The translations under genes and the position numbers were made by a program. A stretch of DNA of 64,000 nt, taken from positions 1 through 64,000 of IMG/VR virus record IMGVR_UViG_3300025141_000062; one strand, 5' to 3'. Positions 1 through 64,000 of this stretch are shown in pieces; position 1 is the first letter of the stretch, and each line of letters opens with the position of its first letter. This stretch comes from a virus. The notes below the pieces were generated by a model. It did not search any database and had not been told where the DNA came from. It was given only the letters and a program-made list of their open reading frames with translations.

Positions 1-2
1 TT

Positions 3-761
3 GATCAATCAAATAGATTTTTTGACACAATTATGCCAAAATTTATGACATATGCAAATTTATCAGATGGCTTTGGAAGAAATGAATCTACAGGATCTAT
101 TGATATGATAGCGTTTAATCCTACAACATTCTACATAGAGTCTTCAAATAACAGGCAGCCATTTCCATATTCTGGAAATCCAAGTAGAGTTGATGATGAT
201 CCAACTGGCGTGTGGCTACAGCAGGGTGCAGGAGGCGTAACAGGCCAGGCTTCAGCTCTAAGGGGCACACTAAGTGTTAAGCAGATACTTTTTACAGTTG
301 GGTTTAAGGGCGGATCAATAACAACATATGTCTACGGTCATGAAGGAATAAGAACAAAAATAATAAATACATTTAAGCATGCACATCCGTCTGCAACTGG
401 ATCTACTGGATTTAGATATGGAATTATGAACATTGTTCCAGAGTTTCCTAAGAATATATTTAGAAGAGATAGGTATGGACAGCTTAGGGATATGCTCGAG
501 CAAGGGTCAGAAGGAAGATTTTATAAGCCAAGGCTGTCTGATATCGAAACTACAAGAAAGGGTATAAATACTAAAGATACATATGTTGGAGATCCGGCGG
601 TCTACAGCACGTTTACTGAAGCAAGCTCTTTTACAGAAGTCTCTCCATCTTCTACAGCATGCTCAAATCTAAGCTTTGCATCAACGTCATCTCTCCCTTA
701 TTTTGACGGAGAGACAAGAAATCGAGCATATACAACAGATACTGTTATTCTGGTTTCATAA
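3..761 (+). CDS. Virion structural protein, 5'-truncated by window edge
   Basis: The reading frame is open from the first bases of the window, and no ribosome binding site precedes the first ATG at 33, so this is probably the C-terminal part of a longer protein. The visible 250 or so residues are rich in Ser, Thr, Gly, Asn and aromatic residues, with no membrane segment, signal peptide or enzyme motif. That composition is typical of beta-rich phage tail or fibre proteins. The stop codon overlaps the ATG of the next gene by one base, so the two are translationally coupled. I do not recognise the family. The virion role is inferred from composition and from the run of large structural genes that follows. 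Confidence 0.6.
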   Translation, partial: DQSNRFFDTIMPKFMTYANLSDGFGRNESTGSIDMIAFNPTTFYIESSNNRQPFPYSGNPSRVDDDPTGVWLQQGAGGVTGQASALRGTLSVKQILFTVGFKGGSITTYVYGHEGIRTKIINTFKHAHPSATGSTGFRYGIMNIVPEFPKNIFRRDRYGQLRDMLEQGSEGRFYKPRLSDIETTRKGINTKDTYVGDPAVYSTFTEASSFTEVSPSSTACSNLSFASTSSLPYFDGETRNRAYTTDTVILVS

Positions 762-1387
762 TGTCATTTAGTGTTTCAAAGGACAGTGCTAGAAGAAATG
801 AAAGATACACTGTTAGAAGTGGCTCAGACGATGGGCATATTGATGTAGTAATATTTCCAAACAGACTACAAATAGGGCTGGACGATAGTGATTTTAACCA
901 TGTTAACGTGATATCAGGAAGTCTCAAAGTTACAGAAAGCGTTACTGCAACAGAGGCAGTTACTGGAAAAATTCTCTATTACACATACCATAATTTTACA
1001 ATTTCATCAACAAGCGTCAATTACATTCCAATAAACACAGTCTCAGAAAGCACATCTGAAACAAACCAGGGTGTAGGGTTTCAAGCCCCTCACGATGGTC
1101 AGCTTAAAAGAGTCTTAATTAAGGTAAACGGAGCATGGGGTTCTGGATTTTTACATCTAACAACAATTGCATTTCACAAGGGTGGGAACGGTACAGAAGG
1201 AGTGGATTCAACTGCTTTGGAGTCTAAAACTGTTCAACTAAGCAGTGCAAATACAGTAAAGACTGCATCTTTTTCAACTGCAACCTTTAGTGCAGGAGAC
1301 ACAATTGCAGTTTCAATTGATCCATATGCAAGTGATTCGAGAATAGTTAGGATGACTTGTGTTTGGGAATATGACACTAATACATAA
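761..1387 (+). CDS. Putative virion or fibre protein, 208 aa
   Basis: The start ATG overlaps the previous stop codon (TAATG arrangement). The protein has 208 residues. The second half, from about residue 100, alternates hydrophobic and polar residues and reads like a beta-sandwich or jelly-roll, with stretches such as QAPHDGQLKRVLIKVNG and FSAGDTIAVSIDP. This pattern occurs in phage fibre and capsid-surface proteins, but I cannot assign a family. There are no catalytic motifs, Cys clusters or membrane segments. Its place between two structural genes suggests a minor virion component, possibly a receptor-binding or fibre-associated protein. That is inference only. Confidence 0.6.
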   Translation: MSFSVSKDSARRNERYTVRSGSDDGHIDVVIFPNRLQIGLDDSDFNHVNVISGSLKVTESVTATEAVTGKILYYTYHNFTISSTSVNYIPINTVSESTSETNQGVGFQAPHDGQLKRVLIKVNGAWGSGFLHLTTIAFHKGGNGTEGVDSTALESKTVQLSSANTVKTASFSTATFSAGDTIAVSIDPYASDSRIVRMTCVWEYDTNT

Positions 1388-1406
1388 TTAATGAAGAGGA
1401 AAGGCT

Positions 1407-2378
1407 GTGGCAGGCATATTAGATAATAAAACTAGAATAATGGACGTAGTCTTAACAGACGAGGGAAAGCGTCAAATTACATCTGGAGAGTTAAAAATAG
1501 AGTTTGCTACTTTTTCAGACGGACAGACATTCTATCTAGGTGACATAATAAGTGGATCAGATGATGCAGCATCTAGGCTTTATCTTGAAGCATGTTCGCT
1601 TCCGAGAGACCAGATAGCGTTTGAGGCATCTGATGCAGGAAGCCTATCAACATTTACAGGAGGTGACATAGAGGTTTCAGGCGATGGAACAATATATTCT
1701 GGAAGTGCATCATCTAGACTATCTCCGATATCCAGCGGATCTATTTTTGCAAGCCTTGTAGATACAGTTCTTTCATCATCTATAAATAATTTTAAAAACC
1801 TTCAGACGATTGGAACAAAGGGATTTTTTGATAGTGATGAATTTGAAACCGATACTGACTATTTTGACTTTTATATATCTTATGAGTCTCCCTTTACAGA
1901 GCCTGCAACTGCAACAGCTGCACTTGATTGCATAGAGCCCTTATTTATGGACTATAGACTCAGCCATATTCCTGCATTTGCATTTTTACCACCTGTAATT
2001 CCTGCAGACAAGACTACAAGCGGTGTTTCATCAAACTGGGGAACATATTCTGACCTAAGTCAGGCAAGAGTTACTGAGTGGTCAGATCTTCTTTCAAAGG
2101 TATGGCCAAATTATCCAGATCCGGATTCAATTCCACAATATAGTGAGCTTAACTTTACAAATACTTCAAACTCTAATAATCTAATGTGCCAAATATTTGA
2201 GTCAGGCGGGGTATCTGACAATAGGCTAAAAAAGCTTGACGTTATTGACTTTGGAGAATTTACACTAGAAAATGAGCCAACAAAGCATGCTTTTTTTGCA
2301 GGTAAGGTATTTATAGATAGTGTTGGACAACCTACATTTGTTAACTTATTTACAATTGTATTTGAAAAGGAGTCATAG
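1407..2378 (+). CDS. Structural protein with 'LDxxT-LTDxG' N-terminal module
   Basis: GTG start preceded by a purine-rich ribosome binding site (GAGGAAAGG). The 323-residue protein opens with GILDNKTRIMDVVLTDEGK. This closely parallels the start of the protein at 12370 (GFLDHSTNNIILDAVLTDKG), so the two share an N-terminal module of about 40 residues. The rest is acidic and rich in Ser, Asp and aromatic residues, with no recognised domain. Proteins opening with this type of motif occur in structural clusters of T4-related marine phages, to my knowledge without an assigned function. The next gene begins at the base after its stop. A role in the tail or baseplate periphery is inferred from location. 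Confidence 0.7.
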   Translation: MAGILDNKTRIMDVVLTDEGKRQITSGELKIEFATFSDGQTFYLGDIISGSDDAASRLYLEACSLPRDQIAFEASDAGSLSTFTGGDIEVSGDGTIYSGSASSRLSPISSGSIFASLVDTVLSSSINNFKNLQTIGTKGFFDSDEFETDTDYFDFYISYESPFTEPATATAALDCIEPLFMDYRLSHIPAFAFLPPVIPADKTTSGVSSNWGTYSDLSQARVTEWSDLLSKVWPNYPDPDSIPQYSELNFTNTSNSNNLMCQIFESGGVSDNRLKKLDVIDFGEFTLENEPTKHAFFAGKVFIDSVGQPTFVNLFTIVFEKES

Positions 2379-3389
2379 GTGAAAATAAGTCTACCAACAA
2401 TAAGTGCTGTTTCATCAATAAGTGAGAAAATTATAGAAATTGAAGACGGATCAGACGGAAGAACATACTTTAACTATGAAATTTCAGTAGATGCAGATAC
2501 AGTTATGCTATTGGGAAATGATGTATCTATAATCTCTATTGTGCTTGTTGAGTCACTTGGATCTTCTCCCACAAGTGACTTTAGAAAGCTTGCAAGAGGA
2601 GATCTATCTCCAGCTGGACCGGAAAATATAAGAAACTTATATTCAGTAGATGAGTCTAGTAGTGGTGATTTATCAGCCATGCAATTTTCACCTTCTCTTA
2701 CAGTTGCTGATAGAAAGAAAATATTATTTTCTAAAAATAAAGCAATTGCAAGATCGATCATTAAAAATGAAAATCAGCAAAAAGCGCATATATCTAAAAA
2801 TAGTCAAAAAAGAAGAAATAAAAAAATAGGTGAGGCTAGCATATCTGTAAATTCATCAATTAATTCAGATGTTAAGAAAGAGATAGCAAGACAAAAATTA
2901 AAAAATTCTATAGTATCTAGTACAGGAGATACAATTTCTAAAAATAGCTCTGCTAATAATGTATTTTTTGATGGCGGATTTAAAATATCACAGATTAATA
3001 TTTCTAATATTCCCAGCTTTACTTCAAAAAACTTGAGCGAAATACCAATAATTGATTCACTGTTTATTCAAAAAAGAAGCCAAAGCATTCTATCAAACAT
3101 AGGAAATACAGAATATGTTAGAGATAGTTCTGGAAATGTTACAATTTCAAATAATTCTAAAAATATAAGTGTATCTACATCACAAGACGCACTGCAGGGT
3201 GTTCTAGAGAGGTCAGGAAATGGAACTATAGAAAAATCTCCTGTAGAGCAAACATTCAGCTCTGCATGTAAGTCAGCAATTATAAAATATGGAATGTCTC
3301 CAACGAAAATTATATCAAAAGATATATCAGAAATTATTAATTCTGCATATGATAATTTTCAGGGAACACTAACTAAAAAGAGGTCCTAA
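2379..3389 (+). CDS. Hypothetical protein in tail/fibre cluster, 336 aa
   Basis: GTG start immediately after the preceding stop codon, so it is probably expressed by translational coupling. The 336-residue product is very rich in Ser, Asn, Ile and Lys. A basic, Lys/Asn-rich middle section (about residues 110-180) is predicted largely helical or disordered, while the first 60 residues look beta-rich. No Cys clusters, nucleotide-binding motifs or membrane segments are visible. Its stop overlaps the next ATG by one base. I do not recognise it. Position in an uninterrupted run of structural genes is the only hint of function. Confidence 0.6.
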   Translation: MKISLPTISAVSSISEKIIEIEDGSDGRTYFNYEISVDADTVMLLGNDVSIISIVLVESLGSSPTSDFRKLARGDLSPAGPENIRNLYSVDESSSGDLSAMQFSPSLTVADRKKILFSKNKAIARSIIKNENQQKAHISKNSQKRRNKKIGEASISVNSSINSDVKKEIARQKLKNSIVSSTGDTISKNSSANNVFFDGGFKISQINISNIPSFTSKNLSEIPIIDSLFIQKRSQSILSNIGNTEYVRDSSGNVTISNNSKNISVSTSQDALQGVLERSGNGTIEKSPVEQTFSSACKSAIIKYGMSPTKIISKDISEIINSAYDNFQGTLTKKRS

Positions 3390-5260
3390 TGTCTAAAGTA
3401 AACGATTCACTATTAAAAGCTCTTGAATATAGGCAGATTTTAGGAACTCTTCGACATGGAATTGAAAAAATCCCATCAGCTTCTCCGCAAAATGCATCAC
3501 AGGTTTCAAAAAATAAAAAAATATCTATGATGACAAGGACTACGTCTGAAAGCACAAACATCAACACAAGCATCCAAGTAAGCACAAATAAAAACTTCTA
3601 TCTTAGTCTTAGGCTTATTAATTCAAATGGAATCATTGTTCAATCTGAGACAAAGAGCATAGATCATAATACAAATATTGACGATTTATATTCTTCAACA
3701 ATAAAGCCAAATATTTCTGCACAAAGACTAAATGATTCAACAATGAGAATATCTGTCAATCAAATGGATCCAAACTCAAATAAGGTTATAGTCCTATACA
3801 AGACAATAGACAATCAGACATTTTCTAAAGGGTCTGGATATAAGAAGATTGGTGAATATGATGCAAAACTTAAGGGCGATGCTATTGAAATAAGCAAGAA
3901 TATCTCTCCAGGGTCACACGTAATAGTAAGGGCAATATGCATATCTAGAAAGGGAATATATGGTTCATTTTCCGATGTTGTTGTTAAGCCGTCTATAGTA
4001 CCTTCTGACTATATGCTAGATGATAAAGACTCCTCTATATCCATATTTTCAAGAAACACAGGCACAGGGATCATTGTTGAGATACCAAGAGTTGTGGGTG
4101 ATCCAGTTGCTGTTAAATTTTTAAAAAGAGAGGTCACAAACACATCTAGCTCAATTGACAAGTTTAAGATATTGGACAATAATAAAAATGAGCTATTTCA
4201 TAAAAACAAACCTTTTCAAATAATTGACAAGGATGTCCATGACGGGCACACATATGAATATAAGTGTAAGCTAATATTTAAAAACGGAACTGAAAGACAG
4301 TCAAATAATAGCTCTATATCAAAAAGGGTAAAGCCATTTGACTCAATAGGCCTATCTTTAGACAGCCCCTCTGTCGCTCGTCTTGGGAGAGAGGGAAATT
4401 ACTCAGTCGCTCTAAACTGTGATGTCTCTATTCCGAGCTCTGATGCAGACACAGTAAGGTCAGTATTTTCAAATCTAGGTCTTTTAGATTTATTTTCATC
4501 TGAATTTGAAGACGTTAAGTCTCAATTTGAAACAATCTCAATGGTTAAGATTATGAGGCTTGATGTGACAACAGGTGAGATTTATGATTGCGGCGAATAC
4601 CCTGCAGGATCTTTTACAGATAGGGGAGATTCATTAAAGGGAAGGCCATGCCCAGTTTCAGGTTCTGAATATATATACATTGTCAAGACCCTAATAAGAG
4701 TCCCAGATCAAGTTATTTCAGAAATTAAGACAGCTCAATCATACAGAAATTCAAATAAATTTGACAAGATTCAATCGGCAGTTTCAGGTAGAGATGATGG
4801 TTCATCAATTGATCCAAACTTTAGTGAAAAGTTTTTTACACCTATTGCAATTAGAAGGTCTACAGTCTCCTATGGCATTGCGCTAGTTAAAAATCATGCT
4901 GGAAATACATTTGAAATAGGTGAAATCGGTGTGGAGAAAATAGTAAGAGTTTCAACTCCAAAAAAATCTATATCCATTAGGCCAAAAAGAATTTCCGTAA
5001 ACTTTAGAAAAGAGGTAATTGTAGAGTGGAGAGTAAGAGGCGATATCAGTGAAATTGATCACTTCATAATAACATCAACAAGAAACGGTGTAACAGTTCC
5101 GACAGGTGTTCATCACTCAACTTCAAAAAATAGCTCATTTAAGTACGTTGACACAAATCAGCTAAAAATTCCAGGAGATGTTACATATGGAATAATCCCT
5201 GTATTTTCTAATTATGATGTCGGATTACAGACAAGTTTGGGAAATGTGTCAATTGACTAA
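3389..5260 (+). CDS. Fibronectin-III-like virion protein, 623 aa
   Basis: ATG overlaps the previous stop (TAATG). Three segments have the strand pattern of fibronectin type III or related Ig-like folds. The first covers about residues 105-205, the second about 210-310 with the phrase GHTYEYKCKLIFKNGTE, and the third about 525-620. Such modules are common in phage tail and baseplate-associated proteins, where they can bind host surface carbohydrate or act as spacers. No enzyme motif is visible. The gene at 10175 has a similar module. Function is inferred from fold pattern and context; domain boundaries are approximate. Confidence 0.65.
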   Translation: MSKVNDSLLKALEYRQILGTLRHGIEKIPSASPQNASQVSKNKKISMMTRTTSESTNINTSIQVSTNKNFYLSLRLINSNGIIVQSETKSIDHNTNIDDLYSSTIKPNISAQRLNDSTMRISVNQMDPNSNKVIVLYKTIDNQTFSKGSGYKKIGEYDAKLKGDAIEISKNISPGSHVIVRAICISRKGIYGSFSDVVVKPSIVPSDYMLDDKDSSISIFSRNTGTGIIVEIPRVVGDPVAVKFLKREVTNTSSSIDKFKILDNNKNELFHKNKPFQIIDKDVHDGHTYEYKCKLIFKNGTERQSNNSSISKRVKPFDSIGLSLDSPSVARLGREGNYSVALNCDVSIPSSDADTVRSVFSNLGLLDLFSSEFEDVKSQFETISMVKIMRLDVTTGEIYDCGEYPAGSFTDRGDSLKGRPCPVSGSEYIYIVKTLIRVPDQVISEIKTAQSYRNSNKFDKIQSAVSGRDDGSSIDPNFSEKFFTPIAIRRSTVSYGIALVKNHAGNTFEIGEIGVEKIVRVSTPKKSISIRPKRISVNFRKEVIVEWRVRGDISEIDHFIITSTRNGVTVPTGVHHSTSKNSSFKYVDTNQLKIPGDVTYGIIPVFSNYDVGLQTSLGNVSID

Positions 5261-5281
5261 TATTAAGAATAGAGGTGTGAA

Positions 5282-8200
5282 ATGTCAAAAGGTGTAGAGA
5301 TAGAGTCAATTCCCACATCTGCAGCTTGTGTCTGCAAGGGAACAATTATTAAGACACAAAGGGGAGACATTCCAGTAGAGAATATTGAAGTCGGTGATAG
5401 GGCATTTACATATAATTTTAATGAAAGAAGGCTTGAGTACTTTGATATACCCTGGATAACAGGGCCTAGAGATGTTGAAAGATACGTCAGAATTGTTACA
5501 TCACAGGGATATGAGATTAAATGTTCTGAAACACATCCAATTTGTAGTGATGATGTTTTATCCTGGGTAATAGATGCATGTGAAATGAAGGTGGGAAATA
5601 GCCTATTTGTGCTACATGAAGGTGAGATTGCTAGAGATACAGTCAAAGATATTGAAATATGTGATCAAAAGACAACAGTTTATAATTTTGAAGTAAGTAA
5701 GGTTCACACATATCTAAGCAATAATATATTGTCACATAACATGGCAGCTGCAGGTGCAACAGGCTCATCATCACATGGTGCCAAAACAGCTAGATATGCT
5801 ACCGGAACATTTGTCGTGCTAGGGGGAATGTCATCTGAAGAAAGCAGCTCTGAGCCTGGATCTACAACGGAAAGTACAACAGAGTGGGTGTCAGAATATC
5901 CCGGAGAAGGAACATCTTCAATTACATTATATACACACGGATCTACTGGAAAGGTAGACTTTATAGATTCTATTTCTGAAATACTTGAAGAATTTACAAG
6001 TCCAGCAAGAACTATCGGATTATCAACAGGTGCACCTGAAATTATAGCAAGCATAGACTTTGTTCCTGTCTATAATAGTGACTCTTCAGACGACGTTAAT
6101 ACAGAGGTTAAAGACTCTCTTTATCAAAGTGCACTACTTGATACACTGACTAGAGAGGCAACTAGAAACTCTCTAAGAAAAATTATAGATAATGAAGATG
6201 GTGTAACAGACACAATAATATCGCAGATAGGAGATCAGCTTTCAACAATAAGCTCATATAGTGAACTTTCTGCAGTCATATCAAGTCTCAATAGCAAAAG
6301 ATACTATACGATGGGGCTAGGTGTGGGTGGTGACTTATCTGCAATATATTATGATCTGTATACAATGTTTAGATATCTAAGAGATGTTTTTGACGTAAAT
6401 TTCTCAACAGGCGATATGATACCAGCATTCATGGAAACAGACGCAACTGATACAAGAAATCTCGGATCAGAAACATATCTATCAACAGAAAATTCTGGAC
6501 CGCTCGGGGCAGCTGCTACTTCAATTGCATATTTTTTTAAAAATTATTTAAATTTTTCAGAAGATGCATATGCAAGCTCATCTGCAACTAAAATAGTTGG
6601 ACAGATTGTACAGGACCTGAGAAGGTCAATATTTATGTCATCTCCAATAGCAGCCATGGAGGGCTCTAGCTTTTCATATGCCACTGAAGATGGAACATCT
6701 GATAGGGCAAATACGCTAATCCCGTATACTGTTGTCGACGATACAGATGCTGATTATTGTAATATGTCATCTACAAATACTTCAATAGCTTATTTAAATA
6801 AAGCATATGAGGATATTGGAACTCTTGAAGGTGTTGTAGACGAAGATGGAAATCTAATATCGCTATTTGGAATAAGCCAGGATAATTATACTTCTTTTGT
6901 AAAGGGCTTGCCAGATTCTGGTGTAGAGACAGTTACATCAATTCTTCACATTATCGGTCGCGAGATAAATCTGTCATTTTGTAATCTTATGCCTGAGGTT
7001 CATAGCATAGTAAATAGTCTAACTGGTGACTCAAGCTTCTACATAGACCAGACAGATCAAGCAAATTCTGCAAGCGTGCCTGGTCCACTAGAGATGATAA
7101 ACAAAGTCCTTGGAAATATAGCAGGATCTCTGGGATCATCAGACCACACTCAAAATATTGAATCAATATCAACACTTATAAATCCTTCATTCACCCCTAC
7201 CGCAGCTGACGGATCAGAGGCTTCAAAGATATTTATGTTTGAGAAGTTTTCAATAGACGATTCATTTGGCATAGATGCAATTGCTGGATATGATGCCTTT
7301 GCTGGAGATCTTGTCAGCGGAATTAGAGACTATGTGGACACTGGTACGATGACATTCTCATCTCTATCTGAGTGGAGCAGTGACTGGGCAGCAAAGGGAT
7401 CATCAATAAGACATCTTATTCCACTTATGATCGGCGGCGCGAGAGGTCAAACCGCCCTCCCAGCACATATGTTCAACTATCTCGCTCAATACATCTTACA
7501 AAATCAGATAACAACAGACTACGGCCTCGAGGGCTATCTTCAGTCAGATTCAGGTAGAGAAAATCTAGACGAGCTAGAAATGATAAGGCTTTATGTCATG
7601 AAGCTCGCTGGAGAAAATCCAACAGTAGGATACTATCTAGCAAGATATCTTGATCTAAGATTTTATATGCAAGCTCTCGATGAGATACCAAAATTTTCAG
7701 CATTTGGATCAAGTGAGACAGGCTCATATGACGCAGTTGTTGATGAAGATAGGGCAAATAACTTAGATATCTCTTCTTTAGATAGCGATCTTATGTCAAA
7801 TCTTCAGAGTGTATATAAACAGTTCTATAGTGCAGCGAGCGATCTTGCAACAGAAGTTTTTAACGTAGTTCACGTATCATCTAGCACAGAAGAAAGTCTT
7901 GAATCAGTTCTTGATGAAATAGATGAAAATTTCTATAGAAGTGAAGATGAGACAGCAATCCTTGTAACAACCATGGAGCAAGAAGAAGATTTTGACGTTC
8001 TAGAGACAGTTTTAGGAATTGCGCTAGTCACGCAGGATAACACATCTCTAACAAGATCTATATTTGATCTTCCAGCGCTTATTTTTAATGAATTTATAGA
8101 AGAGGCCGACGGAGTTGACTACTTTGAAGATTTAGGAATGGCTGGCCTCTTATTTCCTCACGAGCCTTCTGTTGAAGAGATGATCGGTTCAAAGTCAGTT

Positions 8201-10165
8201 GAGGATTTTGAATCTAAGGTATCAAACTGGAAAACAACATATAGGGAGCTTTCATCAAGCTGTATGAGAAGCGCAATATCTCACTGTATATCAACAGTGC
8301 TTAGTGATTCAAGCTTTGGGATAAGCAATGCAATTAATTTAGCAATGCCTAGAGATATACTTGAAATCGATGGAGATTCATCGTGGGTAATAGGCTCTGT
8401 AATCCATATAGACTATGTTAAGTTTACTGAATTTTCAGTTGCCGTTGCAAATATACTAGATGAGAATGTTACATTTTCCGGAGATATGCTTCTTGTTGAT
8501 GTAGATGCAGAAGCAACAGGTGAATCACTAGCATCTACTGCTCATACATATTTTTCTAGTAATTCAGACACGTATATGTCTACAGACGGAACGTGGACGT
8601 CAATAAATACAGTATTTTCTGCTCTAGCAGAAGACTATGCAACAACTATAGGGCTTGCAGAGATTCCATCACTTATAGCTGGAAATATATCTCAAAGATA
8701 CACTGATCTCCAAGCTGTTTTTAGCTCTTCTGGCTTTAAGAGTGCAATGCACATTACAGATATGCTTACACAGTCATGTCTTTCAAATGAGACATCGCTA
8801 TACGGCATGGACTATGATGACATATTTTCATCAATTGTGTCAAAATTTATGACGCCAGAGGGTGTATCGTCTATGTACGTTCATCGAGCAAGGGCACTGC
8901 TCCTATCACCGGGAGGATGCTTCGATGACGAAATAAGCCAAGAAGGTGTTCAGAACAGCGGCGAAGATCTCTTAATGCCCATGTCAGAAGTAATACCGCA
9001 GAGCTACCTAATAGAAAGAGTTATTCCATTTACGAGAATTGCAAATATAAATGGCGAAGTTTCACTTACAGGAGATCCAAGCACAGATAGAAAGAAAATT
9101 ATTACAGTCGGAATTCCTGCCGGACTATGCGAAAGGTTGCGTGAGCAGGCTTCACAATACGCTGGAGACGGAATGGGTGAAAGCAAGGTTTATGAGAATA
9201 GCTCCTTAATTAATATAAAGATATTTAAGAAAGATCTTGATGTGGGAAATGTGTACTACTATCCCATGAACTTTCTATTTGACACATCGCTTTGGGTAAA
9301 TCCCGGCATACAGAGTGTAGAGTCGATAACAAGCGATATCTTTGGAGGAACAGGCTGGTACTCTCCATCTGAAGTTGAGTACGACACAGCAGACCAAGAA
9401 ACTGAATTACTTCAAGGCATGGGCTGGGTTTATTGCCATATACCTCCGAGAGGGGATGGACCTGCAGCAACAGGAGCTTCTGGCAATCTATACTCATCAT
9501 ATGACCTTGAAAGTAACCTTAGAATTGTTTCAAATAAGTTCGATTCAGATGAGGTATTTAAAAATCACGCATACGATAGGTTTCTAAAGTCATACATAAA
9601 GCTCATGTCCGGACTAGATGTAAATGAAAATAAATTTAACCTATTTAAAGATGCTACATCTACACAATCAGATGTCAGCTCCGGGGTAGGGAATAACGTT
9701 ACAGCTATCGCAGAAGCCCTCTCAGGGTATGCTGATCTATCTAGTTCTGAACTTGACAACCAAGAGAATGACACTATGAAGCTAGATATTCTTAAAATAT
9801 TGAAGCATGGAATAACAAATAGCATTCTAGGTGACTTCTCACCTTCGACATACACAGCAGATAGAATAGTTGCCTGTGCAAGGCAGACTTATGCACTTTC
9901 TAGTGATAAGTACATTAACCAGATATACCTACCTCAGATATTTGATAGAATATTTTGTATGATTATAGATCCAGATGCATTTGTACTTAGCGGTGAGACA
10001 GATGATGGTGGTTCTGACTTTCTCGGCGATCTTTCTTCCGCCGGCATAGATGTTGACTATAAATCTGAGCTATTTAATATTTACGCAACAGTTGAAATAG
10101 TTTCAACGACAGATGCCACAGCATATACGTCGACTAATATTGATGATGGAAAATTTACAACATAG
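5282..10165 (+). CDS. Giant virion protein with N-terminal Hint domain
   Basis: Preceded by a ribosome binding site (AGAGGTG) eight bases upstream. The product is 1,627 residues. Residues 16-153 form a Hint (intein/hedgehog) domain, described separately. Residues 154-1627 are acidic, Ser/Asp/Thr-rich and unrecognised, with mixed helical and beta character and few Cys. No membrane segment is evident. The size and location between structural genes suggest a large fibre, whisker or baseplate-attached protein. If the Hint domain cleaves at its C-terminal Asn153, the mature protein would begin at Met154 (nucleotide 5741). Met154 has no ribosome binding site of its own, so independent initiation there is unlikely. 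The function of the large part is unknown. Confidence 0.75.
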   Translation: MSKGVEIESIPTSAACVCKGTIIKTQRGDIPVENIEVGDRAFTYNFNERRLEYFDIPWITGPRDVERYVRIVTSQGYEIKCSETHPICSDDVLSWVIDACEMKVGNSLFVLHEGEIARDTVKDIEICDQKTTVYNFEVSKVHTYLSNNILSHNMAAAGATGSSSHGAKTARYATGTFVVLGGMSSEESSSEPGSTTESTTEWVSEYPGEGTSSITLYTHGSTGKVDFIDSISEILEEFTSPARTIGLSTGAPEIIASIDFVPVYNSDSSDDVNTEVKDSLYQSALLDTLTREATRNSLRKIIDNEDGVTDTIISQIGDQLSTISSYSELSAVISSLNSKRYYTMGLGVGGDLSAIYYDLYTMFRYLRDVFDVNFSTGDMIPAFMETDATDTRNLGSETYLSTENSGPLGAAATSIAYFFKNYLNFSEDAYASSSATKIVGQIVQDLRRSIFMSSPIAAMEGSSFSYATEDGTSDRANTLIPYTVVDDTDADYCNMSSTNTSIAYLNKAYEDIGTLEGVVDEDGNLISLFGISQDNYTSFVKGLPDSGVETVTSILHIIGREINLSFCNLMPEVHSIVNSLTGDSSFYIDQTDQANSASVPGPLEMINKVLGNIAGSLGSSDHTQNIESISTLINPSFTPTAADGSEASKIFMFEKFSIDDSFGIDAIAGYDAFAGDLVSGIRDYVDTGTMTFSSLSEWSSDWAAKGSSIRHLIPLMIGGARGQTALPAHMFNYLAQYILQNQITTDYGLEGYLQSDSGRENLDELEMIRLYVMKLAGENPTVGYYLARYLDLRFYMQALDEIPKFSAFGSSETGSYDAVVDEDRANNLDISSLDSDLMSNLQSVYKQFYSAASDLATEVFNVVHVSSSTEESLESVLDEIDENFYRSEDETAILVTTMEQEEDFDVLETVLGIALVTQDNTSLTRSIFDLPALIFNEFIEEADGVDYFEDLGMAGLLFPHEPSVEEMIGSKSVEDFESKVSNWKTTYRELSSSCMRSAISHCISTVLSDSSFGISNAINLAMPRDILEIDGDSSWVIGSVIHIDYVKFTEFSVAVANILDENVTFSGDMLLVDVDAEATGESLASTAHTYFSSNSDTYMSTDGTWTSINTVFSALAEDYATTIGLAEIPSLIAGNISQRYTDLQAVFSSSGFKSAMHITDMLTQSCLSNETSLYGMDYDDIFSSIVSKFMTPEGVSSMYVHRARALLLSPGGCFDDEISQEGVQNSGEDLLMPMSEVIPQSYLIERVIPFTRIANINGEVSLTGDPSTDRKKIITVGIPAGLCERLREQASQYAGDGMGESKVYENSSLINIKIFKKDLDVGNVYYYPMNFLFDTSLWVNPGIQSVESITSDIFGGTGWYSPSEVEYDTADQETELLQGMGWVYCHIPPRGDGPAATGASGNLYSSYDLESNLRIVSNKFDSDEVFKNHAYDRFLKSYIKLMSGLDVNENKFNLFKDATSTQSDVSSGVGNNVTAIAEALSGYADLSSSELDNQENDTMKLDILKILKHGITNSILGDFSPSTYTADRIVACARQTYALSSDKYINQIYLPQIFDRIFCMIIDPDAFVLSGETDDGGSDFLGDLSSAGIDVDYKSELFNIYATVEIVSTTDATAYTSTNIDDGKFTT
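5327..5740 (+). other. Hint / bacterial-intein-like domain (residues 16-153)
   Basis: Block A is seen at C16-V-C-K-G-T with the following IPVENIEVGD, typical of Hint N-terminal halves. The block B region has CSETH with His85. Blocks F and G read VYNFEVSKVHTYLSN and end SHN at residues 151-153. The length of 138 residues and the lack of an inserted homing endonuclease fit a mini-intein or bacterial-intein-like (BIL) domain. The residue after Asn153 is Met, not Cys, Ser or Thr. Standard protein splicing is therefore not expected; A-type BIL domains with non-nucleophile +1 residues are known to carry out cleavage. Only 15 residues precede Cys16. Confidence 0.8.
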
Positions 10166-10174
10166 GAAAATAAA

Positions 10175-12271
10175 ATGACACATGGAATCAGCAGCGATGA
10201 ATCTGACATTCAGTCACTTATTGAATCATCGTATTCATCTCTTCCATCAAAGGGATTAAATGTATGTGATCTTGATATCCCAGCTGATGTAGTGACGTCA
10301 TTTCAGTATAATTACTTTACAAAAGATGAGACAACTTCAAGAGATCAAACATTTAAGGGCGAGTCTATATCTTCATTCTCTACTGTAAGCGAAGACGCAA
10401 CACAGGAGGAGATTTTAGTTGCAAAATCTCAATACGATGTTCCAAGATTTAATAAAATATCATGGTCAGAAGCTATTTTAGCCTCTAGAAACTCACTTAT
10501 GTCAGAAGCAGGTGTTACAACTGAAGAAATGGGAACTCCAGATGTTTCAGTTTCTGATAATATTTCAAATGTCATATACGAAGAAGCGCTAACTTCATAT
10601 CAGTATACCGGAATTACAATGCAAGATCAGCAAGGCCTAACATGCTTAGAGGAAATTGCAAAAATAGCAATAGACACATCAGAGCTTCCTATTGAGTTTT
10701 CAACACCTGAGACATCTTCTCCCTCTTCTGACTCAAACTTAGATGTAATTAATGCATATCTAGAAGCTGTGAGCGATGGATCATCTATGGACGGTACGGC
10801 AAAGGAGATGCTGAGATCAGCAATGTCAAACTATCAAAGTTCAGGAGATTTTGGATTTGTAAGCAGAAGAGATGAGGAGCTTGAATATTTATCACAAAAT
10901 CTTGCATCTCACGGATCTGCAGTTGACATTGGAATGTCAATAAGCAATGTGCTTGCAGATAGATGTGCAGACTCTTTGATTTCAAACGGAGGAAGCCTAT
11001 ATTATGAAGAGGCATCGAATTCAAAATCAGTTCTTGATCAAATTGCTAATTCTGCAATATCACTAGAGGTTGCTGGAAGAATATCAGAGGATGATTATGA
11101 TATTTCTGGAACTCCTGTGGTAGTTGATACAATTCAAAGTGACACAGGAATGAATAATTCTGATAGTAGCTCTACTTTATTTTCTCACACTTCTGATATT
11201 GTTGGATATATAGTTGAAAAATTAGAATTTGATACTTCTGGAAATATATTATCATTTAATCCGATAGCAGTTGATGGAAAGTCAACAACAAATATTCTTG
11301 ATGTAAATGTTCTATACGGAGCATCTTACAAATATAGAGTAAGATCTGTAGCGTATATTGAATTTGACGCTATAAACGTGTTTCCAGGAAATGAAGCAGA
11401 AAATACAACTGTCAAATCAGGATTTTTATTTGCCTCAAGAGCATCACAGTGGTCAGAAGTAAACTGTATTGAAACTGTTCCACCAAGACCGCCAGTAGAT
11501 ATCGGCTTTATATACGATGGAAGTAACTCTTCTTTAAACATTAACTGGACACTTCCCATAAACAAGCAAAGAGACATAAAGCAAATTAATATATTTAAAA
11601 GATCTTCAACTCTAGAGCCTTTTGGATTAATTAAGTGTTATTATTTTAATGACTCTACGACTCTTACTGCTACTGATGAAATAGCTGATCCTGACTCTTT
11701 AATTCTCGATGATAAAAGCACTCTCGATGGAGCGTTAATTCAAGTTGTTGACGGTTCACCAGGGCTTTTTCATGATTATGATTTTGGCATTGACAGTTCA
11801 TCAATTTACGCACTAACCTCAGTAGATGCAAGAGGCTTAACATCAAACTACTCCCAGCAATTTAGAGTGACATATAATAAATTCAACGCTCAGATTCAAG
11901 TAGAGCTAGTGTCTAGATCATATGCCCCAATACCATATCCAAACTATTTTATATCACAAGATACCTTTATTGATACAATGAAGATTTCTAATTTTGAAAA
12001 AATGACAGTATATTTTGATCCAGAATATCTAACTGTCAATGAGGCAATTTATGATGATGATGGAAATATTTCAGAAGATGCAGACGTAAATCTTATATCA
12101 ACTCATCAAGATAATCCATCATATAAAATATCTATGATAAATCTTGATAATCAGAAATCAAAAAATATAGATATTTATGTTAGAGACATAAGAGATGCAA
12201 CTTTGCAATCTGATGAAGGGGAGGAGTATTCTGTGAAAACAAGAATAGCATCTCTCTTTAGTGATATTTAA
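10175..12271 (+). CDS. Virion protein with fibronectin-III-like region, 698 aa
   Basis: Preceded by ATAGGAAAA, a weak ribosome binding site. The first half (residues 1-330) is acidic and Ser-rich with likely helices. The region from about residue 380 to 570 has the fibronectin-III style, with PPRPPVDIGFIYDGS, LNINWTLPINKQRDIKQIN and a following IFKRS strand. The C-terminus (about 580-698) is another beta-rich segment. The proline-linked entry into the WTLP strand is typical of FN3 repeats in phage tail proteins. No catalytic motif is seen. It follows the Hint-domain giant protein by nine bases, so the two are probably co-translated and may act in the same structure. Exact role is unknown. Confidence 0.65.
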   Translation: MTHGISSDESDIQSLIESSYSSLPSKGLNVCDLDIPADVVTSFQYNYFTKDETTSRDQTFKGESISSFSTVSEDATQEEILVAKSQYDVPRFNKISWSEAILASRNSLMSEAGVTTEEMGTPDVSVSDNISNVIYEEALTSYQYTGITMQDQQGLTCLEEIAKIAIDTSELPIEFSTPETSSPSSDSNLDVINAYLEAVSDGSSMDGTAKEMLRSAMSNYQSSGDFGFVSRRDEELEYLSQNLASHGSAVDIGMSISNVLADRCADSLISNGGSLYYEEASNSKSVLDQIANSAISLEVAGRISEDDYDISGTPVVVDTIQSDTGMNNSDSSSTLFSHTSDIVGYIVEKLEFDTSGNILSFNPIAVDGKSTTNILDVNVLYGASYKYRVRSVAYIEFDAINVFPGNEAENTTVKSGFLFASRASQWSEVNCIETVPPRPPVDIGFIYDGSNSSLNINWTLPINKQRDIKQINIFKRSSTLEPFGLIKCYYFNDSTTLTATDEIADPDSLILDDKSTLDGALIQVVDGSPGLFHDYDFGIDSSSIYALTSVDARGLTSNYSQQFRVTYNKFNAQIQVELVSRSYAPIPYPNYFISQDTFIDTMKISNFEKMTVYFDPEYLTVNEAIYDDDGNISEDADVNLISTHQDNPSYKISMINLDNQKSKNIDIYVRDIRDATLQSDEGEEYSVKTRIASLFSDI

Positions 12272-12323
12272 GACATTTTGGTAGAGAAGTGGCTTAAATT
12301 TCAATCTTTAGAAATTATTTTAC

Positions 12324-12338
12324 TGGCCTACTTGGCCA
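12324..12338. repeat. Short inverted repeat TGGCC-N5-GGCCA
   Basis: A perfect 5-bp inverted repeat with a 5-base loop lies in the 98-base gap between the genes at 10175 and 12370. No T-run follows, so it is not a convincing terminator. It could be an mRNA hairpin or a protein-binding site. The rest of this gap holds only AT-rich sequence and the AGGAG ribosome binding site at 12356. Confidence 0.3.
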
Positions 12339-12369
12339 AATGTATATTTACAATCAGGAGTGAAAATAA

Positions 12370-13074
12370 ATGGGTTTTCTAGATCATAGCACAAATAATA
12401 TTATACTAGACGCTGTCCTTACAGACAAGGGAAGAGAGCTTCTTGCTAGAAATGATGGATCATTTCAAATAGTAAAGTACGCTCTTTCTGACGATGAAGT
12501 AGACTACACTATTGTAAAAAAGTTTGGAAGAACAGTAGGAAAAGAAAAAATTGAGAAAAATACTCCAGTCCTAGAGGCTCTGACAACATCTCAAGTTGCA
12601 CAAAAATATAAGCTAAGAAGTGTATCAGTACCAAATCTGGTAAGACTACCATCACTTGGACTAGACGGTGTAACTTCTGATACAATTAGCCTGGATATTG
12701 TCACAACTAGAAATAGTGATGTAACAGTTAAGCAGACAATAGGTGCCAGTGAAGTTATTCCAAATGAGCTAGTTGATCAGGTATATAGGATAACAGTAAA
12801 TAACCTATTTCTTCAACTATCAGGACAACGACCAGTTTCAATAAATTCAGATAGCATAGCGACATATCTTGTTACAAGAGGTTCAACTTTGGATACCGTA
12901 ACTGGAGGTTCAAAAGTAGTTCTTGGTGTAACTGTTAAGTCATCTCTTACTACTACAATGTTTGACACGTACGGAACAGCTAGTGACAAAACTGTAATAA
13001 ATTCTTATATTACAGTTACCGGACAGCAGTCAGGATCAGTCAAAGACTTTCTGGTTTCAATAAGCAAGACTTAA
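12370..13074 (+). CDS. Structural protein, paralogous N-terminus to 1407 gene
   Basis: Preceded by AGGAG with nine-base spacing. The 234-residue product begins GFLDHSTNNIILDAVLTDKG, the same N-terminal module as the protein at 1407. In this gene the module is followed by a compact protein with several beta-like strands, such as TISLDIVTTRNSDVTVK. No enzyme or metal-binding motif is visible. Proteins with this opening motif sit in structural clusters of related phages. The next two genes (13098 and 14402) share a C-terminal motif with each other, so this looks like a set of virion components assembled together, probably near the baseplate or fibres. Function is inferred from context. Confidence 0.7.
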   Translation: MGFLDHSTNNIILDAVLTDKGRELLARNDGSFQIVKYALSDDEVDYTIVKKFGRTVGKEKIEKNTPVLEALTTSQVAQKYKLRSVSVPNLVRLPSLGLDGVTSDTISLDIVTTRNSDVTVKQTIGASEVIPNELVDQVYRITVNNLFLQLSGQRPVSINSDSIATYLVTRGSTLDTVTGGSKVVLGVTVKSSLTTTMFDTYGTASDKTVINSYITVTGQQSGSVKDFLVSISKT

Positions 13075-13097
13075 TAGTATAATTAAAGGCAATAAGC

Positions 13098-14381
13098 ATG
13101 GCAACATATAAAGAAATCTCTTCTGCTGACATTAAGACAAGCAGATCAGTTTTAAATCAGCTAGTTGATATAATTCAAGAAGATATCTCAGGCTCAACAA
13201 CTAGAAAAAAATATCAAGTATTCGTAACGGGTGGTGTAGGTCCTGGTGTGACTTCTTCACTGTTTCAGACAGTCTATGATCAAGACTATACGCTTCAGAC
13301 GGCAAATCCTATCTTTGATATGACACTTGGGATATATTCTGGAAGCGGAATAGTTTCTGCTTCATCTACAGGTCAAGATAGTGCTGGCAAGCTATTGTTT
13401 CCATCATCTTCTCTCATGATGAGAGAGAAGGTGAACGTATATAGACAATTTGCACAGCTTCTATTGGGAAATGCAACACATCAGTTCTCAACACCCTTTT
13501 CAACATCTCAGCCGGCAGCAGATGATGATAAAATAGATGCAGCATTATTTCTAACTTTTAAGCGACTGTTTTCAAGAGACAAGATCAAGAGAGAGACATT
13601 TGCAATGAAGTTCTACCAGTCTGCATCAAGAGCACCAGGTGCAGGTGGTGGATTTAACCCTACACACATTAATAATGGTGTAACTTGGGGGCCTAATATA
13701 AACCTTGGAACTGTGTCTGGATCTGCAATCTATACAGATGTAGGATCTTCAACAGCAAAAGAAACATCTGTCGGAGGTGAGGTTGGAAATATTGTCGACT
13801 CATCAAACACAAGTAGAAATGTAGGGCTCCTATTCTATGATATGGGAATAGCAGTTCTTGATGTGGAGAGCGTAATATCTGGATCACAGCATGTAAGCGG
13901 AACAGTATCGGCAATGAATAGCGCATCAGGAAACGGTTATGCTGCAGGTCAGATTGTTATAGGAGATGTAAGAAAAAGCGGAAGAGGAACAGGGACACAC
14001 AAAGCAAAATTTGTTCCAGATTTTATAGTATCTGGATCAATGGATGACGTCTTAGATCACTTTGCATCTGTAAGATTCCAATCAGGATCACTTACGGCAA
14101 TGACTTTTCAGAATGTTACAAATATTAATTCAACACTTGTATTTTGCAGAGCTACATCTGATGAGTTTAATTACTCATCAAATCCAACTTTTACTGACGA
14201 TACAGGAAGAATAAACTGCATAGACAGCGGAGAGGAAACTACTCAACGTACATTCTCATTTCCAACTACGATTGGACTATATGATGGAAGAAATCAACTA
14301 CTTGCTGTTGCAAAGCTTAGCAGGCCAGTAGAGAAGAATGACGAGAAGGATCTTACATTTAGAATTAGACTTGACTTCTAG
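13098..14381 (+). CDS. Virion structural protein with shared C-terminal motif
   Basis: ATG preceded by AAAGGC. The 427-residue product starts with a helical segment (residues 1-35). The middle is Gly/Ser-rich and beta-like, with ambiguous helices near 155-180 (FKRLFSRDKIKRETFAMKF). The end (about 393-427) reads GLYDGRNQLLAVAKLSRPV then LTFRIRLDF. The same ending occurs in the next gene, suggesting a common C-terminal domain that folds or docks in the same way. There are no catalytic or metal motifs. The gene lies 20 bases before its neighbour's start, which has a strong ribosome binding site. I regard it as a conserved virion protein of T4-related marine phages with unknown position. Confidence 0.7.
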   Translation: MATYKEISSADIKTSRSVLNQLVDIIQEDISGSTTRKKYQVFVTGGVGPGVTSSLFQTVYDQDYTLQTANPIFDMTLGIYSGSGIVSASSTGQDSAGKLLFPSSSLMMREKVNVYRQFAQLLLGNATHQFSTPFSTSQPAADDDKIDAALFLTFKRLFSRDKIKRETFAMKFYQSASRAPGAGGGFNPTHINNGVTWGPNINLGTVSGSAIYTDVGSSTAKETSVGGEVGNIVDSSNTSRNVGLLFYDMGIAVLDVESVISGSQHVSGTVSAMNSASGNGYAAGQIVIGDVRKSGRGTGTHKAKFVPDFIVSGSMDDVLDHFASVRFQSGSLTAMTFQNVTNINSTLVFCRATSDEFNYSSNPTFTDDTGRINCIDSGEETTQRTFSFPTTIGLYDGRNQLLAVAKLSRPVEKNDEKDLTFRIRLDF

Positions 14382-14401
14382 ATCTATAGGGAGGTGGGCC
14401 A

Positions 14402-17400
14402 ATGTCTATCATTAAGATTACACCAGACCTGATTGAACTAGTTAGCCTAAAGACTCATCCTAAGGTAAAGTTTGTCTCATCATCAATAGGTGTTGTTAAT
14501 ACAGAGGTAACGTCCAGCTCAGGTATAGTAAGTCACTCTGGAACTCTAGGAGAGGTAAGCCTGCTCCCTAGGACTAATAGAGTGATAAAGTCAACAAGGC
14601 AGTTTGATATCACATCTGCACTATTTAATGAAGACCAGCTAGAGTTAGCTATAAATTTAAAAAATGCTGTAACTTTAACAGAAGCAGGTGAGACAGATAT
14701 ACAGTCGTATATGGGACATGCTACGCCCTGGCCACACTCTTCAACTGAAGGCTCTATTGACGGTGCCCCTGCATCAGAAGCATACGATCAAGGGTATATG
14801 AGAGCAGTCAATCAGGCAAAAAAGAGCTCAAAACAGCTAAAGACATTCCAGATATCAAGATTTAGACCGTCATTTCTTTTTGAAGATGAAGGATTTACTA
14901 ATCATGAACTACTTACTGCATCACTACCTGCAAAGACAAAAGGTGTAAAGAGCCATATAGAGAATGTGCTTTTAAAGAAATATAAGTCTCACTACACTAA
15001 TCCAAATTATTCATATACAAACTATCATTCATTAAATTTCTTTACATCGTCTCATACAAATACGCTTCACGGCCATAGCGTCGTATCAAGTTCTGTTCTA
15101 ATATATCCATGTATGACATCATCAAATAGAACTGATCAAGGACCGCATCTCACAGGGACAACAAGGTTTACTGGAAGATACTGTCCAGAAGGTGCATTTA
15201 CATTTGACTTTTATATAAACCCAAGATATTCAAATGATGGTCCAGTGGGACAGGGCGCTGGCGACTCAAATAATTCATTTAATGCAGGCACAATATTCCA
15301 TATGAGCTCTACATTTGCTGTATCGCTTATTTCAGGATCTAGTGTAGATGAGTTTGGTAAGTGTGACGGATATAGGCTCCTACTCCAGCTTTCTCACAGT
15401 GCAGGCTACCCTCCTTCAAGATTTACAATAACTGCATCTAGCAATAATCCTGTATATAATGGAAATCTTGCAAGATATAAGGATAGAGACTTTAGATATG
15501 CGTTTCTATCACCAGATAACTCTCTTCAAAGAAACAAGTGGCATCATGTTGCAATTAGGTGGGGTACCAAAAATATAAATGATGGAACGGGATCGTTTTT
15601 TATAGATGGAAATGAAGTCTCACGCTTTTGCATACCTGAGACAAGCATAGCACAAACTGTATTTACACTAACTGATGATCACGCCGAAGACAATAGGGTT
15701 AACAGCTATTTAAGGGCTGCAGGAAAGATAGACGCTGATTCTAATCAACCCATATCAGATCCAGATGCATTATTTATAGGAAACTTTTATGAAGGAAAAA
15801 ATACAACTGGATCTAATGCAACTTCAATTAATAGATTTTTCAACTGGAAGGCACAAAATCTAGAGGGATTCTCACAGGGTCAAAATTCTGGACAGCAAAA
15901 AGGTCTCCATATTGAAGATGGTGATCCAAAGTCTTATGCCTTTAATCATCCACTAAATGCCGAGGTTCATGATCTTAAAATTTACGCATCATACAGGACG
16001 TCAGATCAAATACTAACAAGCTCTCGTCATGGACCTGAGAACTCTGATGATCTTTTATTTTATCTTCCGCCATTTTTTGTTAAAGAGGGCTTTGATAGAA
16101 GATTTTTTGGGACAGCAGTCCAGACAATTAAAAAGCATCAAGTTGCTCACGATCAGGCAAACGATTCATTTTTTGACACATATCTCTCAAGACCGTTTAA
16201 TGCAGGTCTTTCTATGACAGTTGACTCAACACTGATAAATCTTGAGAACTTTTGCAGAGACCTTGTTCAAGGTGTGTATCCGAGACTTTTATTCCTAACA
16301 GCTTCTGCAATATCTGATGTTGAGATGCAAACACAATATGACAATAAAGAGAAACCTTGGCGATTTCCAAATGGAAGCGTGTCTGCACCACAAAGAAGAG
16401 TTTCAGATCTTCTATTCTCAACTGCATCACTAGCAAAGAGATGCCTAACTATTCTTCCATGTGATAACGGTAAATTCCTTCCAAACTATTCACTAATTCT
16501 ATCTGGTGCAAACGATTCCAAGCCAACATCTGGCTCAGAGATGTCTCTATTTGTTGATGACTACGGTCACAGTGATATATCAAGCATAAGTCTTAAAAAT
16601 TTATTTACTCAGACACCAACCGCTATGACACTTATTCCAGATGGTGGCAGCTCTGTTGACACAATAGTTGATACTTTAAACTACTATACTGGAACAGGTG
16701 TTTCTGGACTATATGATAGCTGGAGAGGCTCATCAAGCGGCTTTGGCGACGGAGACATGTCAGATGAAAATACCGGCCCACTTGCAAGCCCAGATAGGCC
16801 AAACGGTGCAATCTGCTTTGAGTCCACTAGCTCAATACCAAGATTTATGGTGTATCAGGCAACACAGGACTCATCTAGCAATGAGGTTGTGATATTTAAT
16901 ATTCCAAATTTATTCTATGGAAATAGAATTTCTCCAGGAACATTTAAACTGTCTGACAAAAATCTTTCTGGATCTAGAGGCAAGGTGTCAATGACACTAA
17001 AAGATGATGGATTTGGAACACTGTACAGGGCTGATTCAATAACTGAAAATGCTAAGTTTAACTGTGTTGGAAATATATTTTATGAAGAGGGACTTGTTTT
17101 AATAAAGTCTCCTCACCTTGTTCACTTTGGAAAGAGAGAATTTGAGATGGAGTTTAAAGGGGACCAGAATATTCATGTAATGTCTGTCAATGTTCCCTGT
17201 GAGCCAGGTCTTGTAAACAGCTCGTCTAATCCAGCGTTTAAGTCGCTATCTGCATCATTTGATGCAAATGACTATAATAACGAATTCGTCTATATCACGT
17301 CAGTATATCTTCATGATGATAACTTTAACGTCATTATGAAGGCCAATCTTGCACAACCAGTTGTCAAGAGAGAGTCAGACGAATTTTTATTTAGAATAAA

Positions 17401-17413
17401 GATGGATTTTTAA
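14402..17413 (+). CDS. LamG/concanavalin-like virion protein, 1,003 aa
   Basis: Strong ribosome binding site (GGGAGGTGG). Residues about 258-420 have the hallmarks of a LamG or concanavalin-A-like jelly-roll: FTFDFYINPRYS, then NKWHHVAIRWG near residue 378, then GSFFIDGNEV near 397. These folds bind carbohydrate in many surface proteins, so a glycan-binding fibre or adhesin role is likely. The final 35 residues (LHDDNFNVIMKANLAQPV then FLFRIKMDF) match the ending of the preceding protein. Segments before and after the LamG-like region are unrecognised. The stop overlaps the ATG of the resolvase gene by one base, physically linking the structural block to the DNA-metabolism block. Domain assignment is by motif, not alignment. 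Confidence 0.75.
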   Translation: MSIIKITPDLIELVSLKTHPKVKFVSSSIGVVNTEVTSSSGIVSHSGTLGEVSLLPRTNRVIKSTRQFDITSALFNEDQLELAINLKNAVTLTEAGETDIQSYMGHATPWPHSSTEGSIDGAPASEAYDQGYMRAVNQAKKSSKQLKTFQISRFRPSFLFEDEGFTNHELLTASLPAKTKGVKSHIENVLLKKYKSHYTNPNYSYTNYHSLNFFTSSHTNTLHGHSVVSSSVLIYPCMTSSNRTDQGPHLTGTTRFTGRYCPEGAFTFDFYINPRYSNDGPVGQGAGDSNNSFNAGTIFHMSSTFAVSLISGSSVDEFGKCDGYRLLLQLSHSAGYPPSRFTITASSNNPVYNGNLARYKDRDFRYAFLSPDNSLQRNKWHHVAIRWGTKNINDGTGSFFIDGNEVSRFCIPETSIAQTVFTLTDDHAEDNRVNSYLRAAGKIDADSNQPISDPDALFIGNFYEGKNTTGSNATSINRFFNWKAQNLEGFSQGQNSGQQKGLHIEDGDPKSYAFNHPLNAEVHDLKIYASYRTSDQILTSSRHGPENSDDLLFYLPPFFVKEGFDRRFFGTAVQTIKKHQVAHDQANDSFFDTYLSRPFNAGLSMTVDSTLINLENFCRDLVQGVYPRLLFLTASAISDVEMQTQYDNKEKPWRFPNGSVSAPQRRVSDLLFSTASLAKRCLTILPCDNGKFLPNYSLILSGANDSKPTSGSEMSLFVDDYGHSDISSISLKNLFTQTPTAMTLIPDGGSSVDTIVDTLNYYTGTGVSGLYDSWRGSSSGFGDGDMSDENTGPLASPDRPNGAICFESTSSIPRFMVYQATQDSSSNEVVIFNIPNLFYGNRISPGTFKLSDKNLSGSRGKVSMTLKDDGFGTLYRADSITENAKFNCVGNIFYEEGLVLIKSPHLVHFGKREFEMEFKGDQNIHVMSVNVPCEPGLVNSSSNPAFKSLSASFDANDYNNEFVYITSVYLHDDNFNVIMKANLAQPVVKRESDEFLFRIKMDF

Positions 17414-17955
17414 TGATATTGGGACTGGATATATCTACAAGCTGTACTGGGTGGTGTATTTTAAATTCATCTGGTGAGCTTGTTAAGATGGGATACATTC
17501 CTCTTGCAAAGATAAAGTCTATGTTTAAAAAAGCACAGACTGTGAGGCACATGCTTTCTTCGCTAAATGTTGACTATGACATAGAGAGAATCTACATAGA
17601 GGAGAATCTTCAGGCATTTCGCCCTGGGCTGTCATCAGCAAAGACCCTGTTGTCACTTGCAAGATTTAATGGAATTATAAGCTACATTGCCCAGGAAGAA
17701 TTCTTTATATCGCCGGAGTTTATCAATGTCAACGCAGCTAGAAAGAAACTGTCAATTAAGATAAAGAGAAAGAAGAATGGCGGTAAACCTACAAAGGAGC
17801 AAGTTCTAGACTGGGTGACATCTCAGATAGCCTCCTATACTTGGCCAAAAAAACAGCTAAAATCTGGCCCTAGAAAGGGTAAGCTTATCTTAGAGCCGGG
17901 ATGCTATGACATGGCTGACTCATATGTAATAGCACGCGCAGGTATTTTAAATTGA
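17413..17955 (+). CDS. RuvC-like Holliday junction resolvase
   Basis: Start overlaps the preceding stop (TAATG). The 180-residue length matches RuvC. The RNase-H-like fold is indicated by LGLDISTSCTGW with Asp6, the IYIEEN strand with Glu63, and CYDMADSYVIA with Asp166 and Asp169. These correspond to the four acidic catalytic residues of RuvC-family resolvases. The family cuts four-way DNA junctions. In a phage this clears branched DNA before packaging, the job done by endonuclease VII in T4. A basic stretch (KIKRKKNGGK, about 116-125) may contact DNA. The primase and SbcCD-like genes follow. Family assignment is firm; use in packaging is inferred. Confidence 0.85.
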   Translation: MILGLDISTSCTGWCILNSSGELVKMGYIPLAKIKSMFKKAQTVRHMLSSLNVDYDIERIYIEENLQAFRPGLSSAKTLLSLARFNGIISYIAQEEFFISPEFINVNAARKKLSIKIKRKKNGGKPTKEQVLDWVTSQIASYTWPKKQLKSGPRKGKLILEPGCYDMADSYVIARAGILN

Positions 17956-17981
17956 AAAAATAGCTTATCATAGATTATGAT
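17952..17981 (+). promoter_or_regulatory. Candidate sigma70-like promoter before primase
   Basis: TTGAAA at 17952-17957 and TATGAT at 17976-17981, spacing 18. The start point would fall near 17988, the primase ATG, implying a leaderless mRNA or a later start codon. The -10 also overlaps a small inverted repeat (ATCATA-GAT-TATGAT). Weak evidence. Confidence 0.25.
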
Positions 17982-17987
17982 TATTCT

Positions 17988-18959
17988 ATGGTTACATTTA
18001 CACAAAAGCTATCTTTTTTAAAAAAAGTGTTTGGTGATTATGAGCTTGATAGAAAGCAAGAAAATGGAATCTTTAGGTGCCCAAGCTGCGGCACTGGAAC
18101 GAAAAAGAAGAAATTCTATATAAATCTTGAATCCTGGAAATGTCACTGCTGGTCTTGTAACTTAAAGGGAAGAACAGTGCTTCCTGCACTTAGAAAGTAT
18201 GGGACAAGAGAAGATGTTTCTTACTTTACTGAAAAGCTATGTGGGAACAAACGGCAAAATATATCAGAGAGCTCTCAGGAAGAAGTAAATAACAATGTCA
18301 GACTTCCTGACGGATTTTTATTTCTTGGAGATTTTAAAAAATCTCTAGATCCAGACATTAGATCATGTATAAAGTATCTATACTCCAGGGGATTGAGTGA
18401 AAGTGACATTTGGCGATATAGAATTGGCACATCTAGATACGGAAAATTTAGAAGGAGAGTTATATTTCCATCTTTTGACATAGATGGAGATCTTAACTTT
18501 TTTGTATCAAGATCTATTGACTCTAGTGTAAAGCGCAAGTATATTAATTCTAATGTAAATAAAAAGCTAATAGTGTTTAATGATATTGATATTGACTGGT
18601 CTAGAGAAGTCACTCTTGTTGAGGGTCCATTTGATATGATAAAGGCAGGAGATAACTCAACATGCATGCTCGGTTCAAGCCTATCTGATGATTATTTTTT
18701 ATTTTCAAAAATTGTATCAAATAAGTCACCTGTACTTCTTGCACTTGATAGTGATATGAAGAAAAAAGAGCAAGATATAGCAAGGTTGTTAGTTTTATAT
18801 GGCTGTGAAGTGAGAATTCTTGATCTCGGAAGATTTTCAGATGTAGGCGAGATGTCAAAGATTGAGTTCATTGAAAAAAGAAAATATGCAACTAGCTGGT
18901 CACCGAGTCAAAGACTTAAGATGAGAATTGGAGCCCTAAGAAGTGGATCTCTCTTCTAG
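17988..18959 (+). CDS. DnaG-type DNA primase
   Basis: The 323-residue protein has an N-terminal zinc-binding domain: C31-P-S-C34, then KCHCWSC with Cys54 and Cys57. The C-terminal Toprim domain follows from about residue 200, with TLVEGPFDMIKAG carrying the catalytic Glu of Toprim folds, and LLALDSDMKKKEQD carrying the DxD. This is the bacterial and T7/T4 phage primase architecture that makes RNA primers on the lagging strand. It is shorter than bacterial DnaG because it lacks the helicase-binding domain, similar in size to T4 gp61. No good ribosome binding site precedes the ATG, so the exact start is uncertain. A helicase gene is not visible in this window. Confidence 0.85.
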   Translation: MVTFTQKLSFLKKVFGDYELDRKQENGIFRCPSCGTGTKKKKFYINLESWKCHCWSCNLKGRTVLPALRKYGTREDVSYFTEKLCGNKRQNISESSQEEVNNNVRLPDGFLFLGDFKKSLDPDIRSCIKYLYSRGLSESDIWRYRIGTSRYGKFRRRVIFPSFDIDGDLNFFVSRSIDSSVKRKYINSNVNKKLIVFNDIDIDWSREVTLVEGPFDMIKAGDNSTCMLGSSLSDDYFLFSKIVSNKSPVLLALDSDMKKKEQDIARLLVLYGCEVRILDLGRFSDVGEMSKIEFIEKRKYATSWSPSQRLKMRIGALRSGSLF

Positions 18960-18967
18960 TTTGTAAT

Positions 18968-18983
18968 AGTTATTGTTATAACT
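18968..18983. repeat. Inverted repeat AGTTAT-N4-ATAACT
   Basis: A perfect 6-bp inverted repeat in the 35-base gap between the primase gene and the gene at 18995. It is AT-rich without a T-tail, so it is probably not a terminator. It could be an operator or chance in AT-rich sequence. Confidence 0.25.
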
Positions 18984-18994
18984 GAGATACGAGT

Positions 18995-19417
18995 ATGAAG
19001 ATAACAAGACTAGAGCTTAGAAATATCATTAGAGAGGTCATTCAAGATATAGATGAGGATGCTCTATTTCCAACAAGAACATTTCTTGGCCTAGAGCCCG
19101 AGAGAGACATTCCAGGGCAGACCCCTCCCCCAGTATGTAAAAAATGTGCAGTTCATCACGATACAGGTGGGTGCAAACATCACGGCGACGAGGGTGGGAG
19201 AAATCTAGGGTATGGAAGTGTAAAGTCAGATGATAGAGAAGGGAGAATGACCAAGGGTCATTTATATAAAATATCAAAGTATTCTCAAAGCCTTCACGAT
19301 CTACTTCAAGATAATGACGATCTCCCAGAATGGGTTCAGAGCAAGATAGCAAGGGCTGCTGATAAAATGGAGGCTGTATATGGCTATCTTGATTATAAAC
19401 TTAGTAAAATGAAATAG
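18995..19417 (+). CDS. Small protein with LRxIIRE tag and Cys/His cluster
   Basis: The 140-residue product opens with MKITRLELRNIIREVIQD, a basic-acidic amphipathic helix of a type repeated in at least three other proteins of this window. A likely metal-binding cluster follows: C48-K-K-C51-A-V-H-H55 then C60-K-H-H63. The C-terminal 35 residues (LPEWVQSKIARAADKMEAV) form a probable helical hairpin. Small proteins combining this helical tail with the N-terminal tag are frequent in T4-related marine phage genomes, but I know of no established function. It lies between the primase and the SbcCD-like gene. Zinc binding is inferred from residue spacing only. Confidence 0.65.
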   Translation: MKITRLELRNIIREVIQDIDEDALFPTRTFLGLEPERDIPGQTPPPVCKKCAVHHDTGGCKHHGDEGGRNLGYGSVKSDDREGRMTKGHLYKISKYSQSLHDLLQDNDDLPEWVQSKIARAADKMEAVYGYLDYKLSKMK

Positions 19418-19460
19418 CATCTTGTACACTGGGCTGCATTGTTAGAATAATATAAAACAT

Positions 19461-22400
19461 ATGAGGATAATTCATATTGCTGATGTCCACTGGCGTGGAC
19501 TCTCCCGTCACGAAGAATATAGGAAATGCTTTTTAGAGTTTTTTAAAAAAGCAAAAACCCTAGATCCCGATGTAATATATGTTGGCGGAGATATTGTGCA
19601 CTCAAAGACTCAGGGTATATCACCTGAGCTAATTGATAGTCTCTGCTGGTGGTTTACAGAGATGTCTAAAATATGCCCTGTTCATATCATATTGGGAAAT
19701 CATGACGGCTTGATAAGCAACAAAGATCGCCAGGATGCTATTAGTCCAATAATATCAGCTCTGGATAACTCTGAATTACATCTATATAAGGAATCAGGTG
19801 TTTATCCTACGGGTGTACCAGGATTTAACTGGTGCGTCTTTTCATGCTTTGATGAAGAGCGGTGGGATGTAGTCACTCCTGTAGACGGAGATGTCAATAT
19901 TGCATTATACCATGGCGGAGTGTGGGGATCAAAGACAGATATTGACTGGGCCATAGAGGGAGAAATAGATGTTGAATTTTTCTCTAACTTTGAATTTGCG
20001 CTACTTGGTGATATCCATAGAGTTCAATTCCTTAATGATAAAAAGACTGTTGCATATTGCGGATCTTCGATTCAGCAAAATTACGGAGAAGATCCAGATA
20101 AGGGATTTTTATTTTGGGATATAAGAAGTGCAAATGATTTTGATGTTAAGTTTTATCCAATACCACATTTAAATCAATTTGTAACAATTGACTGGCAGGG
20201 TAGTGTAGAAAAGACCTTGTTAATGACAGAAAACTGCCAACAAGAATCTAGATTTAGAATAAGATCCAGCCAAAAAATACATCAATCAGATATCGCTCTA
20301 CTTTATACAAGAATAAAGGCAACGAAGTCTGCATCTGAGATAGTTTTCAAAATAGATCAGGCCCCAGATGCAGAGATAATTCAAGCACAGGGAGAGGTAT
20401 TTTCTAAAAAGAACCTTAGAGACTTTTCTGTTCATCAGAAGTTAATGACATCATATTATGAAATTACTGAAATTCCTGAACATACTTGGAAGAAAATGGA
20501 AGAAAAGATATCAAAATATATTTCTTCAATATCAAGAATGGATGAAGTTTCTAGAAATATAAGGTGGTCAATAAATAAGCTTTCTTTTGATAATACGTTT
20601 TCCTACGGCAAGGAAAATATTTTAGATTTCAATAAGCTTGGTGGGATAACTGGGATATTTGGAAAAAATAGGCAAGGAAAGTCTTCGATAATCGGATCTT
20701 TAATGTACAGCCTGTACAACACAACAGATAGAGGTGGGATAAAAAATCTTCACATTATCAATACTAGAAAGAAACACTGCAGAGCAATAGCAGAAATAAA
20801 TGTAAATGGGTTGTTATACAGGGTAGACAGAGGCACAGTAAAGCACCAGGCAAGAAAGGGACATGTATACGCAACTACAAGTCTCAATATATCAAAAATA
20901 GATAAAGAGGGAAATGTCATAGAGGATATGTCAGGTGAGCAAAGAAGAGATACAGAAAAGATTCTAAAAAAGCTCATAGGCACATCTGAAGACTTTCTCT
21001 TAACTTCGTTGTCTTCTCAAGGTGAGATGAATACATTTATTAAGGAGAAGGCAACTTCTAGAAAAAATATATTAAGTAAATTTCTTGACTTGCAAATATT
21101 TGATCAAATGTTCAATATGGCAAAAGAGGAGTCGTCAGGGATACGTGTAGAGGCAAAAAATCTTCCAAAAATAGACTGGGATTGTGAGATAGATAAAATA
21201 GTCTTAGCAATTGAAAAGAAAAGAGAGAGCTCATGTCAGTATGAGACAGATTTATTAAAGCTTAGATCAAAGCAGCAAGATCTCAAAATTGAGCTTGCAA
21301 CATCTCCAGATAGAGACCTTGTAACAATAGACGATGTCAATTATCAAAAGAAGCTTATTTTAGATTCCAATAAAAAAATTACCACACTAAATAAAAAATC
21401 CCTAGATCTATCTTGTGAGATAGAGCTATCAGAAGAAAAAATTAAAAAAATTAAACTTGTAAAGTCTCAATTTCCAGTAAGCGAAATTAAGCAAAAGATA
21501 AAAGACTTAAGGACAGCAAGAACAGAGCATCTGAAACTAGAGCATGAGACAGATAGGCAGAAAGCAATACTTTCAAATCAAGAAAAGTCAATAAAAAAGC
21601 TAGAAAACATACCATGTGGAGACTCATTTCCAAAGTGTAAATTTATAAAAGATTCTTATAAGAATAAGTCAAAAATAGATGAGCAGAGACAGCTAATTTC
21701 AATATTGTCAAGTCAGATAAAAGACTCTAAAAGATACATAAGACTTTTAGAAAAAGAAAGCTTAGAAGAAAATCTTAAAAAGCATGAAGCACTTATTAAA
21801 AAAGAATCAATACTTAGCGTTGATATTTCATCAAAGAAAATAACTCTCCACGAGACAGACTCTGAGATATCACAGCTAAGCAAAAAGATAGAATCTCTAA
21901 ATGATGATCTATCAGAAATGGAAATGAGAGTAGTTGATGATGATTCAGAGAACACTGCAATAAAAATAAAGAGAAAGCTATCAGATATTTCATATAAGAT
22001 AGCTGAAATTGATGCAAAAAGAATTTCTCTAGTTGAGCAAATTGGAAGTAGTGAAACTAGGTTGTCAAACCTAAAGTTAGAAAAAAAGAAGTCAAAAGAT
22101 ATATCTGACAAGCTACAAGTTTACGATCTTATTCTTCAAGCAGTTTCTAAAAATGGAATACCTAGACAGATAATGAGATCTCAATTACCCGTTATTAACT
22201 CTGAGATTTCAAATATTCTTCAAGGTATAATGGGGTTTACAGTAGAGCTGGAGGCAGACTCTGATTCCAACTCAATGGATATCTTTATTAACTACGGAGA
22301 TTCTCGTAGAATAATTGAACTAGCCTCTGGTATGGAAAAGATGATAGCGTCGCTTGCAATAAGGGTTGCATTAATCAATGTTTCTTCTCTTCCTAAGACA

Positions 22401-22598
22401 GACTTGTTTATAATTGATGAAGGCTTTGGAAATCTTGATGAAAATAATATTGCAGCATGCAATAGACTTCTTACGTCTATGAAAAAGTGGTTTAAAAATA
22501 TTTTAATAATTTCTCATGTAGAGGGTGTCAAAGATGTAGTTGATAACGTTCTCGATATATCCTCAGTAGAAAAGGATGCAAAAATTGTACACATATAA
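19461..22598 (+). CDS. Fused gp47-gp46 (SbcD-SbcC type) recombination nuclease
   Basis: One 1,045-residue chain holds both subunits normally separate in T4 and bacteria. Residues 1-330 are the Mre11/SbcD-type metallophosphoesterase: ADVHW with Asp8/His10, GGDIVH (42-47), GNHD (79-82), YHGGVW, and GDIHR. The Rad50/SbcC-type ATPase starts near residue 390 with Walker A GKNRQGKS (401-408). A long coiled coil spans about 560-890 with a hook-like C719-x6-C726 at its apex. The signature ELASGMEK and Walker B LFIIDEGFG (about 981-989) complete the ATPase. Gp46/47 resects DNA ends for recombination-dependent replication and repair. The next gene overlaps the last 23 bases. Function is firm by motifs; the fusion is unusual. 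Confidence 0.92.
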   Translation: MRIIHIADVHWRGLSRHEEYRKCFLEFFKKAKTLDPDVIYVGGDIVHSKTQGISPELIDSLCWWFTEMSKICPVHIILGNHDGLISNKDRQDAISPIISALDNSELHLYKESGVYPTGVPGFNWCVFSCFDEERWDVVTPVDGDVNIALYHGGVWGSKTDIDWAIEGEIDVEFFSNFEFALLGDIHRVQFLNDKKTVAYCGSSIQQNYGEDPDKGFLFWDIRSANDFDVKFYPIPHLNQFVTIDWQGSVEKTLLMTENCQQESRFRIRSSQKIHQSDIALLYTRIKATKSASEIVFKIDQAPDAEIIQAQGEVFSKKNLRDFSVHQKLMTSYYEITEIPEHTWKKMEEKISKYISSISRMDEVSRNIRWSINKLSFDNTFSYGKENILDFNKLGGITGIFGKNRQGKSSIIGSLMYSLYNTTDRGGIKNLHIINTRKKHCRAIAEINVNGLLYRVDRGTVKHQARKGHVYATTSLNISKIDKEGNVIEDMSGEQRRDTEKILKKLIGTSEDFLLTSLSSQGEMNTFIKEKATSRKNILSKFLDLQIFDQMFNMAKEESSGIRVEAKNLPKIDWDCEIDKIVLAIEKKRESSCQYETDLLKLRSKQQDLKIELATSPDRDLVTIDDVNYQKKLILDSNKKITTLNKKSLDLSCEIELSEEKIKKIKLVKSQFPVSEIKQKIKDLRTARTEHLKLEHETDRQKAILSNQEKSIKKLENIPCGDSFPKCKFIKDSYKNKSKIDEQRQLISILSSQIKDSKRYIRLLEKESLEENLKKHEALIKKESILSVDISSKKITLHETDSEISQLSKKIESLNDDLSEMEMRVVDDDSENTAIKIKRKLSDISYKIAEIDAKRISLVEQIGSSETRLSNLKLEKKKSKDISDKLQVYDLILQAVSKNGIPRQIMRSQLPVINSEISNILQGIMGFTVELEADSDSNSMDIFINYGDSRRIIELASGMEKMIASLAIRVALINVSSLPKTDLFIIDEGFGNLDENNIAACNRLLTSMKKWFKNILIISHVEGVKDVVDNVLDISSVEKDAKIVHI

Positions 22599-22884
22599 TG
22601 TAGTTGAGGGCTTAAGACACATAAGATGTAAGTCTGGACTTGTAGTCGTTTACCCAAAGGATCTATCAAAGCCAACACCACTATTTTGTCCAATATGTGA
22701 ATATATCATGAGAAGTAGATCTGACTCACAGTACTATGAAAAGTTTAATTGCTGCTATGAGTGCGGAATGAAGTGGGCTGAAATCGATCAAGAGTCTTGG
22801 AGCCAGGGAAATAGACCTTCAAAAAAAGAAGTTAGTGATGAAATTAAAAAGAGAAAATCTATTCCTATCTCTTTCTACTTTTGA
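22576..22884 (+). CDS. Small zinc-ribbon protein, 102 aa
   Basis: The ATG lies within the last 23 bases of the SbcCD-like gene in another frame, preceded by AAAGG. Two Cys pairs, FCPIC (Cys38, Cys41) and CCYECG (Cys60, Cys63), make a zinc ribbon of about 30 residues. The remainder is basic, with a charged C-terminal helix (RPSKKEVSDEIKKRKS). Zinc ribbons of this size in phages may bind nucleic acid or a partner protein. The overlap suggests translational coupling to the recombination nuclease, and the terminase gene cluster follows. No specific function can be assigned. Confidence 0.7.
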   Translation: MQKLYTYNVVEGLRHIRCKSGLVVVYPKDLSKPTPLFCPICEYIMRSRSDSQYYEKFNCCYECGMKWAEIDQESWSQGNRPSKKEVSDEIKKRKSIPISFYF

Positions 22885-22911
22885 GAGATACATATTGAAG
22901 AGGTATAAAAA

Positions 22912-23292
22912 ATGCTTAATTTTCATGAAATTAATGTTCTAGGTGGAATATGTGATTCGACTATTGGAAGAAGCTCAACTGTAAAATCTCCAACAGTATC
23001 CATTAAAACAAGCTTACAGGGTGATATGTTTTCAGTAACATACACTACTGTTGTAAATCTTGCATCTGTATATGAAATGAGAGCGCTTGCCAAGCGCTAT
23101 GAAGAAGAGTCAATCGGTGTAATTAAAGAATATATCAAGCATGTTAAAAAGGACTTTAAGTCAGAGGCTGGTAGGTCACTAAAAATTAAAGAAGAGTTTT
23201 CAAATGATAGTTTTGATGTAATCACAACTTCTCCATTTTCACCAAGAAGAACTGCGTACTATAAAAGAACATCATCATTTAGAGTTGGCTAA
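22912..23292 (+). CDS. Conserved hypothetical protein upstream of terminase
   Basis: Preceded by GAAGAGG. The 126-residue product has a beta-like N-terminal half (INVLGGICDSTIG and FSVTYTTVVNLAS), then a helix rich in charged residues (about residues 58-85, MRALAKRYEEESIGVIKEY), then a basic C-terminus. Its stop overlaps the ATG of the large terminase gene by one base. In T4 the small terminase (gp16) precedes gp17, so a packaging role is possible. However, the sequence lacks the obvious all-helical coiled-coil pattern of small terminases. I therefore leave function open. Confidence 0.65.
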   Translation: MLNFHEINVLGGICDSTIGRSSTVKSPTVSIKTSLQGDMFSVTYTTVVNLASVYEMRALAKRYEEESIGVIKEYIKHVKKDFKSEAGRSLKIKEEFSNDSFDVITTSPFSPRRTAYYKRTSSFRVG

Positions 23293-24920
23293 TGTCAACA
23301 ACAAACAAGTCAAGGCAAGTTAAGGAGATAATTAAGTGTGGAAAAGATCCCATTTACTTCTTTAACAAGTATACAAAAATACAACATCCAGTAAGGGGTC
23401 TTATTCCGTTTGACACGTATGCCTTTCAGGATGATTGCATTGATACGTTTATAGAAAATAGATTTTCAATCATCGTCAAGTCAAGGCAGCTAGGTCTATC
23501 TACACTGACAGCAGCATATGCAACCTGGCTTGCAATATTCCAGAAAGATAAAAACATTCTAATTATCGCAACAAAGCTTAGTGTTGCACAAAACTTTATT
23601 AAAAAAGTTAAGACAATAATTAGAAATCTTCCAAAATGGCTCGTACTTCCACAGATAGTGTCAAACAATAAGCAGTTATTGGAATTTAGCCACGGATCGT
23701 CAATTAAGGCAATCCCGACATCAGATGATGCAGGAAGGTCTGAGGCACTGTCATTACTGATTATTGACGAGGCAGCATTTGTAAGAAACTTTGATGAATT
23801 GTGGATGGGACTTTACCCTACAATCTCAACAGGAGGAAGGGTCGTCATTCTATCTACACCAAACGGTGTAGGAGGACAGTACCATGAGCTATATACACAT
23901 GCAGAGTCTGGACTAAATGAGTTTAAGGCAATTAGACTCCCGTGGGATGTACATCCAGAAAGAGATCAAGAATGGTTTGAAAGAGAGACTAAGAACTTCT
24001 CAGTAAGAAAGGTTGCACAAGAGTATCTTTGTGACTTTGCATCTTCTGGTGAGACTTTTTTAACAGATCAAGATTTAAAATTTCTCCACTCTCAGATAAG
24101 AAGCCCAATAGACAGGGGAGGAAGAGACATGAATGTCTGGATATGGAAGTACCCACTTTCAGACAGGAGATATATTCTATCAGCAGACGTCTCAAGAGGC
24201 GATTCTAAAGACTACTCTACGTTCCATATAATAGATGTAGATGGGTGTGAAGTTGTTGCTGAGTATAAGGGAAAGATTCCCCCAGATGACTTTGCTGTGC
24301 TTATTAATGAATTTGGTCTAAAATATAATAAGGCAATTGTCTGTCCGGAAAACAATAGCTATGGATTTGCGACAATAATAAAGCTAAAGGATTTAAACTA
24401 TCCCACTCTCTACTATAGAAGACGAAAAGCAGTGATTATTGGAGACTATATACCCCCTGGTGATACACAAGTTGCAGGATTTACAACAAGTGGAAAGACA
24501 AGGGGAATGATACTTACAAAGCTTGAAGAGGTCATTAGAAATAAGCAGATCGGAATATATTCATCAAGATTTTATGAAGAGATGAAGACATTTATATGGA
24601 AAGGCGGAAAAGCGCAAGCTATGAGAGGAAACTATAATGACGACCTAGTTATAAGTCTTGCAATAGGTTGCTGGCTATATGATTCATCTTCTGATCATAG
24701 TAGAAACTCTGCTGCACTTAATAAAGCTATGCTTGAAGCCATGAGTGTTAAGACAAATACAATGGACATGCCAAGAGATATTCCTTCTGCAATTTCTGAC
24801 AATAGGCCTTATAATCCGATTAGAACAGATTCTAGCGACAATAAAAGAAATTCAAAATGGCAAGATAAGTGGGGTCAAAAATGCTCAATTTCACCTGAAT
24901 TTGAGTGGGTGTATAAATAA
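23292..24920 (+). CDS. gp17: Large terminase subunit (packaging ATPase-nuclease)
   Basis: The 542-residue protein has both terminase domains. The ATPase part shows the variant Walker A KSRQLGLST (63-71), Walker B LLIIDEAAF with Asp159/Glu160, and the coupling segment ILSTPNGVGG. The RNase-H-like nuclease part shows SADVSRG with Asp299, CPENNS with Glu353, and NDDLVIS with Asp450/Asp451. Length and order match T4 gp17 (610 residues) and related motors that pump DNA into the prohead through the portal and cut it at the end. It overlaps the preceding gene by one base and the portal gene follows. The stop codon lies inside a TATAAATA late-promoter-like sequence. Assignment is firm. Confidence 0.95.
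   Translation: MSTTNKSRQVKEIIKCGKDPIYFFNKYTKIQHPVRGLIPFDTYAFQDDCIDTFIENRFSIIVKSRQLGLSTLTAAYATWLAIFQKDKNILIIATKLSVAQNFIKKVKTIIRNLPKWLVLPQIVSNNKQLLEFSHGSSIKAIPTSDDAGRSEALSLLIIDEAAFVRNFDELWMGLYPTISTGGRVVILSTPNGVGGQYHELYTHAESGLNEFKAIRLPWDVHPERDQEWFERETKNFSVRKVAQEYLCDFASSGETFLTDQDLKFLHSQIRSPIDRGGRDMNVWIWKYPLSDRRYILSADVSRGDSKDYSTFHIIDVDGCEVVAEYKGKIPPDDFAVLINEFGLKYNKAIVCPENNSYGFATIIKLKDLNYPTLYYRRRKAVIIGDYIPPGDTQVAGFTTSGKTRGMILTKLEEVIRNKQIGIYSSRFYEEMKTFIWKGGKAQAMRGNYNDDLVISLAIGCWLYDSSSDHSRNSAALNKAMLEAMSVKTNTMDMPRDIPSAISDNRPYNPIRTDSSDNKRNSKWQDKWGQKCSISPEFEWVYK
24912..24919 (+). promoter_or_regulatory. Candidate T4-type late promoter TATAAATA
   Basis: An exact match to the T4 late promoter -10 box TATAAATA, overlapping the terminase stop codon. 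It lies 48 bases before the portal ATG, leaving about 35-40 bases of leader with a GGAGA ribosome binding site. Its place before the first head gene is biologically sensible. The same octamer occurs inside other genes, so chance is possible. Confidence 0.4.
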
Positions 24921-24966
24921 TTTATGTAGATCCAACAATGCTGTATATTGAATCTGGAGAGTAGCT

Positions 24967-27087
24967 ATGGCAAAAAAGGGAGAAGAAAGCCTGTTTAGGA
25001 GGCTTACCCAGCTGTTTAGAAGCGGCCCTGTTATTAAGCGAAAGATAAAAGCTTATTCAAACAACAGACCTTCGTCAGCTTTTGATATTTTTAGAAAAAA
25101 TCAAAGTCACGTCTATAATACTGCCATGAGCGCGTATGGCACATATGATAGAATGGCAAGATATTCAGACTTTAGTGAGATGGAATACACACCTGAAATA
25201 TCTTCTGCTTTGGATGTGTACTCTGAAGAGACAGCTGCTTCAGATGAAAACTCTCAGATACTTCATGTTCATTCTGAGAATCCAAAAATCATGAAGCTTT
25301 TAGAAGAGCTATTTTTTGATACAATAAATATTGAATTTAATCTAACATCATGGGTTAGAAATCTTTGTAAATACGGAGATTTTTTCTTATTTAATGATGT
25401 CTCACCAGACCACGGTATTATTAATGTATTGCCAATACCTGTAAATGAAATCGAGAGAGAAGAGGGATTTGACCCAGAAGACCCACTTGCAGTAAGATTT
25501 AGGTGGGTCACACAGGGAAATCAAGTTCTTGAAAATTGGCAAGTTTCTCATTTTAGATTGCTGGGAAATGATGCATTCTTGCCGTACGGCTCATCAGTCC
25601 TAGAGTCTGCAAGAAGAATTTGGAGGCAGTTAATTCTTGTTGAAGATGCCATGCTGGTCTACAGGGTGGTTAGATCTCCAGAAAGAAGAGTGTTTAAAAT
25701 TGATGTCGGAAACGTTCCGCCCGAAGACATTCCAAACTATATGGAACAAGTCCAGACAACACTTAAGAGAAGCCAGGTTGTAGATAAGACTACTGGAAGA
25801 GTAGACCTTAGGTATAACCCAATGTCAGTCGACGAAGACTACTATCTGCCCGTTAGGGGGTCAGAGTCAGGAACATCTATTGAGACACTTGCCGGTGGGT
25901 CAAATGCAACTGCAATTGAAGATGTTGAGTATATACAAAAGAAGCTATTTGCAGCGCTAAAGATACCAAAGGCATATCTTGGATATGATGAAGGGCTAGG
26001 GGCAAAAGCAACCCTTGCTCAAGAAGATATTAGATTCTCTAGGGCTATTAATAAGATACAGAGGACTATAATATCCGAGCTCAATAAGATTGCAATTATT
26101 CACCTTTATTCATATGGGTTTGAAGGTGAGGATCTTCTTGATTTTAATCTTATGCTTTCAAATCCATCTACAGTTGCACAGCAGCAAAAACTTGAATTAT
26201 TTAGAACGAGATTTGAAATAGCTGGAAGCCCGCCAGAGGGTCTTGTCGATAGAGACTTTTTAAGAAAAAATATATTAAATCTAACAGATAAGCAAATAGC
26301 TGAAATTGAGCAAGGTAAGGTTGAAGATAAGCTTGTTGATCTTGAGGTAGAGGCAACTAAGCTTCCCACCCCAGTATCACAAGAAGGTGGTGAGGGCGAT
26401 GATGCGCCGCCAGATGACTTCGGCGGAGGAGACGAATCACCTCCCGCAGACCTGGCTTCAGACGATAGAAATACAAATTCACTACCAGTCTTAATAGGTG
26501 ACGGTGGAAAGGATGATATTGATATCTCTGAGGCAGATGACGACGATATTGTAAGATTTAGAATAGATGATGAAAATGCACCTATACTTGCACAGCACAA
26601 GATAAGCATTCATTCAAATATACTATCAGAAGATGGAGATGTTGACAAAGATGACTCTAGTGATGATAAAGATTCTAACCAGAATGAAGAAATGTCCCAG
26701 GCTGATAGGGCAAAAAAGAACAGGTCAAGAAGGAGAAAGAATACGCTTACTACAATCGGAGGACGAGGATTATTTCCAGATATCAATGCAATGGTTTCTA
26801 CGGATAGGAAAAATCCAGATGATTCAATAGAGCACCCATTCGGCAGGCTTGATTTTTTTAAAGATGAAACAAGGTCATTAATAAATCCACTTAAAGAATC
26901 CGAAGATGATACAGATGTTGATCTAGACCTATCATTTTATGAGAATTTCTTTAGTAGAAGCACAACAAAACAGGCAAAGATGACATCAGACCTTAGATCT
27001 ACATTAAAATCTCTTGAGAAAAGAATAAGTATTGATAAAAGGGAGATCTTAACAGAGTCCGATACCGAGGATGAAGAAGTAATTTAA
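24967..27087 (+). CDS. gp20: Portal vertex protein
   Basis: The 706-residue product follows the terminase gene and has the T4 gp20 pattern: an N-terminal basic segment (KRKIKAYSNNRPSS), the clip and stem region with WVRNLCKYGDFFLFND, and PYGSSVLESARRIWRQL. The conserved portal segment YIQKKLFAALKIPKAYLG, followed by GLGAKATLAQEDIRFSR, lies at about residues 318-360. The portal dodecamer forms the DNA channel at one head vertex and docks the terminase and neck. Residues from about 465 to the end form an acidic, Asp/Gly/Pro-rich low-complexity extension, making this longer than T4 gp20 (524 residues). The next gene starts two bases after its stop. Identification is confident; the extension's role is unknown. 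Confidence 0.93.
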   Translation: MAKKGEESLFRRLTQLFRSGPVIKRKIKAYSNNRPSSAFDIFRKNQSHVYNTAMSAYGTYDRMARYSDFSEMEYTPEISSALDVYSEETAASDENSQILHVHSENPKIMKLLEELFFDTINIEFNLTSWVRNLCKYGDFFLFNDVSPDHGIINVLPIPVNEIEREEGFDPEDPLAVRFRWVTQGNQVLENWQVSHFRLLGNDAFLPYGSSVLESARRIWRQLILVEDAMLVYRVVRSPERRVFKIDVGNVPPEDIPNYMEQVQTTLKRSQVVDKTTGRVDLRYNPMSVDEDYYLPVRGSESGTSIETLAGGSNATAIEDVEYIQKKLFAALKIPKAYLGYDEGLGAKATLAQEDIRFSRAINKIQRTIISELNKIAIIHLYSYGFEGEDLLDFNLMLSNPSTVAQQQKLELFRTRFEIAGSPPEGLVDRDFLRKNILNLTDKQIAEIEQGKVEDKLVDLEVEATKLPTPVSQEGGEGDDAPPDDFGGGDESPPADLASDDRNTNSLPVLIGDGGKDDIDISEADDDDIVRFRIDDENAPILAQHKISIHSNILSEDGDVDKDDSSDDKDSNQNEEMSQADRAKKNRSRRRKNTLTTIGGRGLFPDINAMVSTDRKNPDDSIEHPFGRLDFFKDETRSLINPLKESEDDTDVDLDLSFYENFFSRSTTKQAKMTSDLRSTLKSLEKRISIDKREILTESDTEDEEVI

Positions 27088-27088
27088 A

Positions 27089-27937
27089 ATGAAAAGCTCA
27101 CATAATAAAAAAAGAAATGTAGGAATAGTCTATGAGCTTCTTCTTAGGCATGTATCGTCTATGTTGATTGAAGAAAGTAGGAAAAATGCTCAAAAAGCGC
27201 TGGATATTATTGAAAAATATTTTAATGAAAATACAGAACTATATAAAGAGTTTAGGCTTTTTAATGCGCTAGCCAAGTCAACTGTTAGTGATACTCCAAT
27301 AGCAGCTGCAGTCCTAACTGAAGCAAAATCAGCAGCAAGACGGTGCAATGTTAAATCTCTGAATAGAGAGAAGTCAATGCTGATTAAAGAAATAAATTAT
27401 AAAATAAATGACTCACAGTTCTACTATAGAAGAATACCTGAATATACAGTCTATGCAACTATTCAGTCTCTTTTAAATGAGTGGAGAAAGAATGATTTAT
27501 CTGATCTATCAAAAATTGTCGACTATGAATCAAAAATAGTCAGATGGCTACTGGAAGAGAAGGTGAATGAAAATATAGAGGATCAAGTTGATCCAAATAT
27601 TGATAAGCTTGTTGTTAAAATTTTAACAGAAAAATTTAATAAAAAATATGATAAGACATTAAATACAGAGCAGAAAGACATTATTAGATCTTACGTTTTT
27701 TCAATGTCGTATGATGAAGGTAGATCAATATATAAAAAGCTCAATGAAATAAAAGATAGAACGGTTTATGAGCTTGACAAATTTAGGAAAGAGACAGACA
27801 GCCAAGTCATTCTTGAAAAAATAGGTGAAGTCAAACAGAGAATATCAAATATAGATTTAGGTAAAATAGACGACCAATCTATATCTAGATTTCTCTTAGT
27901 ATCAAGGCTTAAAGATGAACTTCTGGAGGAGAGATGA
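27089..27937 (+). CDS. Putative prohead-associated helical protein
   Basis: The 282-residue product is almost entirely charged helix, with no Cys cluster or catalytic motif. It sits between portal and prohead protease genes, where T4 carries the prohead core genes 67 and 68. It is longer than those proteins and I see no clear sequence match, so equivalence rests on position. Repeated Lys/Glu-rich helices (EKYFNENTELYKEFRLFN, KIVDYESKIVRWLLEEKVN) suit a core or assembly factor. The stop overlaps the protease start by four bases (ATGA), implying translational coupling and matched amounts. Confidence 0.65.
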   Translation: MKSSHNKKRNVGIVYELLLRHVSSMLIEESRKNAQKALDIIEKYFNENTELYKEFRLFNALAKSTVSDTPIAAAVLTEAKSAARRCNVKSLNREKSMLIKEINYKINDSQFYYRRIPEYTVYATIQSLLNEWRKNDLSDLSKIVDYESKIVRWLLEEKVNENIEDQVDPNIDKLVVKILTEKFNKKYDKTLNTEQKDIIRSYVFSMSYDEGRSIYKKLNEIKDRTVYELDKFRKETDSQVILEKIGEVKQRISNIDLGKIDDQSISRFLLVSRLKDELLEER

Positions 27938-28548
27938 GCGATAAACTTCAATTGCTTACAGAGTGGATGCCACTTACGTATGATCCAAAAACTATTAATG
28001 AATCCTTAGAGAAAAATGGAGGAAAGTTTCTTTTAAAGGGCGTCTTGCAAAAGTCAGACACTCTAAATCAAAATGGTAGAATTTATCCTCATGCAATTCT
28101 TGAAAGAGAAATTAGGAATTATCAAAAATTTATTAGAGAAAATAGGGCGCTAGGTGAATGTGACCATCCAGATTCCTCAGTTGTAGAGCTTAAAAATGCA
28201 TCTCACATTGTAAGAGAGGCACACATGGATGGAGACGTTTGTGTGGGGACAGTTGAGCTTCTCGACACACCTAGTGGAAAGATACTTCAAAGCCTAGTTC
28301 AATCAGGTGTAACTTTGGGAATATCTTCAAGAGGTGTTGGGACTACAAAATCTCAAGGAGAGACGCAAATAGTCCAAGAAGACTTTCAGCTAATTTGTTT
28401 CGATATGGTTTCTGAACCATCCACACCAGGTGCATTTATGCTTAGTGAAGGAAAAAATGTATCAAAAAAGGATCTAGATAACTTTTTTACTAAGAGTGAT
28501 AAGGTTGATAGAATATTTAACGAAATACTATCATGGGGAGATGAGTAA
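27934..28548 (+). CDS. gp21: Prohead core protease
   Basis: The 204-residue product has the T4 gp21-type fold signatures: LNQNGRIYPHAILEREI near residue 45, GECDHPD near residue 73 with the catalytic His, and LGISSRGVG near residue 127 with the nucleophilic Ser. FDMVSEPSTPGAF then closes the protease core. Gp21 activates inside the prohead, removes the scaffold, and trims the capsid protein at sites of the form (Leu/Ile)-x-Glu|Ala/Gly. A matching site lies in the capsid protein here (LRE|A at 61/62). Length is close to T4 gp21 (212). It starts within the preceding stop (ATGA) and its own stop overlaps the next ATG. Assignment is confident. Confidence 0.92.
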   Translation: MSDKLQLLTEWMPLTYDPKTINESLEKNGGKFLLKGVLQKSDTLNQNGRIYPHAILEREIRNYQKFIRENRALGECDHPDSSVVELKNASHIVREAHMDGDVCVGTVELLDTPSGKILQSLVQSGVTLGISSRGVGTTKSQGETQIVQEDFQLICFDMVSEPSTPGAFMLSEGKNVSKKDLDNFFTKSDKVDRIFNEILSWGDE

Positions 28549-28982
28549 TGTCGTATAATCAGCTAAAACCCGGTCCAAACTTTGTTCCAGCGTATCAGCT
28601 TTCAGGAGTTCCCTATGTAACTTCAAGTGTTGGTGTAACAACAACACCTGTAGAGATAGAATTTCCCCAGGCTACGAGATTTTTTCAAGTTATAAATACG
28701 GGTGATACAAGTGCGCACCTGAGAGTTGGATTTACTGCAAATGGTGTAAATGCAAATCCCACAACAAATGGACATTATTTTATACTTTCAGGTACAAAAT
28801 CAACTGAAAGGCTAGAGCTAAGGTGTAAATCTGTATTTATAAGAGCAGATGGGTCTCAAGTAGGAAGCTTCAGTCTAATAGCCGGCCTATCAGGTGTAGA
28901 TGCAGGAGACTTTCCAATACTAACTGGTTCAATATCTGGATCTGGAAGAACAGCAGAGCCTAGATTTAAAGGAGTAGGGTGA
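28548..28982 (+). CDS. Putative head-associated beta protein, 144 aa
   Basis: The start ATG shares one base with the protease stop. The 144-residue protein is beta-rich with a regular pattern: FFQVINTGDTSAHLRVGF, then RLELRCKSVFIRADG, then GSFSLIAGLSGVDAGDFP. The final 15 residues are Gly/Ser/Arg-rich. Proteins of this style lie in the head clusters of T4-related marine phages and are probably capsid surface or neck-associated components. No enzyme motif is visible. The following gene begins at its stop codon. Role is inferred from context. Confidence 0.6.
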   Translation: MSYNQLKPGPNFVPAYQLSGVPYVTSSVGVTTTPVEIEFPQATRFFQVINTGDTSAHLRVGFTANGVNANPTTNGHYFILSGTKSTERLELRCKSVFIRADGSQVGSFSLIAGLSGVDAGDFPILTGSISGSGRTAEPRFKGVG

Positions 28983-29491
28983 TGGCAAAGCTCTCAAAGA
29001 GAATGCTTAAGGAGATTGTCAAAGAGTGTCTTGTTGAAATATTAAATGAAGGAATCTCAGGAAATTCTTTAAATAATTCTCGACACACGGGAGGCTCTAT
29101 AAGTGAGAATAAAAGAGCAGGCACGCTAATGAAAAATATGTCTAAAAACAATCTTCTAAGGTCGACAAGACCTGCTCTAGATTCTGTCAGCTACGGAAAA
29201 GAGCAAAAGATAGAAAATGGAAATTTTAGCAAAAACGTGTCATCTGCTGTTAATTCTTTAACTTCTGACCCAGTTCTTTCTTCAATATTTGAAGATACTG
29301 CAAGAACAACACTTCAAGAGCAAAAATCATCTGAATCCTCTAGCTCATCTATTGTTTCACACATGGCAGCTGCAATGTCACAGGGCGATACAGCTGCAAA
29401 GATCGTAGCCCAGAACGATCCAACTGATATTTTTGGCGGAGCTGCAGAAAAATGGGCATCACTTGCATTTTCTGATTCTGCAAATAAGTGA
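28982..29491 (+). CDS. Head-region protein with LKEIVKE tag, 169 aa
   Basis: I place the start at the ATG that overlaps the previous stop, seven bases after AAAGGAG, rather than the GTG three bases earlier. The N-terminus (KLSKRMLKEIVKECLVEILN) is the same kind of amphipathic helix as in the 18995, 29563 and 61562 proteins. The middle is Ser/Asn-rich and likely disordered. The C-terminus (about 140-165) reads DPTDIFGGAAEKWASLAF, a conserved-looking helix. Lack of structure in the middle and position between protease and scaffold genes suggest an internal prohead or scaffold-associated protein. That is an inference. Confidence 0.6.
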   Translation: MAKLSKRMLKEIVKECLVEILNEGISGNSLNNSRHTGGSISENKRAGTLMKNMSKNNLLRSTRPALDSVSYGKEQKIENGNFSKNVSSAVNSLTSDPVLSSIFEDTARTTLQEQKSSESSSSSIVSHMAAAMSQGDTAAKIVAQNDPTDIFGGAAEKWASLAFSDSANK

Positions 29492-29494
29492 AGC

Positions 29495-29516
29495 AAGATT
29501 AGATTATTCTTATCTT
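29495..29516. repeat. Imperfect inverted repeat after 28982 gene
   Basis: AAGATTAG and CTTATCTT flank a 6-base loop, with one mismatch. It lies four bases after the stop of the gene at 28982 in a 71-base gap. No T-tract follows directly, so it is at best a weak terminator or an mRNA-stability hairpin. Confidence 0.25.
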
Positions 29517-29562
29517 TAGACAATATGTATGATTGAAGTCACTCTTACAACAGGAGAACATT

Positions 29563-29796
29563 ATGGCTAGAGTTAAAAGACTAACACCCAGCGTCTTAAG
29601 AAGAATCATCAGTGAAGAAAAAAAGAAAATTGATGGTGCAAAAGAAGTTAAGGCAAAAGATATGGCAAATACCCTATCTAATAAAATTGACTATCTTAAG
29701 GCACTTAAGATTCGTGAAGTAAAGCTTAAAAGAAAGCTTAGTAAAATAATTAACGAAAGAAAGAGAGTCAAAACGTCAATAATGAAGGATTTATAA
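29563..29796 (+). CDS. Small basic coiled-coil protein, 77 aa
   Basis: The ATG at 29563 follows AGGAGA by five bases. A TTG ten codons upstream in frame lacks this support. The 77 residues are highly charged and basic, with the tag-like start PSVLRRIISEEKKK and a predicted helix through to the end (ALKIREVKLKRKLSKIINE). Size, charge and place between protease and scaffold genes resemble the small prohead core proteins of T4 (gp67, gp68), though those are acidic or mixed and I see no sequence match. It may bind DNA or the acidic scaffold. Only two bases separate it from the next gene. Confidence 0.6.
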   Translation: MARVKRLTPSVLRRIISEEKKKIDGAKEVKAKDMANTLSNKIDYLKALKIREVKLKRKLSKIINERKRVKTSIMKDL

Positions 29797-29797
29797 G

Positions 29798-30328
29798 ATG
29801 CCAACGCACACACAAGCGACTGTGGTAGCAGCAGGCCCATCTGGAGATGGAACACTGGGTCGTAGAAGTGATACAAACCTAAGGGCAGCATTTTCTAAAT
29901 CTCCTCTATATAATGAGTACAATGAGTCAATAGTAAACGATATAGGTGTTTCAGCATTGAACGGAAACGGCGGCTCAGGTGATAGCTCAACTGGCGTCTC
30001 TAATGGAATAGTAAATGATGCAGGTCACACATTTGGATCTTTCGATCTAAACTATGGTGATTCTCCAAATGTTCAAGATGTTGAAACGGGCGGCGGCGGT
30101 CTACCATCAACTCCGTATACACCTAATCCAACGTCTCCGGGTCCGGGAAGTGTCTTCCCAAATGATCAAGATGAGTTTACAGGCGAAATACACGGACCAG
30201 GTGTCGAATTCGGATCTGGCCTCGGTGGTCTTGCAAATCCATCAGAAACAAGGGCTGGAATATCAAGTCAGACTCTAAAGTCGTATATATCAGGTCGATC
30301 TTACGAAGGTTCTGACGGACAGGTGTGA
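29798..30328 (+). CDS. Gly/Ser/Pro-rich head-region protein, 176 aa
   Basis: The ATG follows the previous stop by one base. The protein is low-complexity, rich in Gly, Ser, Asn and Pro, with a (Gly)4 tract and a Pro/Thr-rich stretch around 100-116. Predicted structure is mostly disorder with a short helix near the start (RRSDTNLRAAFSKSPLYNEY). The following protein shares the Gly/Pro/Tyr-rich style, so the two may be structural partners. Function is unknown. A virion or scaffold component is plausible from position among head genes. Confidence 0.55.
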   Translation: MPTHTQATVVAAGPSGDGTLGRRSDTNLRAAFSKSPLYNEYNESIVNDIGVSALNGNGGSGDSSTGVSNGIVNDAGHTFGSFDLNYGDSPNVQDVETGGGGLPSTPYTPNPTSPGPGSVFPNDQDEFTGEIHGPGVEFGSGLGGLANPSETRAGISSQTLKSYISGRSYEGSDGQV

Positions 30329-30329
30329 C

Positions 30330-31010
30330 TTGAAAAAAGGGCTGCCCAGGTTGAGTCTTAAGCGGCTTTTTAATATTAATGAGCAAGGTTTAGGGGGCCA
30401 GCCCTCAACATCGTATACGCCATATGATGGTAGAAAGGGTCACGGATACGGAACACTTGATCCAAAGTTTGACATAACATATAAAAAAGGATCATCATAT
30501 CCGTATACTGACCCTCCTGAAGAATATGATGTTGAAGTTGTTGATGATGCCTTTGAGGGAGATATGTCAACATTAGACAAGTTCGTAAGAATGATTAATA
30601 GGAACTTTGTTAGAACAGATCCTTCAAATAGAGCTGACAGAAGCTCTTTTGTGTCAAATCAAAGAATAAGACTCCCAGAGATGAGATCGATATCTACAAG
30701 AAAGGGAGATCCTGAGCATGGGTCGATGTCTCCCATACCATTTAAGACACTATATAAGAATCAAACAGGGCCAGCAATAGGTGCACCTACTCAGGCAAAT
30801 CTTTATACAACGGGTCCGTATGGGCCATCTGGGCACAGAACAGGAACACACTACGGAACATCAAGAAAGCCTCTTTTTCTAGGGTCGCAGGATACAGATC
30901 CAAGTGATGAAATTATGGCATATACACTTGAAGATATACTTGATCCGAGCGCTGAGCCGCTTAAACCGATCATTAGAGCAAGAATAACAGCTAAAAATAG
31001 TGTGGAATAG
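30330..31010 (+). CDS. Hypothetical head-region protein, 226 aa
   Basis: TTG start one base after the preceding stop, with AGGTG as a possible ribosome binding site. No in-frame ATG is better placed. The N-terminus is basic (KKGLPRLSLKRLFNINEQG) and the middle is Tyr/Pro/Gly-rich (YTPYDGRKGHGYGTLDPKF). A helix near 85-100 (STLDKFVRMINRNFVR) precedes a Gly/Thr/Pro-rich C-terminus. There are no known motifs. Its place directly upstream of the scaffold gene suggests a minor head protein, perhaps internal. Confidence that it is coding rests on tight packing and consistent codon use. Confidence 0.55.
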   Translation: MKKGLPRLSLKRLFNINEQGLGGQPSTSYTPYDGRKGHGYGTLDPKFDITYKKGSSYPYTDPPEEYDVEVVDDAFEGDMSTLDKFVRMINRNFVRTDPSNRADRSSFVSNQRIRLPEMRSISTRKGDPEHGSMSPIPFKTLYKNQTGPAIGAPTQANLYTTGPYGPSGHRTGTHYGTSRKPLFLGSQDTDPSDEIMAYTLEDILDPSAEPLKPIIRARITAKNSVE

Positions 31011-31073
31011 ATTCGATTTATTGAATAATTAATATTGAAAATAGTTAATTTTACTATCAAGGGAAGAACCATA

Positions 31074-32588
31074 ATGTCAAAATCACTCTACGAAGAAGCA
31101 ATTGCTGAGGCAAGACAGCTTAGAGAAGTTGCTGAGAAAAATGCAAAAGCAGCTTTAGTTGAAGCAGTTACACCAAAGATAAGACAGTTCATAGAAGATC
31201 AGCTGGTTAGAGACCATACAGACATGAGTGACAAAGATATTCTTGAGGAAGTAGCTTCAGAAGCAATTGGAAATTCCAATAGCGACAGTGTTACACTAGA
31301 TGAGTCCGCCATATACTCATTAATGAGCCTTTTAGGAGGTTCAAAAGAAATATCAGATAGCATGGCAAAGACAATGAAAGATGCTTTAAGTGAATCAGTT
31401 GATGATTTGTCAAATGAAGAGAGACAAAAGCTAGTATCAATTACTAGAAAGCTTGAACGGCAGGATGGTATTTTACCATCCAGCGGAATAGTTATGAATC
31501 GAAACAACACCCCTACTATTGAGGAGAGCCAAAACATGGCAAGAACAAATGAAACACTCTACGAGGTAGATATTAATTCTTTAATGACAACTCTTAGCGA
31601 AGGCAAGCACGATAAAGAAGGGCCAGATACTAAGAAAGACCCTGTAGATGAAAATAGCGCAATCATAGCACAGATGCTTGCAGAGCTAGATGATGACAAG
31701 GATGAGATGTACGATCCCCTTAGTGAATATGACCTCCTTGAGCAGGAAGAAGATCTTATGGATGAACCTCTTGACGAGCCTGTTGGCGATCTTCCTGCAG
31801 ATGAACCTGCTGGGGGTGAAGCGGATGCTGATGTTGTTGCTGCTGCAGAGACAATTGAAGCTGGGCTAGACGATCTTCTTGCTGCCCTAGGGATGGAAGG
31901 AGGCGAAGAGCTTCCGATGGGTGAGGAACTACCCCCACTCGAAGAGCTACCTCCAGATGAAGGGGGAGATGAAGAACCTCTTGCAGAGGTTCTTGATGTA
32001 GATATTAATATGCTTAGATCTGAGATTAAGAGAATGAGACGACTTGCAGAGGAGGCAGCTCCAGGTGCTGGGTCTACAGATCCAAAGGCTAAAGACTACG
32101 GCGGCGGAAAGGTTGAGAGAGAGCTTTTTGTCGACAGTGAAGATAAACACCTTAATGTTCAAGCAGAGAACAGAAAACTGCGAAATGCATATACAAAACA
32201 GGGGCGCACGAATCGATCCCTGGCTGCTAAGCTCGATGAATACAGAAGTGCCGTTCATTCACTTCGTGAGCAACTTACAGAGATGAATCTATTTAATGCA
32301 AAGCTTCTTTATGTTAATAAGCTTATGCAAAATGGTGAAGTTTCTTCAGCGCAGCGTCGTTCAATAATAGAGGCTCTCGATAGTGCGAAGAGTCTTCGTG
32401 AAGTTAAGCTTCTATACAAGACCTTAACAGAATCTATCGGGAATCGAAAGAAAGGAAGAACGCTGACTGAATCAGCGGTTCGGAGAAATCTTGGTTCCGC
32501 ATCCCGCACTACAACAAGGTCATCAACACCACATTCGGGTGCTGCTGAGCTAGACCGTTGGGCTAAGCTCGCGGGAATAAACAAATAA
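31074..32588 (+). CDS. gp22: Prohead scaffold (core) protein, gp22-like
   Basis: I take the ATG at 31074, which follows GGGAAGAA, not an upstream TTG. The 504-residue product is a highly charged helical protein directly before the capsid gene, the T4 gp22 position. Residues about 1-50 are amphipathic helix (SLYEEAIAEARQLREVAEK). About 205-315 is an extremely acidic Glu/Asp/Leu/Pro-rich tract, and 320-430 is coiled coil. The C-terminus ends LDRWAKLAGINK, like other gp22-type proteins that end in a short conserved helix. Such scaffolds shape the prohead and are degraded by gp21; several L/I-x-E|A sites (for example LVE|A) are present. T4 gp22 is shorter (269), so this is an expanded version. 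Confidence 0.8.
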   Translation: MSKSLYEEAIAEARQLREVAEKNAKAALVEAVTPKIRQFIEDQLVRDHTDMSDKDILEEVASEAIGNSNSDSVTLDESAIYSLMSLLGGSKEISDSMAKTMKDALSESVDDLSNEERQKLVSITRKLERQDGILPSSGIVMNRNNTPTIEESQNMARTNETLYEVDINSLMTTLSEGKHDKEGPDTKKDPVDENSAIIAQMLAELDDDKDEMYDPLSEYDLLEQEEDLMDEPLDEPVGDLPADEPAGGEADADVVAAAETIEAGLDDLLAALGMEGGEELPMGEELPPLEELPPDEGGDEEPLAEVLDVDINMLRSEIKRMRRLAEEAAPGAGSTDPKAKDYGGGKVERELFVDSEDKHLNVQAENRKLRNAYTKQGRTNRSLAAKLDEYRSAVHSLREQLTEMNLFNAKLLYVNKLMQNGEVSSAQRRSIIEALDSAKSLREVKLLYKTLTESIGNRKKGRTLTESAVRRNLGSASRTTTRSSTPHSGAAELDRWAKLAGINK

Positions 32589-32618
32589 TACTCAATTCAT
32601 CAAACTTAGGAGAAAAAA

Positions 32619-34547
32619 ATGAGTAAGTCTTTTACGTTAAGCCAATTAACAGAAGGAATACGTCAACGTCACCTGGGTGCACACAACAAGCGTCTCGTTG
32701 AGAAGTGGTCACGTACCGGTCTTCTTAGAGGGCTTGATGGCCAGCATCGAGAGAACATGGCAGGCCTTCTTGAAAATCAGGCTGCACAGCTTCTTAGAGA
32801 AGCTAACTCTGTTGGAACAGGAGCCGGTGCAGGTACCGCCTCTGGAGACCTTCAGGGATTCACAAATATCGCGTTTCCAATCGTCCGTCGTGTTTTCGGT
32901 GGCTTGGTTGCAAATGAGCTAGTTTCAATTCAGCCAATGAGCCTTCCTTCCGGACTGCTATTCTATCTGGATTACACATATGGCTCAAGGGTCGGTGGTG
33001 ACACAAACCTTGCCACAGGCGCTGCAGGAGCAGCTGATGCTCAGACCTATAAGATGGGTCAGTCAATCTATAACAACCCAGCAGGAAAGGGAGTACGCTC
33101 CGGATCACTTGCAGCAGGTGGGCAGTATGACCTTGTCGGAACTTCATTCTCCAAGGTTCACACATCCTCAGCCTCGATTACTGTTAAGGCTTCAGGTTCG
33201 TTTGGTGCTAACTCAACTCTTGGACAGGCTACTACCGCACACGCGACAGGTTCTGATGGAAAGCTACTTCAGTTTGACCCACAGATCACATCGCTTATTG
33301 AAGATGATCCCTCCAGAGATGGTCTAGGAACATTCCAGTTCGTTCTGTTTAATCTAAGCTCGCTTCCAGCAAGCACAGATCTTACAATGTACAAGGAAAT
33401 TTCAATATTCAGTGCTGTTCCAGGCGCAGCAGCTCCATCAACAGCTAATAACGTTGGATATGGCGCAATTCCAGAGTCGATTCAGGGAGGAAAGAACATC
33501 CTCAACGTACGTCGTCTAAATCAGCTTGGAACTTGGGTTGGAGATACATTCACTTCAGATCCATTTGCAACCAGAAGCACAAGTAATGGTGTACTTCTAA
33601 CAGTAGTATCTGGAACAAGAGGCCGAGGAGGTGGCGCTGCCACACTTAACCTTACAGCTTCTGTTGTTATATCACCAACGCTTAGTGTTGAAAGCGACGG
33701 TTCAGCTCTAACGATTCCATCGTTTGAGTCCAACTTTAGCACATCTTCACCTTCACCGATCATCCCAGAGATCGACATCAAGATCGAGTCAATCGCTGTT
33801 ACAGCGGTAACCCGTAAGCTCCGTGCTCGCTGGTCACCAGAACTCGCTCAGGACCTGAACGCTTATCACAGCTTGGATGCTGAGGTTGAGCTTACACAGA
33901 TCCTATCCGAGCAGATTGCTCTTGAGATTGACAGAGAGATCCTAAATGATCTGCTATCTGAAGCAGCTGGTGCTAACTACTACTGGTCACGTATGCCTGG
34001 TAAGTTTGTTAACAAGACAAACGGAACTGTTCAGGATAAGGCAAGCACACTGTCTGCTGGTCCCCAGTTCACAGGTACTGTCCGTGAGTGGTACGAGACG
34101 CTTGTTGAGACAATTATTGATGTTGCAAATGAGATTCACAGGAAGACACTCCGTGGCTCAGCTAACTTCATCGTAACCTCACCAGATGTTGCTACAATCT
34201 TCGAGGCATCAGTTCTTTACAAGCCGAACCTCAAGATTGACGGAGATGGACAGGTCGGTGCTCCATTCCAGCTTGGTGCTGCCAATATCGGCTCTCTAAG
34301 CAACCGATTCACGGTTTACAAGGATCCATATTTCCCACGGAATAAGGTTCTTGTTGGATACAAGGGTGGAAGCTATCTTGAAACAGGATATGTTTACGCT
34401 CCATATGTCCCGCTGATCGTTACACCTACTATCTTCCAGCCGGAAGACTTCACACCCCGTAAGGGAGTTATGACTCGCTACGGTAAGAAGATGGTTAGAG
34501 GTGACTTCTACGGTACAGTTACAGTTATGGATCTAAACGTCATATGA
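32619..34547 (+). CDS. gp23: Major capsid protein
   Basis: Strong ribosome binding site (TAGGAGA). The 642-residue product matches T4 gp23 in its N-terminal delta region (LTEGIRQRHLG to about 60), then LREA at 59-62, fitting gp21 cleavage after Glu61, and QGFTNIAFPIVRRVFGGLVANE, where the HK97-like fold begins. Further matches are VTAVTRKLRARWSPELAQDL near 387 and the C-terminal FTPRKGVMTRYGKKMVRGD. Gp23 forms the hexamers of the head. This copy is longer than T4's 521, mainly through a Gly/Ser/Ala-rich insertion at about 110-250. Codon use is GC-richer with CGT/CGC arginine codons, unlike the AGA/AGG-rich neighbours, as expected for the most abundant protein. A strong terminator follows. Confidence 0.95.
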   Translation: MSKSFTLSQLTEGIRQRHLGAHNKRLVEKWSRTGLLRGLDGQHRENMAGLLENQAAQLLREANSVGTGAGAGTASGDLQGFTNIAFPIVRRVFGGLVANELVSIQPMSLPSGLLFYLDYTYGSRVGGDTNLATGAAGAADAQTYKMGQSIYNNPAGKGVRSGSLAAGGQYDLVGTSFSKVHTSSASITVKASGSFGANSTLGQATTAHATGSDGKLLQFDPQITSLIEDDPSRDGLGTFQFVLFNLSSLPASTDLTMYKEISIFSAVPGAAAPSTANNVGYGAIPESIQGGKNILNVRRLNQLGTWVGDTFTSDPFATRSTSNGVLLTVVSGTRGRGGGAATLNLTASVVISPTLSVESDGSALTIPSFESNFSTSSPSPIIPEIDIKIESIAVTAVTRKLRARWSPELAQDLNAYHSLDAEVELTQILSEQIALEIDREILNDLLSEAAGANYYWSRMPGKFVNKTNGTVQDKASTLSAGPQFTGTVREWYETLVETIIDVANEIHRKTLRGSANFIVTSPDVATIFEASVLYKPNLKIDGDGQVGAPFQLGAANIGSLSNRFTVYKDPYFPRNKVLVGYKGGSYLETGYVYAPYVPLIVTPTIFQPEDFTPRKGVMTRYGKKMVRGDFYGTVTVMDLNVI

Positions 34548-34568
34548 TGTAAGATTTACATTGATCTC

Positions 34569-34600
34569 AAAGGGGCGGCTTTTTAGCCGTCCCTTTTTTT
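34569..34600 (+). terminator. Rho-independent terminator after capsid gene
   Basis: The stem GGGGCGGCT (34572-34580) pairs with AGCCGTCCC (34585-34593), with one G-T pair, around a TTTT loop. A run of T follows. It is 22 bases past the capsid stop codon and probably limits read-through into the sulfotransferase gene. Confidence 0.9.
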
Positions 34601-34603
34601 ATT

Positions 34604-34620
34604 AACTGATTGAATCAGTT
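34604..34620. repeat. Perfect inverted repeat AACTGATT-G-AATCAGTT
   Basis: An 8-bp inverted repeat with one central base lies between the capsid terminator and the sulfotransferase ATG. It could be an operator site or a second hairpin. The tiny loop makes a protein-binding site more likely than an RNA hairpin. Confidence 0.45.
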
Positions 34621-34634
34621 GGTTATTATCTAAT

Positions 34635-35513
34635 ATGATAATTTCACACAAGAATAGATTTGTATTTTTTAAACCTATGAAAGTTGCAGGATCAAGCTTA
34701 GAGGTTGCTTTAAGCAGATTTTGCGGAAAAGATGATATATTAACTGGTACAAATCACATAGCAGAAAATCTATCTAGTGAATATGAATATCCAGCTAGAA
34801 ATAATATGATATCACAAAATCTGAAACGAGATGCTGCAATTGAGGCTATGAGGGCATCTGGAAATATCGACAAAGTCACAAAAGAAATGATTGATGAAGG
34901 ATTTATTGTACGCTTCCTAGAGCCAAGGTTTCATATGCACGCAACTCCGTTACAGGTTCAGCTATCAGAAGACATAGACACATCAAGCTATAGGCAGATA
35001 ACAATAATAAGAAACCCCTGGGATATGATTGTTTCATTTTTTTGGTGGTCTTTCTATACTCTTCCAAACGGATATGTTGATAAAAATGGAAACGTATATA
35101 AGAAAGATCAAGCATATAGGCTTTCACCGGCTAGAAATCCAGATATTTCACCAACAGAGAATGACACCATATCAGAACTTAGACTAAAGTTTGAGATATT
35201 TTGTCAAATGTCTGCTGATATGATAGGTCCATACGGATTAGAGAAAAATGTCAAAGTTGTTGACTGGTTTATTAATAGAAATTTAGAATACTACGCCGAT
35301 AGCATAGATCATATTTTAAGATTTGAATCAATTCAAGATGACTACAATGCTCTCTGCAAAGACCTGTCTCTAGATTCTTCACCACTCCCAAGACTTAAGA
35401 CATCTCAGAGAAAATTAAAGACACCCTATAGAGAATATTTTAATGACTGGACATACAATTACATAGAAAGCAGAGTTAGCCAGTGGAAAGAAAAATTTAA
35501 ATATTCTTTCTAA
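34635..35513 (+). CDS. Sulfotransferase-family protein
   Basis: The 292-residue product has the PAPS-binding motifs of sulfotransferases: the 5'-phosphosulfate loop FFKPMKVAGSS (11-21) near the N-terminus and the 3'-phosphate motif RNPWDMIVSFFWW (126-138) with the conserved Arg126 and Ser134. HMHAT (100-104) is a candidate catalytic or substrate-contact segment. These enzymes transfer sulfate from PAPS to a hydroxyl or amine of sugars, proteins or lipids. No signal peptide or membrane segment is seen. The gene lies between the capsid gene (after its terminator) and a decoration protein, where no T4 core gene belongs, so it looks like an acquired accessory gene. Substrate unknown; capsid glycans or host surface polysaccharide are possible. 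Confidence 0.8.
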   Translation: MIISHKNRFVFFKPMKVAGSSLEVALSRFCGKDDILTGTNHIAENLSSEYEYPARNNMISQNLKRDAAIEAMRASGNIDKVTKEMIDEGFIVRFLEPRFHMHATPLQVQLSEDIDTSSYRQITIIRNPWDMIVSFFWWSFYTLPNGYVDKNGNVYKKDQAYRLSPARNPDISPTENDTISELRLKFEIFCQMSADMIGPYGLEKNVKVVDWFINRNLEYYADSIDHILRFESIQDDYNALCKDLSLDSSPLPRLKTSQRKLKTPYREYFNDWTYNYIESRVSQWKEKFKYSF

Positions 35514-35545
35514 CTTAGTGACTTGATAAGAATACTTACTGATAA

Positions 35546-35600
35546 GCCCGGCACCTAGCATAAAGGCGACCCCACCGTCGTGTCGGAAGCATGTGGACTT
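35546..35600 (+). ncRNA. Candidate structured RNA leader with pseudoknot
   Basis: The segment is GC-rich in an AT-rich intergenic gap. CCGGCAC (35548-35554) pairs with GTGTCGG (35580-35586). An inner GAC/GTC pair closes a loop, CCCACC, whose CCAC (35572-35575) can pair with GTGG at 35593-35596, forming a pseudoknot. It ends 25 bases before the decoration protein ATG. It does not fold as a tRNA. It matches no riboswitch class I can name. It may be a regulatory leader or processed RNA. Evidence is by hand pairing only. Confidence 0.35.
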
Positions 35601-35625
35601 AACACCTATTAAAAGGGAGAAAATT

Positions 35626-36006
35626 ATGCCAAAAATGACCTATACAACCGCTAAGGGCTTAGTTCAATCAGGAGGATCTGGTGCTCCAAATATGTACTGG
35701 ATGAAGCCAGGAAGCACAACTGCTTCAGGTGCTGGTGCAATTCCAGTCACACATGCATATGTTGCTGCCACAGCCGGCGGTGCCGTTGCCTGGACTCTTG
35801 CCGATGGCGACCCCGGTCAGGTTCTACAAATTTATTCAGTAGATGCAAACACCGGAACACTTACACCTACAACTGCGACGGGTTGGGCAACAATCGTATT
35901 TACCGACGCGGGTGACCGTGCTGTGCTTCAATTTATTGATGGTACTATTGGGTGGATAATTCTCGGTCTTTCAGGAGTTGCAGCTCCACCTGTTACTACA
36001 GTTTAA
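35626..36006 (+). CDS. Probable capsid decoration or abundant virion protein
   Basis: The start ATG at 35626 follows AAAAGGGAGA by eight bases. An upstream in-frame GTG lies in the structured leader and is less likely. The 126-residue protein is Gly/Ala/Thr-rich and beta-like: AWTLADGDPGQVLQIYSV, then GWATIVFTDAGDRAVLQFID, then IGWIILGLSG. Repeated hydrophobic-polar alternation suggests a small beta-sandwich. GC-richer codon choice, like that of the capsid gene and unlike most neighbours, indicates high expression. A strong terminator follows, so it is its own short transcript or the end of one. Together these suggest a decoration protein on the head (Hoc/Soc-like role). No homologous family is recognised. 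Confidence 0.65.
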   Translation: MPKMTYTTAKGLVQSGGSGAPNMYWMKPGSTTASGAGAIPVTHAYVAATAGGAVAWTLADGDPGQVLQIYSVDANTGTLTPTTATGWATIVFTDAGDRAVLQFIDGTIGWIILGLSGVAAPPVTTV

Positions 36007-36017
36007 TTCATACCGTT

Positions 36018-36035
36018 AAGATAGACATCTATCTT
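36018..36035. repeat. Inverted repeat AAGATAGA-CA-TCTATCTT
   Basis: A perfect 8-bp inverted repeat with a 2-base centre, 12 bases after the decoration gene stop and 18 bases before the terminator. It may be an mRNA-end-stabilising hairpin or a protein-binding site. Confidence 0.4.
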
Positions 36036-36052
36036 ATAAGAGTAGACAGCTT

Positions 36053-36080
36053 AAAGCCCGCACTATGTGCGGGCTTTTCT
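36053..36080 (+). terminator. Rho-independent terminator after decoration gene
   Basis: A very stable stem of AAAGCCCGCAC with GTGCGGGCTTTT around a TAT loop is followed by T-rich sequence. It lies 47 bases past the stop codon and separates the capsid or decoration transcript from the tubulin-like gene. Confidence 0.92.
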
Positions 36081-36114
36081 TTATTTCAAAAAATAAGATA
36101 TTTTATTAAATATT

Positions 36115-36120
36115 TATAAT
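36115..36120 (+). promoter_or_regulatory. Candidate -10 box TATAAT before tubulin-like gene
   Basis: A perfect TATAAT lies 21 bases upstream of the ATG at 36142, just after the terminator. No good -35 box is present at 16-18 bases. Because a terminator precedes it, the tubulin-like gene needs its own promoter, which supports the call. A late-type promoter with only a -10 element is also possible. Confidence 0.4.
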
Positions 36121-36141
36121 GTGATACTATGGTAAGTTATC

Positions 36142-37374
36142 ATGGCAAGTACAATGAGAACTGTAAGAAAAAATTACAGTAAGCAAAAAAATGTTAAAAA
36201 TACAAATTCTCAATTCTACGCTGACGAAGAAGTTAGCAATGATGATGAGAGCGGTGATAAAGTGAAACCAGTAGATAAAAAAGAAAAAACAGAGAATGCA
36301 AAAAAGGAGACAGAAAAAATAATGTCCAATTCTAATGATGATTTTGATTTTGTAGCAGATTATGATGAACCAGTAGAGAGTGGTGGCGATAAGCTTTTAC
36401 CAGAAAATGAGGCACAATCCTCAATATCTGTAGGCTTTGTAGGTGTCGGCGGAGGCGGTGGAAAGCTAGCGAAGGCATTTATAGACATAGGGTTTAAAAA
36501 GACACTAGTCGTAAACACAACAGAAAAAGATCTACCTGCTGGAATAGACAAGGAACATTTTCTTCTTCTACCTGGCGCAGATGGTGTGGGTAAAAATGTC
36601 AAGCTAGGAAAGAAAATATTGACAGAAAATAGTGCATTTCTTGAAGACTTTTTAAGAACAAGGCTGGGAAAAGTTGACTGGCTCTTTGTCCTTGCTGGTG
36701 GCGGAGGAGGAACAGGAAGCTCTTGCTGCGCACTAGACGGAAGTCTTAATAGATATCTAAAGTCTACATCTGCATCTGGCAAGGTTGTATATATCGTTAC
36801 AGCACCAACAGCTCAGGAGCTTTTAAATCCAACTATTGAGGAAAACTACAAGCTTCTAAGAGAAGATGTCTCAGATAAGCCTCATATCATAATTGATAAT
36901 GAAAGACAGCTACAGCTTCTTAGAGGAAAGGTTGGAATGCTTGGTCTATATCCAGCAGCAAATAAGAACTTTGCAAAGCTAATTGGTCAGATATTAAAGC
37001 TTTCTAACGAGCCATCACCAATTCAGACTTTTGATTCAAAGGATCTTGAGAGATGTCTAAGTACACAGGGGAGAATGTTTCTAGGGACAACAGTGATAAG
37101 AGATCCAAGTGATCCGAACCTTGGATCGCTCATATATCAGAACTGCCTTAGCAAATCACCATGTCCAGCCCCTACTGGCCGAGCACAGACAGGCGTGCTA
37201 CTTCTTGTCGTTACATCTGAAATGGCTTCTGATCCAGCCCTAAGCAACCAATTAGAGGCAGCAATATCTTACGTGGGAGGAAGAACATCAGCCCTATTTT
37301 CAGGAGTCTATGTTAGAGAGGGTCTTCCCGGATTGATAGCAATATCAGCATTGGGTGGAATTGAAGAAAAATAA
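36142..37374 (+). CDS. Tubulin/FtsZ-family GTPase
   Basis: The 410-residue protein has the tubulin/FtsZ signatures in order. A glycine-rich loop GFVGVGGGGGKLAKAF is at 98-113, and NTTEKD (125-130) follows. GADGVG is at 145-150, and the hallmark tubulin loop AGGGGGTGSS is at 185-194. A T7-type catalytic loop, IQTFDSKDLERC, is at 294-305; its Asp298 and Asp301 match the D-x-x-D that hydrolyses GTP across subunits. Residues 1-95 are a charged, probably disordered extension. This family forms dynamic filaments: FtsZ divides cells and phage PhuZ positions DNA in phiKZ-like phages. Finding one among head and neck genes of a T4-related phage is unusual. Its role here is unknown. Confidence 0.85.
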   Translation: MASTMRTVRKNYSKQKNVKNTNSQFYADEEVSNDDESGDKVKPVDKKEKTENAKKETEKIMSNSNDDFDFVADYDEPVESGGDKLLPENEAQSSISVGFVGVGGGGGKLAKAFIDIGFKKTLVVNTTEKDLPAGIDKEHFLLLPGADGVGKNVKLGKKILTENSAFLEDFLRTRLGKVDWLFVLAGGGGGTGSSCCALDGSLNRYLKSTSASGKVVYIVTAPTAQELLNPTIEENYKLLREDVSDKPHIIIDNERQLQLLRGKVGMLGLYPAANKNFAKLIGQILKLSNEPSPIQTFDSKDLERCLSTQGRMFLGTTVIRDPSDPNLGSLIYQNCLSKSPCPAPTGRAQTGVLLLVVTSEMASDPALSNQLEAAISYVGGRTSALFSGVYVREGLPGLIAISALGGIEEK

Positions 37375-37453
37375 TTTAAAGTAATTTATTTTTTAAATTA
37401 AATTCTATCTTTTATTATGGGACATTTTTTGATTCTATGCTGCATTTTTGCGA

Positions 37454-37483
37454 TTGACATCATTATTTATTCTCTAGTCTAAG
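37454..37483 (+). promoter_or_regulatory. Candidate sigma70-like promoter before neck gene
   Basis: A perfect TTGACA (37454-37459) and TCTAAG (37478-37483, four of six matches) with an 18-base spacer lie in the 150-base AT-rich gap after the tubulin-like gene. A start near 37490 would leave about 35 bases of leader with GAAGGA. The gap shows nothing else beyond AT-rich sequence. Confidence 0.35.
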
Positions 37484-37524
37484 TACATACTTATTGATAG
37501 TTATTCTTCTAGAAGGAACTGTCA

Positions 37525-38700
37525 ATGGCAACTTTTTCAAATACAACTAGTCCTACACCGTTTGGATTTTTTGACGACGATACAGATTTTCAGCTCGAGG
37601 CTGACAATATAGTAACATTTGTCAAGAGAAAGATGGGTGATGATATCCTTAGTGTCGAGCTTACTAAGAAGCAGATCTGGGGAAACCTTGAAGAGTCCTG
37701 TCTCGAATATGGGTCAATTTTAAATCAGTATCAAGCTAAGTCACAGCTCATTCAATTTTTAGGAATGCCAACAGGAAGCCACCTTTCAGGATCAGAGCAG
37801 AAGTACCCTAGAGAGAATCTGGAGTATCTCATAAGATTTGCTGAACCATATGCTATGGAAGCAGGCGTCGGAGGATCCTATAATACAATATCGGGATCTA
37901 TTCAGCTAGTTAAAGATCAGCAAGACTATGATATATACACAGATTTAAAAGACTCGCACGGAGGAATATTATTTCAGTCTGGAAGTAATTCTTCACCCAA
38001 GACAAAGCTTAAGATAAGCGAGGTCTTTCACTTTGGCCCAGAGGCTGCATATAGATTTTTTGATACAACTAGTGCAATTAACTATCTTAATAATGAGTTC
38101 AGCTTTGAGTCATTCACACCAGAGACTATATTCTATGTTCTTCCAGTCTTTGAAGATATACTAAGAGCAGGCCAGTTAGACTTATCAAACAGGGTTAGAC
38201 GATCTAACTATTCATATAAGATTCAAGGTACAAAAATAAGGATATATCCGAAACCATCTACCTCTGACCCTAAAAAGCTATTTATAAGAATTATGTTTAG
38301 ACCAGACCCACTCAATCCTGCGTATGAAGATGATACAATTCATGGTGTTTCCAATCTTTCAAATATTCCGTTTGGAAATCTGATATACGCTAGGATTAAC
38401 AGCATAGGAAGACAGTGGATTAGACAGTATTCACTTGCACTAAGTAGAGAGCAGCTAGGGTTGATTAGGTCTAAATTTGGAAACATTCCTGTTCCGGGGT
38501 CTGATGTCACATTAAACGGATCAGACCTAATAACACAGGGAAGGGCAGATAGGGATGCACTTGTTACGCAGCTAAAGGAAATGCTTGACACGCTGACATA
38601 TGATAAAATTATGGAGAATGCTGCTACACGCGCAGAATCTGTTCAAAAACAGCTTAGATTTTCACCAATGCCAAATGGCTTTACAATCTTTATGGGATAA
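37525..38700 (+). CDS. Neck / head-completion protein (gp13-like by context)
   Basis: Preceded by AGAAGGA. The 391-residue product opens with an unstructured stretch, then a helical segment (about 25-60, NIVTFVKRKMGDDILSVEL). A beta-rich centre (SGSIQLVKDQQDYDI, TKIRIYPKPS) follows, and the end is another helical part (about 270-340). That layout resembles head-completion or neck proteins that sit on the portal. In T4, gp13 and gp14 precede gp15 and the sheath gp18, and the same order of four genes is seen here. I therefore assign it to the gp13 position, with modest certainty because I see no diagnostic motif. Three bases separate it from the next gene. Confidence 0.65.
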   Translation: MATFSNTTSPTPFGFFDDDTDFQLEADNIVTFVKRKMGDDILSVELTKKQIWGNLEESCLEYGSILNQYQAKSQLIQFLGMPTGSHLSGSEQKYPRENLEYLIRFAEPYAMEAGVGGSYNTISGSIQLVKDQQDYDIYTDLKDSHGGILFQSGSNSSPKTKLKISEVFHFGPEAAYRFFDTTSAINYLNNEFSFESFTPETIFYVLPVFEDILRAGQLDLSNRVRRSNYSYKIQGTKIRIYPKPSTSDPKKLFIRIMFRPDPLNPAYEDDTIHGVSNLSNIPFGNLIYARINSIGRQWIRQYSLALSREQLGLIRSKFGNIPVPGSDVTLNGSDLITQGRADRDALVTQLKEMLDTLTYDKIMENAATRAESVQKQLRFSPMPNGFTIFMG

Positions 38701-38703
38701 AAG

Positions 38704-39372
38704 ATGGCAAGACTTTTCATCACACCTCGTGAGATAGATTTTATAAATGATACTGCAAAGGAAATTGTAAAAGATGTAATTGGACAAAAGATATACTTCT
38801 TTGCTGTATCAGAGATAAAAACAAATGTTCATGATGTATATGAAGAAGCACCTGAAAAAATATTTGAAAAACCTGTTCAAATTGACTGCATGGTGAAATA
38901 TGAGCCACAGGTAATTAAGACAAATAGATTTGGTAGTGAAGAATATTATAGCATAGAAGTCTATATCCAAAAGAGAGATCTTCTTGACAAAGAGATTGAA
39001 ATACGTGAAGGTGATTTTTTTAGTTATGGAACAATATTCTTTGAAGTCATACAAGTTCCAGACTCTCAAACAATATATGGTGAGATAGAATATACAAGCT
39101 TTATTACAGTTAAAGGCAAGCAGGCAAGAAAGGGTCAATTTAACTCTAAGATGTTCGGTCCTACTGATGAAGCTTACAGTGATGAAGATGCTGTCCAGGA
39201 AACCTTTGTACAGCAAAGAGGATTTGATGAAAATAGGCTTGGAAAGACTGCTGATGAAAGAGACCTTGTTAAAAAGGGAATTATCGATAAGCCAATTACA
39301 GGCCCTGCAGAGGTTTCTGTAAAGGGTACTGACTCAAAAGCAGGCTCATCATTTTATGGAGATGACACTTAG
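38704..39372 (+). CDS. Neck protein (gp14-like by context)
   Basis: The 222-residue protein starts three bases after the previous stop. Residues 1-140 form an alpha-beta domain with the segment EIREGDFFSYGTIFFEVIQV followed by YGEIEYTSFITVKGK, a pattern seen in head-closure proteins of myophages. The C-terminal 80 residues are charged and likely disordered. T4 gp14 (256 residues) is next to gp13 and seals the portal after packaging; this gene has the same position. Assignment is by order and general fold, not by a signature. Confidence 0.65.
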   Translation: MARLFITPREIDFINDTAKEIVKDVIGQKIYFFAVSEIKTNVHDVYEEAPEKIFEKPVQIDCMVKYEPQVIKTNRFGSEEYYSIEVYIQKRDLLDKEIEIREGDFFSYGTIFFEVIQVPDSQTIYGEIEYTSFITVKGKQARKGQFNSKMFGPTDEAYSDEDAVQETFVQQRGFDENRLGKTADERDLVKKGIIDKPITGPAEVSVKGTDSKAGSSFYGDDT

Positions 39373-39380
39373 GAGATAAA

Positions 39381-40592
39381 ATGGCAGAGGGAATTCCAAA
39401 AAAATTCGAGGGAACAAATGTCCCAGATGATTTCTATATACCTCCATGCGGTATTGAGAATATAGATAGGGCAATATTTGAACTCTTTGATAAGCGACTT
39501 AATTTTTCAATATCTGTTGACGGTGTACCTAGAAAGGTTCCAGTCGTCTTTGCTGCAGGTGAAAGATTTGCACTTACAAGGCGCTTATCTGACATAAGAG
39601 ATGTCAACAATACACTAATCCTCCCCATTATATCCATAGAGAGGGGAACAATAGACTACTCTGCAGCACAAAGCCCATATGGGACACCAATTGCGACAAG
39701 AGATCAGATATCATATACAGTAAGGAGAAGGCTAGATAGCACAGATAGAGACTATCAAAACATTATCAACAAGCTATCTTTAAAAAATCAATCAAACGTA
39801 TCAAGTAGAGATAATTTTGGAAGTAGTGAAATATTTCCAGGAAATGATGCAAGGCCGGGAAGGGTTGCGTCTAGAAGAAATTCATCAAACTTATCATTTG
39901 TTGACAATCCTAGTGGGAAGCTACTGTCTCCAAATATTGAAGATAATATATTTGAAATAATAACAATTCCCTATCCTGAGTTTGTAACAATAGAATATAA
40001 TGTTTCATTTTGGACACAGTACTTGCAAAATATGAATAAGCTTCTTGAATCAATCCTTATCCAATTTGATGGACAGGAAAAGGCCTTTAGGATAAATACA
40101 AGAGAGGGATACGAGCTAGTTGCATACTTTCAAGGACAATTCACATCAGATACAAACTTTAGTGACTTTACAGACAATGAAAGAGTAATTAAGCATAATT
40201 TTAATATCAAGGTACCTGCATTTATTATTGCACCAGATTCAGATGATCTTCCAACTCCATTTAGAAGATTTTTATCTGCACCGACTATTGAATTTGGAGT
40301 CAGTCAAGCAAAAAGCCAGATATCATCAACAGAGGCAAAAGGCCCAGGTCAAAATGACATAAATAAGTTTATACTTAGCGATGTTAATGAGCTTGACTCA
40401 AGCGGTAATCAGCTTGATCAAAGAGGACAGCACGGTGTAAGAGTTCTTGAGACAATTGCGAATCCCTTTACTGGAAAAAATGAAAAGAAATTTGTTAAAA
40501 TTATAACAAAAAACCAAAGGTCTGGAGAGACTGTTGCAAGCTCTAGAATTATAGTAGACCTAGAAACAATAAATGATACCAATAGTCATTGA
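39381..40592 (+). CDS. Tail terminator / sheath stabiliser (gp15-like)
   Basis: Preceded by AGGAGA. The 403-residue protein matches the gp15 layout: an N-terminal domain with RKVPVVFAAGERFALTRR and LILPIISIERGTIDYS (residues about 50-95), then a large insertion rich in Ser/Asn (about 120-190). After it comes FVTIEYNVSFWTQYLQNMNKL near 200, and finally a strand pair ending HNFNIKVPAFII near 275. T4 gp15 (272 residues) caps the tail tube and sheath and joins the neck. The insertion and a C-terminal extension make this protein longer. The sheath gene follows. Assignment is moderately confident. Confidence 0.75.
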   Translation: MAEGIPKKFEGTNVPDDFYIPPCGIENIDRAIFELFDKRLNFSISVDGVPRKVPVVFAAGERFALTRRLSDIRDVNNTLILPIISIERGTIDYSAAQSPYGTPIATRDQISYTVRRRLDSTDRDYQNIINKLSLKNQSNVSSRDNFGSSEIFPGNDARPGRVASRRNSSNLSFVDNPSGKLLSPNIEDNIFEIITIPYPEFVTIEYNVSFWTQYLQNMNKLLESILIQFDGQEKAFRINTREGYELVAYFQGQFTSDTNFSDFTDNERVIKHNFNIKVPAFIIAPDSDDLPTPFRRFLSAPTIEFGVSQAKSQISSTEAKGPGQNDINKFILSDVNELDSSGNQLDQRGQHGVRVLETIANPFTGKNEKKFVKIITKNQRSGETVASSRIIVDLETINDTNSH

Positions 40593-40653
40593 GACATTTG
40601 ACTCACAAGACGATAGTTATATGTGAGTAGATTGAATTAAAGGAGAAAGATCT

Positions 40654-43600
40654 ATGTCTGAACAGACCTTCAGATCGCCGGGATTTTTTGAAAGAGAAAT
40701 CGACCTATCTCAAAGGTCCGAGGAGATTTCAGGTGTTCCAGCAGGTGTCATTGGAACATCAGAAACAGGACCTGCATTTATTCCTGTTACAGTTGGATCA
40801 TTTGCTGACTTCCGGGCTAGATTTGGCGACCTAGACTCTACAAAGTTTGGGCCGTATGCGGCTAATGAATTTTTAAAAAATAGAACAGCACTAACCTTCA
40901 TAAGGGTTCTGGGCGCTGGATCAAATGAGACATCTACAGATATTGCCAATACAACAAATATGGGAACTGTAAAGAATGCAGGCTTTAAGATAATCGGAGC
41001 ACAGACAAATGCTTCGATTGGTGCTGGAAGATCTGGATTCTATGAGGGTGCAGTGCAGTTCATAGCTGCAAGGCATATTATTGACAAGAATGAAGATGTA
41101 GGTTTCCCAGTATTTTCTGACAATGTCAGCTATGGCCTAAGCCGTACAGATAGGGGTGATGAGGCGTTTCTCGTGAGAGGAATGGTCTTTATGTCAACAG
41201 CAAGCAAGCTTCAGATTCTTAGCTATGACGCAAATTACTCTCCAGCAACTGAGTCTGATCTTGCAACTGCAGGACCGGGATCACTTGGAGAAGCAAGCCC
41301 TCTCTATAAGAAGTTTAAGCTTGTTATATCAAGCTCAGCCGGGACTTCATTCGGTAGCGATGAAGGATATGCAGGATTAAAGATACTTACTGCATCTCTA
41401 GACCCATCGGATGATGCATATATTTCAAAGGTACTAAATACAGATCCAGAAAGATTTCAAATTGAGCAGCACCTTCTTTACGGTGACTTTGCCGTTGAAG
41501 ATGAAATAGCAACAATTTCAACAGGGTCTGGAGATATAGGCCTTCTTTCAGGATCAAATTCTACATCTCCGTCTTCTGGAGATACTTCTCTTGCATATAG
41601 AGATATGTTTGGAAGGTTTGACACAAGATATAGGGGCGCAAAAACAACACCGTTTATCTCTCAACCTTACGGTGAAAAAGAGTGGGATTTATTCCACTTT
41701 GAGACAATTGCAGATGGTGCTGCTATTAGTGATAAGTATAAGGTGTCAATATCTGATATTAGGATGTCATCTGATCCGAAAAATCCAGTTGGATCATTCT
41801 CTGTCCTAGTAAGGGCATTTGATGATACAGATACAGCACCTCAGGTGTTAGAGCAGTATGGAAACTGTACACTTGATAAGAATGATGATGATTTCGTTGC
41901 TAAAAAGATCGGCGACCTAAGCGTTAAATTTAACTTTGATGCAGAAGATCCCGATGAAAGAAGATTTGTTGTTAGGGGAAGCTATCCAAATGTTTCAAAC
42001 AGGGTCAGAATAGTCATGAGCAATGACTTCTTAAATGGAAATGTTCCAAGAGATGCACTTCCGTTTGGTTTTAGAGGCCTCCCTGTTCCTAAGACAAATA
42101 ACCTTCTGTGCGATGTAACTATTTCAAAATCCACAACACCTGCTGCGTCAGGAGTGCCACAATACCTGCTTGATGTTGTCGGCGGATCTGATACTGTCAG
42201 AATGGCATTTGTATCAGGCTCGTGGCATCAAACAGCAAACGAGCCCGATGACGATTCTCAGCCCCAACTTAAGCTATCAGGATCAATTGTTCCACCAGTT
42301 CCTCATAGATTTAAGGTGACCAGGGGTAATACATCTGTATCAAGAAGGACAGATGCAGCTCGCACTGCTGCAGGATATCCTGGAACAAATGAGAGGGCTG
42401 ATAACAGATACTATTGGGGTATCATGACAGCGAGGCTTCCAAGAACTGGCACCCTTGCTGATGCCATACTCAATCCAAATGTAGGTTCTGAGCCCAATCC
42501 TCTAGTTAGAAGCTATACTAAGTTTCTCGGAATTGAAAAGCTAGATTCTATGGTAACAGGATCTGGTGCAGATAGATTTAATGATAATAAATTCTCTCTA
42601 TCAAAGGTCGCACTTGGAAACAGGCTTGATGGAAGAACTCTAGTTAAGACACTAGAGGCTAACATTACAGGATCAGCAGATGAGCACATGCTAGATGCTG
42701 CATACATTAGAGATGGAAGGCCAATACCTGGAGACTACACTGTCCATGATCATGTCGGAGGGGCAACTAGAAGGGTGACACTGGGATCTTTGGTCTCGCT
42801 CACATCGTCTGTATATTTTAATAGATTTTCAAACTACAATAAGTTTACAAATATATTCTATGGCGGATTTGATGGAAACAATATTCTAGATGTTGATATG
42901 TCTAGAATGAATGATAGGGCTGCTTCAACTGATACAGGCGGAAAGGCTGGAAGGACAAATCCAGCTGCAAGCTCTGACCTTGATATTGGTCTTACATCAA
43001 CATATAACGTAGGGACAGGAAAGTTCAATAACGCGATATTCTCATACAGGTCTGCAATAGATATTATAACAGATCCCATGGTTACAAGGATTAATATCCT
43101 GTCTGTTCCAGGGATAAGAGATACATTTGTTACAGATCATGCTGCAGATAAGACACGTGACTACAGTCAGGCAATGTATCTTATGGATCTGCCACTATAT
43201 AACTCAGATGAAGTTAGAATGTTTGATAATGATGGCTTGAGAGCAAGTGTTGAAAAGACTGTTGAGAAGCTAGAGTCTCGGGCTGTTGATAACAATTATG
43301 TTGCAACATATTTCCCTGATGTAAGTATGATAGACGATAGCACAGGAAATCCTGTAAGGATGCCTTCTTCAATCGCTGCGCTATCTGCTCTCGGATTTAA
43401 CGATGCTGTATCATATCCATGGTTTGCACCAGCAGGATTTAACAGGGCAGCACTCTCAAATGTGGTTAACACATCATGCAGATTAAACAGCGCAGATAGG
43501 GATGATCTATATGATGCAAGAATAAATCCAATAGCAACATTTCCAAATGCAGGATTTGTTATATTTGGGCAAAAAACACTTCAGCAGGCAAAATCTGCAC

Positions 43601-43917
43601 TCGATAGAGTAAATGTTAGAAGAATGCTTCTCGAAGTTAAGCGCCTTGTATCAGAAATTGCAAGAAGTATTGTGTTTGAGCAAAATACACCGACAACTAG
43701 GGCGAAATTTGTATCGCAGGTGACACCTCAGCTAGCACTAATTCAAAGCCAGCAGGGAATTGATCAATTCAGAGTTGTTATGGATGAGAGCAATAATACT
43801 ACAGAAGACATAGAGTCAAATAGGTTAAATGGTAAGATTATTCTTGTTCCAACTAGAGCAGTTGAGTTTATATCAATTGACTTCATTATTACAAATTCTG
43901 GTGTTAGTTTTGAGTAA
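40654..43917 (+). CDS. gp18: Tail sheath protein, copy 1
   Basis: Strong ribosome binding site (AAAGGAGAAAG). The 1,087-residue protein begins like other T4-type sheaths (FRSPGFFEREIDLSQRS, GVPAGVIGTSETGPAFIPVT). The C-terminal domain shows the sheath core: FPDVSMIDD, YPWFAPAGFNRAALSNV near 920, INPIATFPNAGFVIFGQKTL near 955, then RVNVRRMLLEVKRLVSEIAR. It forms the contractile outer layer of the tail. It is far longer than T4 gp18 (659), probably through surface-exposed inserted domains in the middle (about 130-700). A second sheath gene follows immediately. Identification is firm. Confidence 0.93.
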   Translation: MSEQTFRSPGFFEREIDLSQRSEEISGVPAGVIGTSETGPAFIPVTVGSFADFRARFGDLDSTKFGPYAANEFLKNRTALTFIRVLGAGSNETSTDIANTTNMGTVKNAGFKIIGAQTNASIGAGRSGFYEGAVQFIAARHIIDKNEDVGFPVFSDNVSYGLSRTDRGDEAFLVRGMVFMSTASKLQILSYDANYSPATESDLATAGPGSLGEASPLYKKFKLVISSSAGTSFGSDEGYAGLKILTASLDPSDDAYISKVLNTDPERFQIEQHLLYGDFAVEDEIATISTGSGDIGLLSGSNSTSPSSGDTSLAYRDMFGRFDTRYRGAKTTPFISQPYGEKEWDLFHFETIADGAAISDKYKVSISDIRMSSDPKNPVGSFSVLVRAFDDTDTAPQVLEQYGNCTLDKNDDDFVAKKIGDLSVKFNFDAEDPDERRFVVRGSYPNVSNRVRIVMSNDFLNGNVPRDALPFGFRGLPVPKTNNLLCDVTISKSTTPAASGVPQYLLDVVGGSDTVRMAFVSGSWHQTANEPDDDSQPQLKLSGSIVPPVPHRFKVTRGNTSVSRRTDAARTAAGYPGTNERADNRYYWGIMTARLPRTGTLADAILNPNVGSEPNPLVRSYTKFLGIEKLDSMVTGSGADRFNDNKFSLSKVALGNRLDGRTLVKTLEANITGSADEHMLDAAYIRDGRPIPGDYTVHDHVGGATRRVTLGSLVSLTSSVYFNRFSNYNKFTNIFYGGFDGNNILDVDMSRMNDRAASTDTGGKAGRTNPAASSDLDIGLTSTYNVGTGKFNNAIFSYRSAIDIITDPMVTRINILSVPGIRDTFVTDHAADKTRDYSQAMYLMDLPLYNSDEVRMFDNDGLRASVEKTVEKLESRAVDNNYVATYFPDVSMIDDSTGNPVRMPSSIAALSALGFNDAVSYPWFAPAGFNRAALSNVVNTSCRLNSADRDDLYDARINPIATFPNAGFVIFGQKTLQQAKSALDRVNVRRMLLEVKRLVSEIARSIVFEQNTPTTRAKFVSQVTPQLALIQSQQGIDQFRVVMDESNNTTEDIESNRLNGKIILVPTRAVEFISIDFIITNSGVSFE

Positions 43918-43955
43918 CTTATATTTAATTATTAGAAACTTTGGAGAAAAGAAGA

Positions 43956-46900
43956 ATGCCTGAACTGACATTCAAAAGCGCTGGTATCAGCGTAAGAGAA
44001 ATTGATCTATCGCAGCCGACTCCTACAACACCAACTGGTGTTCCTGCAGGTATTATCGGAACATCAAATGAAGGCCCGGCTTTTGTCCCTGTGACAGTTG
44101 CAAACTTTAGTGAATTCATATCTAGATTTGGTTCAACAGATGGTGAAAAATTTGGGCCTCTAGCAGTCAATGAGTGGCTTAAGAATGCATCTTCTGCAAC
44201 ATACATTAGAGTTCTAGGTGCTGGAGACGGAAAGAGAAGAAATACAAGCACAGGAAAAGTTACAAACGCTGGATTTGTAGCTGGTGCACAACAGGTCCAA
44301 GCAACTGGAATAGTTGCAGCAAATCCGTTTGCAAATACCGGAGGAGACACAGGAAACACATATTTTCTAGGCTGTTATATGTCTCAGTCGTCTAACTCCT
44401 CTGTATTTATAGATGCAGGAAATATAGATCATAAGCCGATAGTTAGAGGAGTCTTAATGGCACCCGATGGTGTTATATTAAGGCTCTCAAGCTCCTCGCC
44501 GACTGGTTCAAATCTTATGAATGCACCAGGTTCAACTGTAATTGGCAAAGAGGGCAACACTCTTATGCGAGGAGCAGTTACAGGGTCTGTAGATCTTGCA
44601 AATGGAAACTTTGTCATGATGCTCAATGGCCACAAGGGAACAGCTGAGAATCCCAGAGTCATTACTGCATCGTTTGATGTCAATTCTCCTATGTATCTTC
44701 CAAACGTCTTTAACACAGATCCGTTTAGCATTCAAGAAGCAGGACACTATCTTTACAGCCACTATGACATCCACAGCTCTCAGGCAGTCGCTACAGGCTC
44801 AGGCTTTATAGTTCAAAACTATCCAGGCCCTCATAGAATAAATCTTGGAGAGGGAGATCACGTACTTGAGCCTATTGCATTCCTAACAACAGGTGCCCTT
44901 GCTGGAGGAAGCTCAACTGTTCCAGACTATAGGTCATTTGAAGATAGATTCGCAACTGCAAAGTCTCCATATGTCATATCACAGGAGTTCGGCGGAAGCC
45001 CTTATAATCTATTTAAAGTTGAATCTTTATCAGATGGCTCAGCTTCAAACACTAGATTTAAAATATCAATAGAAAATATTGCAAAATCGAATTCTGATGC
45101 AAATCAATTTGGAAAATTTGACCTTGTAGTTAGAGATTTTTATGACAATGATTCAGAAAAGGTAGTTCTTGAGCAATTTAGAGGGCTTTCACTGGATAGG
45201 GATTCTGATAGATATTTTGCTAGAGTCATAGGTGATCAAAAGATCTATTTTGACTTCGACCAAAAATCAACTGCACAAAAGATGGTTGTAGATGGTGATT
45301 TTAAAAATCAGTCAAGGTATATAAGAGTCAATGTATCTTCTGAGGTTGTTGCAGGATCTGTACCGGACAATGCACTACCACTAGGATTTAGAGGCCACTT
45401 CCATCTTGTTACATCTGGAACAGCTCCTTTAACAACCGTATTAGATGGATCCGGCGGTGGGGGTCCAAACACGCTGGCTGCTGACATGGCTTCAAATGTA
45501 CTAAAGCGGTCAATCGTTCCGCCCGTTCCGTTTAGAGATAATTTAAATATTGGATTAGACCCTAAGAAAGTAGTGCAGCCAAGTCTTTACTGGGGATGTC
45601 AATTTACAAGAAAGGTAGACTTAGACCAGCCAAACAAGCCTGATCTTTTTGAAAGAAGCTTTGAAGGCTATGCCAAATATTTTCCAACATTTGCTGTCTC
45701 AAATCTAAATGTCTCTGTTGGAGATAATGAAGGAAAGGCAGACACATCTGCAAACCCACTTCTTGATGCAGACAGATTTAATAACAATAAGTTCACACTA
45801 GAAAACATTAAGGTGAGAACTGGATCTGATACTTACGCAGATCCGAAGGAATGGGTAACAGCTTCATATGTTAGAAATGGAGACATATCTGCAAATCCCG
45901 GACTTAAGACTAGAGCATTCTCAGTTAATGATCTTGGGGTCGTTGGAAATAGAAAATATGCCAAGTTTACATTCTTCCTTCAAGGAGGATTCGATGGTAC
46001 AAATATCTTCAATAAGGATAAGTCAAACCTTCTAGACAATGCAGCAAAAAGAGAGATGGATGATTCATCAAATCAGGGCGGAAAAGATGGTCCAACAGTT
46101 GCATCATATAGAAAGGCAATAGACATCATTGGTAGCAAGACAGATGCTGAGATAAAGCTACTTGCTATCCCAGGGATGAGAGACGAGTCGATATCAGACT
46201 ACGCAATAGATGCAGTTGAAAGTAGATTTGATTCAATGTATATAATGGATATTGAGGAATATGACACTGTCAACAAGATAGTTACATCATCAATCCAAGA
46301 TGTAGGTGTTTCAAATACAGTTACAAAGTTCAAAAATAGAGCACTAGACACATCATTTGCTGCTGCATACTTTCCAGATGTAGTTGTGCAGGATCCGACG
46401 ACATTAACAAATGTTAAGGTTCCGCCATCTGTTGCAGTTCTGGGCGCATTCTCTCTAAACGATACACTTGGACACCCATGGTTTGCTCCTGCAGGATTCT
46501 CTAGGGGGTCTCTGACGTCAGTAATACAGGCCTCAGTAGACCTTAACAGGGCAAATCTTGATGAGATCTATGATGCAGACATTAACCCACTCACAGACTT
46601 CCCGGGAACAGGTGTAGTTGTTTGGGGTCAAAAGACACTCCTTGCAGCAGCTTCTGCTCTTGACAGGGTTAATGTTAGAAGGCTTCTAATTGATATAAGA
46701 AGAAAGGTTAGAGCAATTGCAAATACGCTTCTATTCGAACCAAATAGAGAGTCAACATTAGAGAAGTTTTCCGGCCTGGTTAATCCAATCCTTCAGAAGA
46801 TTCAGGAGCAAAGCGGGCTAGATAGATATAAGGTCATAATTGACACAACAACAACTACACAAGCAGATATTGAAAATAACACCATTAGAGGAAAGATCTT

Positions 46901-46973
46901 TGTACAGCCTACTCGAACAGCAGAGTTTGTTGCACTAGACTTTGTTGTCACTAATGCAGGTGCTATTGTCTAG
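43956..46973 (+). CDS. gp18: Tail sheath protein, copy 2
   Basis: The ATG at 43956 follows TTGGAGAA and is better than a TTG five codons upstream. The 1,005-residue protein is a clear paralogue of the preceding one, with FKSAGISVREIDLSQ, GVPAGIIGTSNEGPAFVPVT, HPWFAPAGFSRGSLTSV, INPLTDFPGTGVVVWGQKTL and RVNVRRLLIDIRRKVRAIAN. The N- and C-terminal core regions are most alike, while the middle inserted part differs. Both copies keep core motifs intact, so both are probably functional. Either the sheath is a heteropolymer, or the two versions serve different parts of the tail or different conditions. The tube gene follows after 54 bases. Confidence 0.92.
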   Translation: MPELTFKSAGISVREIDLSQPTPTTPTGVPAGIIGTSNEGPAFVPVTVANFSEFISRFGSTDGEKFGPLAVNEWLKNASSATYIRVLGAGDGKRRNTSTGKVTNAGFVAGAQQVQATGIVAANPFANTGGDTGNTYFLGCYMSQSSNSSVFIDAGNIDHKPIVRGVLMAPDGVILRLSSSSPTGSNLMNAPGSTVIGKEGNTLMRGAVTGSVDLANGNFVMMLNGHKGTAENPRVITASFDVNSPMYLPNVFNTDPFSIQEAGHYLYSHYDIHSSQAVATGSGFIVQNYPGPHRINLGEGDHVLEPIAFLTTGALAGGSSTVPDYRSFEDRFATAKSPYVISQEFGGSPYNLFKVESLSDGSASNTRFKISIENIAKSNSDANQFGKFDLVVRDFYDNDSEKVVLEQFRGLSLDRDSDRYFARVIGDQKIYFDFDQKSTAQKMVVDGDFKNQSRYIRVNVSSEVVAGSVPDNALPLGFRGHFHLVTSGTAPLTTVLDGSGGGGPNTLAADMASNVLKRSIVPPVPFRDNLNIGLDPKKVVQPSLYWGCQFTRKVDLDQPNKPDLFERSFEGYAKYFPTFAVSNLNVSVGDNEGKADTSANPLLDADRFNNNKFTLENIKVRTGSDTYADPKEWVTASYVRNGDISANPGLKTRAFSVNDLGVVGNRKYAKFTFFLQGGFDGTNIFNKDKSNLLDNAAKREMDDSSNQGGKDGPTVASYRKAIDIIGSKTDAEIKLLAIPGMRDESISDYAIDAVESRFDSMYIMDIEEYDTVNKIVTSSIQDVGVSNTVTKFKNRALDTSFAAAYFPDVVVQDPTTLTNVKVPPSVAVLGAFSLNDTLGHPWFAPAGFSRGSLTSVIQASVDLNRANLDEIYDADINPLTDFPGTGVVVWGQKTLLAAASALDRVNVRRLLIDIRRKVRAIANTLLFEPNRESTLEKFSGLVNPILQKIQEQSGLDRYKVIIDTTTTTQADIENNTIRGKIFVQPTRTAEFVALDFVVTNAGAIV

Positions 46974-47027
46974 AAAGCTTGGAAGTCATATACTTAAAAT
47001 AGTAATTCCCTCTCGGAGAAATTTAAA

Positions 47028-47519
47028 ATGGCAGAAACACTTAACGTTACAGATTTACTTCCCAATAAGTTTGAACCCAAAAGAAAATATAGATGGGTTT
47101 TCGCTATAGAGGGAATAGATGCGTTTTTAATTAAAACAGCAGGTCGACCAGGCTTTACTCACACAGAGTCGACAATAAAGTTTATTAACTCAATCAGATA
47201 TCTTGCTGGTCGTCAAACATTTGATCCAATATCAGTTACGATGTATGATCCAATTGCACCATCAGGAGCACAGCAGGTGATGGAGTGGCTTAGGCTGCAC
47301 TATGAATCAGTCTCTGGAAGGGCGGGTTACGCTGACTTCTACAAGAGAGATTGTCAGATAAAGCTTCTCGATCCTGTTGGAACAGTTATTGAGCTTTGGG
47401 ATCTCAAGGGCTGCTTCATACAGAATGCTAAGTTTAACGACCTATCATACGACGACGATCAGACGCCGATGGAGATCAACATGTCTCTAAGATATGATAA
47501 CTGCGTACTTCAGTACTGA
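47028..47519 (+). CDS. gp19: Tail tube protein
   Basis: The 163-residue length equals T4 gp19. The sequence has the tube fold pattern: KYRWVFAIEGIDAFLIKTAG, then FINSIRYLAGRQTFDPISVT, then LLDPVGTVIELWDLKGCFI, then MEINMSLRYDNCVLQY. Hexameric rings of this protein form the inner tail tube through which DNA passes. It lies directly after the sheath genes, as in T4, and is followed by a terminator, which suits a protein needed in high copy. Ribosome binding site CGGAGA. Identification is firm. Confidence 0.93.
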   Translation: MAETLNVTDLLPNKFEPKRKYRWVFAIEGIDAFLIKTAGRPGFTHTESTIKFINSIRYLAGRQTFDPISVTMYDPIAPSGAQQVMEWLRLHYESVSGRAGYADFYKRDCQIKLLDPVGTVIELWDLKGCFIQNAKFNDLSYDDDQTPMEINMSLRYDNCVLQY

Positions 47520-47540
47520 TATACTTACTTATTAGCATAT

Positions 47541-47566
47541 AGGCCCACTTCATGTGGGCCTTTTTA
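47541..47566 (+). terminator. Rho-independent terminator after tail tube gene
   Basis: AGGCCCAC (47541-47548) pairs with GTGGGCCT (47554-47561) around TTCAT, followed by TTTT. It is 21 bases past the tube gene stop and likely ends or attenuates the sheath-tube transcript. Confidence 0.88.
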
Positions 47567-47619
47567 TTTACATGATAGATATGTTAATATAAGATTTTAT
47601 CTAAAAAAGGGAGGTTTTC

Positions 47620-48474
47620 TTGTCAGAAGACAGAACGACCAGAAACCAGATATTTGGCGGACAAGATATTTCATCTGGAATAGAGAGAAGAAGTATTATG
47701 GAGGATGACTTTGGGTGGGATGTCCCTGTTGAGACAGTTCCAATTCCATCTGAAGGGAAAGTTTATCATCAAAATAGTAGCTTATTTAATAGAAGCACTG
47801 TTGATATTAAGGCTATGACTGCTTATGAGGAAGATATACTGACATCAAGAGCTCTCATTACAAGAGGGGTTGTCATTAATAAGCTCCTAGAGTCGTGTGT
47901 GATCGAAGAGGGAATAGATGTCAGTGAGATGCTTATCGGGGATAGAAATGCCTTGATGGTCGCTGTCAGGGTTACTGGATATGGCGTAGAGTATAATGCT
48001 TCAACAAGGTGCCCTGTGTGCGCAGCAGCAGGAAGCTATACATTTAATCTAGGAGAGCTTTCAATTAAACGACTTGACATAAATCCTGTCACACCAGGTG
48101 AAAATAGATTTGAATTCATACTACCTGTGACAAAGAAGACAGTACACTTTAAGTTTCTAACAGGAAGAGATGAGTCTGAGATGTCTCAAGAAGGTGACAG
48201 ACTTAAGAAGATGTTTCCAGATAAAGAAGTGGAAAATAACGTTACAAGAAAGCTTAAGCGTTCAATATTGTCAGTTGATGGAATTCAAGATAGAAGCAAG
48301 GTTGATAAGTTTGTTATGAATATGCCTGCTCTTGACTCAAGAAGACTTCGTGGCTATATTGATACATATGAGCCAGGAATTGACATGTCTAGTAGCATGA
48401 CATGCAGAGCTTGTGGTGCTACATCGGAGGTATCTTTGCCCATGGCGGCATCGTTTTTTTGGCCTAGGGACTGA
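47620..48474 (+). CDS. T4 gp26-like baseplate hub or tail-assembly chaperone
   Basis: TTG start with a strong AAGGGAGG ribosome binding site. The 284-residue protein has a zinc site of two Cys pairs, CPVC (131, 134) and CRAC (262, 265). Conserved segments are VPIPSEGKVYH, VDIKAMTAYEEDILTSRALI and IGDRNALMVAVRVTGYG. Proteins of this pattern in T4-related phages are usually annotated as baseplate hub/gp26-like. Its place between tube and tape measure genes is where many tailed phages carry tail-assembly chaperones made by frameshifting. Its last codons contain a T7 run and overlap an out-of-frame reading frame, described separately. Exact function is inferred. Confidence 0.7.
   Translation: MSEDRTTRNQIFGGQDISSGIERRSIMEDDFGWDVPVETVPIPSEGKVYHQNSSLFNRSTVDIKAMTAYEEDILTSRALITRGVVINKLLESCVIEEGIDVSEMLIGDRNALMVAVRVTGYGVEYNASTRCPVCAAAGSYTFNLGELSIKRLDINPVTPGENRFEFILPVTKKTVHFKFLTGRDESEMSQEGDRLKKMFPDKEVENNVTRKLKRSILSVDGIQDRSKVDKFVMNMPALDSRRLRGYIDTYEPGIDMSSSMTCRACGATSEVSLPMAASFFWPRD
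48454..48460 (+). promoter_or_regulatory. Candidate frameshift site: T7 run
   Basis: Seven T bases form TTT TTT T in the 47620 frame, 14 bases before its TGA stop. A +1 or -2 slip here enters the downstream frame at GGC (48461) and adds 77 residues (an extra Phe if -2). The downstream frame has no ATG, GTG or TTG between 48461 and 48511. Frameshifts at this genomic position are known for tail-assembly chaperones. Confidence 0.45.
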
Positions 48475-48694
48475 CCACAGAGAGAACGTCTTAGAGGAGA
48501 TATTCATCCTCATGACTCATCTAAGGATGAGCTATACAGATTGCAGAAGGATCCCTATCGTTTATAGGCGGTGGTTTATAGACAGAATAGTAAAGGACGT
48601 CAAGAGAAAGAAAGAGGCTATATCAGGAGAAAACACGATAGACCAGGACACAGGTCCATCAGTAAGCCTAATGGGTCAAAAGAGATTTGTGTGA
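48461..48694 (+). CDS. Frameshift-reached tail-assembly chaperone extension
   Basis: This frame encodes a compact domain of about 77 residues: DHRENVLEEIFILMTHLRMS, then RRIPIVYRRWFIDRIVKDV, then a charged tail. It overlaps the end of the previous gene and its conserved-looking start (HRENVLEEIF) has no nearby start codon, so translation probably enters by frameshift at the T7 run. Alternatives are a GTG at 48413, deep inside the previous gene without a ribosome binding site, or the ATG at 48512 with GAGGAG 13 bases away, which would remove the first helix. The domain looks like the small helical partners of gp26-like proteins. The tape-measure-like gene follows. Confidence 0.6.
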   Translation, partial: GLGTDHRENVLEEIFILMTHLRMSYTDCRRIPIVYRRWFIDRIVKDVKRKKEAISGENTIDQDTGPSVSLMGQKRFV

Positions 48695-48739
48695 TTCTCT
48701 AGATAGAGCATATTTAGTGATAGCACCACGGGGAATCAA

Positions 48740-51331
48740 GTGACAACTGATCGTACACGAGAGCTTAGAGAAATGCTCGCTGCACTCGAGGACACAGATG
48801 AATCCCTTGAGGCATTTAACGCCAGATGGGGAACGACAGCAACTAGTATCCAAGAGGCTAGAGATGAAGCGCGCCACCTTTTTCAGGAGATGAGAGTAGG
48901 TAGCGCAGAGGCACAGGCAGCTTGGGGATCTACACTAACACATCTTGCAAGGGGAATGGACGACATTAGGACGTCTGGCGACCTTATGCTAGAGGCTCAG
49001 GAAGAGGTAGGTAGAGAAGTCCGAGGTATATATACAAGGATGACAGGCTTTATTGGTGGAAACTTTATTGAGTCACTTCATAATTTCGGCCAAGTTTCAG
49101 ATGGGTATGTTGCCACAACGGGTCGTGCCTTAACTACCCTATACGAAGATTTTTACAAAGGAACAATCGGAGAAGCGGGCCCAGCCAGGCTTTTCTTCGG
49201 GAAGCCTGAGCAATTTTTTAACTATATAGATCAGATAGTCTATGCTGCAGGCTCAGGCTTTGCAATGATGGAAGGGTTTGCTAGGCAGGCAGAGCAGACA
49301 GGTGTGTCACTAGAAGAGCAGATGAAGAGCTCTGTTATGATAGCATATGGCCTGGGCTTATCAGAAAAGCAGATGCTTGACGTCCTTGATAGGCAGTTTA
49401 GTAGAACTGGTGAGTCAGGAGATGCAATACTAAGAGAGATGACAACATACTCTCACGCAGTTGCTGCTGTAACAGGCGACTCTGTCAAGGCAATATCTCA
49501 GGGAATGGCTGAGATGATATCAGATACAAGCACATTTGGAAATATTACAGTTGAGACAGCTGCCCAGACAACAGCCGCACTAAGGACACTTGGCCTAGAG
49601 GTGTCAGATCTTGCAGGAATGGTTGATAAGTTTTTAAACTTTGACACAGCTGCTGAGTCGCTATCAAATCTAACTACTGTTTTCGGTGTTCAGCTAGACG
49701 CGATGGAGATGATGGAAGCTGCCTCTAATGATCCATTTGAAGCAATGATGATGATGAGAGAGGCGTTTCTTGATACAGGTATAGCAGCATCAGATCTCTC
49801 ACTTCAACAGAAAAATCTCATACAGAATCAGCTAGGGCTTAGGGACATTGAGGCTGTTGAGCGACTTTTTGATCCAAGAGAAGATATTCAGTCAATGGAA
49901 GACCTTCAGAGAGCAACTGAAGGGGTCTCTGTTACAGATGCAGCTGAGTCTATGGCACTTTTAGAGGACGATATATCCCGAGTCGTAGAGACCGGTAGGG
50001 GATTTTCTGAGGAGATCATGAATACCCTGTTGCAGCAAGGTCTAGTTCCAATGGCATCCCAGGCTGCACAAAACAGCGCAAGAATGAATCAGCTATCTCT
50101 CAATATAGATCTTGTTAGAGAGAACTATAGGGATCTTATTAGTGAGGATCTTGCAGGTGATGTTGAGTCTATGCTGGACGAAGGTCTGACAAACGCCCGG
50201 GCAGGCATTCAGACACTGGCGACAGAGTTTACGGGAAATATAGCAAGAGATGCTGGTGTTAATATAACTGACGCTGTAGCGCCTGATTATGCTAGAGGCA
50301 TGGCAAATAGAATGACGAGAAGCATACGGGAAGATCCCGACACTAGGGCAGCATTTTCTTCAACTGGAACTGAGATGCTAGAGGCTCTTCTCGAGGATTT
50401 TGCTGCTGAAGAGGGAGGTAGATTTATCGGATACAATATGGGAATTGGAATAGATGGCGGGCTACACGAAGCTCTTGGCTGGTATTCTCCCGTACCTGTA
50501 TTTGAAGCTCTAAAAGATGATGCACTAGAGTCACTAGGTAAGGTTCCAAGGAGCCTAAGACGACAATTAAGGGATTCAGCAAATGAGATCAACATAGCTT
50601 CTAGAACTCATCTAGATGTTCTGATAAACGATACAGACTCTGCACTAAACACAAGTCTAAATGCAGTTGACAGGTATCTTCAGCGTGCAGGTCAAAGCTT
50701 CTCTGAGCTTACTGACGCACAAAGAGCAGACATTACAGCTCTTGCACTTCACAAGCGAGAGGTCACAGCAGCTGATATTGCCTACATGGAGGAGGCATAC
50801 TCGCTTAGGGGTGGCGGTACATCAATTGTGGAGGCCGGAAGAGAATATCTTGAAACAACACTTGGTGCATTTACACCGGGCCAGCTATTGTCACAAGAGG
50901 GCAAGGACACACTTAGAGAGCACCTGAGCGGATATGGAATAACTGTAACAGATTCAGAAATAGATAATCTTTTCTCTGCAGATGAAGCAACAAAGGCTGC
51001 TGCTCAGGGAGCAATTCTTGAGAGAATGGCGCAGGAGTCTATGCGAGCAAGGACAGAGGCAGCAGCTGAGGCCATACAGGGCTTGACAGAGACTGGTGAG
51101 GGTGCTGCTGGCACAGAAGCGCTTCCTGCTGAGCTTGGTCGACTTCAGGCTGCAATTGCACAGCTTGCATCAGCAACAAGAGGATCACAGGATAGGCCGA
51201 TAAGAATTACATTCGACTCTCAGGGCATGTTCGGTGCACTTCTTGAGGAGTTTATACGAGGAGCAGCTGTCACAGAGACAGCAGATGGATGGCAGCTTGT
51301 TACAAGAGCTCCTGGTCCGGCAAGGCAATAG
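48740..51331 (+). CDS. Tape-measure-like tail protein, 863 aa
   Basis: GTG start with a GGGG-containing weak ribosome binding site. The 863-residue protein is mostly long helix. The segment at about 240-330 (GDSVKAISQGMAEMISDTST, TAAQTTAALRTLGLEVSDLA) is the type of helical repeat found in tape measure proteins, which fix tail length and occupy the tube lumen. It follows the tube and chaperone-like genes, the usual tape-measure position. T4's counterpart, gp29, is 590 residues, so a longer tail would be expected if the ruler rule holds. No obvious membrane segment or peptidoglycan-hydrolase motif is visible. Assignment is by composition and order. Confidence 0.75.
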   Translation: MTTDRTRELREMLAALEDTDESLEAFNARWGTTATSIQEARDEARHLFQEMRVGSAEAQAAWGSTLTHLARGMDDIRTSGDLMLEAQEEVGREVRGIYTRMTGFIGGNFIESLHNFGQVSDGYVATTGRALTTLYEDFYKGTIGEAGPARLFFGKPEQFFNYIDQIVYAAGSGFAMMEGFARQAEQTGVSLEEQMKSSVMIAYGLGLSEKQMLDVLDRQFSRTGESGDAILREMTTYSHAVAAVTGDSVKAISQGMAEMISDTSTFGNITVETAAQTTAALRTLGLEVSDLAGMVDKFLNFDTAAESLSNLTTVFGVQLDAMEMMEAASNDPFEAMMMMREAFLDTGIAASDLSLQQKNLIQNQLGLRDIEAVERLFDPREDIQSMEDLQRATEGVSVTDAAESMALLEDDISRVVETGRGFSEEIMNTLLQQGLVPMASQAAQNSARMNQLSLNIDLVRENYRDLISEDLAGDVESMLDEGLTNARAGIQTLATEFTGNIARDAGVNITDAVAPDYARGMANRMTRSIREDPDTRAAFSSTGTEMLEALLEDFAAEEGGRFIGYNMGIGIDGGLHEALGWYSPVPVFEALKDDALESLGKVPRSLRRQLRDSANEINIASRTHLDVLINDTDSALNTSLNAVDRYLQRAGQSFSELTDAQRADITALALHKREVTAADIAYMEEAYSLRGGGTSIVEAGREYLETTLGAFTPGQLLSQEGKDTLREHLSGYGITVTDSEIDNLFSADEATKAAAQGAILERMAQESMRARTEAAAEAIQGLTETGEGAAGTEALPAELGRLQAAIAQLASATRGSQDRPIRITFDSQGMFGALLEEFIRGAAVTETADGWQLVTRAPGPARQ

Positions 51332-51346
51332 AAGCTGAGGAGTGAA

Positions 51347-51613
51347 ATGAGCGATATTTTACTAGAAATTGAGAGAGATCCAGAGATCTGGGATGATATG
51401 GCAGATCTTACAGAGGAAGAAAAGAATATGCTATTCTCTGAGATAAAGAATATTTCAAAAAATCTTCAACATGCACTTGATTCACTAGAAAAGTCTCTAA
51501 ATACTGAGGATGGAATACTTAGATTTGTTGAGACGGTTGGAAAATCTATTTCCAGCGGTGAGTTTAGTGAAAACATCGGTACAGAGGTGATAGAGTGGCC
51601 AGAGAAACCCTAA
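51347..51613 (+). CDS. Small acidic helical protein in tail cluster, 88 aa
   Basis: Ribosome binding site TGAGGAG. The 88 residues are acidic and helical: EIERDPEIWDDMADLTEEEK, then LQHALDSLEKSLNT. There are no motifs or Cys residues. The stop codon lies 19 bases inside the next gene, so the two are translationally coupled. Proteins like this between tape measure and baseplate genes are often assembly chaperones or small tail components. No homologue is recognised. Confidence 0.6.
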   Translation: MSDILLEIERDPEIWDDMADLTEEEKNMLFSEIKNISKNLQHALDSLEKSLNTEDGILRFVETVGKSISSGEFSENIGTEVIEWPEKP

Positions 51614-54600
51614 GAGATTTCTTATCATCAATCGGAAGCGGAAAGTCTTCGATATCATATAACGTGAGAGATGATTCGGGAGACGGTTCAGTAGGTTCAG
51701 GAGATGATCTGGGCGTAGATCCCTCTACTGGAAAGGAGCTTCTTAAGCTAGGCGATCAGTCAAAGGGTCTTCTTGGAGACTATCTAAGCTTTATTCAAAA
51801 AAATTCAAATGTAATATTTAATGTGGCACCTGGAAATACTGAGGCAGTTTCAGCAGTTAGGGGAAATCCGCTTGAGTCAGCGCTTGATCAGGGTGCAGAA
51901 AATGTATTTATTGATGTAAATGATTCATCTGAGGGCTCTATCAATCTAAATAGAGTATCAAATAGCAGTAGAATGTCAACTCTTATAGATAAGACACAGG
52001 GCACCAAAGGTCATTATCTTTTAAATGACATAGAGGGTGCTGATACAAATATATCTGGAAAGCTAAGCATTAAGCCCAGACCGTATCCACCAACACCGGA
52101 GGGCGCTAGTGAAAAGGAGCTTGTCAATCTGTCTGTTGAGGTAATGAGAGAAGATGGAAGATTCTATCCTGCAGGCGCAGCCATGGGAAAGGCATTTGCA
52201 AAGAGGTATCAATCTTCAGATGTATTTGATGAGTCAGATGATAAGCTTACTGTTCAAAGAGATTTTGGTGACTACAGTGACATAGCAACAGCTGCAAGTC
52301 TTGAACAGCTAAAGAGAATCGGAAAATCACTTCTATCACAGGCAGCTAGAATAAGTGACAGTCAGAAATATCCAGAAAAAAATCTTACGTCAATAGAGCC
52401 CACAGATAAGGTAGACCCATCAGACCTTATGGCAAAGAATGCTGACGGATTTCCAACTACAGAGTCTGGAGATTCATCAAGAATCGGAAGGGGAGAGTTT
52501 ATATCTTTAGATGCAACAGACTCATCAAAATCGTTTGGGTCACTAACAGATGTAGATCACAAGTTTGACACAGTAAGTGATTCATATATGAAGGCAAGAG
52601 CGGCAGTCGGAATAAAGGCAGCTGTCCTTGCTATCAAGACATTTAGTAACTTAGCATTTCAGGCATCAAAAGGCGAATCAGACGGAATAAACGGATCTCT
52701 TGAAACAGGTATGGGTGTAAAGATATCTGGTAAGAATAAGCAGTATGTAGATGAAGGAACATCATTTATAATGTCGTCTCTTTTAATACCTACTAGACAT
52801 TCATATGAAAGGTGTGTAAGAAACGGTCTAAAATATATGTTCTCAATTGACAATATGGACAAGCCTAAGGGATCTAAAAATAGCGATGTATCATCATCTA
52901 AGCTTGTCTCAAGCGCACCAGGATATTCTGTAGTTCTAGCAAGATCTATATTTAGATCTGTTGAGAAGCTCAACAACATAATGTCAACAATATCATCTGG
53001 ATCTGCTGAAAACTCTGAAGTAATCCTTATGCAAATTGCAAGATCTGGAATTATTGGGTTTTTAAACTCACTTGCAAGAGTAGGTGATATTAGAATTTCT
53101 AGATTTGACTCCAGAATCAGAACAGAATACTCTAGCAACGGACCATGGGATGTTGACAATCTTCCAGATGGACCATCAACAAGGGTGTCTAAGAGCAGGA
53201 CGTCAGATGGATTTAATTCAACTGCACTGTCCATGAGAACATCTGCAACACCCTCAGCATATGTCCTTCCTCTGGGTCCAATAAGGGCTGCTATAAGAAT
53301 GGGAACAGGTGGAATAGGTGTAAACCCCGCAAAGGGAATGCTTGTTAGCTCTATATCAAAGAAGACGTTTTTTGGACCTTCATTGACAAAGTCTGGAAAT
53401 GGACCTCTTGCAACTGAAGGGCGGATTCCACCAGAAGTTGTTAGAAGAGTAGAGGATATGCTTGATGCAGAGTATGTTCCATTTTACTTTCACGATATTA
53501 GGACAAATGAAATAATTGCATTTCACGCATTCTTAGACTCACTGTCAGACGGATTTAATGCTGAGTACTCTGCAACATCAGGGTATGGAAGAATGGACCC
53601 AGTTCAGACTTATAAATCTACAAGTAGGACAATTGGATTCTCATTTCACGTAGTTGCAACCTCTGAAGAAGATTTTGATGAGATGTGGTTTAAGATCAAT
53701 AAGCTTGTAACACTTGTGTATCCGCAGTGGACAAAGGGTGACCTTATTACAGATGGAACTGCAAAGTTTATTCAACCATTTAGTCAGGTAATTGGTGCCA
53801 CTCCCTTGATAAGACTTAGAATTGGTGACGTTATAAAAAGCAACTATTCTAAATTTAATCTTTCTAGAATGTTTGGAACAGGTGAGCCTGATACTAAGTT
53901 TTTAACAAAGGCAGAGGGCGTCCTATCCTCGCTTGCAAGTGTAGGTGAAAAACAGCTTGACCTTGAGGCAATCTATAGAGAGGCATTCTTAAACATATTT
54001 GCTGTAAAGTTTGGAAGTCCAATATCAACACTATCAGCATTGCTTGGTGGGGCTAGAAATATTCCAGCTGCAGATGTTGTATTTAGTGCAGGACTGTCTG
54101 CAGCTTCTAAGTTTCTAGATAATGGATTTGCCTCTTGGTCTATGAACGCCATTACAAATAAGCTAATCGACCCAGTAAGAGAAAGAGCTCCAGATATAGA
54201 CGGTGAGTTTGGATATGTGGGAGGCGAGAGGCCTGCGTTTATGCCCGGAGCCGGTGCTGCAGACGTTGTATTTATAAAGGGCACTACGTCAAAAGGCTAT
54301 TTAGTTACAGACGGCATATCAGAAATGCTTGGCGGAAAAATTTCACTGCAGGTTCTTAAAGTTGGTGATAGAATTAGATTTTCTAGACCAGTGAAGGCAG
54401 TTGTGATATCTAGAAAGATAGTTTCATCAGGTAACAAAGGAATTAGTGATTTTCCAGGATCTGCATCGGATAGTTTTAAAAGAAGAACCATATACACAGT
54501 AGAGCTTATGGGCGGACTATTTGACGGATCAGCAGCAATTCCATATTATCTTAATGGAGTGCAAATAGAAGTTTCACACTCTGATATTATTCCAGACCCC

Positions 54601-55089
54601 AACGACATCTTTAATAGGCTAATGCTTCCATTTCTAGACCCAATTGGATGGGCAATGTCAAGTGTTCAGGAAAAGATTAATAGCGCAGCAGGTGCAATAG
54701 GCATTCCTGGGGACACTGTAAATATAAACTACACACATTCAAGCAGATTCATGGTTGCAAGAGATAATGCAATAGTTAAGTCATTTGATAGTACAAAGGG
54801 TAGGGGTCTTGCCGGAGTAATAGACAAGCTATCATTTAACTGGATCGGAGACGAACCGTGGGAGATAGATTGGGGCTCTAGGGCACCAAAGGTATGCAAG
54901 ATTGATGTTGGATTTAGGCCAATTCACGACCTTCCGCCCGGAATTGATCATGAAGGATTCAATAGAGCACCAGTTTATAACGTCGGAAAGATTATGAGAT
55001 ATGTTGCAGGTGACCCATATGACGATAACGGAGAATCTGCTAAACGTGAATATGAAGTAGAAAATAAAAAGACATTTAAGCTAGAGTAA
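51595..55089 (+). CDS. Large baseplate/tail structural protein, 1,164 aa
   Basis: GTG start preceded by GAGGTGA and overlapping the previous gene by 19 bases. The 1,164-residue product has a disordered Ser/Asp/Gly-rich first 120 residues. Near 626-710 is a distinctive segment: YVPFYFHDIRTNEIIAFHAF, then RTIGFSFHVVATSEEDFDEM, then NKLVTLVYPQWTKG. Proteins with this segment are conserved in tail or baseplate clusters of T4-related phages, where they may take the part of gp48/gp54-type tube-baseplate proteins. The C-terminal part (from about 950) includes another beta-like domain. It is probably a baseplate component by neighbourhood, but the exact counterpart in T4 is not clear to me. Confidence 0.65.
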   Translation: MARETLRDFLSSIGSGKSSISYNVRDDSGDGSVGSGDDLGVDPSTGKELLKLGDQSKGLLGDYLSFIQKNSNVIFNVAPGNTEAVSAVRGNPLESALDQGAENVFIDVNDSSEGSINLNRVSNSSRMSTLIDKTQGTKGHYLLNDIEGADTNISGKLSIKPRPYPPTPEGASEKELVNLSVEVMREDGRFYPAGAAMGKAFAKRYQSSDVFDESDDKLTVQRDFGDYSDIATAASLEQLKRIGKSLLSQAARISDSQKYPEKNLTSIEPTDKVDPSDLMAKNADGFPTTESGDSSRIGRGEFISLDATDSSKSFGSLTDVDHKFDTVSDSYMKARAAVGIKAAVLAIKTFSNLAFQASKGESDGINGSLETGMGVKISGKNKQYVDEGTSFIMSSLLIPTRHSYERCVRNGLKYMFSIDNMDKPKGSKNSDVSSSKLVSSAPGYSVVLARSIFRSVEKLNNIMSTISSGSAENSEVILMQIARSGIIGFLNSLARVGDIRISRFDSRIRTEYSSNGPWDVDNLPDGPSTRVSKSRTSDGFNSTALSMRTSATPSAYVLPLGPIRAAIRMGTGGIGVNPAKGMLVSSISKKTFFGPSLTKSGNGPLATEGRIPPEVVRRVEDMLDAEYVPFYFHDIRTNEIIAFHAFLDSLSDGFNAEYSATSGYGRMDPVQTYKSTSRTIGFSFHVVATSEEDFDEMWFKINKLVTLVYPQWTKGDLITDGTAKFIQPFSQVIGATPLIRLRIGDVIKSNYSKFNLSRMFGTGEPDTKFLTKAEGVLSSLASVGEKQLDLEAIYREAFLNIFAVKFGSPISTLSALLGGARNIPAADVVFSAGLSAASKFLDNGFASWSMNAITNKLIDPVRERAPDIDGEFGYVGGERPAFMPGAGAADVVFIKGTTSKGYLVTDGISEMLGGKISLQVLKVGDRIRFSRPVKAVVISRKIVSSGNKGISDFPGSASDSFKRRTIYTVELMGGLFDGSAAIPYYLNGVQIEVSHSDIIPDPNDIFNRLMLPFLDPIGWAMSSVQEKINSAAGAIGIPGDTVNINYTHSSRFMVARDNAIVKSFDSTKGRGLAGVIDKLSFNWIGDEPWEIDWGSRAPKVCKIDVGFRPIHDLPPGIDHEGFNRAPVYNVGKIMRYVAGDPYDDNGESAKREYEVENKKTFKLE

Positions 55090-55094
55090 TTAAA

Positions 55095-55385
55095 ATGGGA
55101 TTTGGAAGATATTCATTCAATAAAAAGGTAAATGGAAGATTTTACAAGACAAACGAGTATGCATCTGCAATCAGAAGGGGCGTCGTTGATGGATCAATAC
55201 CATATTCAACAAAGATTCTTGCAGAGGGTGAAAGACTTGATACAATAGCAGGAAACACATACGGAGACGGAAGGCTTTGGTGGGTAATTGCAGCTGCATC
55301 TGGAATTGGCTGGGGTTTGCAGGTTCCTCCTGGAACATTAATTTTTATTCCAGACAGTACAGGTCAGATATTTTCACTTATATAG
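55095..55385 (+). CDS. LysM-like baseplate protein (gp53/gpX-like)
   Basis: The 96-residue product has an N-terminal strand-rich stretch and then a LysM-like module at about 45-92: ILAEGERLDTIAGNTYGDGR, LWWVIAAASGIGWG, then VPPGTLIFIPD. This beta-alpha-alpha-beta layout occurs in baseplate wedge protein gp53 of T4 and in P2 gpX, where it is a protein-protein module rather than a cell-wall binder. It lies between two large baseplate proteins with five-base spacing, supporting a baseplate role. No strong ribosome binding site is visible. Assignment is moderately confident. Confidence 0.75.
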   Translation: MGFGRYSFNKKVNGRFYKTNEYASAIRRGVVDGSIPYSTKILAEGERLDTIAGNTYGDGRLWWVIAAASGIGWGLQVPPGTLIFIPDSTGQIFSLI

Positions 55386-55421
55386 ACACTTTATTTTTAC
55401 AACACCTAAGGATTAAAAACC

Positions 55422-58400
55422 ATGCCGTTTAATGGAGACGCACTTAAGTTTGGGTTTAACGGTGTCACTCCTCACAAAGCAACAAATCTTCTCTTAAAGT
55501 ATTTTGCGTATGGTGGAGCAGGCCCATCACCCACGATAACTACACCCTCTGAGGGTGATATGCCCGTAAGGATTATCAGCACATCAACATCAGACTCTGC
55601 CACTGTTACATCAAGACGGGCAACAGCGCAAGATGTAGTCAACAATCCTGGAACGGGTCTTAGTGAAGGCGATCTAGTAGAAGAGACTGTATTTCATGAT
55701 GGGCAACAGTTCGGTGCGTATACACCGTTTTACTCCTCTTCTGAGGTTTCAAACACTATTATTGACAATTTCTTTGATAACTCTCAGGGAGCAAGCTTTG
55801 CTGTAGATATTATAAAAGATCTTGTTTCTGTTTCTAACACAACTGAGGTTATGACATCAACTTCAGTACTCAGGCTTCAGGAAATGGAGAGGGCTGAGAA
55901 TGCTGGAGCCCCTCTTAGAAGTGGAGATGTTGGTTGGTCTCCAGAGTATGAGGAGCTTTTTGGTGCTGACATCCTTTCCTATGTAAACATATACTATGAG
56001 CATCTTGATGAAAGTGTATATGGCGAGCACGGAATGCCACTCTGGCAACCAGAGCATCGTGGGACTAGAGACATCAATACAAGCTATGATAATGGAAGAG
56101 GTTTTATAGGAACTGCAAGCATGGCTATGATTACGGCTGATCTAGTTGCATTTTCAGATGTAGGCGAAGATTCAGACGATATCGCTTCTGCAACACCAGG
56201 CACAAATCTTAACCAGGAGCTTCTAGTCATAGCAGTCCAAAACGCACTTGAAGAGGCAAAAGAGAGAGAGATACCGGCTGGTGAAATCGGATTGGGATCA
56301 TTCGGATATACAAGAGGGGTGGGTTCAACTCCATATGTCATAATCAACTCTGTTGGGCCGTCTTCGAGGGAAGCAAGATCAAGTGCCGACTTTGCCCAGT
56401 GGATCTATTACGAGGCAATGGCATTGTCGTACGGTCACGACTACACAGGTGCTGTCGATCGGTCTGAGGGAGATTCAACAACAGGTGGATATGAAACGTA
56501 CTATCTGGGTGTAGATGAACAAAGAGTGATTACAGAAACTGATCCTGACACAGGAGAAGAAACAGGAGATACCACTTTAAAATACTGGAATGTTAGAGAG
56601 CTAACATTCGCCCTATCAGTCCTCTCTAGACTACTTGACAAGCCATCGTCTGAGTTTGTAAGTGACGCACTTCAAGATTCCAATGGTCAATTTTCATATG
56701 GCATAAATTTAAATCCAATGATGCCGGACAGAGTTACGTCTCCCAGTCTATCAGCAATAGTTCTTCCAACAATGCAACACAATATAGCAGTTAGAGATAC
56801 AGACTCTGCAGCTCTGTTCATGTCTGCAATTCCTACTGTTGAGATGTCTAGATGTTCTCCTCTTCTTAACCTAAGGTTCAATATAGACACACCTCCATTA
56901 GATCAATATGGTGTTGTTTCACAGCCTCATCTTGTTGGATTTCTTGGAAACCTAATGCCCTGGCCAGGCACTGCTAACTTTTCAATGGTTAACTCAATGC
57001 CCGAGTCTATGATAAGGGGTAGCGATGAGAATTTATTTACTGACTATGGTGTGCAGGCAGTGTCTAGGCTTTCACACAATAGTGAAGATGCAGAAATGAA
57101 AAACTATGGAGTTCAAAAGCTAAATGTTGCATCAATGGGAATGGAGGTCTTTACATCTCCGCAGACTCTTGTAAATATGCAGGTTAATACTGGAAGATTT
57201 GGAAGGCTCCCGGTACTAGATCCAACGCAGCCGTTCATGACACTAGAGAGCGCAACCATAAGAGAGTATTCATCAGGATATGGGCTTATTGGATTTAAAA
57301 AGGCAACTGTCACTCTTACTCTTCATGACAGATCTAGACTTCATGAGATAGCACCATTTATATCACCAAGGGGATTTGGAGCTGTAACAGCAACACTTGA
57401 GTACGGCTGGTCTCATCCTGACAGTGATCCAATGACAGGTTCACCCTATGGTATATTTCTAAACTCACTTAGAAAGGTCGAGAGATATAGATTGATTAGG
57501 GGAAACTACAGCATGGATCAATCTGGTCAGATAAAAGTTACACTTGAGATGGGCATAACAGGCGGAGAAGATGTTAAAAGAACACACTTTGCAACAGGTC
57601 AATACATCATGGCAGCTGAAGTTGACAATGTCTTCAAAGATATTTTTGACATACAGCGAAGGGCAGTTCAAAGAGCTGTGTCAACATTAAGCCCAGACGT
57701 TATGCAAGAGCAAAGCATGGCAATAAGAAATGCGTCCTCTGAGGGTCTCATGGTTAGAAGAACACTGTATGTGATTGCACTTGAAATGAGGAGAAAGCTT
57801 CTAAATTCAAATATGGACCCATCCATGAACACGACGGACCTTGTCGGCAATATCAATATTGCTGAAGATATCGTTTCAACGTATAACAGCCTATATGATG
57901 CTTGCACACAAAGGCCTCAGTCAGATACAATTTCTGCTCAACATGTTTGTCTAGGAAAGCTTAATTCACTTAATCCAGTTCACCCACAGGCAACACCAGA
58001 TCCGTTTCTTGCAAATTTTTCCATAAGATATTCAGTTGACGGCGGAGGAACAGTTATTAATGCGTTTTCTACTGAGACAGAGCTCGCAAGGTCAGACCCA
58101 GGAAGTGAAAGCAGCGCATGGGTCTCTCTTGCAAAGGTTTTTATGTGTCTAGTTGGAAGGCCACTGGCTGCAACGCACAGATACGATGAGGTTCAGGTTG
58201 TATTTTATGGGTTCAACGACTCTGCTGGATGTGCTAGCAGACAAGATATATCTCAGTTTCCAATTAGCTATGAGCAGCTTGCACTAGACATGACTAATGA
58301 AATTACTAGAAATCCAAATCTAAAAGTTGGACAGATTATAGATATAATTTCAGACTATGTAGACAACCCGATGCATCCAGCTTACGGTCTTACACATGTA

Positions 58401-59654
58401 TATGAGGCAAAGGATGCCTACGATGCTGAAATAGCTGCATCTTCACAAGCAGTCGTGGATGGAACCGCTGCAGCCGGAGAGGAAAGAGCATCTCAGGAAG
58501 AACCTTTTGATTTGGGATATGAGATAAATAGAGCACTTTATCACATGGGTCTTCCAAGACCTGAATTTAGGGTCCCAAGGATGAAGGTGCTGTTTGAAGC
58601 ACTTCCGGCAAGAAGCGCAGGTGCCATGGATCTTTCAAGAGAAATATTAAGAATTCATGTATTTGATAGAAATGTTGTTAGAAATGTGGGAGAGAAGTTC
58701 GCCTTAGATTGTGCAACATCTGGAAAGATGATGTCGCTATACCAGGATGCAGCTGATAGCATGGGTGGATCAGGTGATCTTAATGACAGAACGCAGTCAA
58801 GAAGAATGCTTAGTGCATTTATAGGCTCTTCACAAAACATACTTGGAAGAATGGAATCACCAGAGGGATCAAATGAGGAGGGTCAAACTCCAGATCCCTG
58901 GGATCAGTTTGCAACATACTACAATGATGCACTAAGCAGAGATGCAGTTCATGCGTTTGTGAAGTCAAGGGTGCCGTCTATTCTATTTGGATCATCATTT
59001 AGCCCAATAGACAGTTTAACAATAAACGGAAGAAGTAGCGGTCAGGTTTTTGATGCACTTCTTTCTGAGCAGTGGTCAGGAAATACAGACAGTGACGTAA
59101 ATCAGGGATCTGGTGAAAATATAACTGAGCTTAGGGTCGTTCCTGTAGATGCAAAAGCATCAGGCCTTGGGTGCACATCAATACACTACGGTCAGCAATT
59201 TTATCTAGACCTTAGGACAGGTACAACAGCAGATAATATATTTGTAGTAAGCGATGTTACTCACACGCTGTCACCTGGAACGTTTAAGACAGATATTACA
59301 TTTAATCCTGCTGGTGCATATGGAACAGTTGACTCTGTTAGGTCTAAGGTTCTAAGCACTCTAAACGCCATAAGGGCAGCATCAGGCGTAGAAGGTCAGC
59401 CGGTCGCACAAGATCCTGAGGTCGATAGAAGAGATGAGAATGCAGAAACAATCATAGAATATCTTGATACAGAGACTGTCAATGGACAGTCAGTTCTTGA
59501 TTACATGCGAGAGCTAGGGTATGAAGAAGAAGACGTCACTGAAGTCAGCGCCGGTATAGAGGCTGCAGGCGATGAGTGGAAGACATGGGTTGAGGAAAAT
59601 ATAGAAGCAATTGACGATAATAATGAGTCAACAGGCGAAGAGTCTTCTGAGTAA
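55422..59654 (+). CDS. Very large baseplate hub-like protein, 1,410 aa
   Basis: TAAGGA ribosome binding site. The 1,410-residue product has a largely helical or mixed first half. A beta-rich region at about 600-720 includes YGLIGFKKATVTLTLHDRSR, then TATLEYGWSHPDSD. The end of the folded part at about 1245-1310 reads FYLDLRTGTTADNIFVVSDV, then LSPGTFKTDITFNPAGAYG, the type of strand pair found in baseplate hub proteins of gp27 or gpD style. The C-terminus is acidic and disordered. Being last in the tail cluster, it is probably the hub or a hub-associated component. No lysozyme motif is visible. Function is inferred from fold pattern and location. Confidence 0.65.
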   Translation: MPFNGDALKFGFNGVTPHKATNLLLKYFAYGGAGPSPTITTPSEGDMPVRIISTSTSDSATVTSRRATAQDVVNNPGTGLSEGDLVEETVFHDGQQFGAYTPFYSSSEVSNTIIDNFFDNSQGASFAVDIIKDLVSVSNTTEVMTSTSVLRLQEMERAENAGAPLRSGDVGWSPEYEELFGADILSYVNIYYEHLDESVYGEHGMPLWQPEHRGTRDINTSYDNGRGFIGTASMAMITADLVAFSDVGEDSDDIASATPGTNLNQELLVIAVQNALEEAKEREIPAGEIGLGSFGYTRGVGSTPYVIINSVGPSSREARSSADFAQWIYYEAMALSYGHDYTGAVDRSEGDSTTGGYETYYLGVDEQRVITETDPDTGEETGDTTLKYWNVRELTFALSVLSRLLDKPSSEFVSDALQDSNGQFSYGINLNPMMPDRVTSPSLSAIVLPTMQHNIAVRDTDSAALFMSAIPTVEMSRCSPLLNLRFNIDTPPLDQYGVVSQPHLVGFLGNLMPWPGTANFSMVNSMPESMIRGSDENLFTDYGVQAVSRLSHNSEDAEMKNYGVQKLNVASMGMEVFTSPQTLVNMQVNTGRFGRLPVLDPTQPFMTLESATIREYSSGYGLIGFKKATVTLTLHDRSRLHEIAPFISPRGFGAVTATLEYGWSHPDSDPMTGSPYGIFLNSLRKVERYRLIRGNYSMDQSGQIKVTLEMGITGGEDVKRTHFATGQYIMAAEVDNVFKDIFDIQRRAVQRAVSTLSPDVMQEQSMAIRNASSEGLMVRRTLYVIALEMRRKLLNSNMDPSMNTTDLVGNINIAEDIVSTYNSLYDACTQRPQSDTISAQHVCLGKLNSLNPVHPQATPDPFLANFSIRYSVDGGGTVINAFSTETELARSDPGSESSAWVSLAKVFMCLVGRPLAATHRYDEVQVVFYGFNDSAGCASRQDISQFPISYEQLALDMTNEITRNPNLKVGQIIDIISDYVDNPMHPAYGLTHVYEAKDAYDAEIAASSQAVVDGTAAAGEERASQEEPFDLGYEINRALYHMGLPRPEFRVPRMKVLFEALPARSAGAMDLSREILRIHVFDRNVVRNVGEKFALDCATSGKMMSLYQDAADSMGGSGDLNDRTQSRRMLSAFIGSSQNILGRMESPEGSNEEGQTPDPWDQFATYYNDALSRDAVHAFVKSRVPSILFGSSFSPIDSLTINGRSSGQVFDALLSEQWSGNTDSDVNQGSGENITELRVVPVDAKASGLGCTSIHYGQQFYLDLRTGTTADNIFVVSDVTHTLSPGTFKTDITFNPAGAYGTVDSVRSKVLSTLNAIRAASGVEGQPVAQDPEVDRRDENAETIIEYLDTETVNGQSVLDYMRELGYEEEDVTEVSAGIEAAGDEWKTWVEENIEAIDDNNESTGEESSE

Positions 59655-59688
59655 ATGAACATTTAAGATTATTGTGTATTATTAATAT

Positions 59689-60900
59689 GTGGCTATATGC
59701 ATTAATAAAAATCTAATTGGCAGTGAAAGTCATCTTGTCTATGATGGAAGTACATTTTCATGGAAGAGCTTGATTCCTAAAGACTCATGGCTTTGTGGAT
59801 TTTCTGAGCGACACGTAAGAAGCATAGACATAATCTCAGAGGCTCTCGGCGATAAAATTCAAACTTCACCCGGTGAAAATTATGAGAAAGCATGGAGCAC
59901 AGTTAGGCCCGATGGGCTTACAAACATTCCGCTTTCAAAAGCTCTTCAGCGTGATGTATTCCAAGCTTATATAGAGCGCCTTGTGGACCAATCCTGGAAT
60001 CTTCTTGCAAGTTGTCAAGGTAAATATCATACTAAAGAGTTCCTGACAATACGCAGCTTTCTGCTAGGTTTGGGCCAATGCAAAATTGATATAAAGTCAC
60101 TATATAAAGTTCTAGACAGTGAATCTGAAAATGGATCGTCTCTAAGATCATTTATACCTGATTCAAGTGGATTTATTCCCAAGGTGATGTACAGCCAGAT
60201 TTCGTCATGTAGCGGCAGGCTAACAGTTAAAAGTGGCCCTTCAATCTTGACCCTAAGAAAAGATAGAAGAAAATTTTTTAGATCTGCTAAACACAATGGA
60301 AATATAGTTCAAGTAGACTTTGTATCACTAGAACCAAGGGTTGCTCTATCACTATCTAAAAACTATCCCAAGGGTGATGTGTATGAGAAGATTAGAAGAG
60401 ATGTTCTTGATTCAAGTGTGACAAGAGATGTTGCTAAGATTGCAACGATTGGATCACTGTACGGAATGTCTGCCAGCAGGATGTCAAGCGTGATATCTGT
60501 TGAAGACATATCTTTGTGCAAGACAATATTAAAAAAAATAAGAGAATATTTTAAGATACCAGATATTGAAAAATCACTTAAGAAGGAGTCAAAGATCTCT
60601 GGAAAAATTCTAAGCCACTATGGCAAAGAGATGAGTGTTGACCAAGAGCCGGGGCATATTTTAGTAAATAGGTTTATACAGTCAACATCATCTGATGCAG
60701 CAATTCTTGGATTTTCTCTATTTAGAGAGATGATATCTAAAGCCGAAATAGATGCATCACCCGTGTTCGTAATTCACGATGCACTTATTCTTGATGTCTG
60801 CGGAGAAGATGTTGAAAAGCTTAAGTTGCTTACCAGCGAATTCTCAGCACTTCCTGGTCTTGAAGGGTCTTTTCCTCTTTCATTTGAGATTATCTCATAA
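59689..60900 (+). CDS. Short family-A DNA polymerase core
   Basis: The 403-residue protein shows the Pol I palm-fingers motifs. Motif A is VQVDFVSLEPRVA with Asp210. Motif B is R246-DVA-K250-IATIG-SLY258-G, matching RxxxKxxxxGxxYG. A further Pol I segment is NRFIQSTSSDAA at about 327-338. Motif C is VIHDALI with His363, Asp364 and Ala365, where Pol I has HDE. There is no 3'-5' exonuclease or 5' nuclease domain. Split family-A polymerases are known from the T4-related Rhodothermus phage RM378. The GTG start lacks a ribosome binding site and is uncertain. It may be the replicative polymerase or an accessory one; T4 itself uses family B. Missing Glu in motif C raises doubt about full activity. 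Confidence 0.8.
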   Translation: MAICINKNLIGSESHLVYDGSTFSWKSLIPKDSWLCGFSERHVRSIDIISEALGDKIQTSPGENYEKAWSTVRPDGLTNIPLSKALQRDVFQAYIERLVDQSWNLLASCQGKYHTKEFLTIRSFLLGLGQCKIDIKSLYKVLDSESENGSSLRSFIPDSSGFIPKVMYSQISSCSGRLTVKSGPSILTLRKDRRKFFRSAKHNGNIVQVDFVSLEPRVALSLSKNYPKGDVYEKIRRDVLDSSVTRDVAKIATIGSLYGMSASRMSSVISVEDISLCKTILKKIREYFKIPDIEKSLKKESKISGKILSHYGKEMSVDQEPGHILVNRFIQSTSSDAAILGFSLFREMISKAEIDASPVFVIHDALILDVCGEDVEKLKLLTSEFSALPGLEGSFPLSFEIIS

Positions 60901-60958
60901 GAAATTTAAAAATGAACAAATACTAGAATTACATTAAAATATCCATAGGAGATTTAAA

Positions 60959-61540
60959 ATGAACATAGAAGACATTGAAAGCAATTGGGCAATGTTTGAA
61001 AAATTATGCAAAAGGATATCTGATCAAAATATAAATCTAATGATAGATGCACTTGGTGAAAGACTTTCTGTTTCACCTGCCAGCACAAGAACAGATCAGT
61101 ACAATGCACATCCAGGTGGGCTTGTTAAACATAGCCTTGACGTAACTTCAAATTTAAGAAGCATGAATGACGCACACAATCTAAACTTACCTATAAGATC
61201 GATAATTCTAGTAGGCCTGCTTCATGACATCGGAAAAGTGGGTGATTTAAACAGTGACCACTTTATCCCTCAGGATTCTGACTGGCACAGGGAGAAGCTC
61301 GGACAGATGTTTAAGTATAATGAGAATTTAAACAAGATGTCAGTATCTCATAGATCTCTATTTTTACTTCAAAGCTTTCATGTAAAGCTTACACAGGATG
61401 AGTGGATTGCTATACAGCTAGCTTCTGGACCTCACTTTGAGGAAAATAGATTCTATGTTGGGCATGAGCCCACACTTGCACTAGCCCTCCAGCAAGCTAA
61501 GTCATTGACAGTTCATCAATTTAAGAACAGTAATAGCTAG
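60959..61540 (+). CDS. HD-domain phosphohydrolase
   Basis: Ribosome binding site ATAGGAGAT. The 193-residue protein has the HD-superfamily metal ligands: GGLVKHSLDV with His58 (and His51 just before), then LLHDIGKVGD with His89/Asp90. Later histidines (His110, His131) and a C-terminal Asp/Glu region could complete a two-metal site. HD proteins hydrolyse phosphoester bonds of nucleotides or signalling molecules. Phage members near replication genes include dNTP/dNMP phosphohydrolases and (p)ppGpp hydrolases. Substrate cannot be read from sequence. It lies between polymerase and gp32 genes. Confidence 0.8.
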   Translation: MNIEDIESNWAMFEKLCKRISDQNINLMIDALGERLSVSPASTRTDQYNAHPGGLVKHSLDVTSNLRSMNDAHNLNLPIRSIILVGLLHDIGKVGDLNSDHFIPQDSDWHREKLGQMFKYNENLNKMSVSHRSLFLLQSFHVKLTQDEWIAIQLASGPHFEENRFYVGHEPTLALALQQAKSLTVHQFKNSNS

Positions 61541-61546
61541 TTGATC

Positions 61547-61560
61547 TAGATATTTATCTA
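61547..61560. repeat. Inverted repeat TAGATA-TT-TATCTA
   Basis: A perfect 6-bp inverted repeat lies in the 21-base gap directly before the GTG of the gene at 61562. Without a ribosome binding site there, it may bind a regulator or affect initiation. Chance in AT-rich sequence cannot be excluded. Confidence 0.3.
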
Positions 61561-61561
61561 T

Positions 61562-62269
61562 GTGAAAGATAAAGGCGAAAGCAAAACAGGTCTTGGATCT
61601 GGTAGTGGAATTAAGGTTCCAATGGGGCCTGCATTTACTGCATCTGATAGGTCGCAATATCTTGGGAGGCCAAGAAGACCAAGAATGAGCGGCGAGCTTG
61701 GGAGCCCAAGTCAGTCTGCAGATTCTGGATTTTCTTCAAGACTTGCCGGAGTAAACAAGGGATATGAGCTGGATATTGAAATGCCGCCAATGTTTCCAGA
61801 CCAGGACGAAGACGTCGAGGAAGAAGAGGAAGGCGCTCCTATCATCATTATGCCCATATCAGAGTCGAGGTTTCGCCTTCTTGAGAATAGATATAATAGG
61901 ATAATGAGGAATTTAGGAATGTCACATTCAACTTTAAGAGTATTTATCAAAGAGATGATTGCAGAGGCAAAGGAAGACGAAGAAGCACTAAGAGATTATG
62001 GCGATGGATTTCTAAGATATGCTCCAGATCAATACGGATCACCGACAGGCCAGGACTATGTAGGCTCAGAGGAAGAAGAGGAAGAAGCAGATGAGCTTAG
62101 GGATAGATATTCTGTTTCATATAAAGGTGATATGGGATACAGGTCATATCACACGAGGCCAGAAGATGTCAGAGAGTCTGCACTAAGAAGAATTATTAGA
62201 AGGGAAGCAAAAGAAATGCTTTCTAGTGAAGAAGACACAAAAAAAAAGATAAGAAAAAGAAGTCATTAA
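61562..62269 (+). CDS. Tagged acidic protein with candidate -1 frameshift
   Basis: GTG start without a clear ribosome binding site; an in-frame ATG at 61622 is an alternative. The zero-frame product is 235 residues. It has a Gly/Ser/Pro-rich start, a Glu/Asp-rich stretch (about 79-93), and two tag-like helices, HSTLRVFIKEMIAEAKEDE (about 122-140) and SALRRIIRREAKEML (about 208-222). It ends in a Lys-rich stretch coded by an A9 run containing A AAA AAG. A -1 slip there extends the protein by 69 residues to 298. The tag suggests a virion or assembly role even though the neighbours are replication genes. No enzyme motif is seen. Confidence 0.65.
   Translation: MKDKGESKTGLGSGSGIKVPMGPAFTASDRSQYLGRPRRPRMSGELGSPSQSADSGFSSRLAGVNKGYELDIEMPPMFPDQDEDVEEEEEGAPIIIMPISESRFRLLENRYNRIMRNLGMSHSTLRVFIKEMIAEAKEDEEALRDYGDGFLRYAPDQYGSPTGQDYVGSEEEEEEADELRDRYSVSYKGDMGYRSYHTRPEDVRESALRRIIRREAKEMLSSEEDTKKKIRKRSH
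62242..62248 (+). promoter_or_regulatory. Slippery heptamer A AAA AAG
   Basis: In the 61562 frame, codons read ACA AAA AAA AAG, giving the heptamer A AAA AAG used for -1 frameshifting in dnaX. The -1 frame stays open for 69 codons. A 6-bp hairpin GCTGGA-N5-TCCAGC lies at 62299-62315, about 50 bases downstream, farther than usual. The A9 run could also reflect a sequencing indel. Confidence 0.55.
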
Positions 62270-62457
62270 GCAAGGATGAAGCTAGCGGAGCAGCAGCAGC
62301 TGGAGGCGGTCCAGCCACACCGCTTGGAACCGGACCTGACGGTGGAAAAGGTCGAGATAGCGGTGCAAGAGAAAGATCAATTTATGCTAATGAGAGAGGG
62401 TATGGTGGTGGAAAGAGGTCTACCGACTGGATGGTATACCCAATAAAAGGTTATTAA
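62248..62457 (+). CDS. -1 frame extension of the 61562 protein
   Basis: The reading frame entered by a -1 slip at A AAA AAG encodes KDEASGAAAAGGGPATPLG, then a Gly/Arg-rich stretch, and ends TDWMVYPIKGY. It has no start codon of its own near the junction and no ribosome binding site. Its composition continues the Lys-rich end of the upstream protein smoothly. The EASG-(A/G)n-PLG style resembles C-terminal tails of tagged proteins in related marine phages. It is either a programmed extension or a true continuation broken by a one-base sequencing or assembly error in A9. The stop at 62455-62457 is four bases before the promoter-like -35 box of the gp32 gene. Confidence 0.55.
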   Translation, partial: DKKKKSLSKDEASGAAAAGGGPATPLGTGPDGGKGRDSGARERSIYANERGYGGGKRSTDWMVYPIKGY

Positions 62458-62460
62458 CCG

Positions 62461-62489
62461 TTGAACATTTGATAATTTAATCGTATTAT
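62461..62489 (+). promoter_or_regulatory. Sigma70-like promoter of gp32 gene
   Basis: TTGAAC (62461-62466) and TATTAT (62484-62489) are separated by exactly 17 bases, five of six consensus matches in each box. The start point would be near 62496, leaving a 65-base leader. The sequence ATTTGATAAT inside the spacer (62467-62476) recurs at 62538-62547 next to the ribosome binding site. Confidence 0.6.
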
Positions 62490-62494
62490 ATAAC

Positions 62495-62516
62495 TTATGA
62501 TCACGTGTGATCATAA
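62495..62516. repeat. Perfect inverted repeat at gp32 transcription start
   Basis: TTATGATCAC and GTGATCATAA surround a GT centre, forming a 22-base palindrome immediately downstream of the -10 box, where the transcript should start. It may be an operator for a repressor, or a 5' hairpin stabilising the gp32 mRNA. Confidence 0.65.
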
Positions 62517-62560
62517 TACAATATTGCCAATTTAACAATTTGATAATCTAGGAGGTTATT

Positions 62561-63334
62561 ATGGCATTTGACAGAGAGGCATTACAGCGTAGACTTGACG
62601 CTTTAAGCGGAAATAGAAGAAAGAAGTCTTCAACATGGAGGCCAACCGAAGGCGAAGAGGCTACTGTTAGACTTCTTTCGTTTCCAAACAATGATGGTCA
62701 GCCATTTAAGGAGCTGTGGTTTTATTATAACATTGGAAACAACCCTGGCCTTCTTGCACCATATCAGTTTGGCGATCCCGATCCAATTCAAGATCTAATC
62801 AAGAAGCTTAGATCTGATGACAATCGAGATTCCTATGAGCTTGCGAAGAAGCTTTATCCAAAGATGAGAGTATATGCACCAATTATCGTAAGAGGTGAAG
62901 AGGATAAGGGAGTACAGATCTGGGGCTTTGGCAAGATGGTCTATCAGTCGCTTTTGAATATCATGCTTGATGAAGATTACGGTGATATCACTGATCCGTC
63001 TTCTGGCCGTGACGTAAAAGTCACTTGCACAAGAGAGGCGGGAAGAAAGTGGGCAACGACTACTGTTCGACCAAGAGGTAAGGATTCTGCACTGTCTACA
63101 AAGGCAGACCAGGGCTCTGGGTGGATGTCAAACATACCAGACCCAACCCAGATGTATGAATGCAAGTCTCATGATGAGCTTACAAAAATTATCAATGACT
63201 GGCTAAATTCTGATCTTGATTCAGAAGATGATGAAGGAACTTCAATGGGAGGAAATCCCAAGGCGTCAACGACACCTACTGATGGATCTGGATACAAATC
63301 TCTTGATGATGCATTTGCTGATTTGATGGATTGA
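62561..63334 (+). CDS. gp32: Single-stranded DNA-binding protein
   Basis: Very strong ribosome binding site (TAGGAGGT). The 257-residue protein has the gp32 plan. A basic N-terminus (REALQRRLDALSGNRRKKSS) serves cooperativity. An OB-fold core follows, with EATVRLLSFPNNDGQPFKEL and RVYAPIIVRGEEDKGVQIWG. The tail is acidic, Ser/Asp-rich and ends SLDDAFADLMD, the tip that recruits replication and recombination partners. T4 gp32 is 301 residues and has a structural zinc; the Cys/His ligands are not evident here, as in cyanophage relatives. It has its own promoter and palindrome upstream and a terminator downstream. Identification is firm. Confidence 0.93.
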   Translation: MAFDREALQRRLDALSGNRRKKSSTWRPTEGEEATVRLLSFPNNDGQPFKELWFYYNIGNNPGLLAPYQFGDPDPIQDLIKKLRSDDNRDSYELAKKLYPKMRVYAPIIVRGEEDKGVQIWGFGKMVYQSLLNIMLDEDYGDITDPSSGRDVKVTCTREAGRKWATTTVRPRGKDSALSTKADQGSGWMSNIPDPTQMYECKSHDELTKIINDWLNSDLDSEDDEGTSMGGNPKASTTPTDGSGYKSLDDAFADLMD

Positions 63335-63341
63335 AACTGTG

Positions 63342-63372
63342 GTTGCGGGGCATTGCCCCGCAACTCTATTTT
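63342..63372 (+). terminator. Strong hairpin terminator after gp32 gene
   Basis: GTTGCGGGGC pairs perfectly with GCCCCGCAAC around ATT (63342-63364), 8 bases past the stop. The following TCTATTTT is a modest T-tract. The stem is very stable, so it probably ends most gp32 transcripts and may also protect the mRNA 3' end. Confidence 0.85.
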
Positions 63373-63395
63373 CGATATTATACCTGGAGTGTAAA

Positions 63396-64000
63396 TTGCC
63401 AAAAACAAATGACTTTACTAGTGAGCTAATTAAATCTCTTAATAAAGAGCATGGAAGCCGTGTAGCATATAATTTAAGCCAAGACGAATCTCCTACTCAT
63501 GTTAATCGGTGGATTAGTACTGGATCAAAGCTTCTTGACTATATCTGTTCAAACAGGCGAGACGGAGGTCTTCCAGAGGGTAGAATTGTAGAGGTATTCG
63601 GGCCACCATCAATTGGAAAGTCTCACATTGCAACACAGATTGCAAGGACAACCCAGCAGATGGGAGGAATTGTTGTGTATATTGACACAGAGAATGCTAC
63701 ATCTGTTGAGAATCTAAAGATGCTTGGTGTAGATGTCGCTAGGCGTTTTGTATATGTCGATACACATTGTACGGAGGAAGTTCTTTCAATTGCTGAAGCG
63801 ACAATTATGAAAGCAAAGGCTATGGACAAAAATATTCCTGTGACAATTGTATGGGACTCTGTGGCTGCTTCCTCTCCAAAGGCAGAGCTTCTCGGTGATT
63901 ACGACAAGGAGTCAATAGGCCTTCAAGCCAGAGCAATTTCAAAGGGAATGAGAAAGATTACAGGCGTAATTGCAAATCAAAATGTCCTATTTGTAATTCT
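63396..64000 (+). CDS. uvsX: RecA/UvsX recombinase, 3'-truncated by window end
   Basis: TTG start six bases after GGAG. The visible 201 residues show the RecA core: Walker A GPPSIGKS (69-76), then VVYIDTENATSVENLKMLGV like the RecA FIDAEHA segment. VWDSVAASSPKAELLG is the Walker B region and GLQARAISKGMRKITG follows. The catalytic Glu lies in DTEN. These resemble bacterial RecA about as much as T4 UvsX. The protein coats ssDNA and drives strand exchange for recombination-dependent replication and repair, working with gp32 just upstream and the SbcCD-like nuclease at 19461. The C-terminal third is outside the window. Confidence 0.92.
   Translation, partial: MPKTNDFTSELIKSLNKEHGSRVAYNLSQDESPTHVNRWISTGSKLLDYICSNRRDGGLPEGRIVEVFGPPSIGKSHIATQIARTTQQMGGIVVYIDTENATSVENLKMLGVDVARRFVYVDTHCTEEVLSIAEATIMKAKAMDKNIPVTIVWDSVAASSPKAELLGDYDKESIGLQARAISKGMRKITGVIANQNVLFVI

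Follow-up and report, generated by a model that had tools for sequence, protein, structure and literature searches.

A predicted tubulin-superfamily GTPase lies between capsid and neck genes

The window analysed here is a 64,000-nucleotide stretch of viral DNA (positions 1 to 64,000 of IMG/VR record IMGVR_UViG_3300025141_000062), and all of the features described below lie on its + strand. The gene under study, found in the list of open reading frames at 36142..37374, encodes a protein of 410 aa. It occupies a variable slot bordered upstream by the gene for a gp23-type major capsid protein (32619..34547) and downstream by that for an Ad2/gp13-like neck protein (37525..38700). This capsid-neck location in a T4-related phage, proposed in an earlier note made from the window alone, was confirmed. 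The slot also holds a sulfotransferase-like gene (34635..35513), possibly an accessory gene that modifies a surface or a metabolite, and an ORF of 137 aa with no assigned function (35593..36006).

The same note had assigned the product to the tubulin/FtsZ family of GTPases, and both searches and models bear this out. Pfam matched Tubulin at residues 98-223 (E=5e-5) with a score of 24 bits, which is below the gathering cut-off of 33, and phmmer against the PDB returned an FtsZ match (3.5e-9) covering residues 97-320 of the phage protein. In a first AlphaFold2 model, residues 1-84 were disordered and the remainder was ordered. A model of the core (residues 92-410, 44 aligned sequences; pLDDT 94.2, pTM 0.92) showed a GTPase domain, a central helix of 22 residues and the T7 loop; the second domain is complete and ends directly after its last strand, with no H11, C-terminal helix or tail. 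Structure prediction, which had been suggested as a check, thus recovered the two-domain tubulin core, with the predicted helix H7 (residues 266-287; 36937..37002) joining both domains. Foldseek searches with the core model placed CetZ at the top (1e-21), alongside FtsZ and TubZ; TM-scores normalised to the query reached 0.81 for TubZ, 0.80 for CetZ2 and 0.76 for FtsZ. Across the structure searches, 913-973 PDB chains matched at E<=0.001, which places the protein within the tubulin fold. Against a viral library, the best hits were to a protein labelled 'FtsZ' from an uncultured Caudovirales phage, at 18% identity, to one from a Myoviridae sp. and to PhuZ proteins. Judged from sequence and model, the product of the 36142-37374 ORF is a full tubulin-superfamily GTPase.

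The GTPase core is conserved and the extension carries a short peptide

The active-site elements lie where they had been placed: the T4 G-box GGGGGTGSS at residues 186-194 (36697..36723) and the T7 catalytic loop QTFDSKDLE at residues 295-303 (37024..37050), which holds D298 and D301. Alignments also locate the T1 glycine loop GVGGGGGK at residues 101-108 (36442..36465). Residues of the T1 loop, GGGGGTG, DNE and FDxKDLE were invariant in the phage family (44 sequences), and the equivalents of Asp298 and Asp301, invariant in this set, were nearly so in another alignment of relatives. Among 69 distinct relatives, the T4 pattern was kept in 59 and the T7 pattern in 54, that is, wherever each was matched (the rest include fragments), and QxFDxKDLE was present in 54/54 distinct sequences that the T7 pattern matches. 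Alignments of relatives thus show that both halves of the composite active site are kept, as had been claimed. In pairs of close relatives the core dN/dS was 0.01-0.08, with values of about 0.02: purifying selection on the core is very strong.

Codons 1-84 (36142..36393) encode the N-terminal extension that AlphaFold2 predicts to be disordered. Its dN/dS in close pairs, where computable, was 0.18-0.56, which argues that the extension is translated yet fast-evolving. Alignments and dN/dS also single out a conserved linear peptide, DDFDFVADYDE (residues 66-76; 36337..36369), as a candidate partner-binding motif; within it, DFDFVxxY had near-zero dN and almost no amino-acid change in close pairs. 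The disordered extension described in the earlier note therefore stands for residues 1-84, but the description of it as simply disordered does not, because the conserved peptide sits at residues 67-74. The DFxFVxxY peptide did not recur in other proteins of the 64-kb window. This pattern of conservation is typical of an enzyme whose active site is essential and whose flexible arm bears a binding peptide.

An internal Met at codon 61 (window 36322) stands just ahead of the DFDFV motif in many relatives, a purine-rich Shine-Dalgarno-like stretch lies about 12 nt upstream of this Met in relatives, and the tubulin of one locus (L022) starts at it. Codon 61 was rejected as the sole start because the codons upstream of it have dN/dS below 1 and the MAS start is conserved. 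A second, shorter isoform beginning at this Met is possible.

The phage tubulins form a clade outside FtsZ and apart from PhuZ

A phylogeny of the GTPase core, also suggested as a check, set the phage family apart as its own clade outside FtsZ and, in this tree, nested in neither PhuZ nor TubZ: FtsZ, together with one Rhodoferax plasmid protein, split from everything else (100/100), and PhuZ (100/100) and the phage family (96/89) formed separate clades. The tree was built without CetZ and eukaryotic tubulin sequences and its deep branches are long; on such branches the sister relation of PhuZ and the phage family was weak (93/77), and a grouping of the family with TubZ gave AU p=0.51. Membership of FtsZ was rejected by the 100/100 split, although FtsZ gives the best BLAST-type scores.

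The likeness to FtsZ extends from the best sequence matches in the PDB to the shared fold and active-site plan, but the phage tubulin stops after the last strand, without a C-terminal linker or partner-binding peptide. Its T3, H6 and T7 signatures were unlike those of the Flavobacteriales FtsZ examined, and in a motif alignment phage G gp138 and TubZ-like plasmid proteins came nearer to them than FtsZ did, the common features being a GxGK/R[DN] T3 loop, I/VDNE before H6 and FD/LDxxDL at T7. TubZ itself is also close in structure (TM 0.81, Foldseek); however, identity to TubZ and phage G gp138 is about 25%, no TubR-like partner was found among neighbours of 50 aa or more at the phage loci, and the phage family has no C-terminal helix or tail. 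CetZ, though the top Foldseek match, is only 19-21% identical and was compared by structure, outside the tree sampling. PhuZ resembles the family as a jumbo-phage-encoded tubulin fold with an acidic T7 motif and a candidate role in positioning phage DNA or capsids. The phage family differs from PhuZ in forming a separate clade, in its long N-terminal extension and lack of H11 or an acidic tail, and in its carriers, which have a T4-type head and, in the contigs tested, neither chimallin nor a multisubunit RNA polymerase.

The phiKZ TubZ has the opposite layout, with a C-terminal helix H11 and an acidic tail and no long N-terminal arm (PMC3678025), and in PhuZ and TubZ the H11 helix or C-terminal tail serves assembly and partner binding (PMC3678025, PMC5322520). 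As modelled, the phage family inverts this PhuZ/TubZ tail layout, carrying an arm at the N terminus and lacking a tail at the C terminus. Like the carriers described here, the uncultured metagenomic huge phages of Al-Shayeb et al. encode tubulin homologues, which those authors named PhuZ and tied to the phage nucleus (PMC7162821). Reviews of jumbo phages describe tubulins of PhuZ or TubZ type only (PMC7824862, PMC13282480), and our literature search, which had most subscription papers and preprints outside its scope, returned papers on PhuZ and TubZ but none on the present family. Since the reviews name these two types only and Al-Shayeb et al. speak of PhuZ, the family may be present in earlier data without having been set apart.

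Carriers are T4-like phages with probable Bacteroidota hosts

A single-sequence scan of IMG/VR recovered 27 tubulin loci and a profile scan 342 relatives, of which the best 80 were read; the carrier contigs reach 293 kb. A related T4-like gp23 was found in 12 of the 14 tubulin contigs tested, with 68-82% identity to the window gp23 in eleven and 46% in one, and the two contigs without it may be fragments. In two carriers the gp23 capsid gene is present twice, the copies lying side by side (L193/L202, record G002; L191/L203, record G006). When 50,697 records of deposited phages were searched by tblastn, the sole match was Bacillus phage G gp138, a weak one at 24% identity, in keeping with the initial view that tubulins are no standard part of T4-type genomes. 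The phage tubulin family is real and sizeable, and it stands apart from PhuZ and TubZ by its sequence, its layout and the phages that carry it.

Genome assemblies gave five tubulin matches, in four Flavobacteriales MAGs and one Halobacteriovorax MAG, and the capsid protein of the window is kin to those of Flavobacterium phage immuto and Rhodothermus phage RM378. From the Flavobacteriales matches and this capsid kinship, the host is probably a member of the Bacteroidota. Searches of ten carrier contigs, possibly incomplete, detected neither chimallin nor multisubunit RNA polymerase; both positive controls, phiKZ and 201phi2-1, were positive. We therefore rejected a nucleus-forming phage as carrier and place the tubulin outside the known nucleus system.

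The tubulin gene is accessory and occupies several genomic sites

Among 52 capsid relatives showing both flanks, tubulin occupies the capsid-neck gap in 8, and in some tubulin-free relatives this gap is only about 200 nt. Twenty further records were tested, among them a relative of 257 kb and four phage genomes that are deposited or metagenomic, and one of the twenty has a tubulin; in immuto and Mel-JY01 a PhoH gene lies in the matching gap. Other carriers have the gene before the prohead protease, or off the head genes beside PhoH, GroEL or tmRNA; in all, 45/87 classified loci fall within the head block, at the capsid-neck gap or ahead of the prohead protease. Site labels, assigned by script and in a few cases crude, required at least 17 changes on a 66-sequence tree, compared with 35 when they were shuffled. 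Together with the empty gaps, these changes argue for an accessory gene that has changed its site more than once. It is missing from many relatives and is thus dispensable.

The head-block setting noted at the outset therefore holds as far as the capsid-neck gap is concerned, but it is a weak clue to a role in the head, because the gap is variable and the family is found at other sites. A fixed head-gene role is likewise weakened by the tubulin-free or empty slots and the several genomic sites. Across the tubulin loci no shared small neighbour (>=50 aa) was found, nor a TubR-like partner among the neighbours, nor a conserved neighbour suited as a cargo adaptor.

A promoter-like element recurs upstream of tubulin, neck and head genes

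The suggestion that the gene has its own promoter and follows a terminator agrees with what lies upstream: a terminator-like hairpin just before the gene (36053..36077; 11 pairs, T-rich tail) and a promoter-like ATATTTA element 32 nt before the start codon (36110..36116). Another terminator-like hairpin follows the capsid gene (34569..34596; 12 pairs, T-rich tail). The hairpin scan overall was at the level of shuffled DNA (4 found, 4.0 expected). In relatives, ATATTTA stood upstream of tubulin in 27/61 cases, versus 3.4 expected. The element was first picked by eye at this position, and therefore only other genes provide an independent check: it was found upstream of the neck gene in 17/34 (1.6 expected), of w31035, which heads the capsid unit, in 10/21 (1.2 expected), and of w43941 in 7/20 (1.1 expected). 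There was no enrichment upstream of gp23 itself or of most internal genes, and no clear second box accompanies the element. This distribution suggests that ATATTTA is a phage late promoter and that the tubulin is expressed late. Neither the Bacteroidota promoter TAxxTTTG nor the T4 late promoter TATAAATA was enriched upstream of tubulin, and GAATAATTAT occurs there only in a few close relatives.

A proposed filament with an N-terminal cargo hook

We propose that the protein forms a phage-encoded, GTP-driven filament that acts late, organises virus production and carries an N-terminal cargo hook. In the fold, the N-terminal domain carries the GTP pocket and the T7 loop presents its catalytic DxxD on the opposite face. 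Subunits could join head to tail, with the T7 aspartates of one completing the GTPase site of the next; GTP hydrolysis would then make the filament dynamic. The disordered N-terminal arm would project from the filament, and its DFDFVxxY peptide may dock a phage or host partner, by analogy with the C-terminal tails of FtsZ and TubZ. The C-terminal tail of FtsZ docks partners. Within the host, such a filament could position phage DNA, proheads or sites of assembly. Because we infer every functional step, we regard this proposal as about evenly balanced between right and wrong.

The protein might instead act on the host division ring as a mimic, co-assembling with or titrating host FtsZ or its partners, blocking division and leaving larger cells for phage production. 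Its fold and loops do resemble FtsZ, and a free N-terminal peptide could compete for a host partner; however, the family lies outside FtsZ on a 100/100 branch with T3, H6 and T7 signatures that differ from the Flavobacteriales FtsZ examined, and an inhibitor would need no invariant catalytic DxxD of its own. The upstream element, moreover, is common to structural genes, and blocking division late would gain the phage little. We consider this mimicry unlikely.

That same element, being common to head and neck genes, and the 45/87 loci in the head block would fit a structural or assembly factor of the virion, a scaffold or ring aiding head maturation, packaging or neck attachment. This is quite improbable given that the gap is free of tubulin in many relatives that share the capsid, and in some measures only about 200 nt, that other carriers have the gene far from the head genes (beside PhoH, tmRNA or GroEL), and that a passive scaffold needs no catalytic GTPase. 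Finally, the T3 loop, 'DNE' and 'FDxxDL' held in common with phage G gp138 and TubZ-like plasmid proteins, and the place of TubZ among the best structural matches, could point to TubZ-like partitioning of the phage genome as a low-copy episome in a carrier or pseudolysogenic state. A small ORF (about 100 codons) often precedes the TubZ-like plasmid genes examined, at the position where TubR is expected, but no small neighbour of 50 aa or more is shared at the phage loci, and the phage protein has no TubR-binding C-terminal tail; we give partitioning very little credence.

To our knowledge, phage cytoskeletons are known almost only from nucleus-forming phages and plasmid-like TubZ elements; PhuZ centres the phage nucleus and carries capsids. 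The present family raises the possibility that a second large phage group makes a cytoskeleton of its own. More tentatively than the late filament itself, we envisage a third phage tubulin system apart from PhuZ and TubZ, in which nucleus-free T4-like jumbo phages of Bacteroidota hosts would form filaments with an N-terminal cargo peptide for late assembly. A large family of conserved tubulins in such phages would separate tubulin from the nucleus and raise the question of what purpose a phage spindle serves in an ordinary infection, and the inverted layout would test which parts of a tubulin are needed for filament dynamics and cargo binding.

Other genes near the tubulin loci

Phage tmRNA genes lie close upstream of tubulin in 16 of the 22 loci scanned (L077:5725-6130, L074:7106-7486, L053:9627-9940, L021:8386-8793, L036:9300-9663 and 11 more loci), with tags that include ANDNVEFDYALAA and ANNNYHFESARLAA. 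In one subgroup (L048/L045/L039/L076), genes for GroEL (Cpn60), a sigma-70-type factor and a 5'-3' exonuclease form a conserved block near tubulin. PrkA kinase, SpoVR and DUF444 together make up a bacterial stress-response set, and a block of PrkA kinase, SpoVR and DUF444 (YeaH-like) genes stands upstream of tubulin in L021, L025, L034, L043 and L056.
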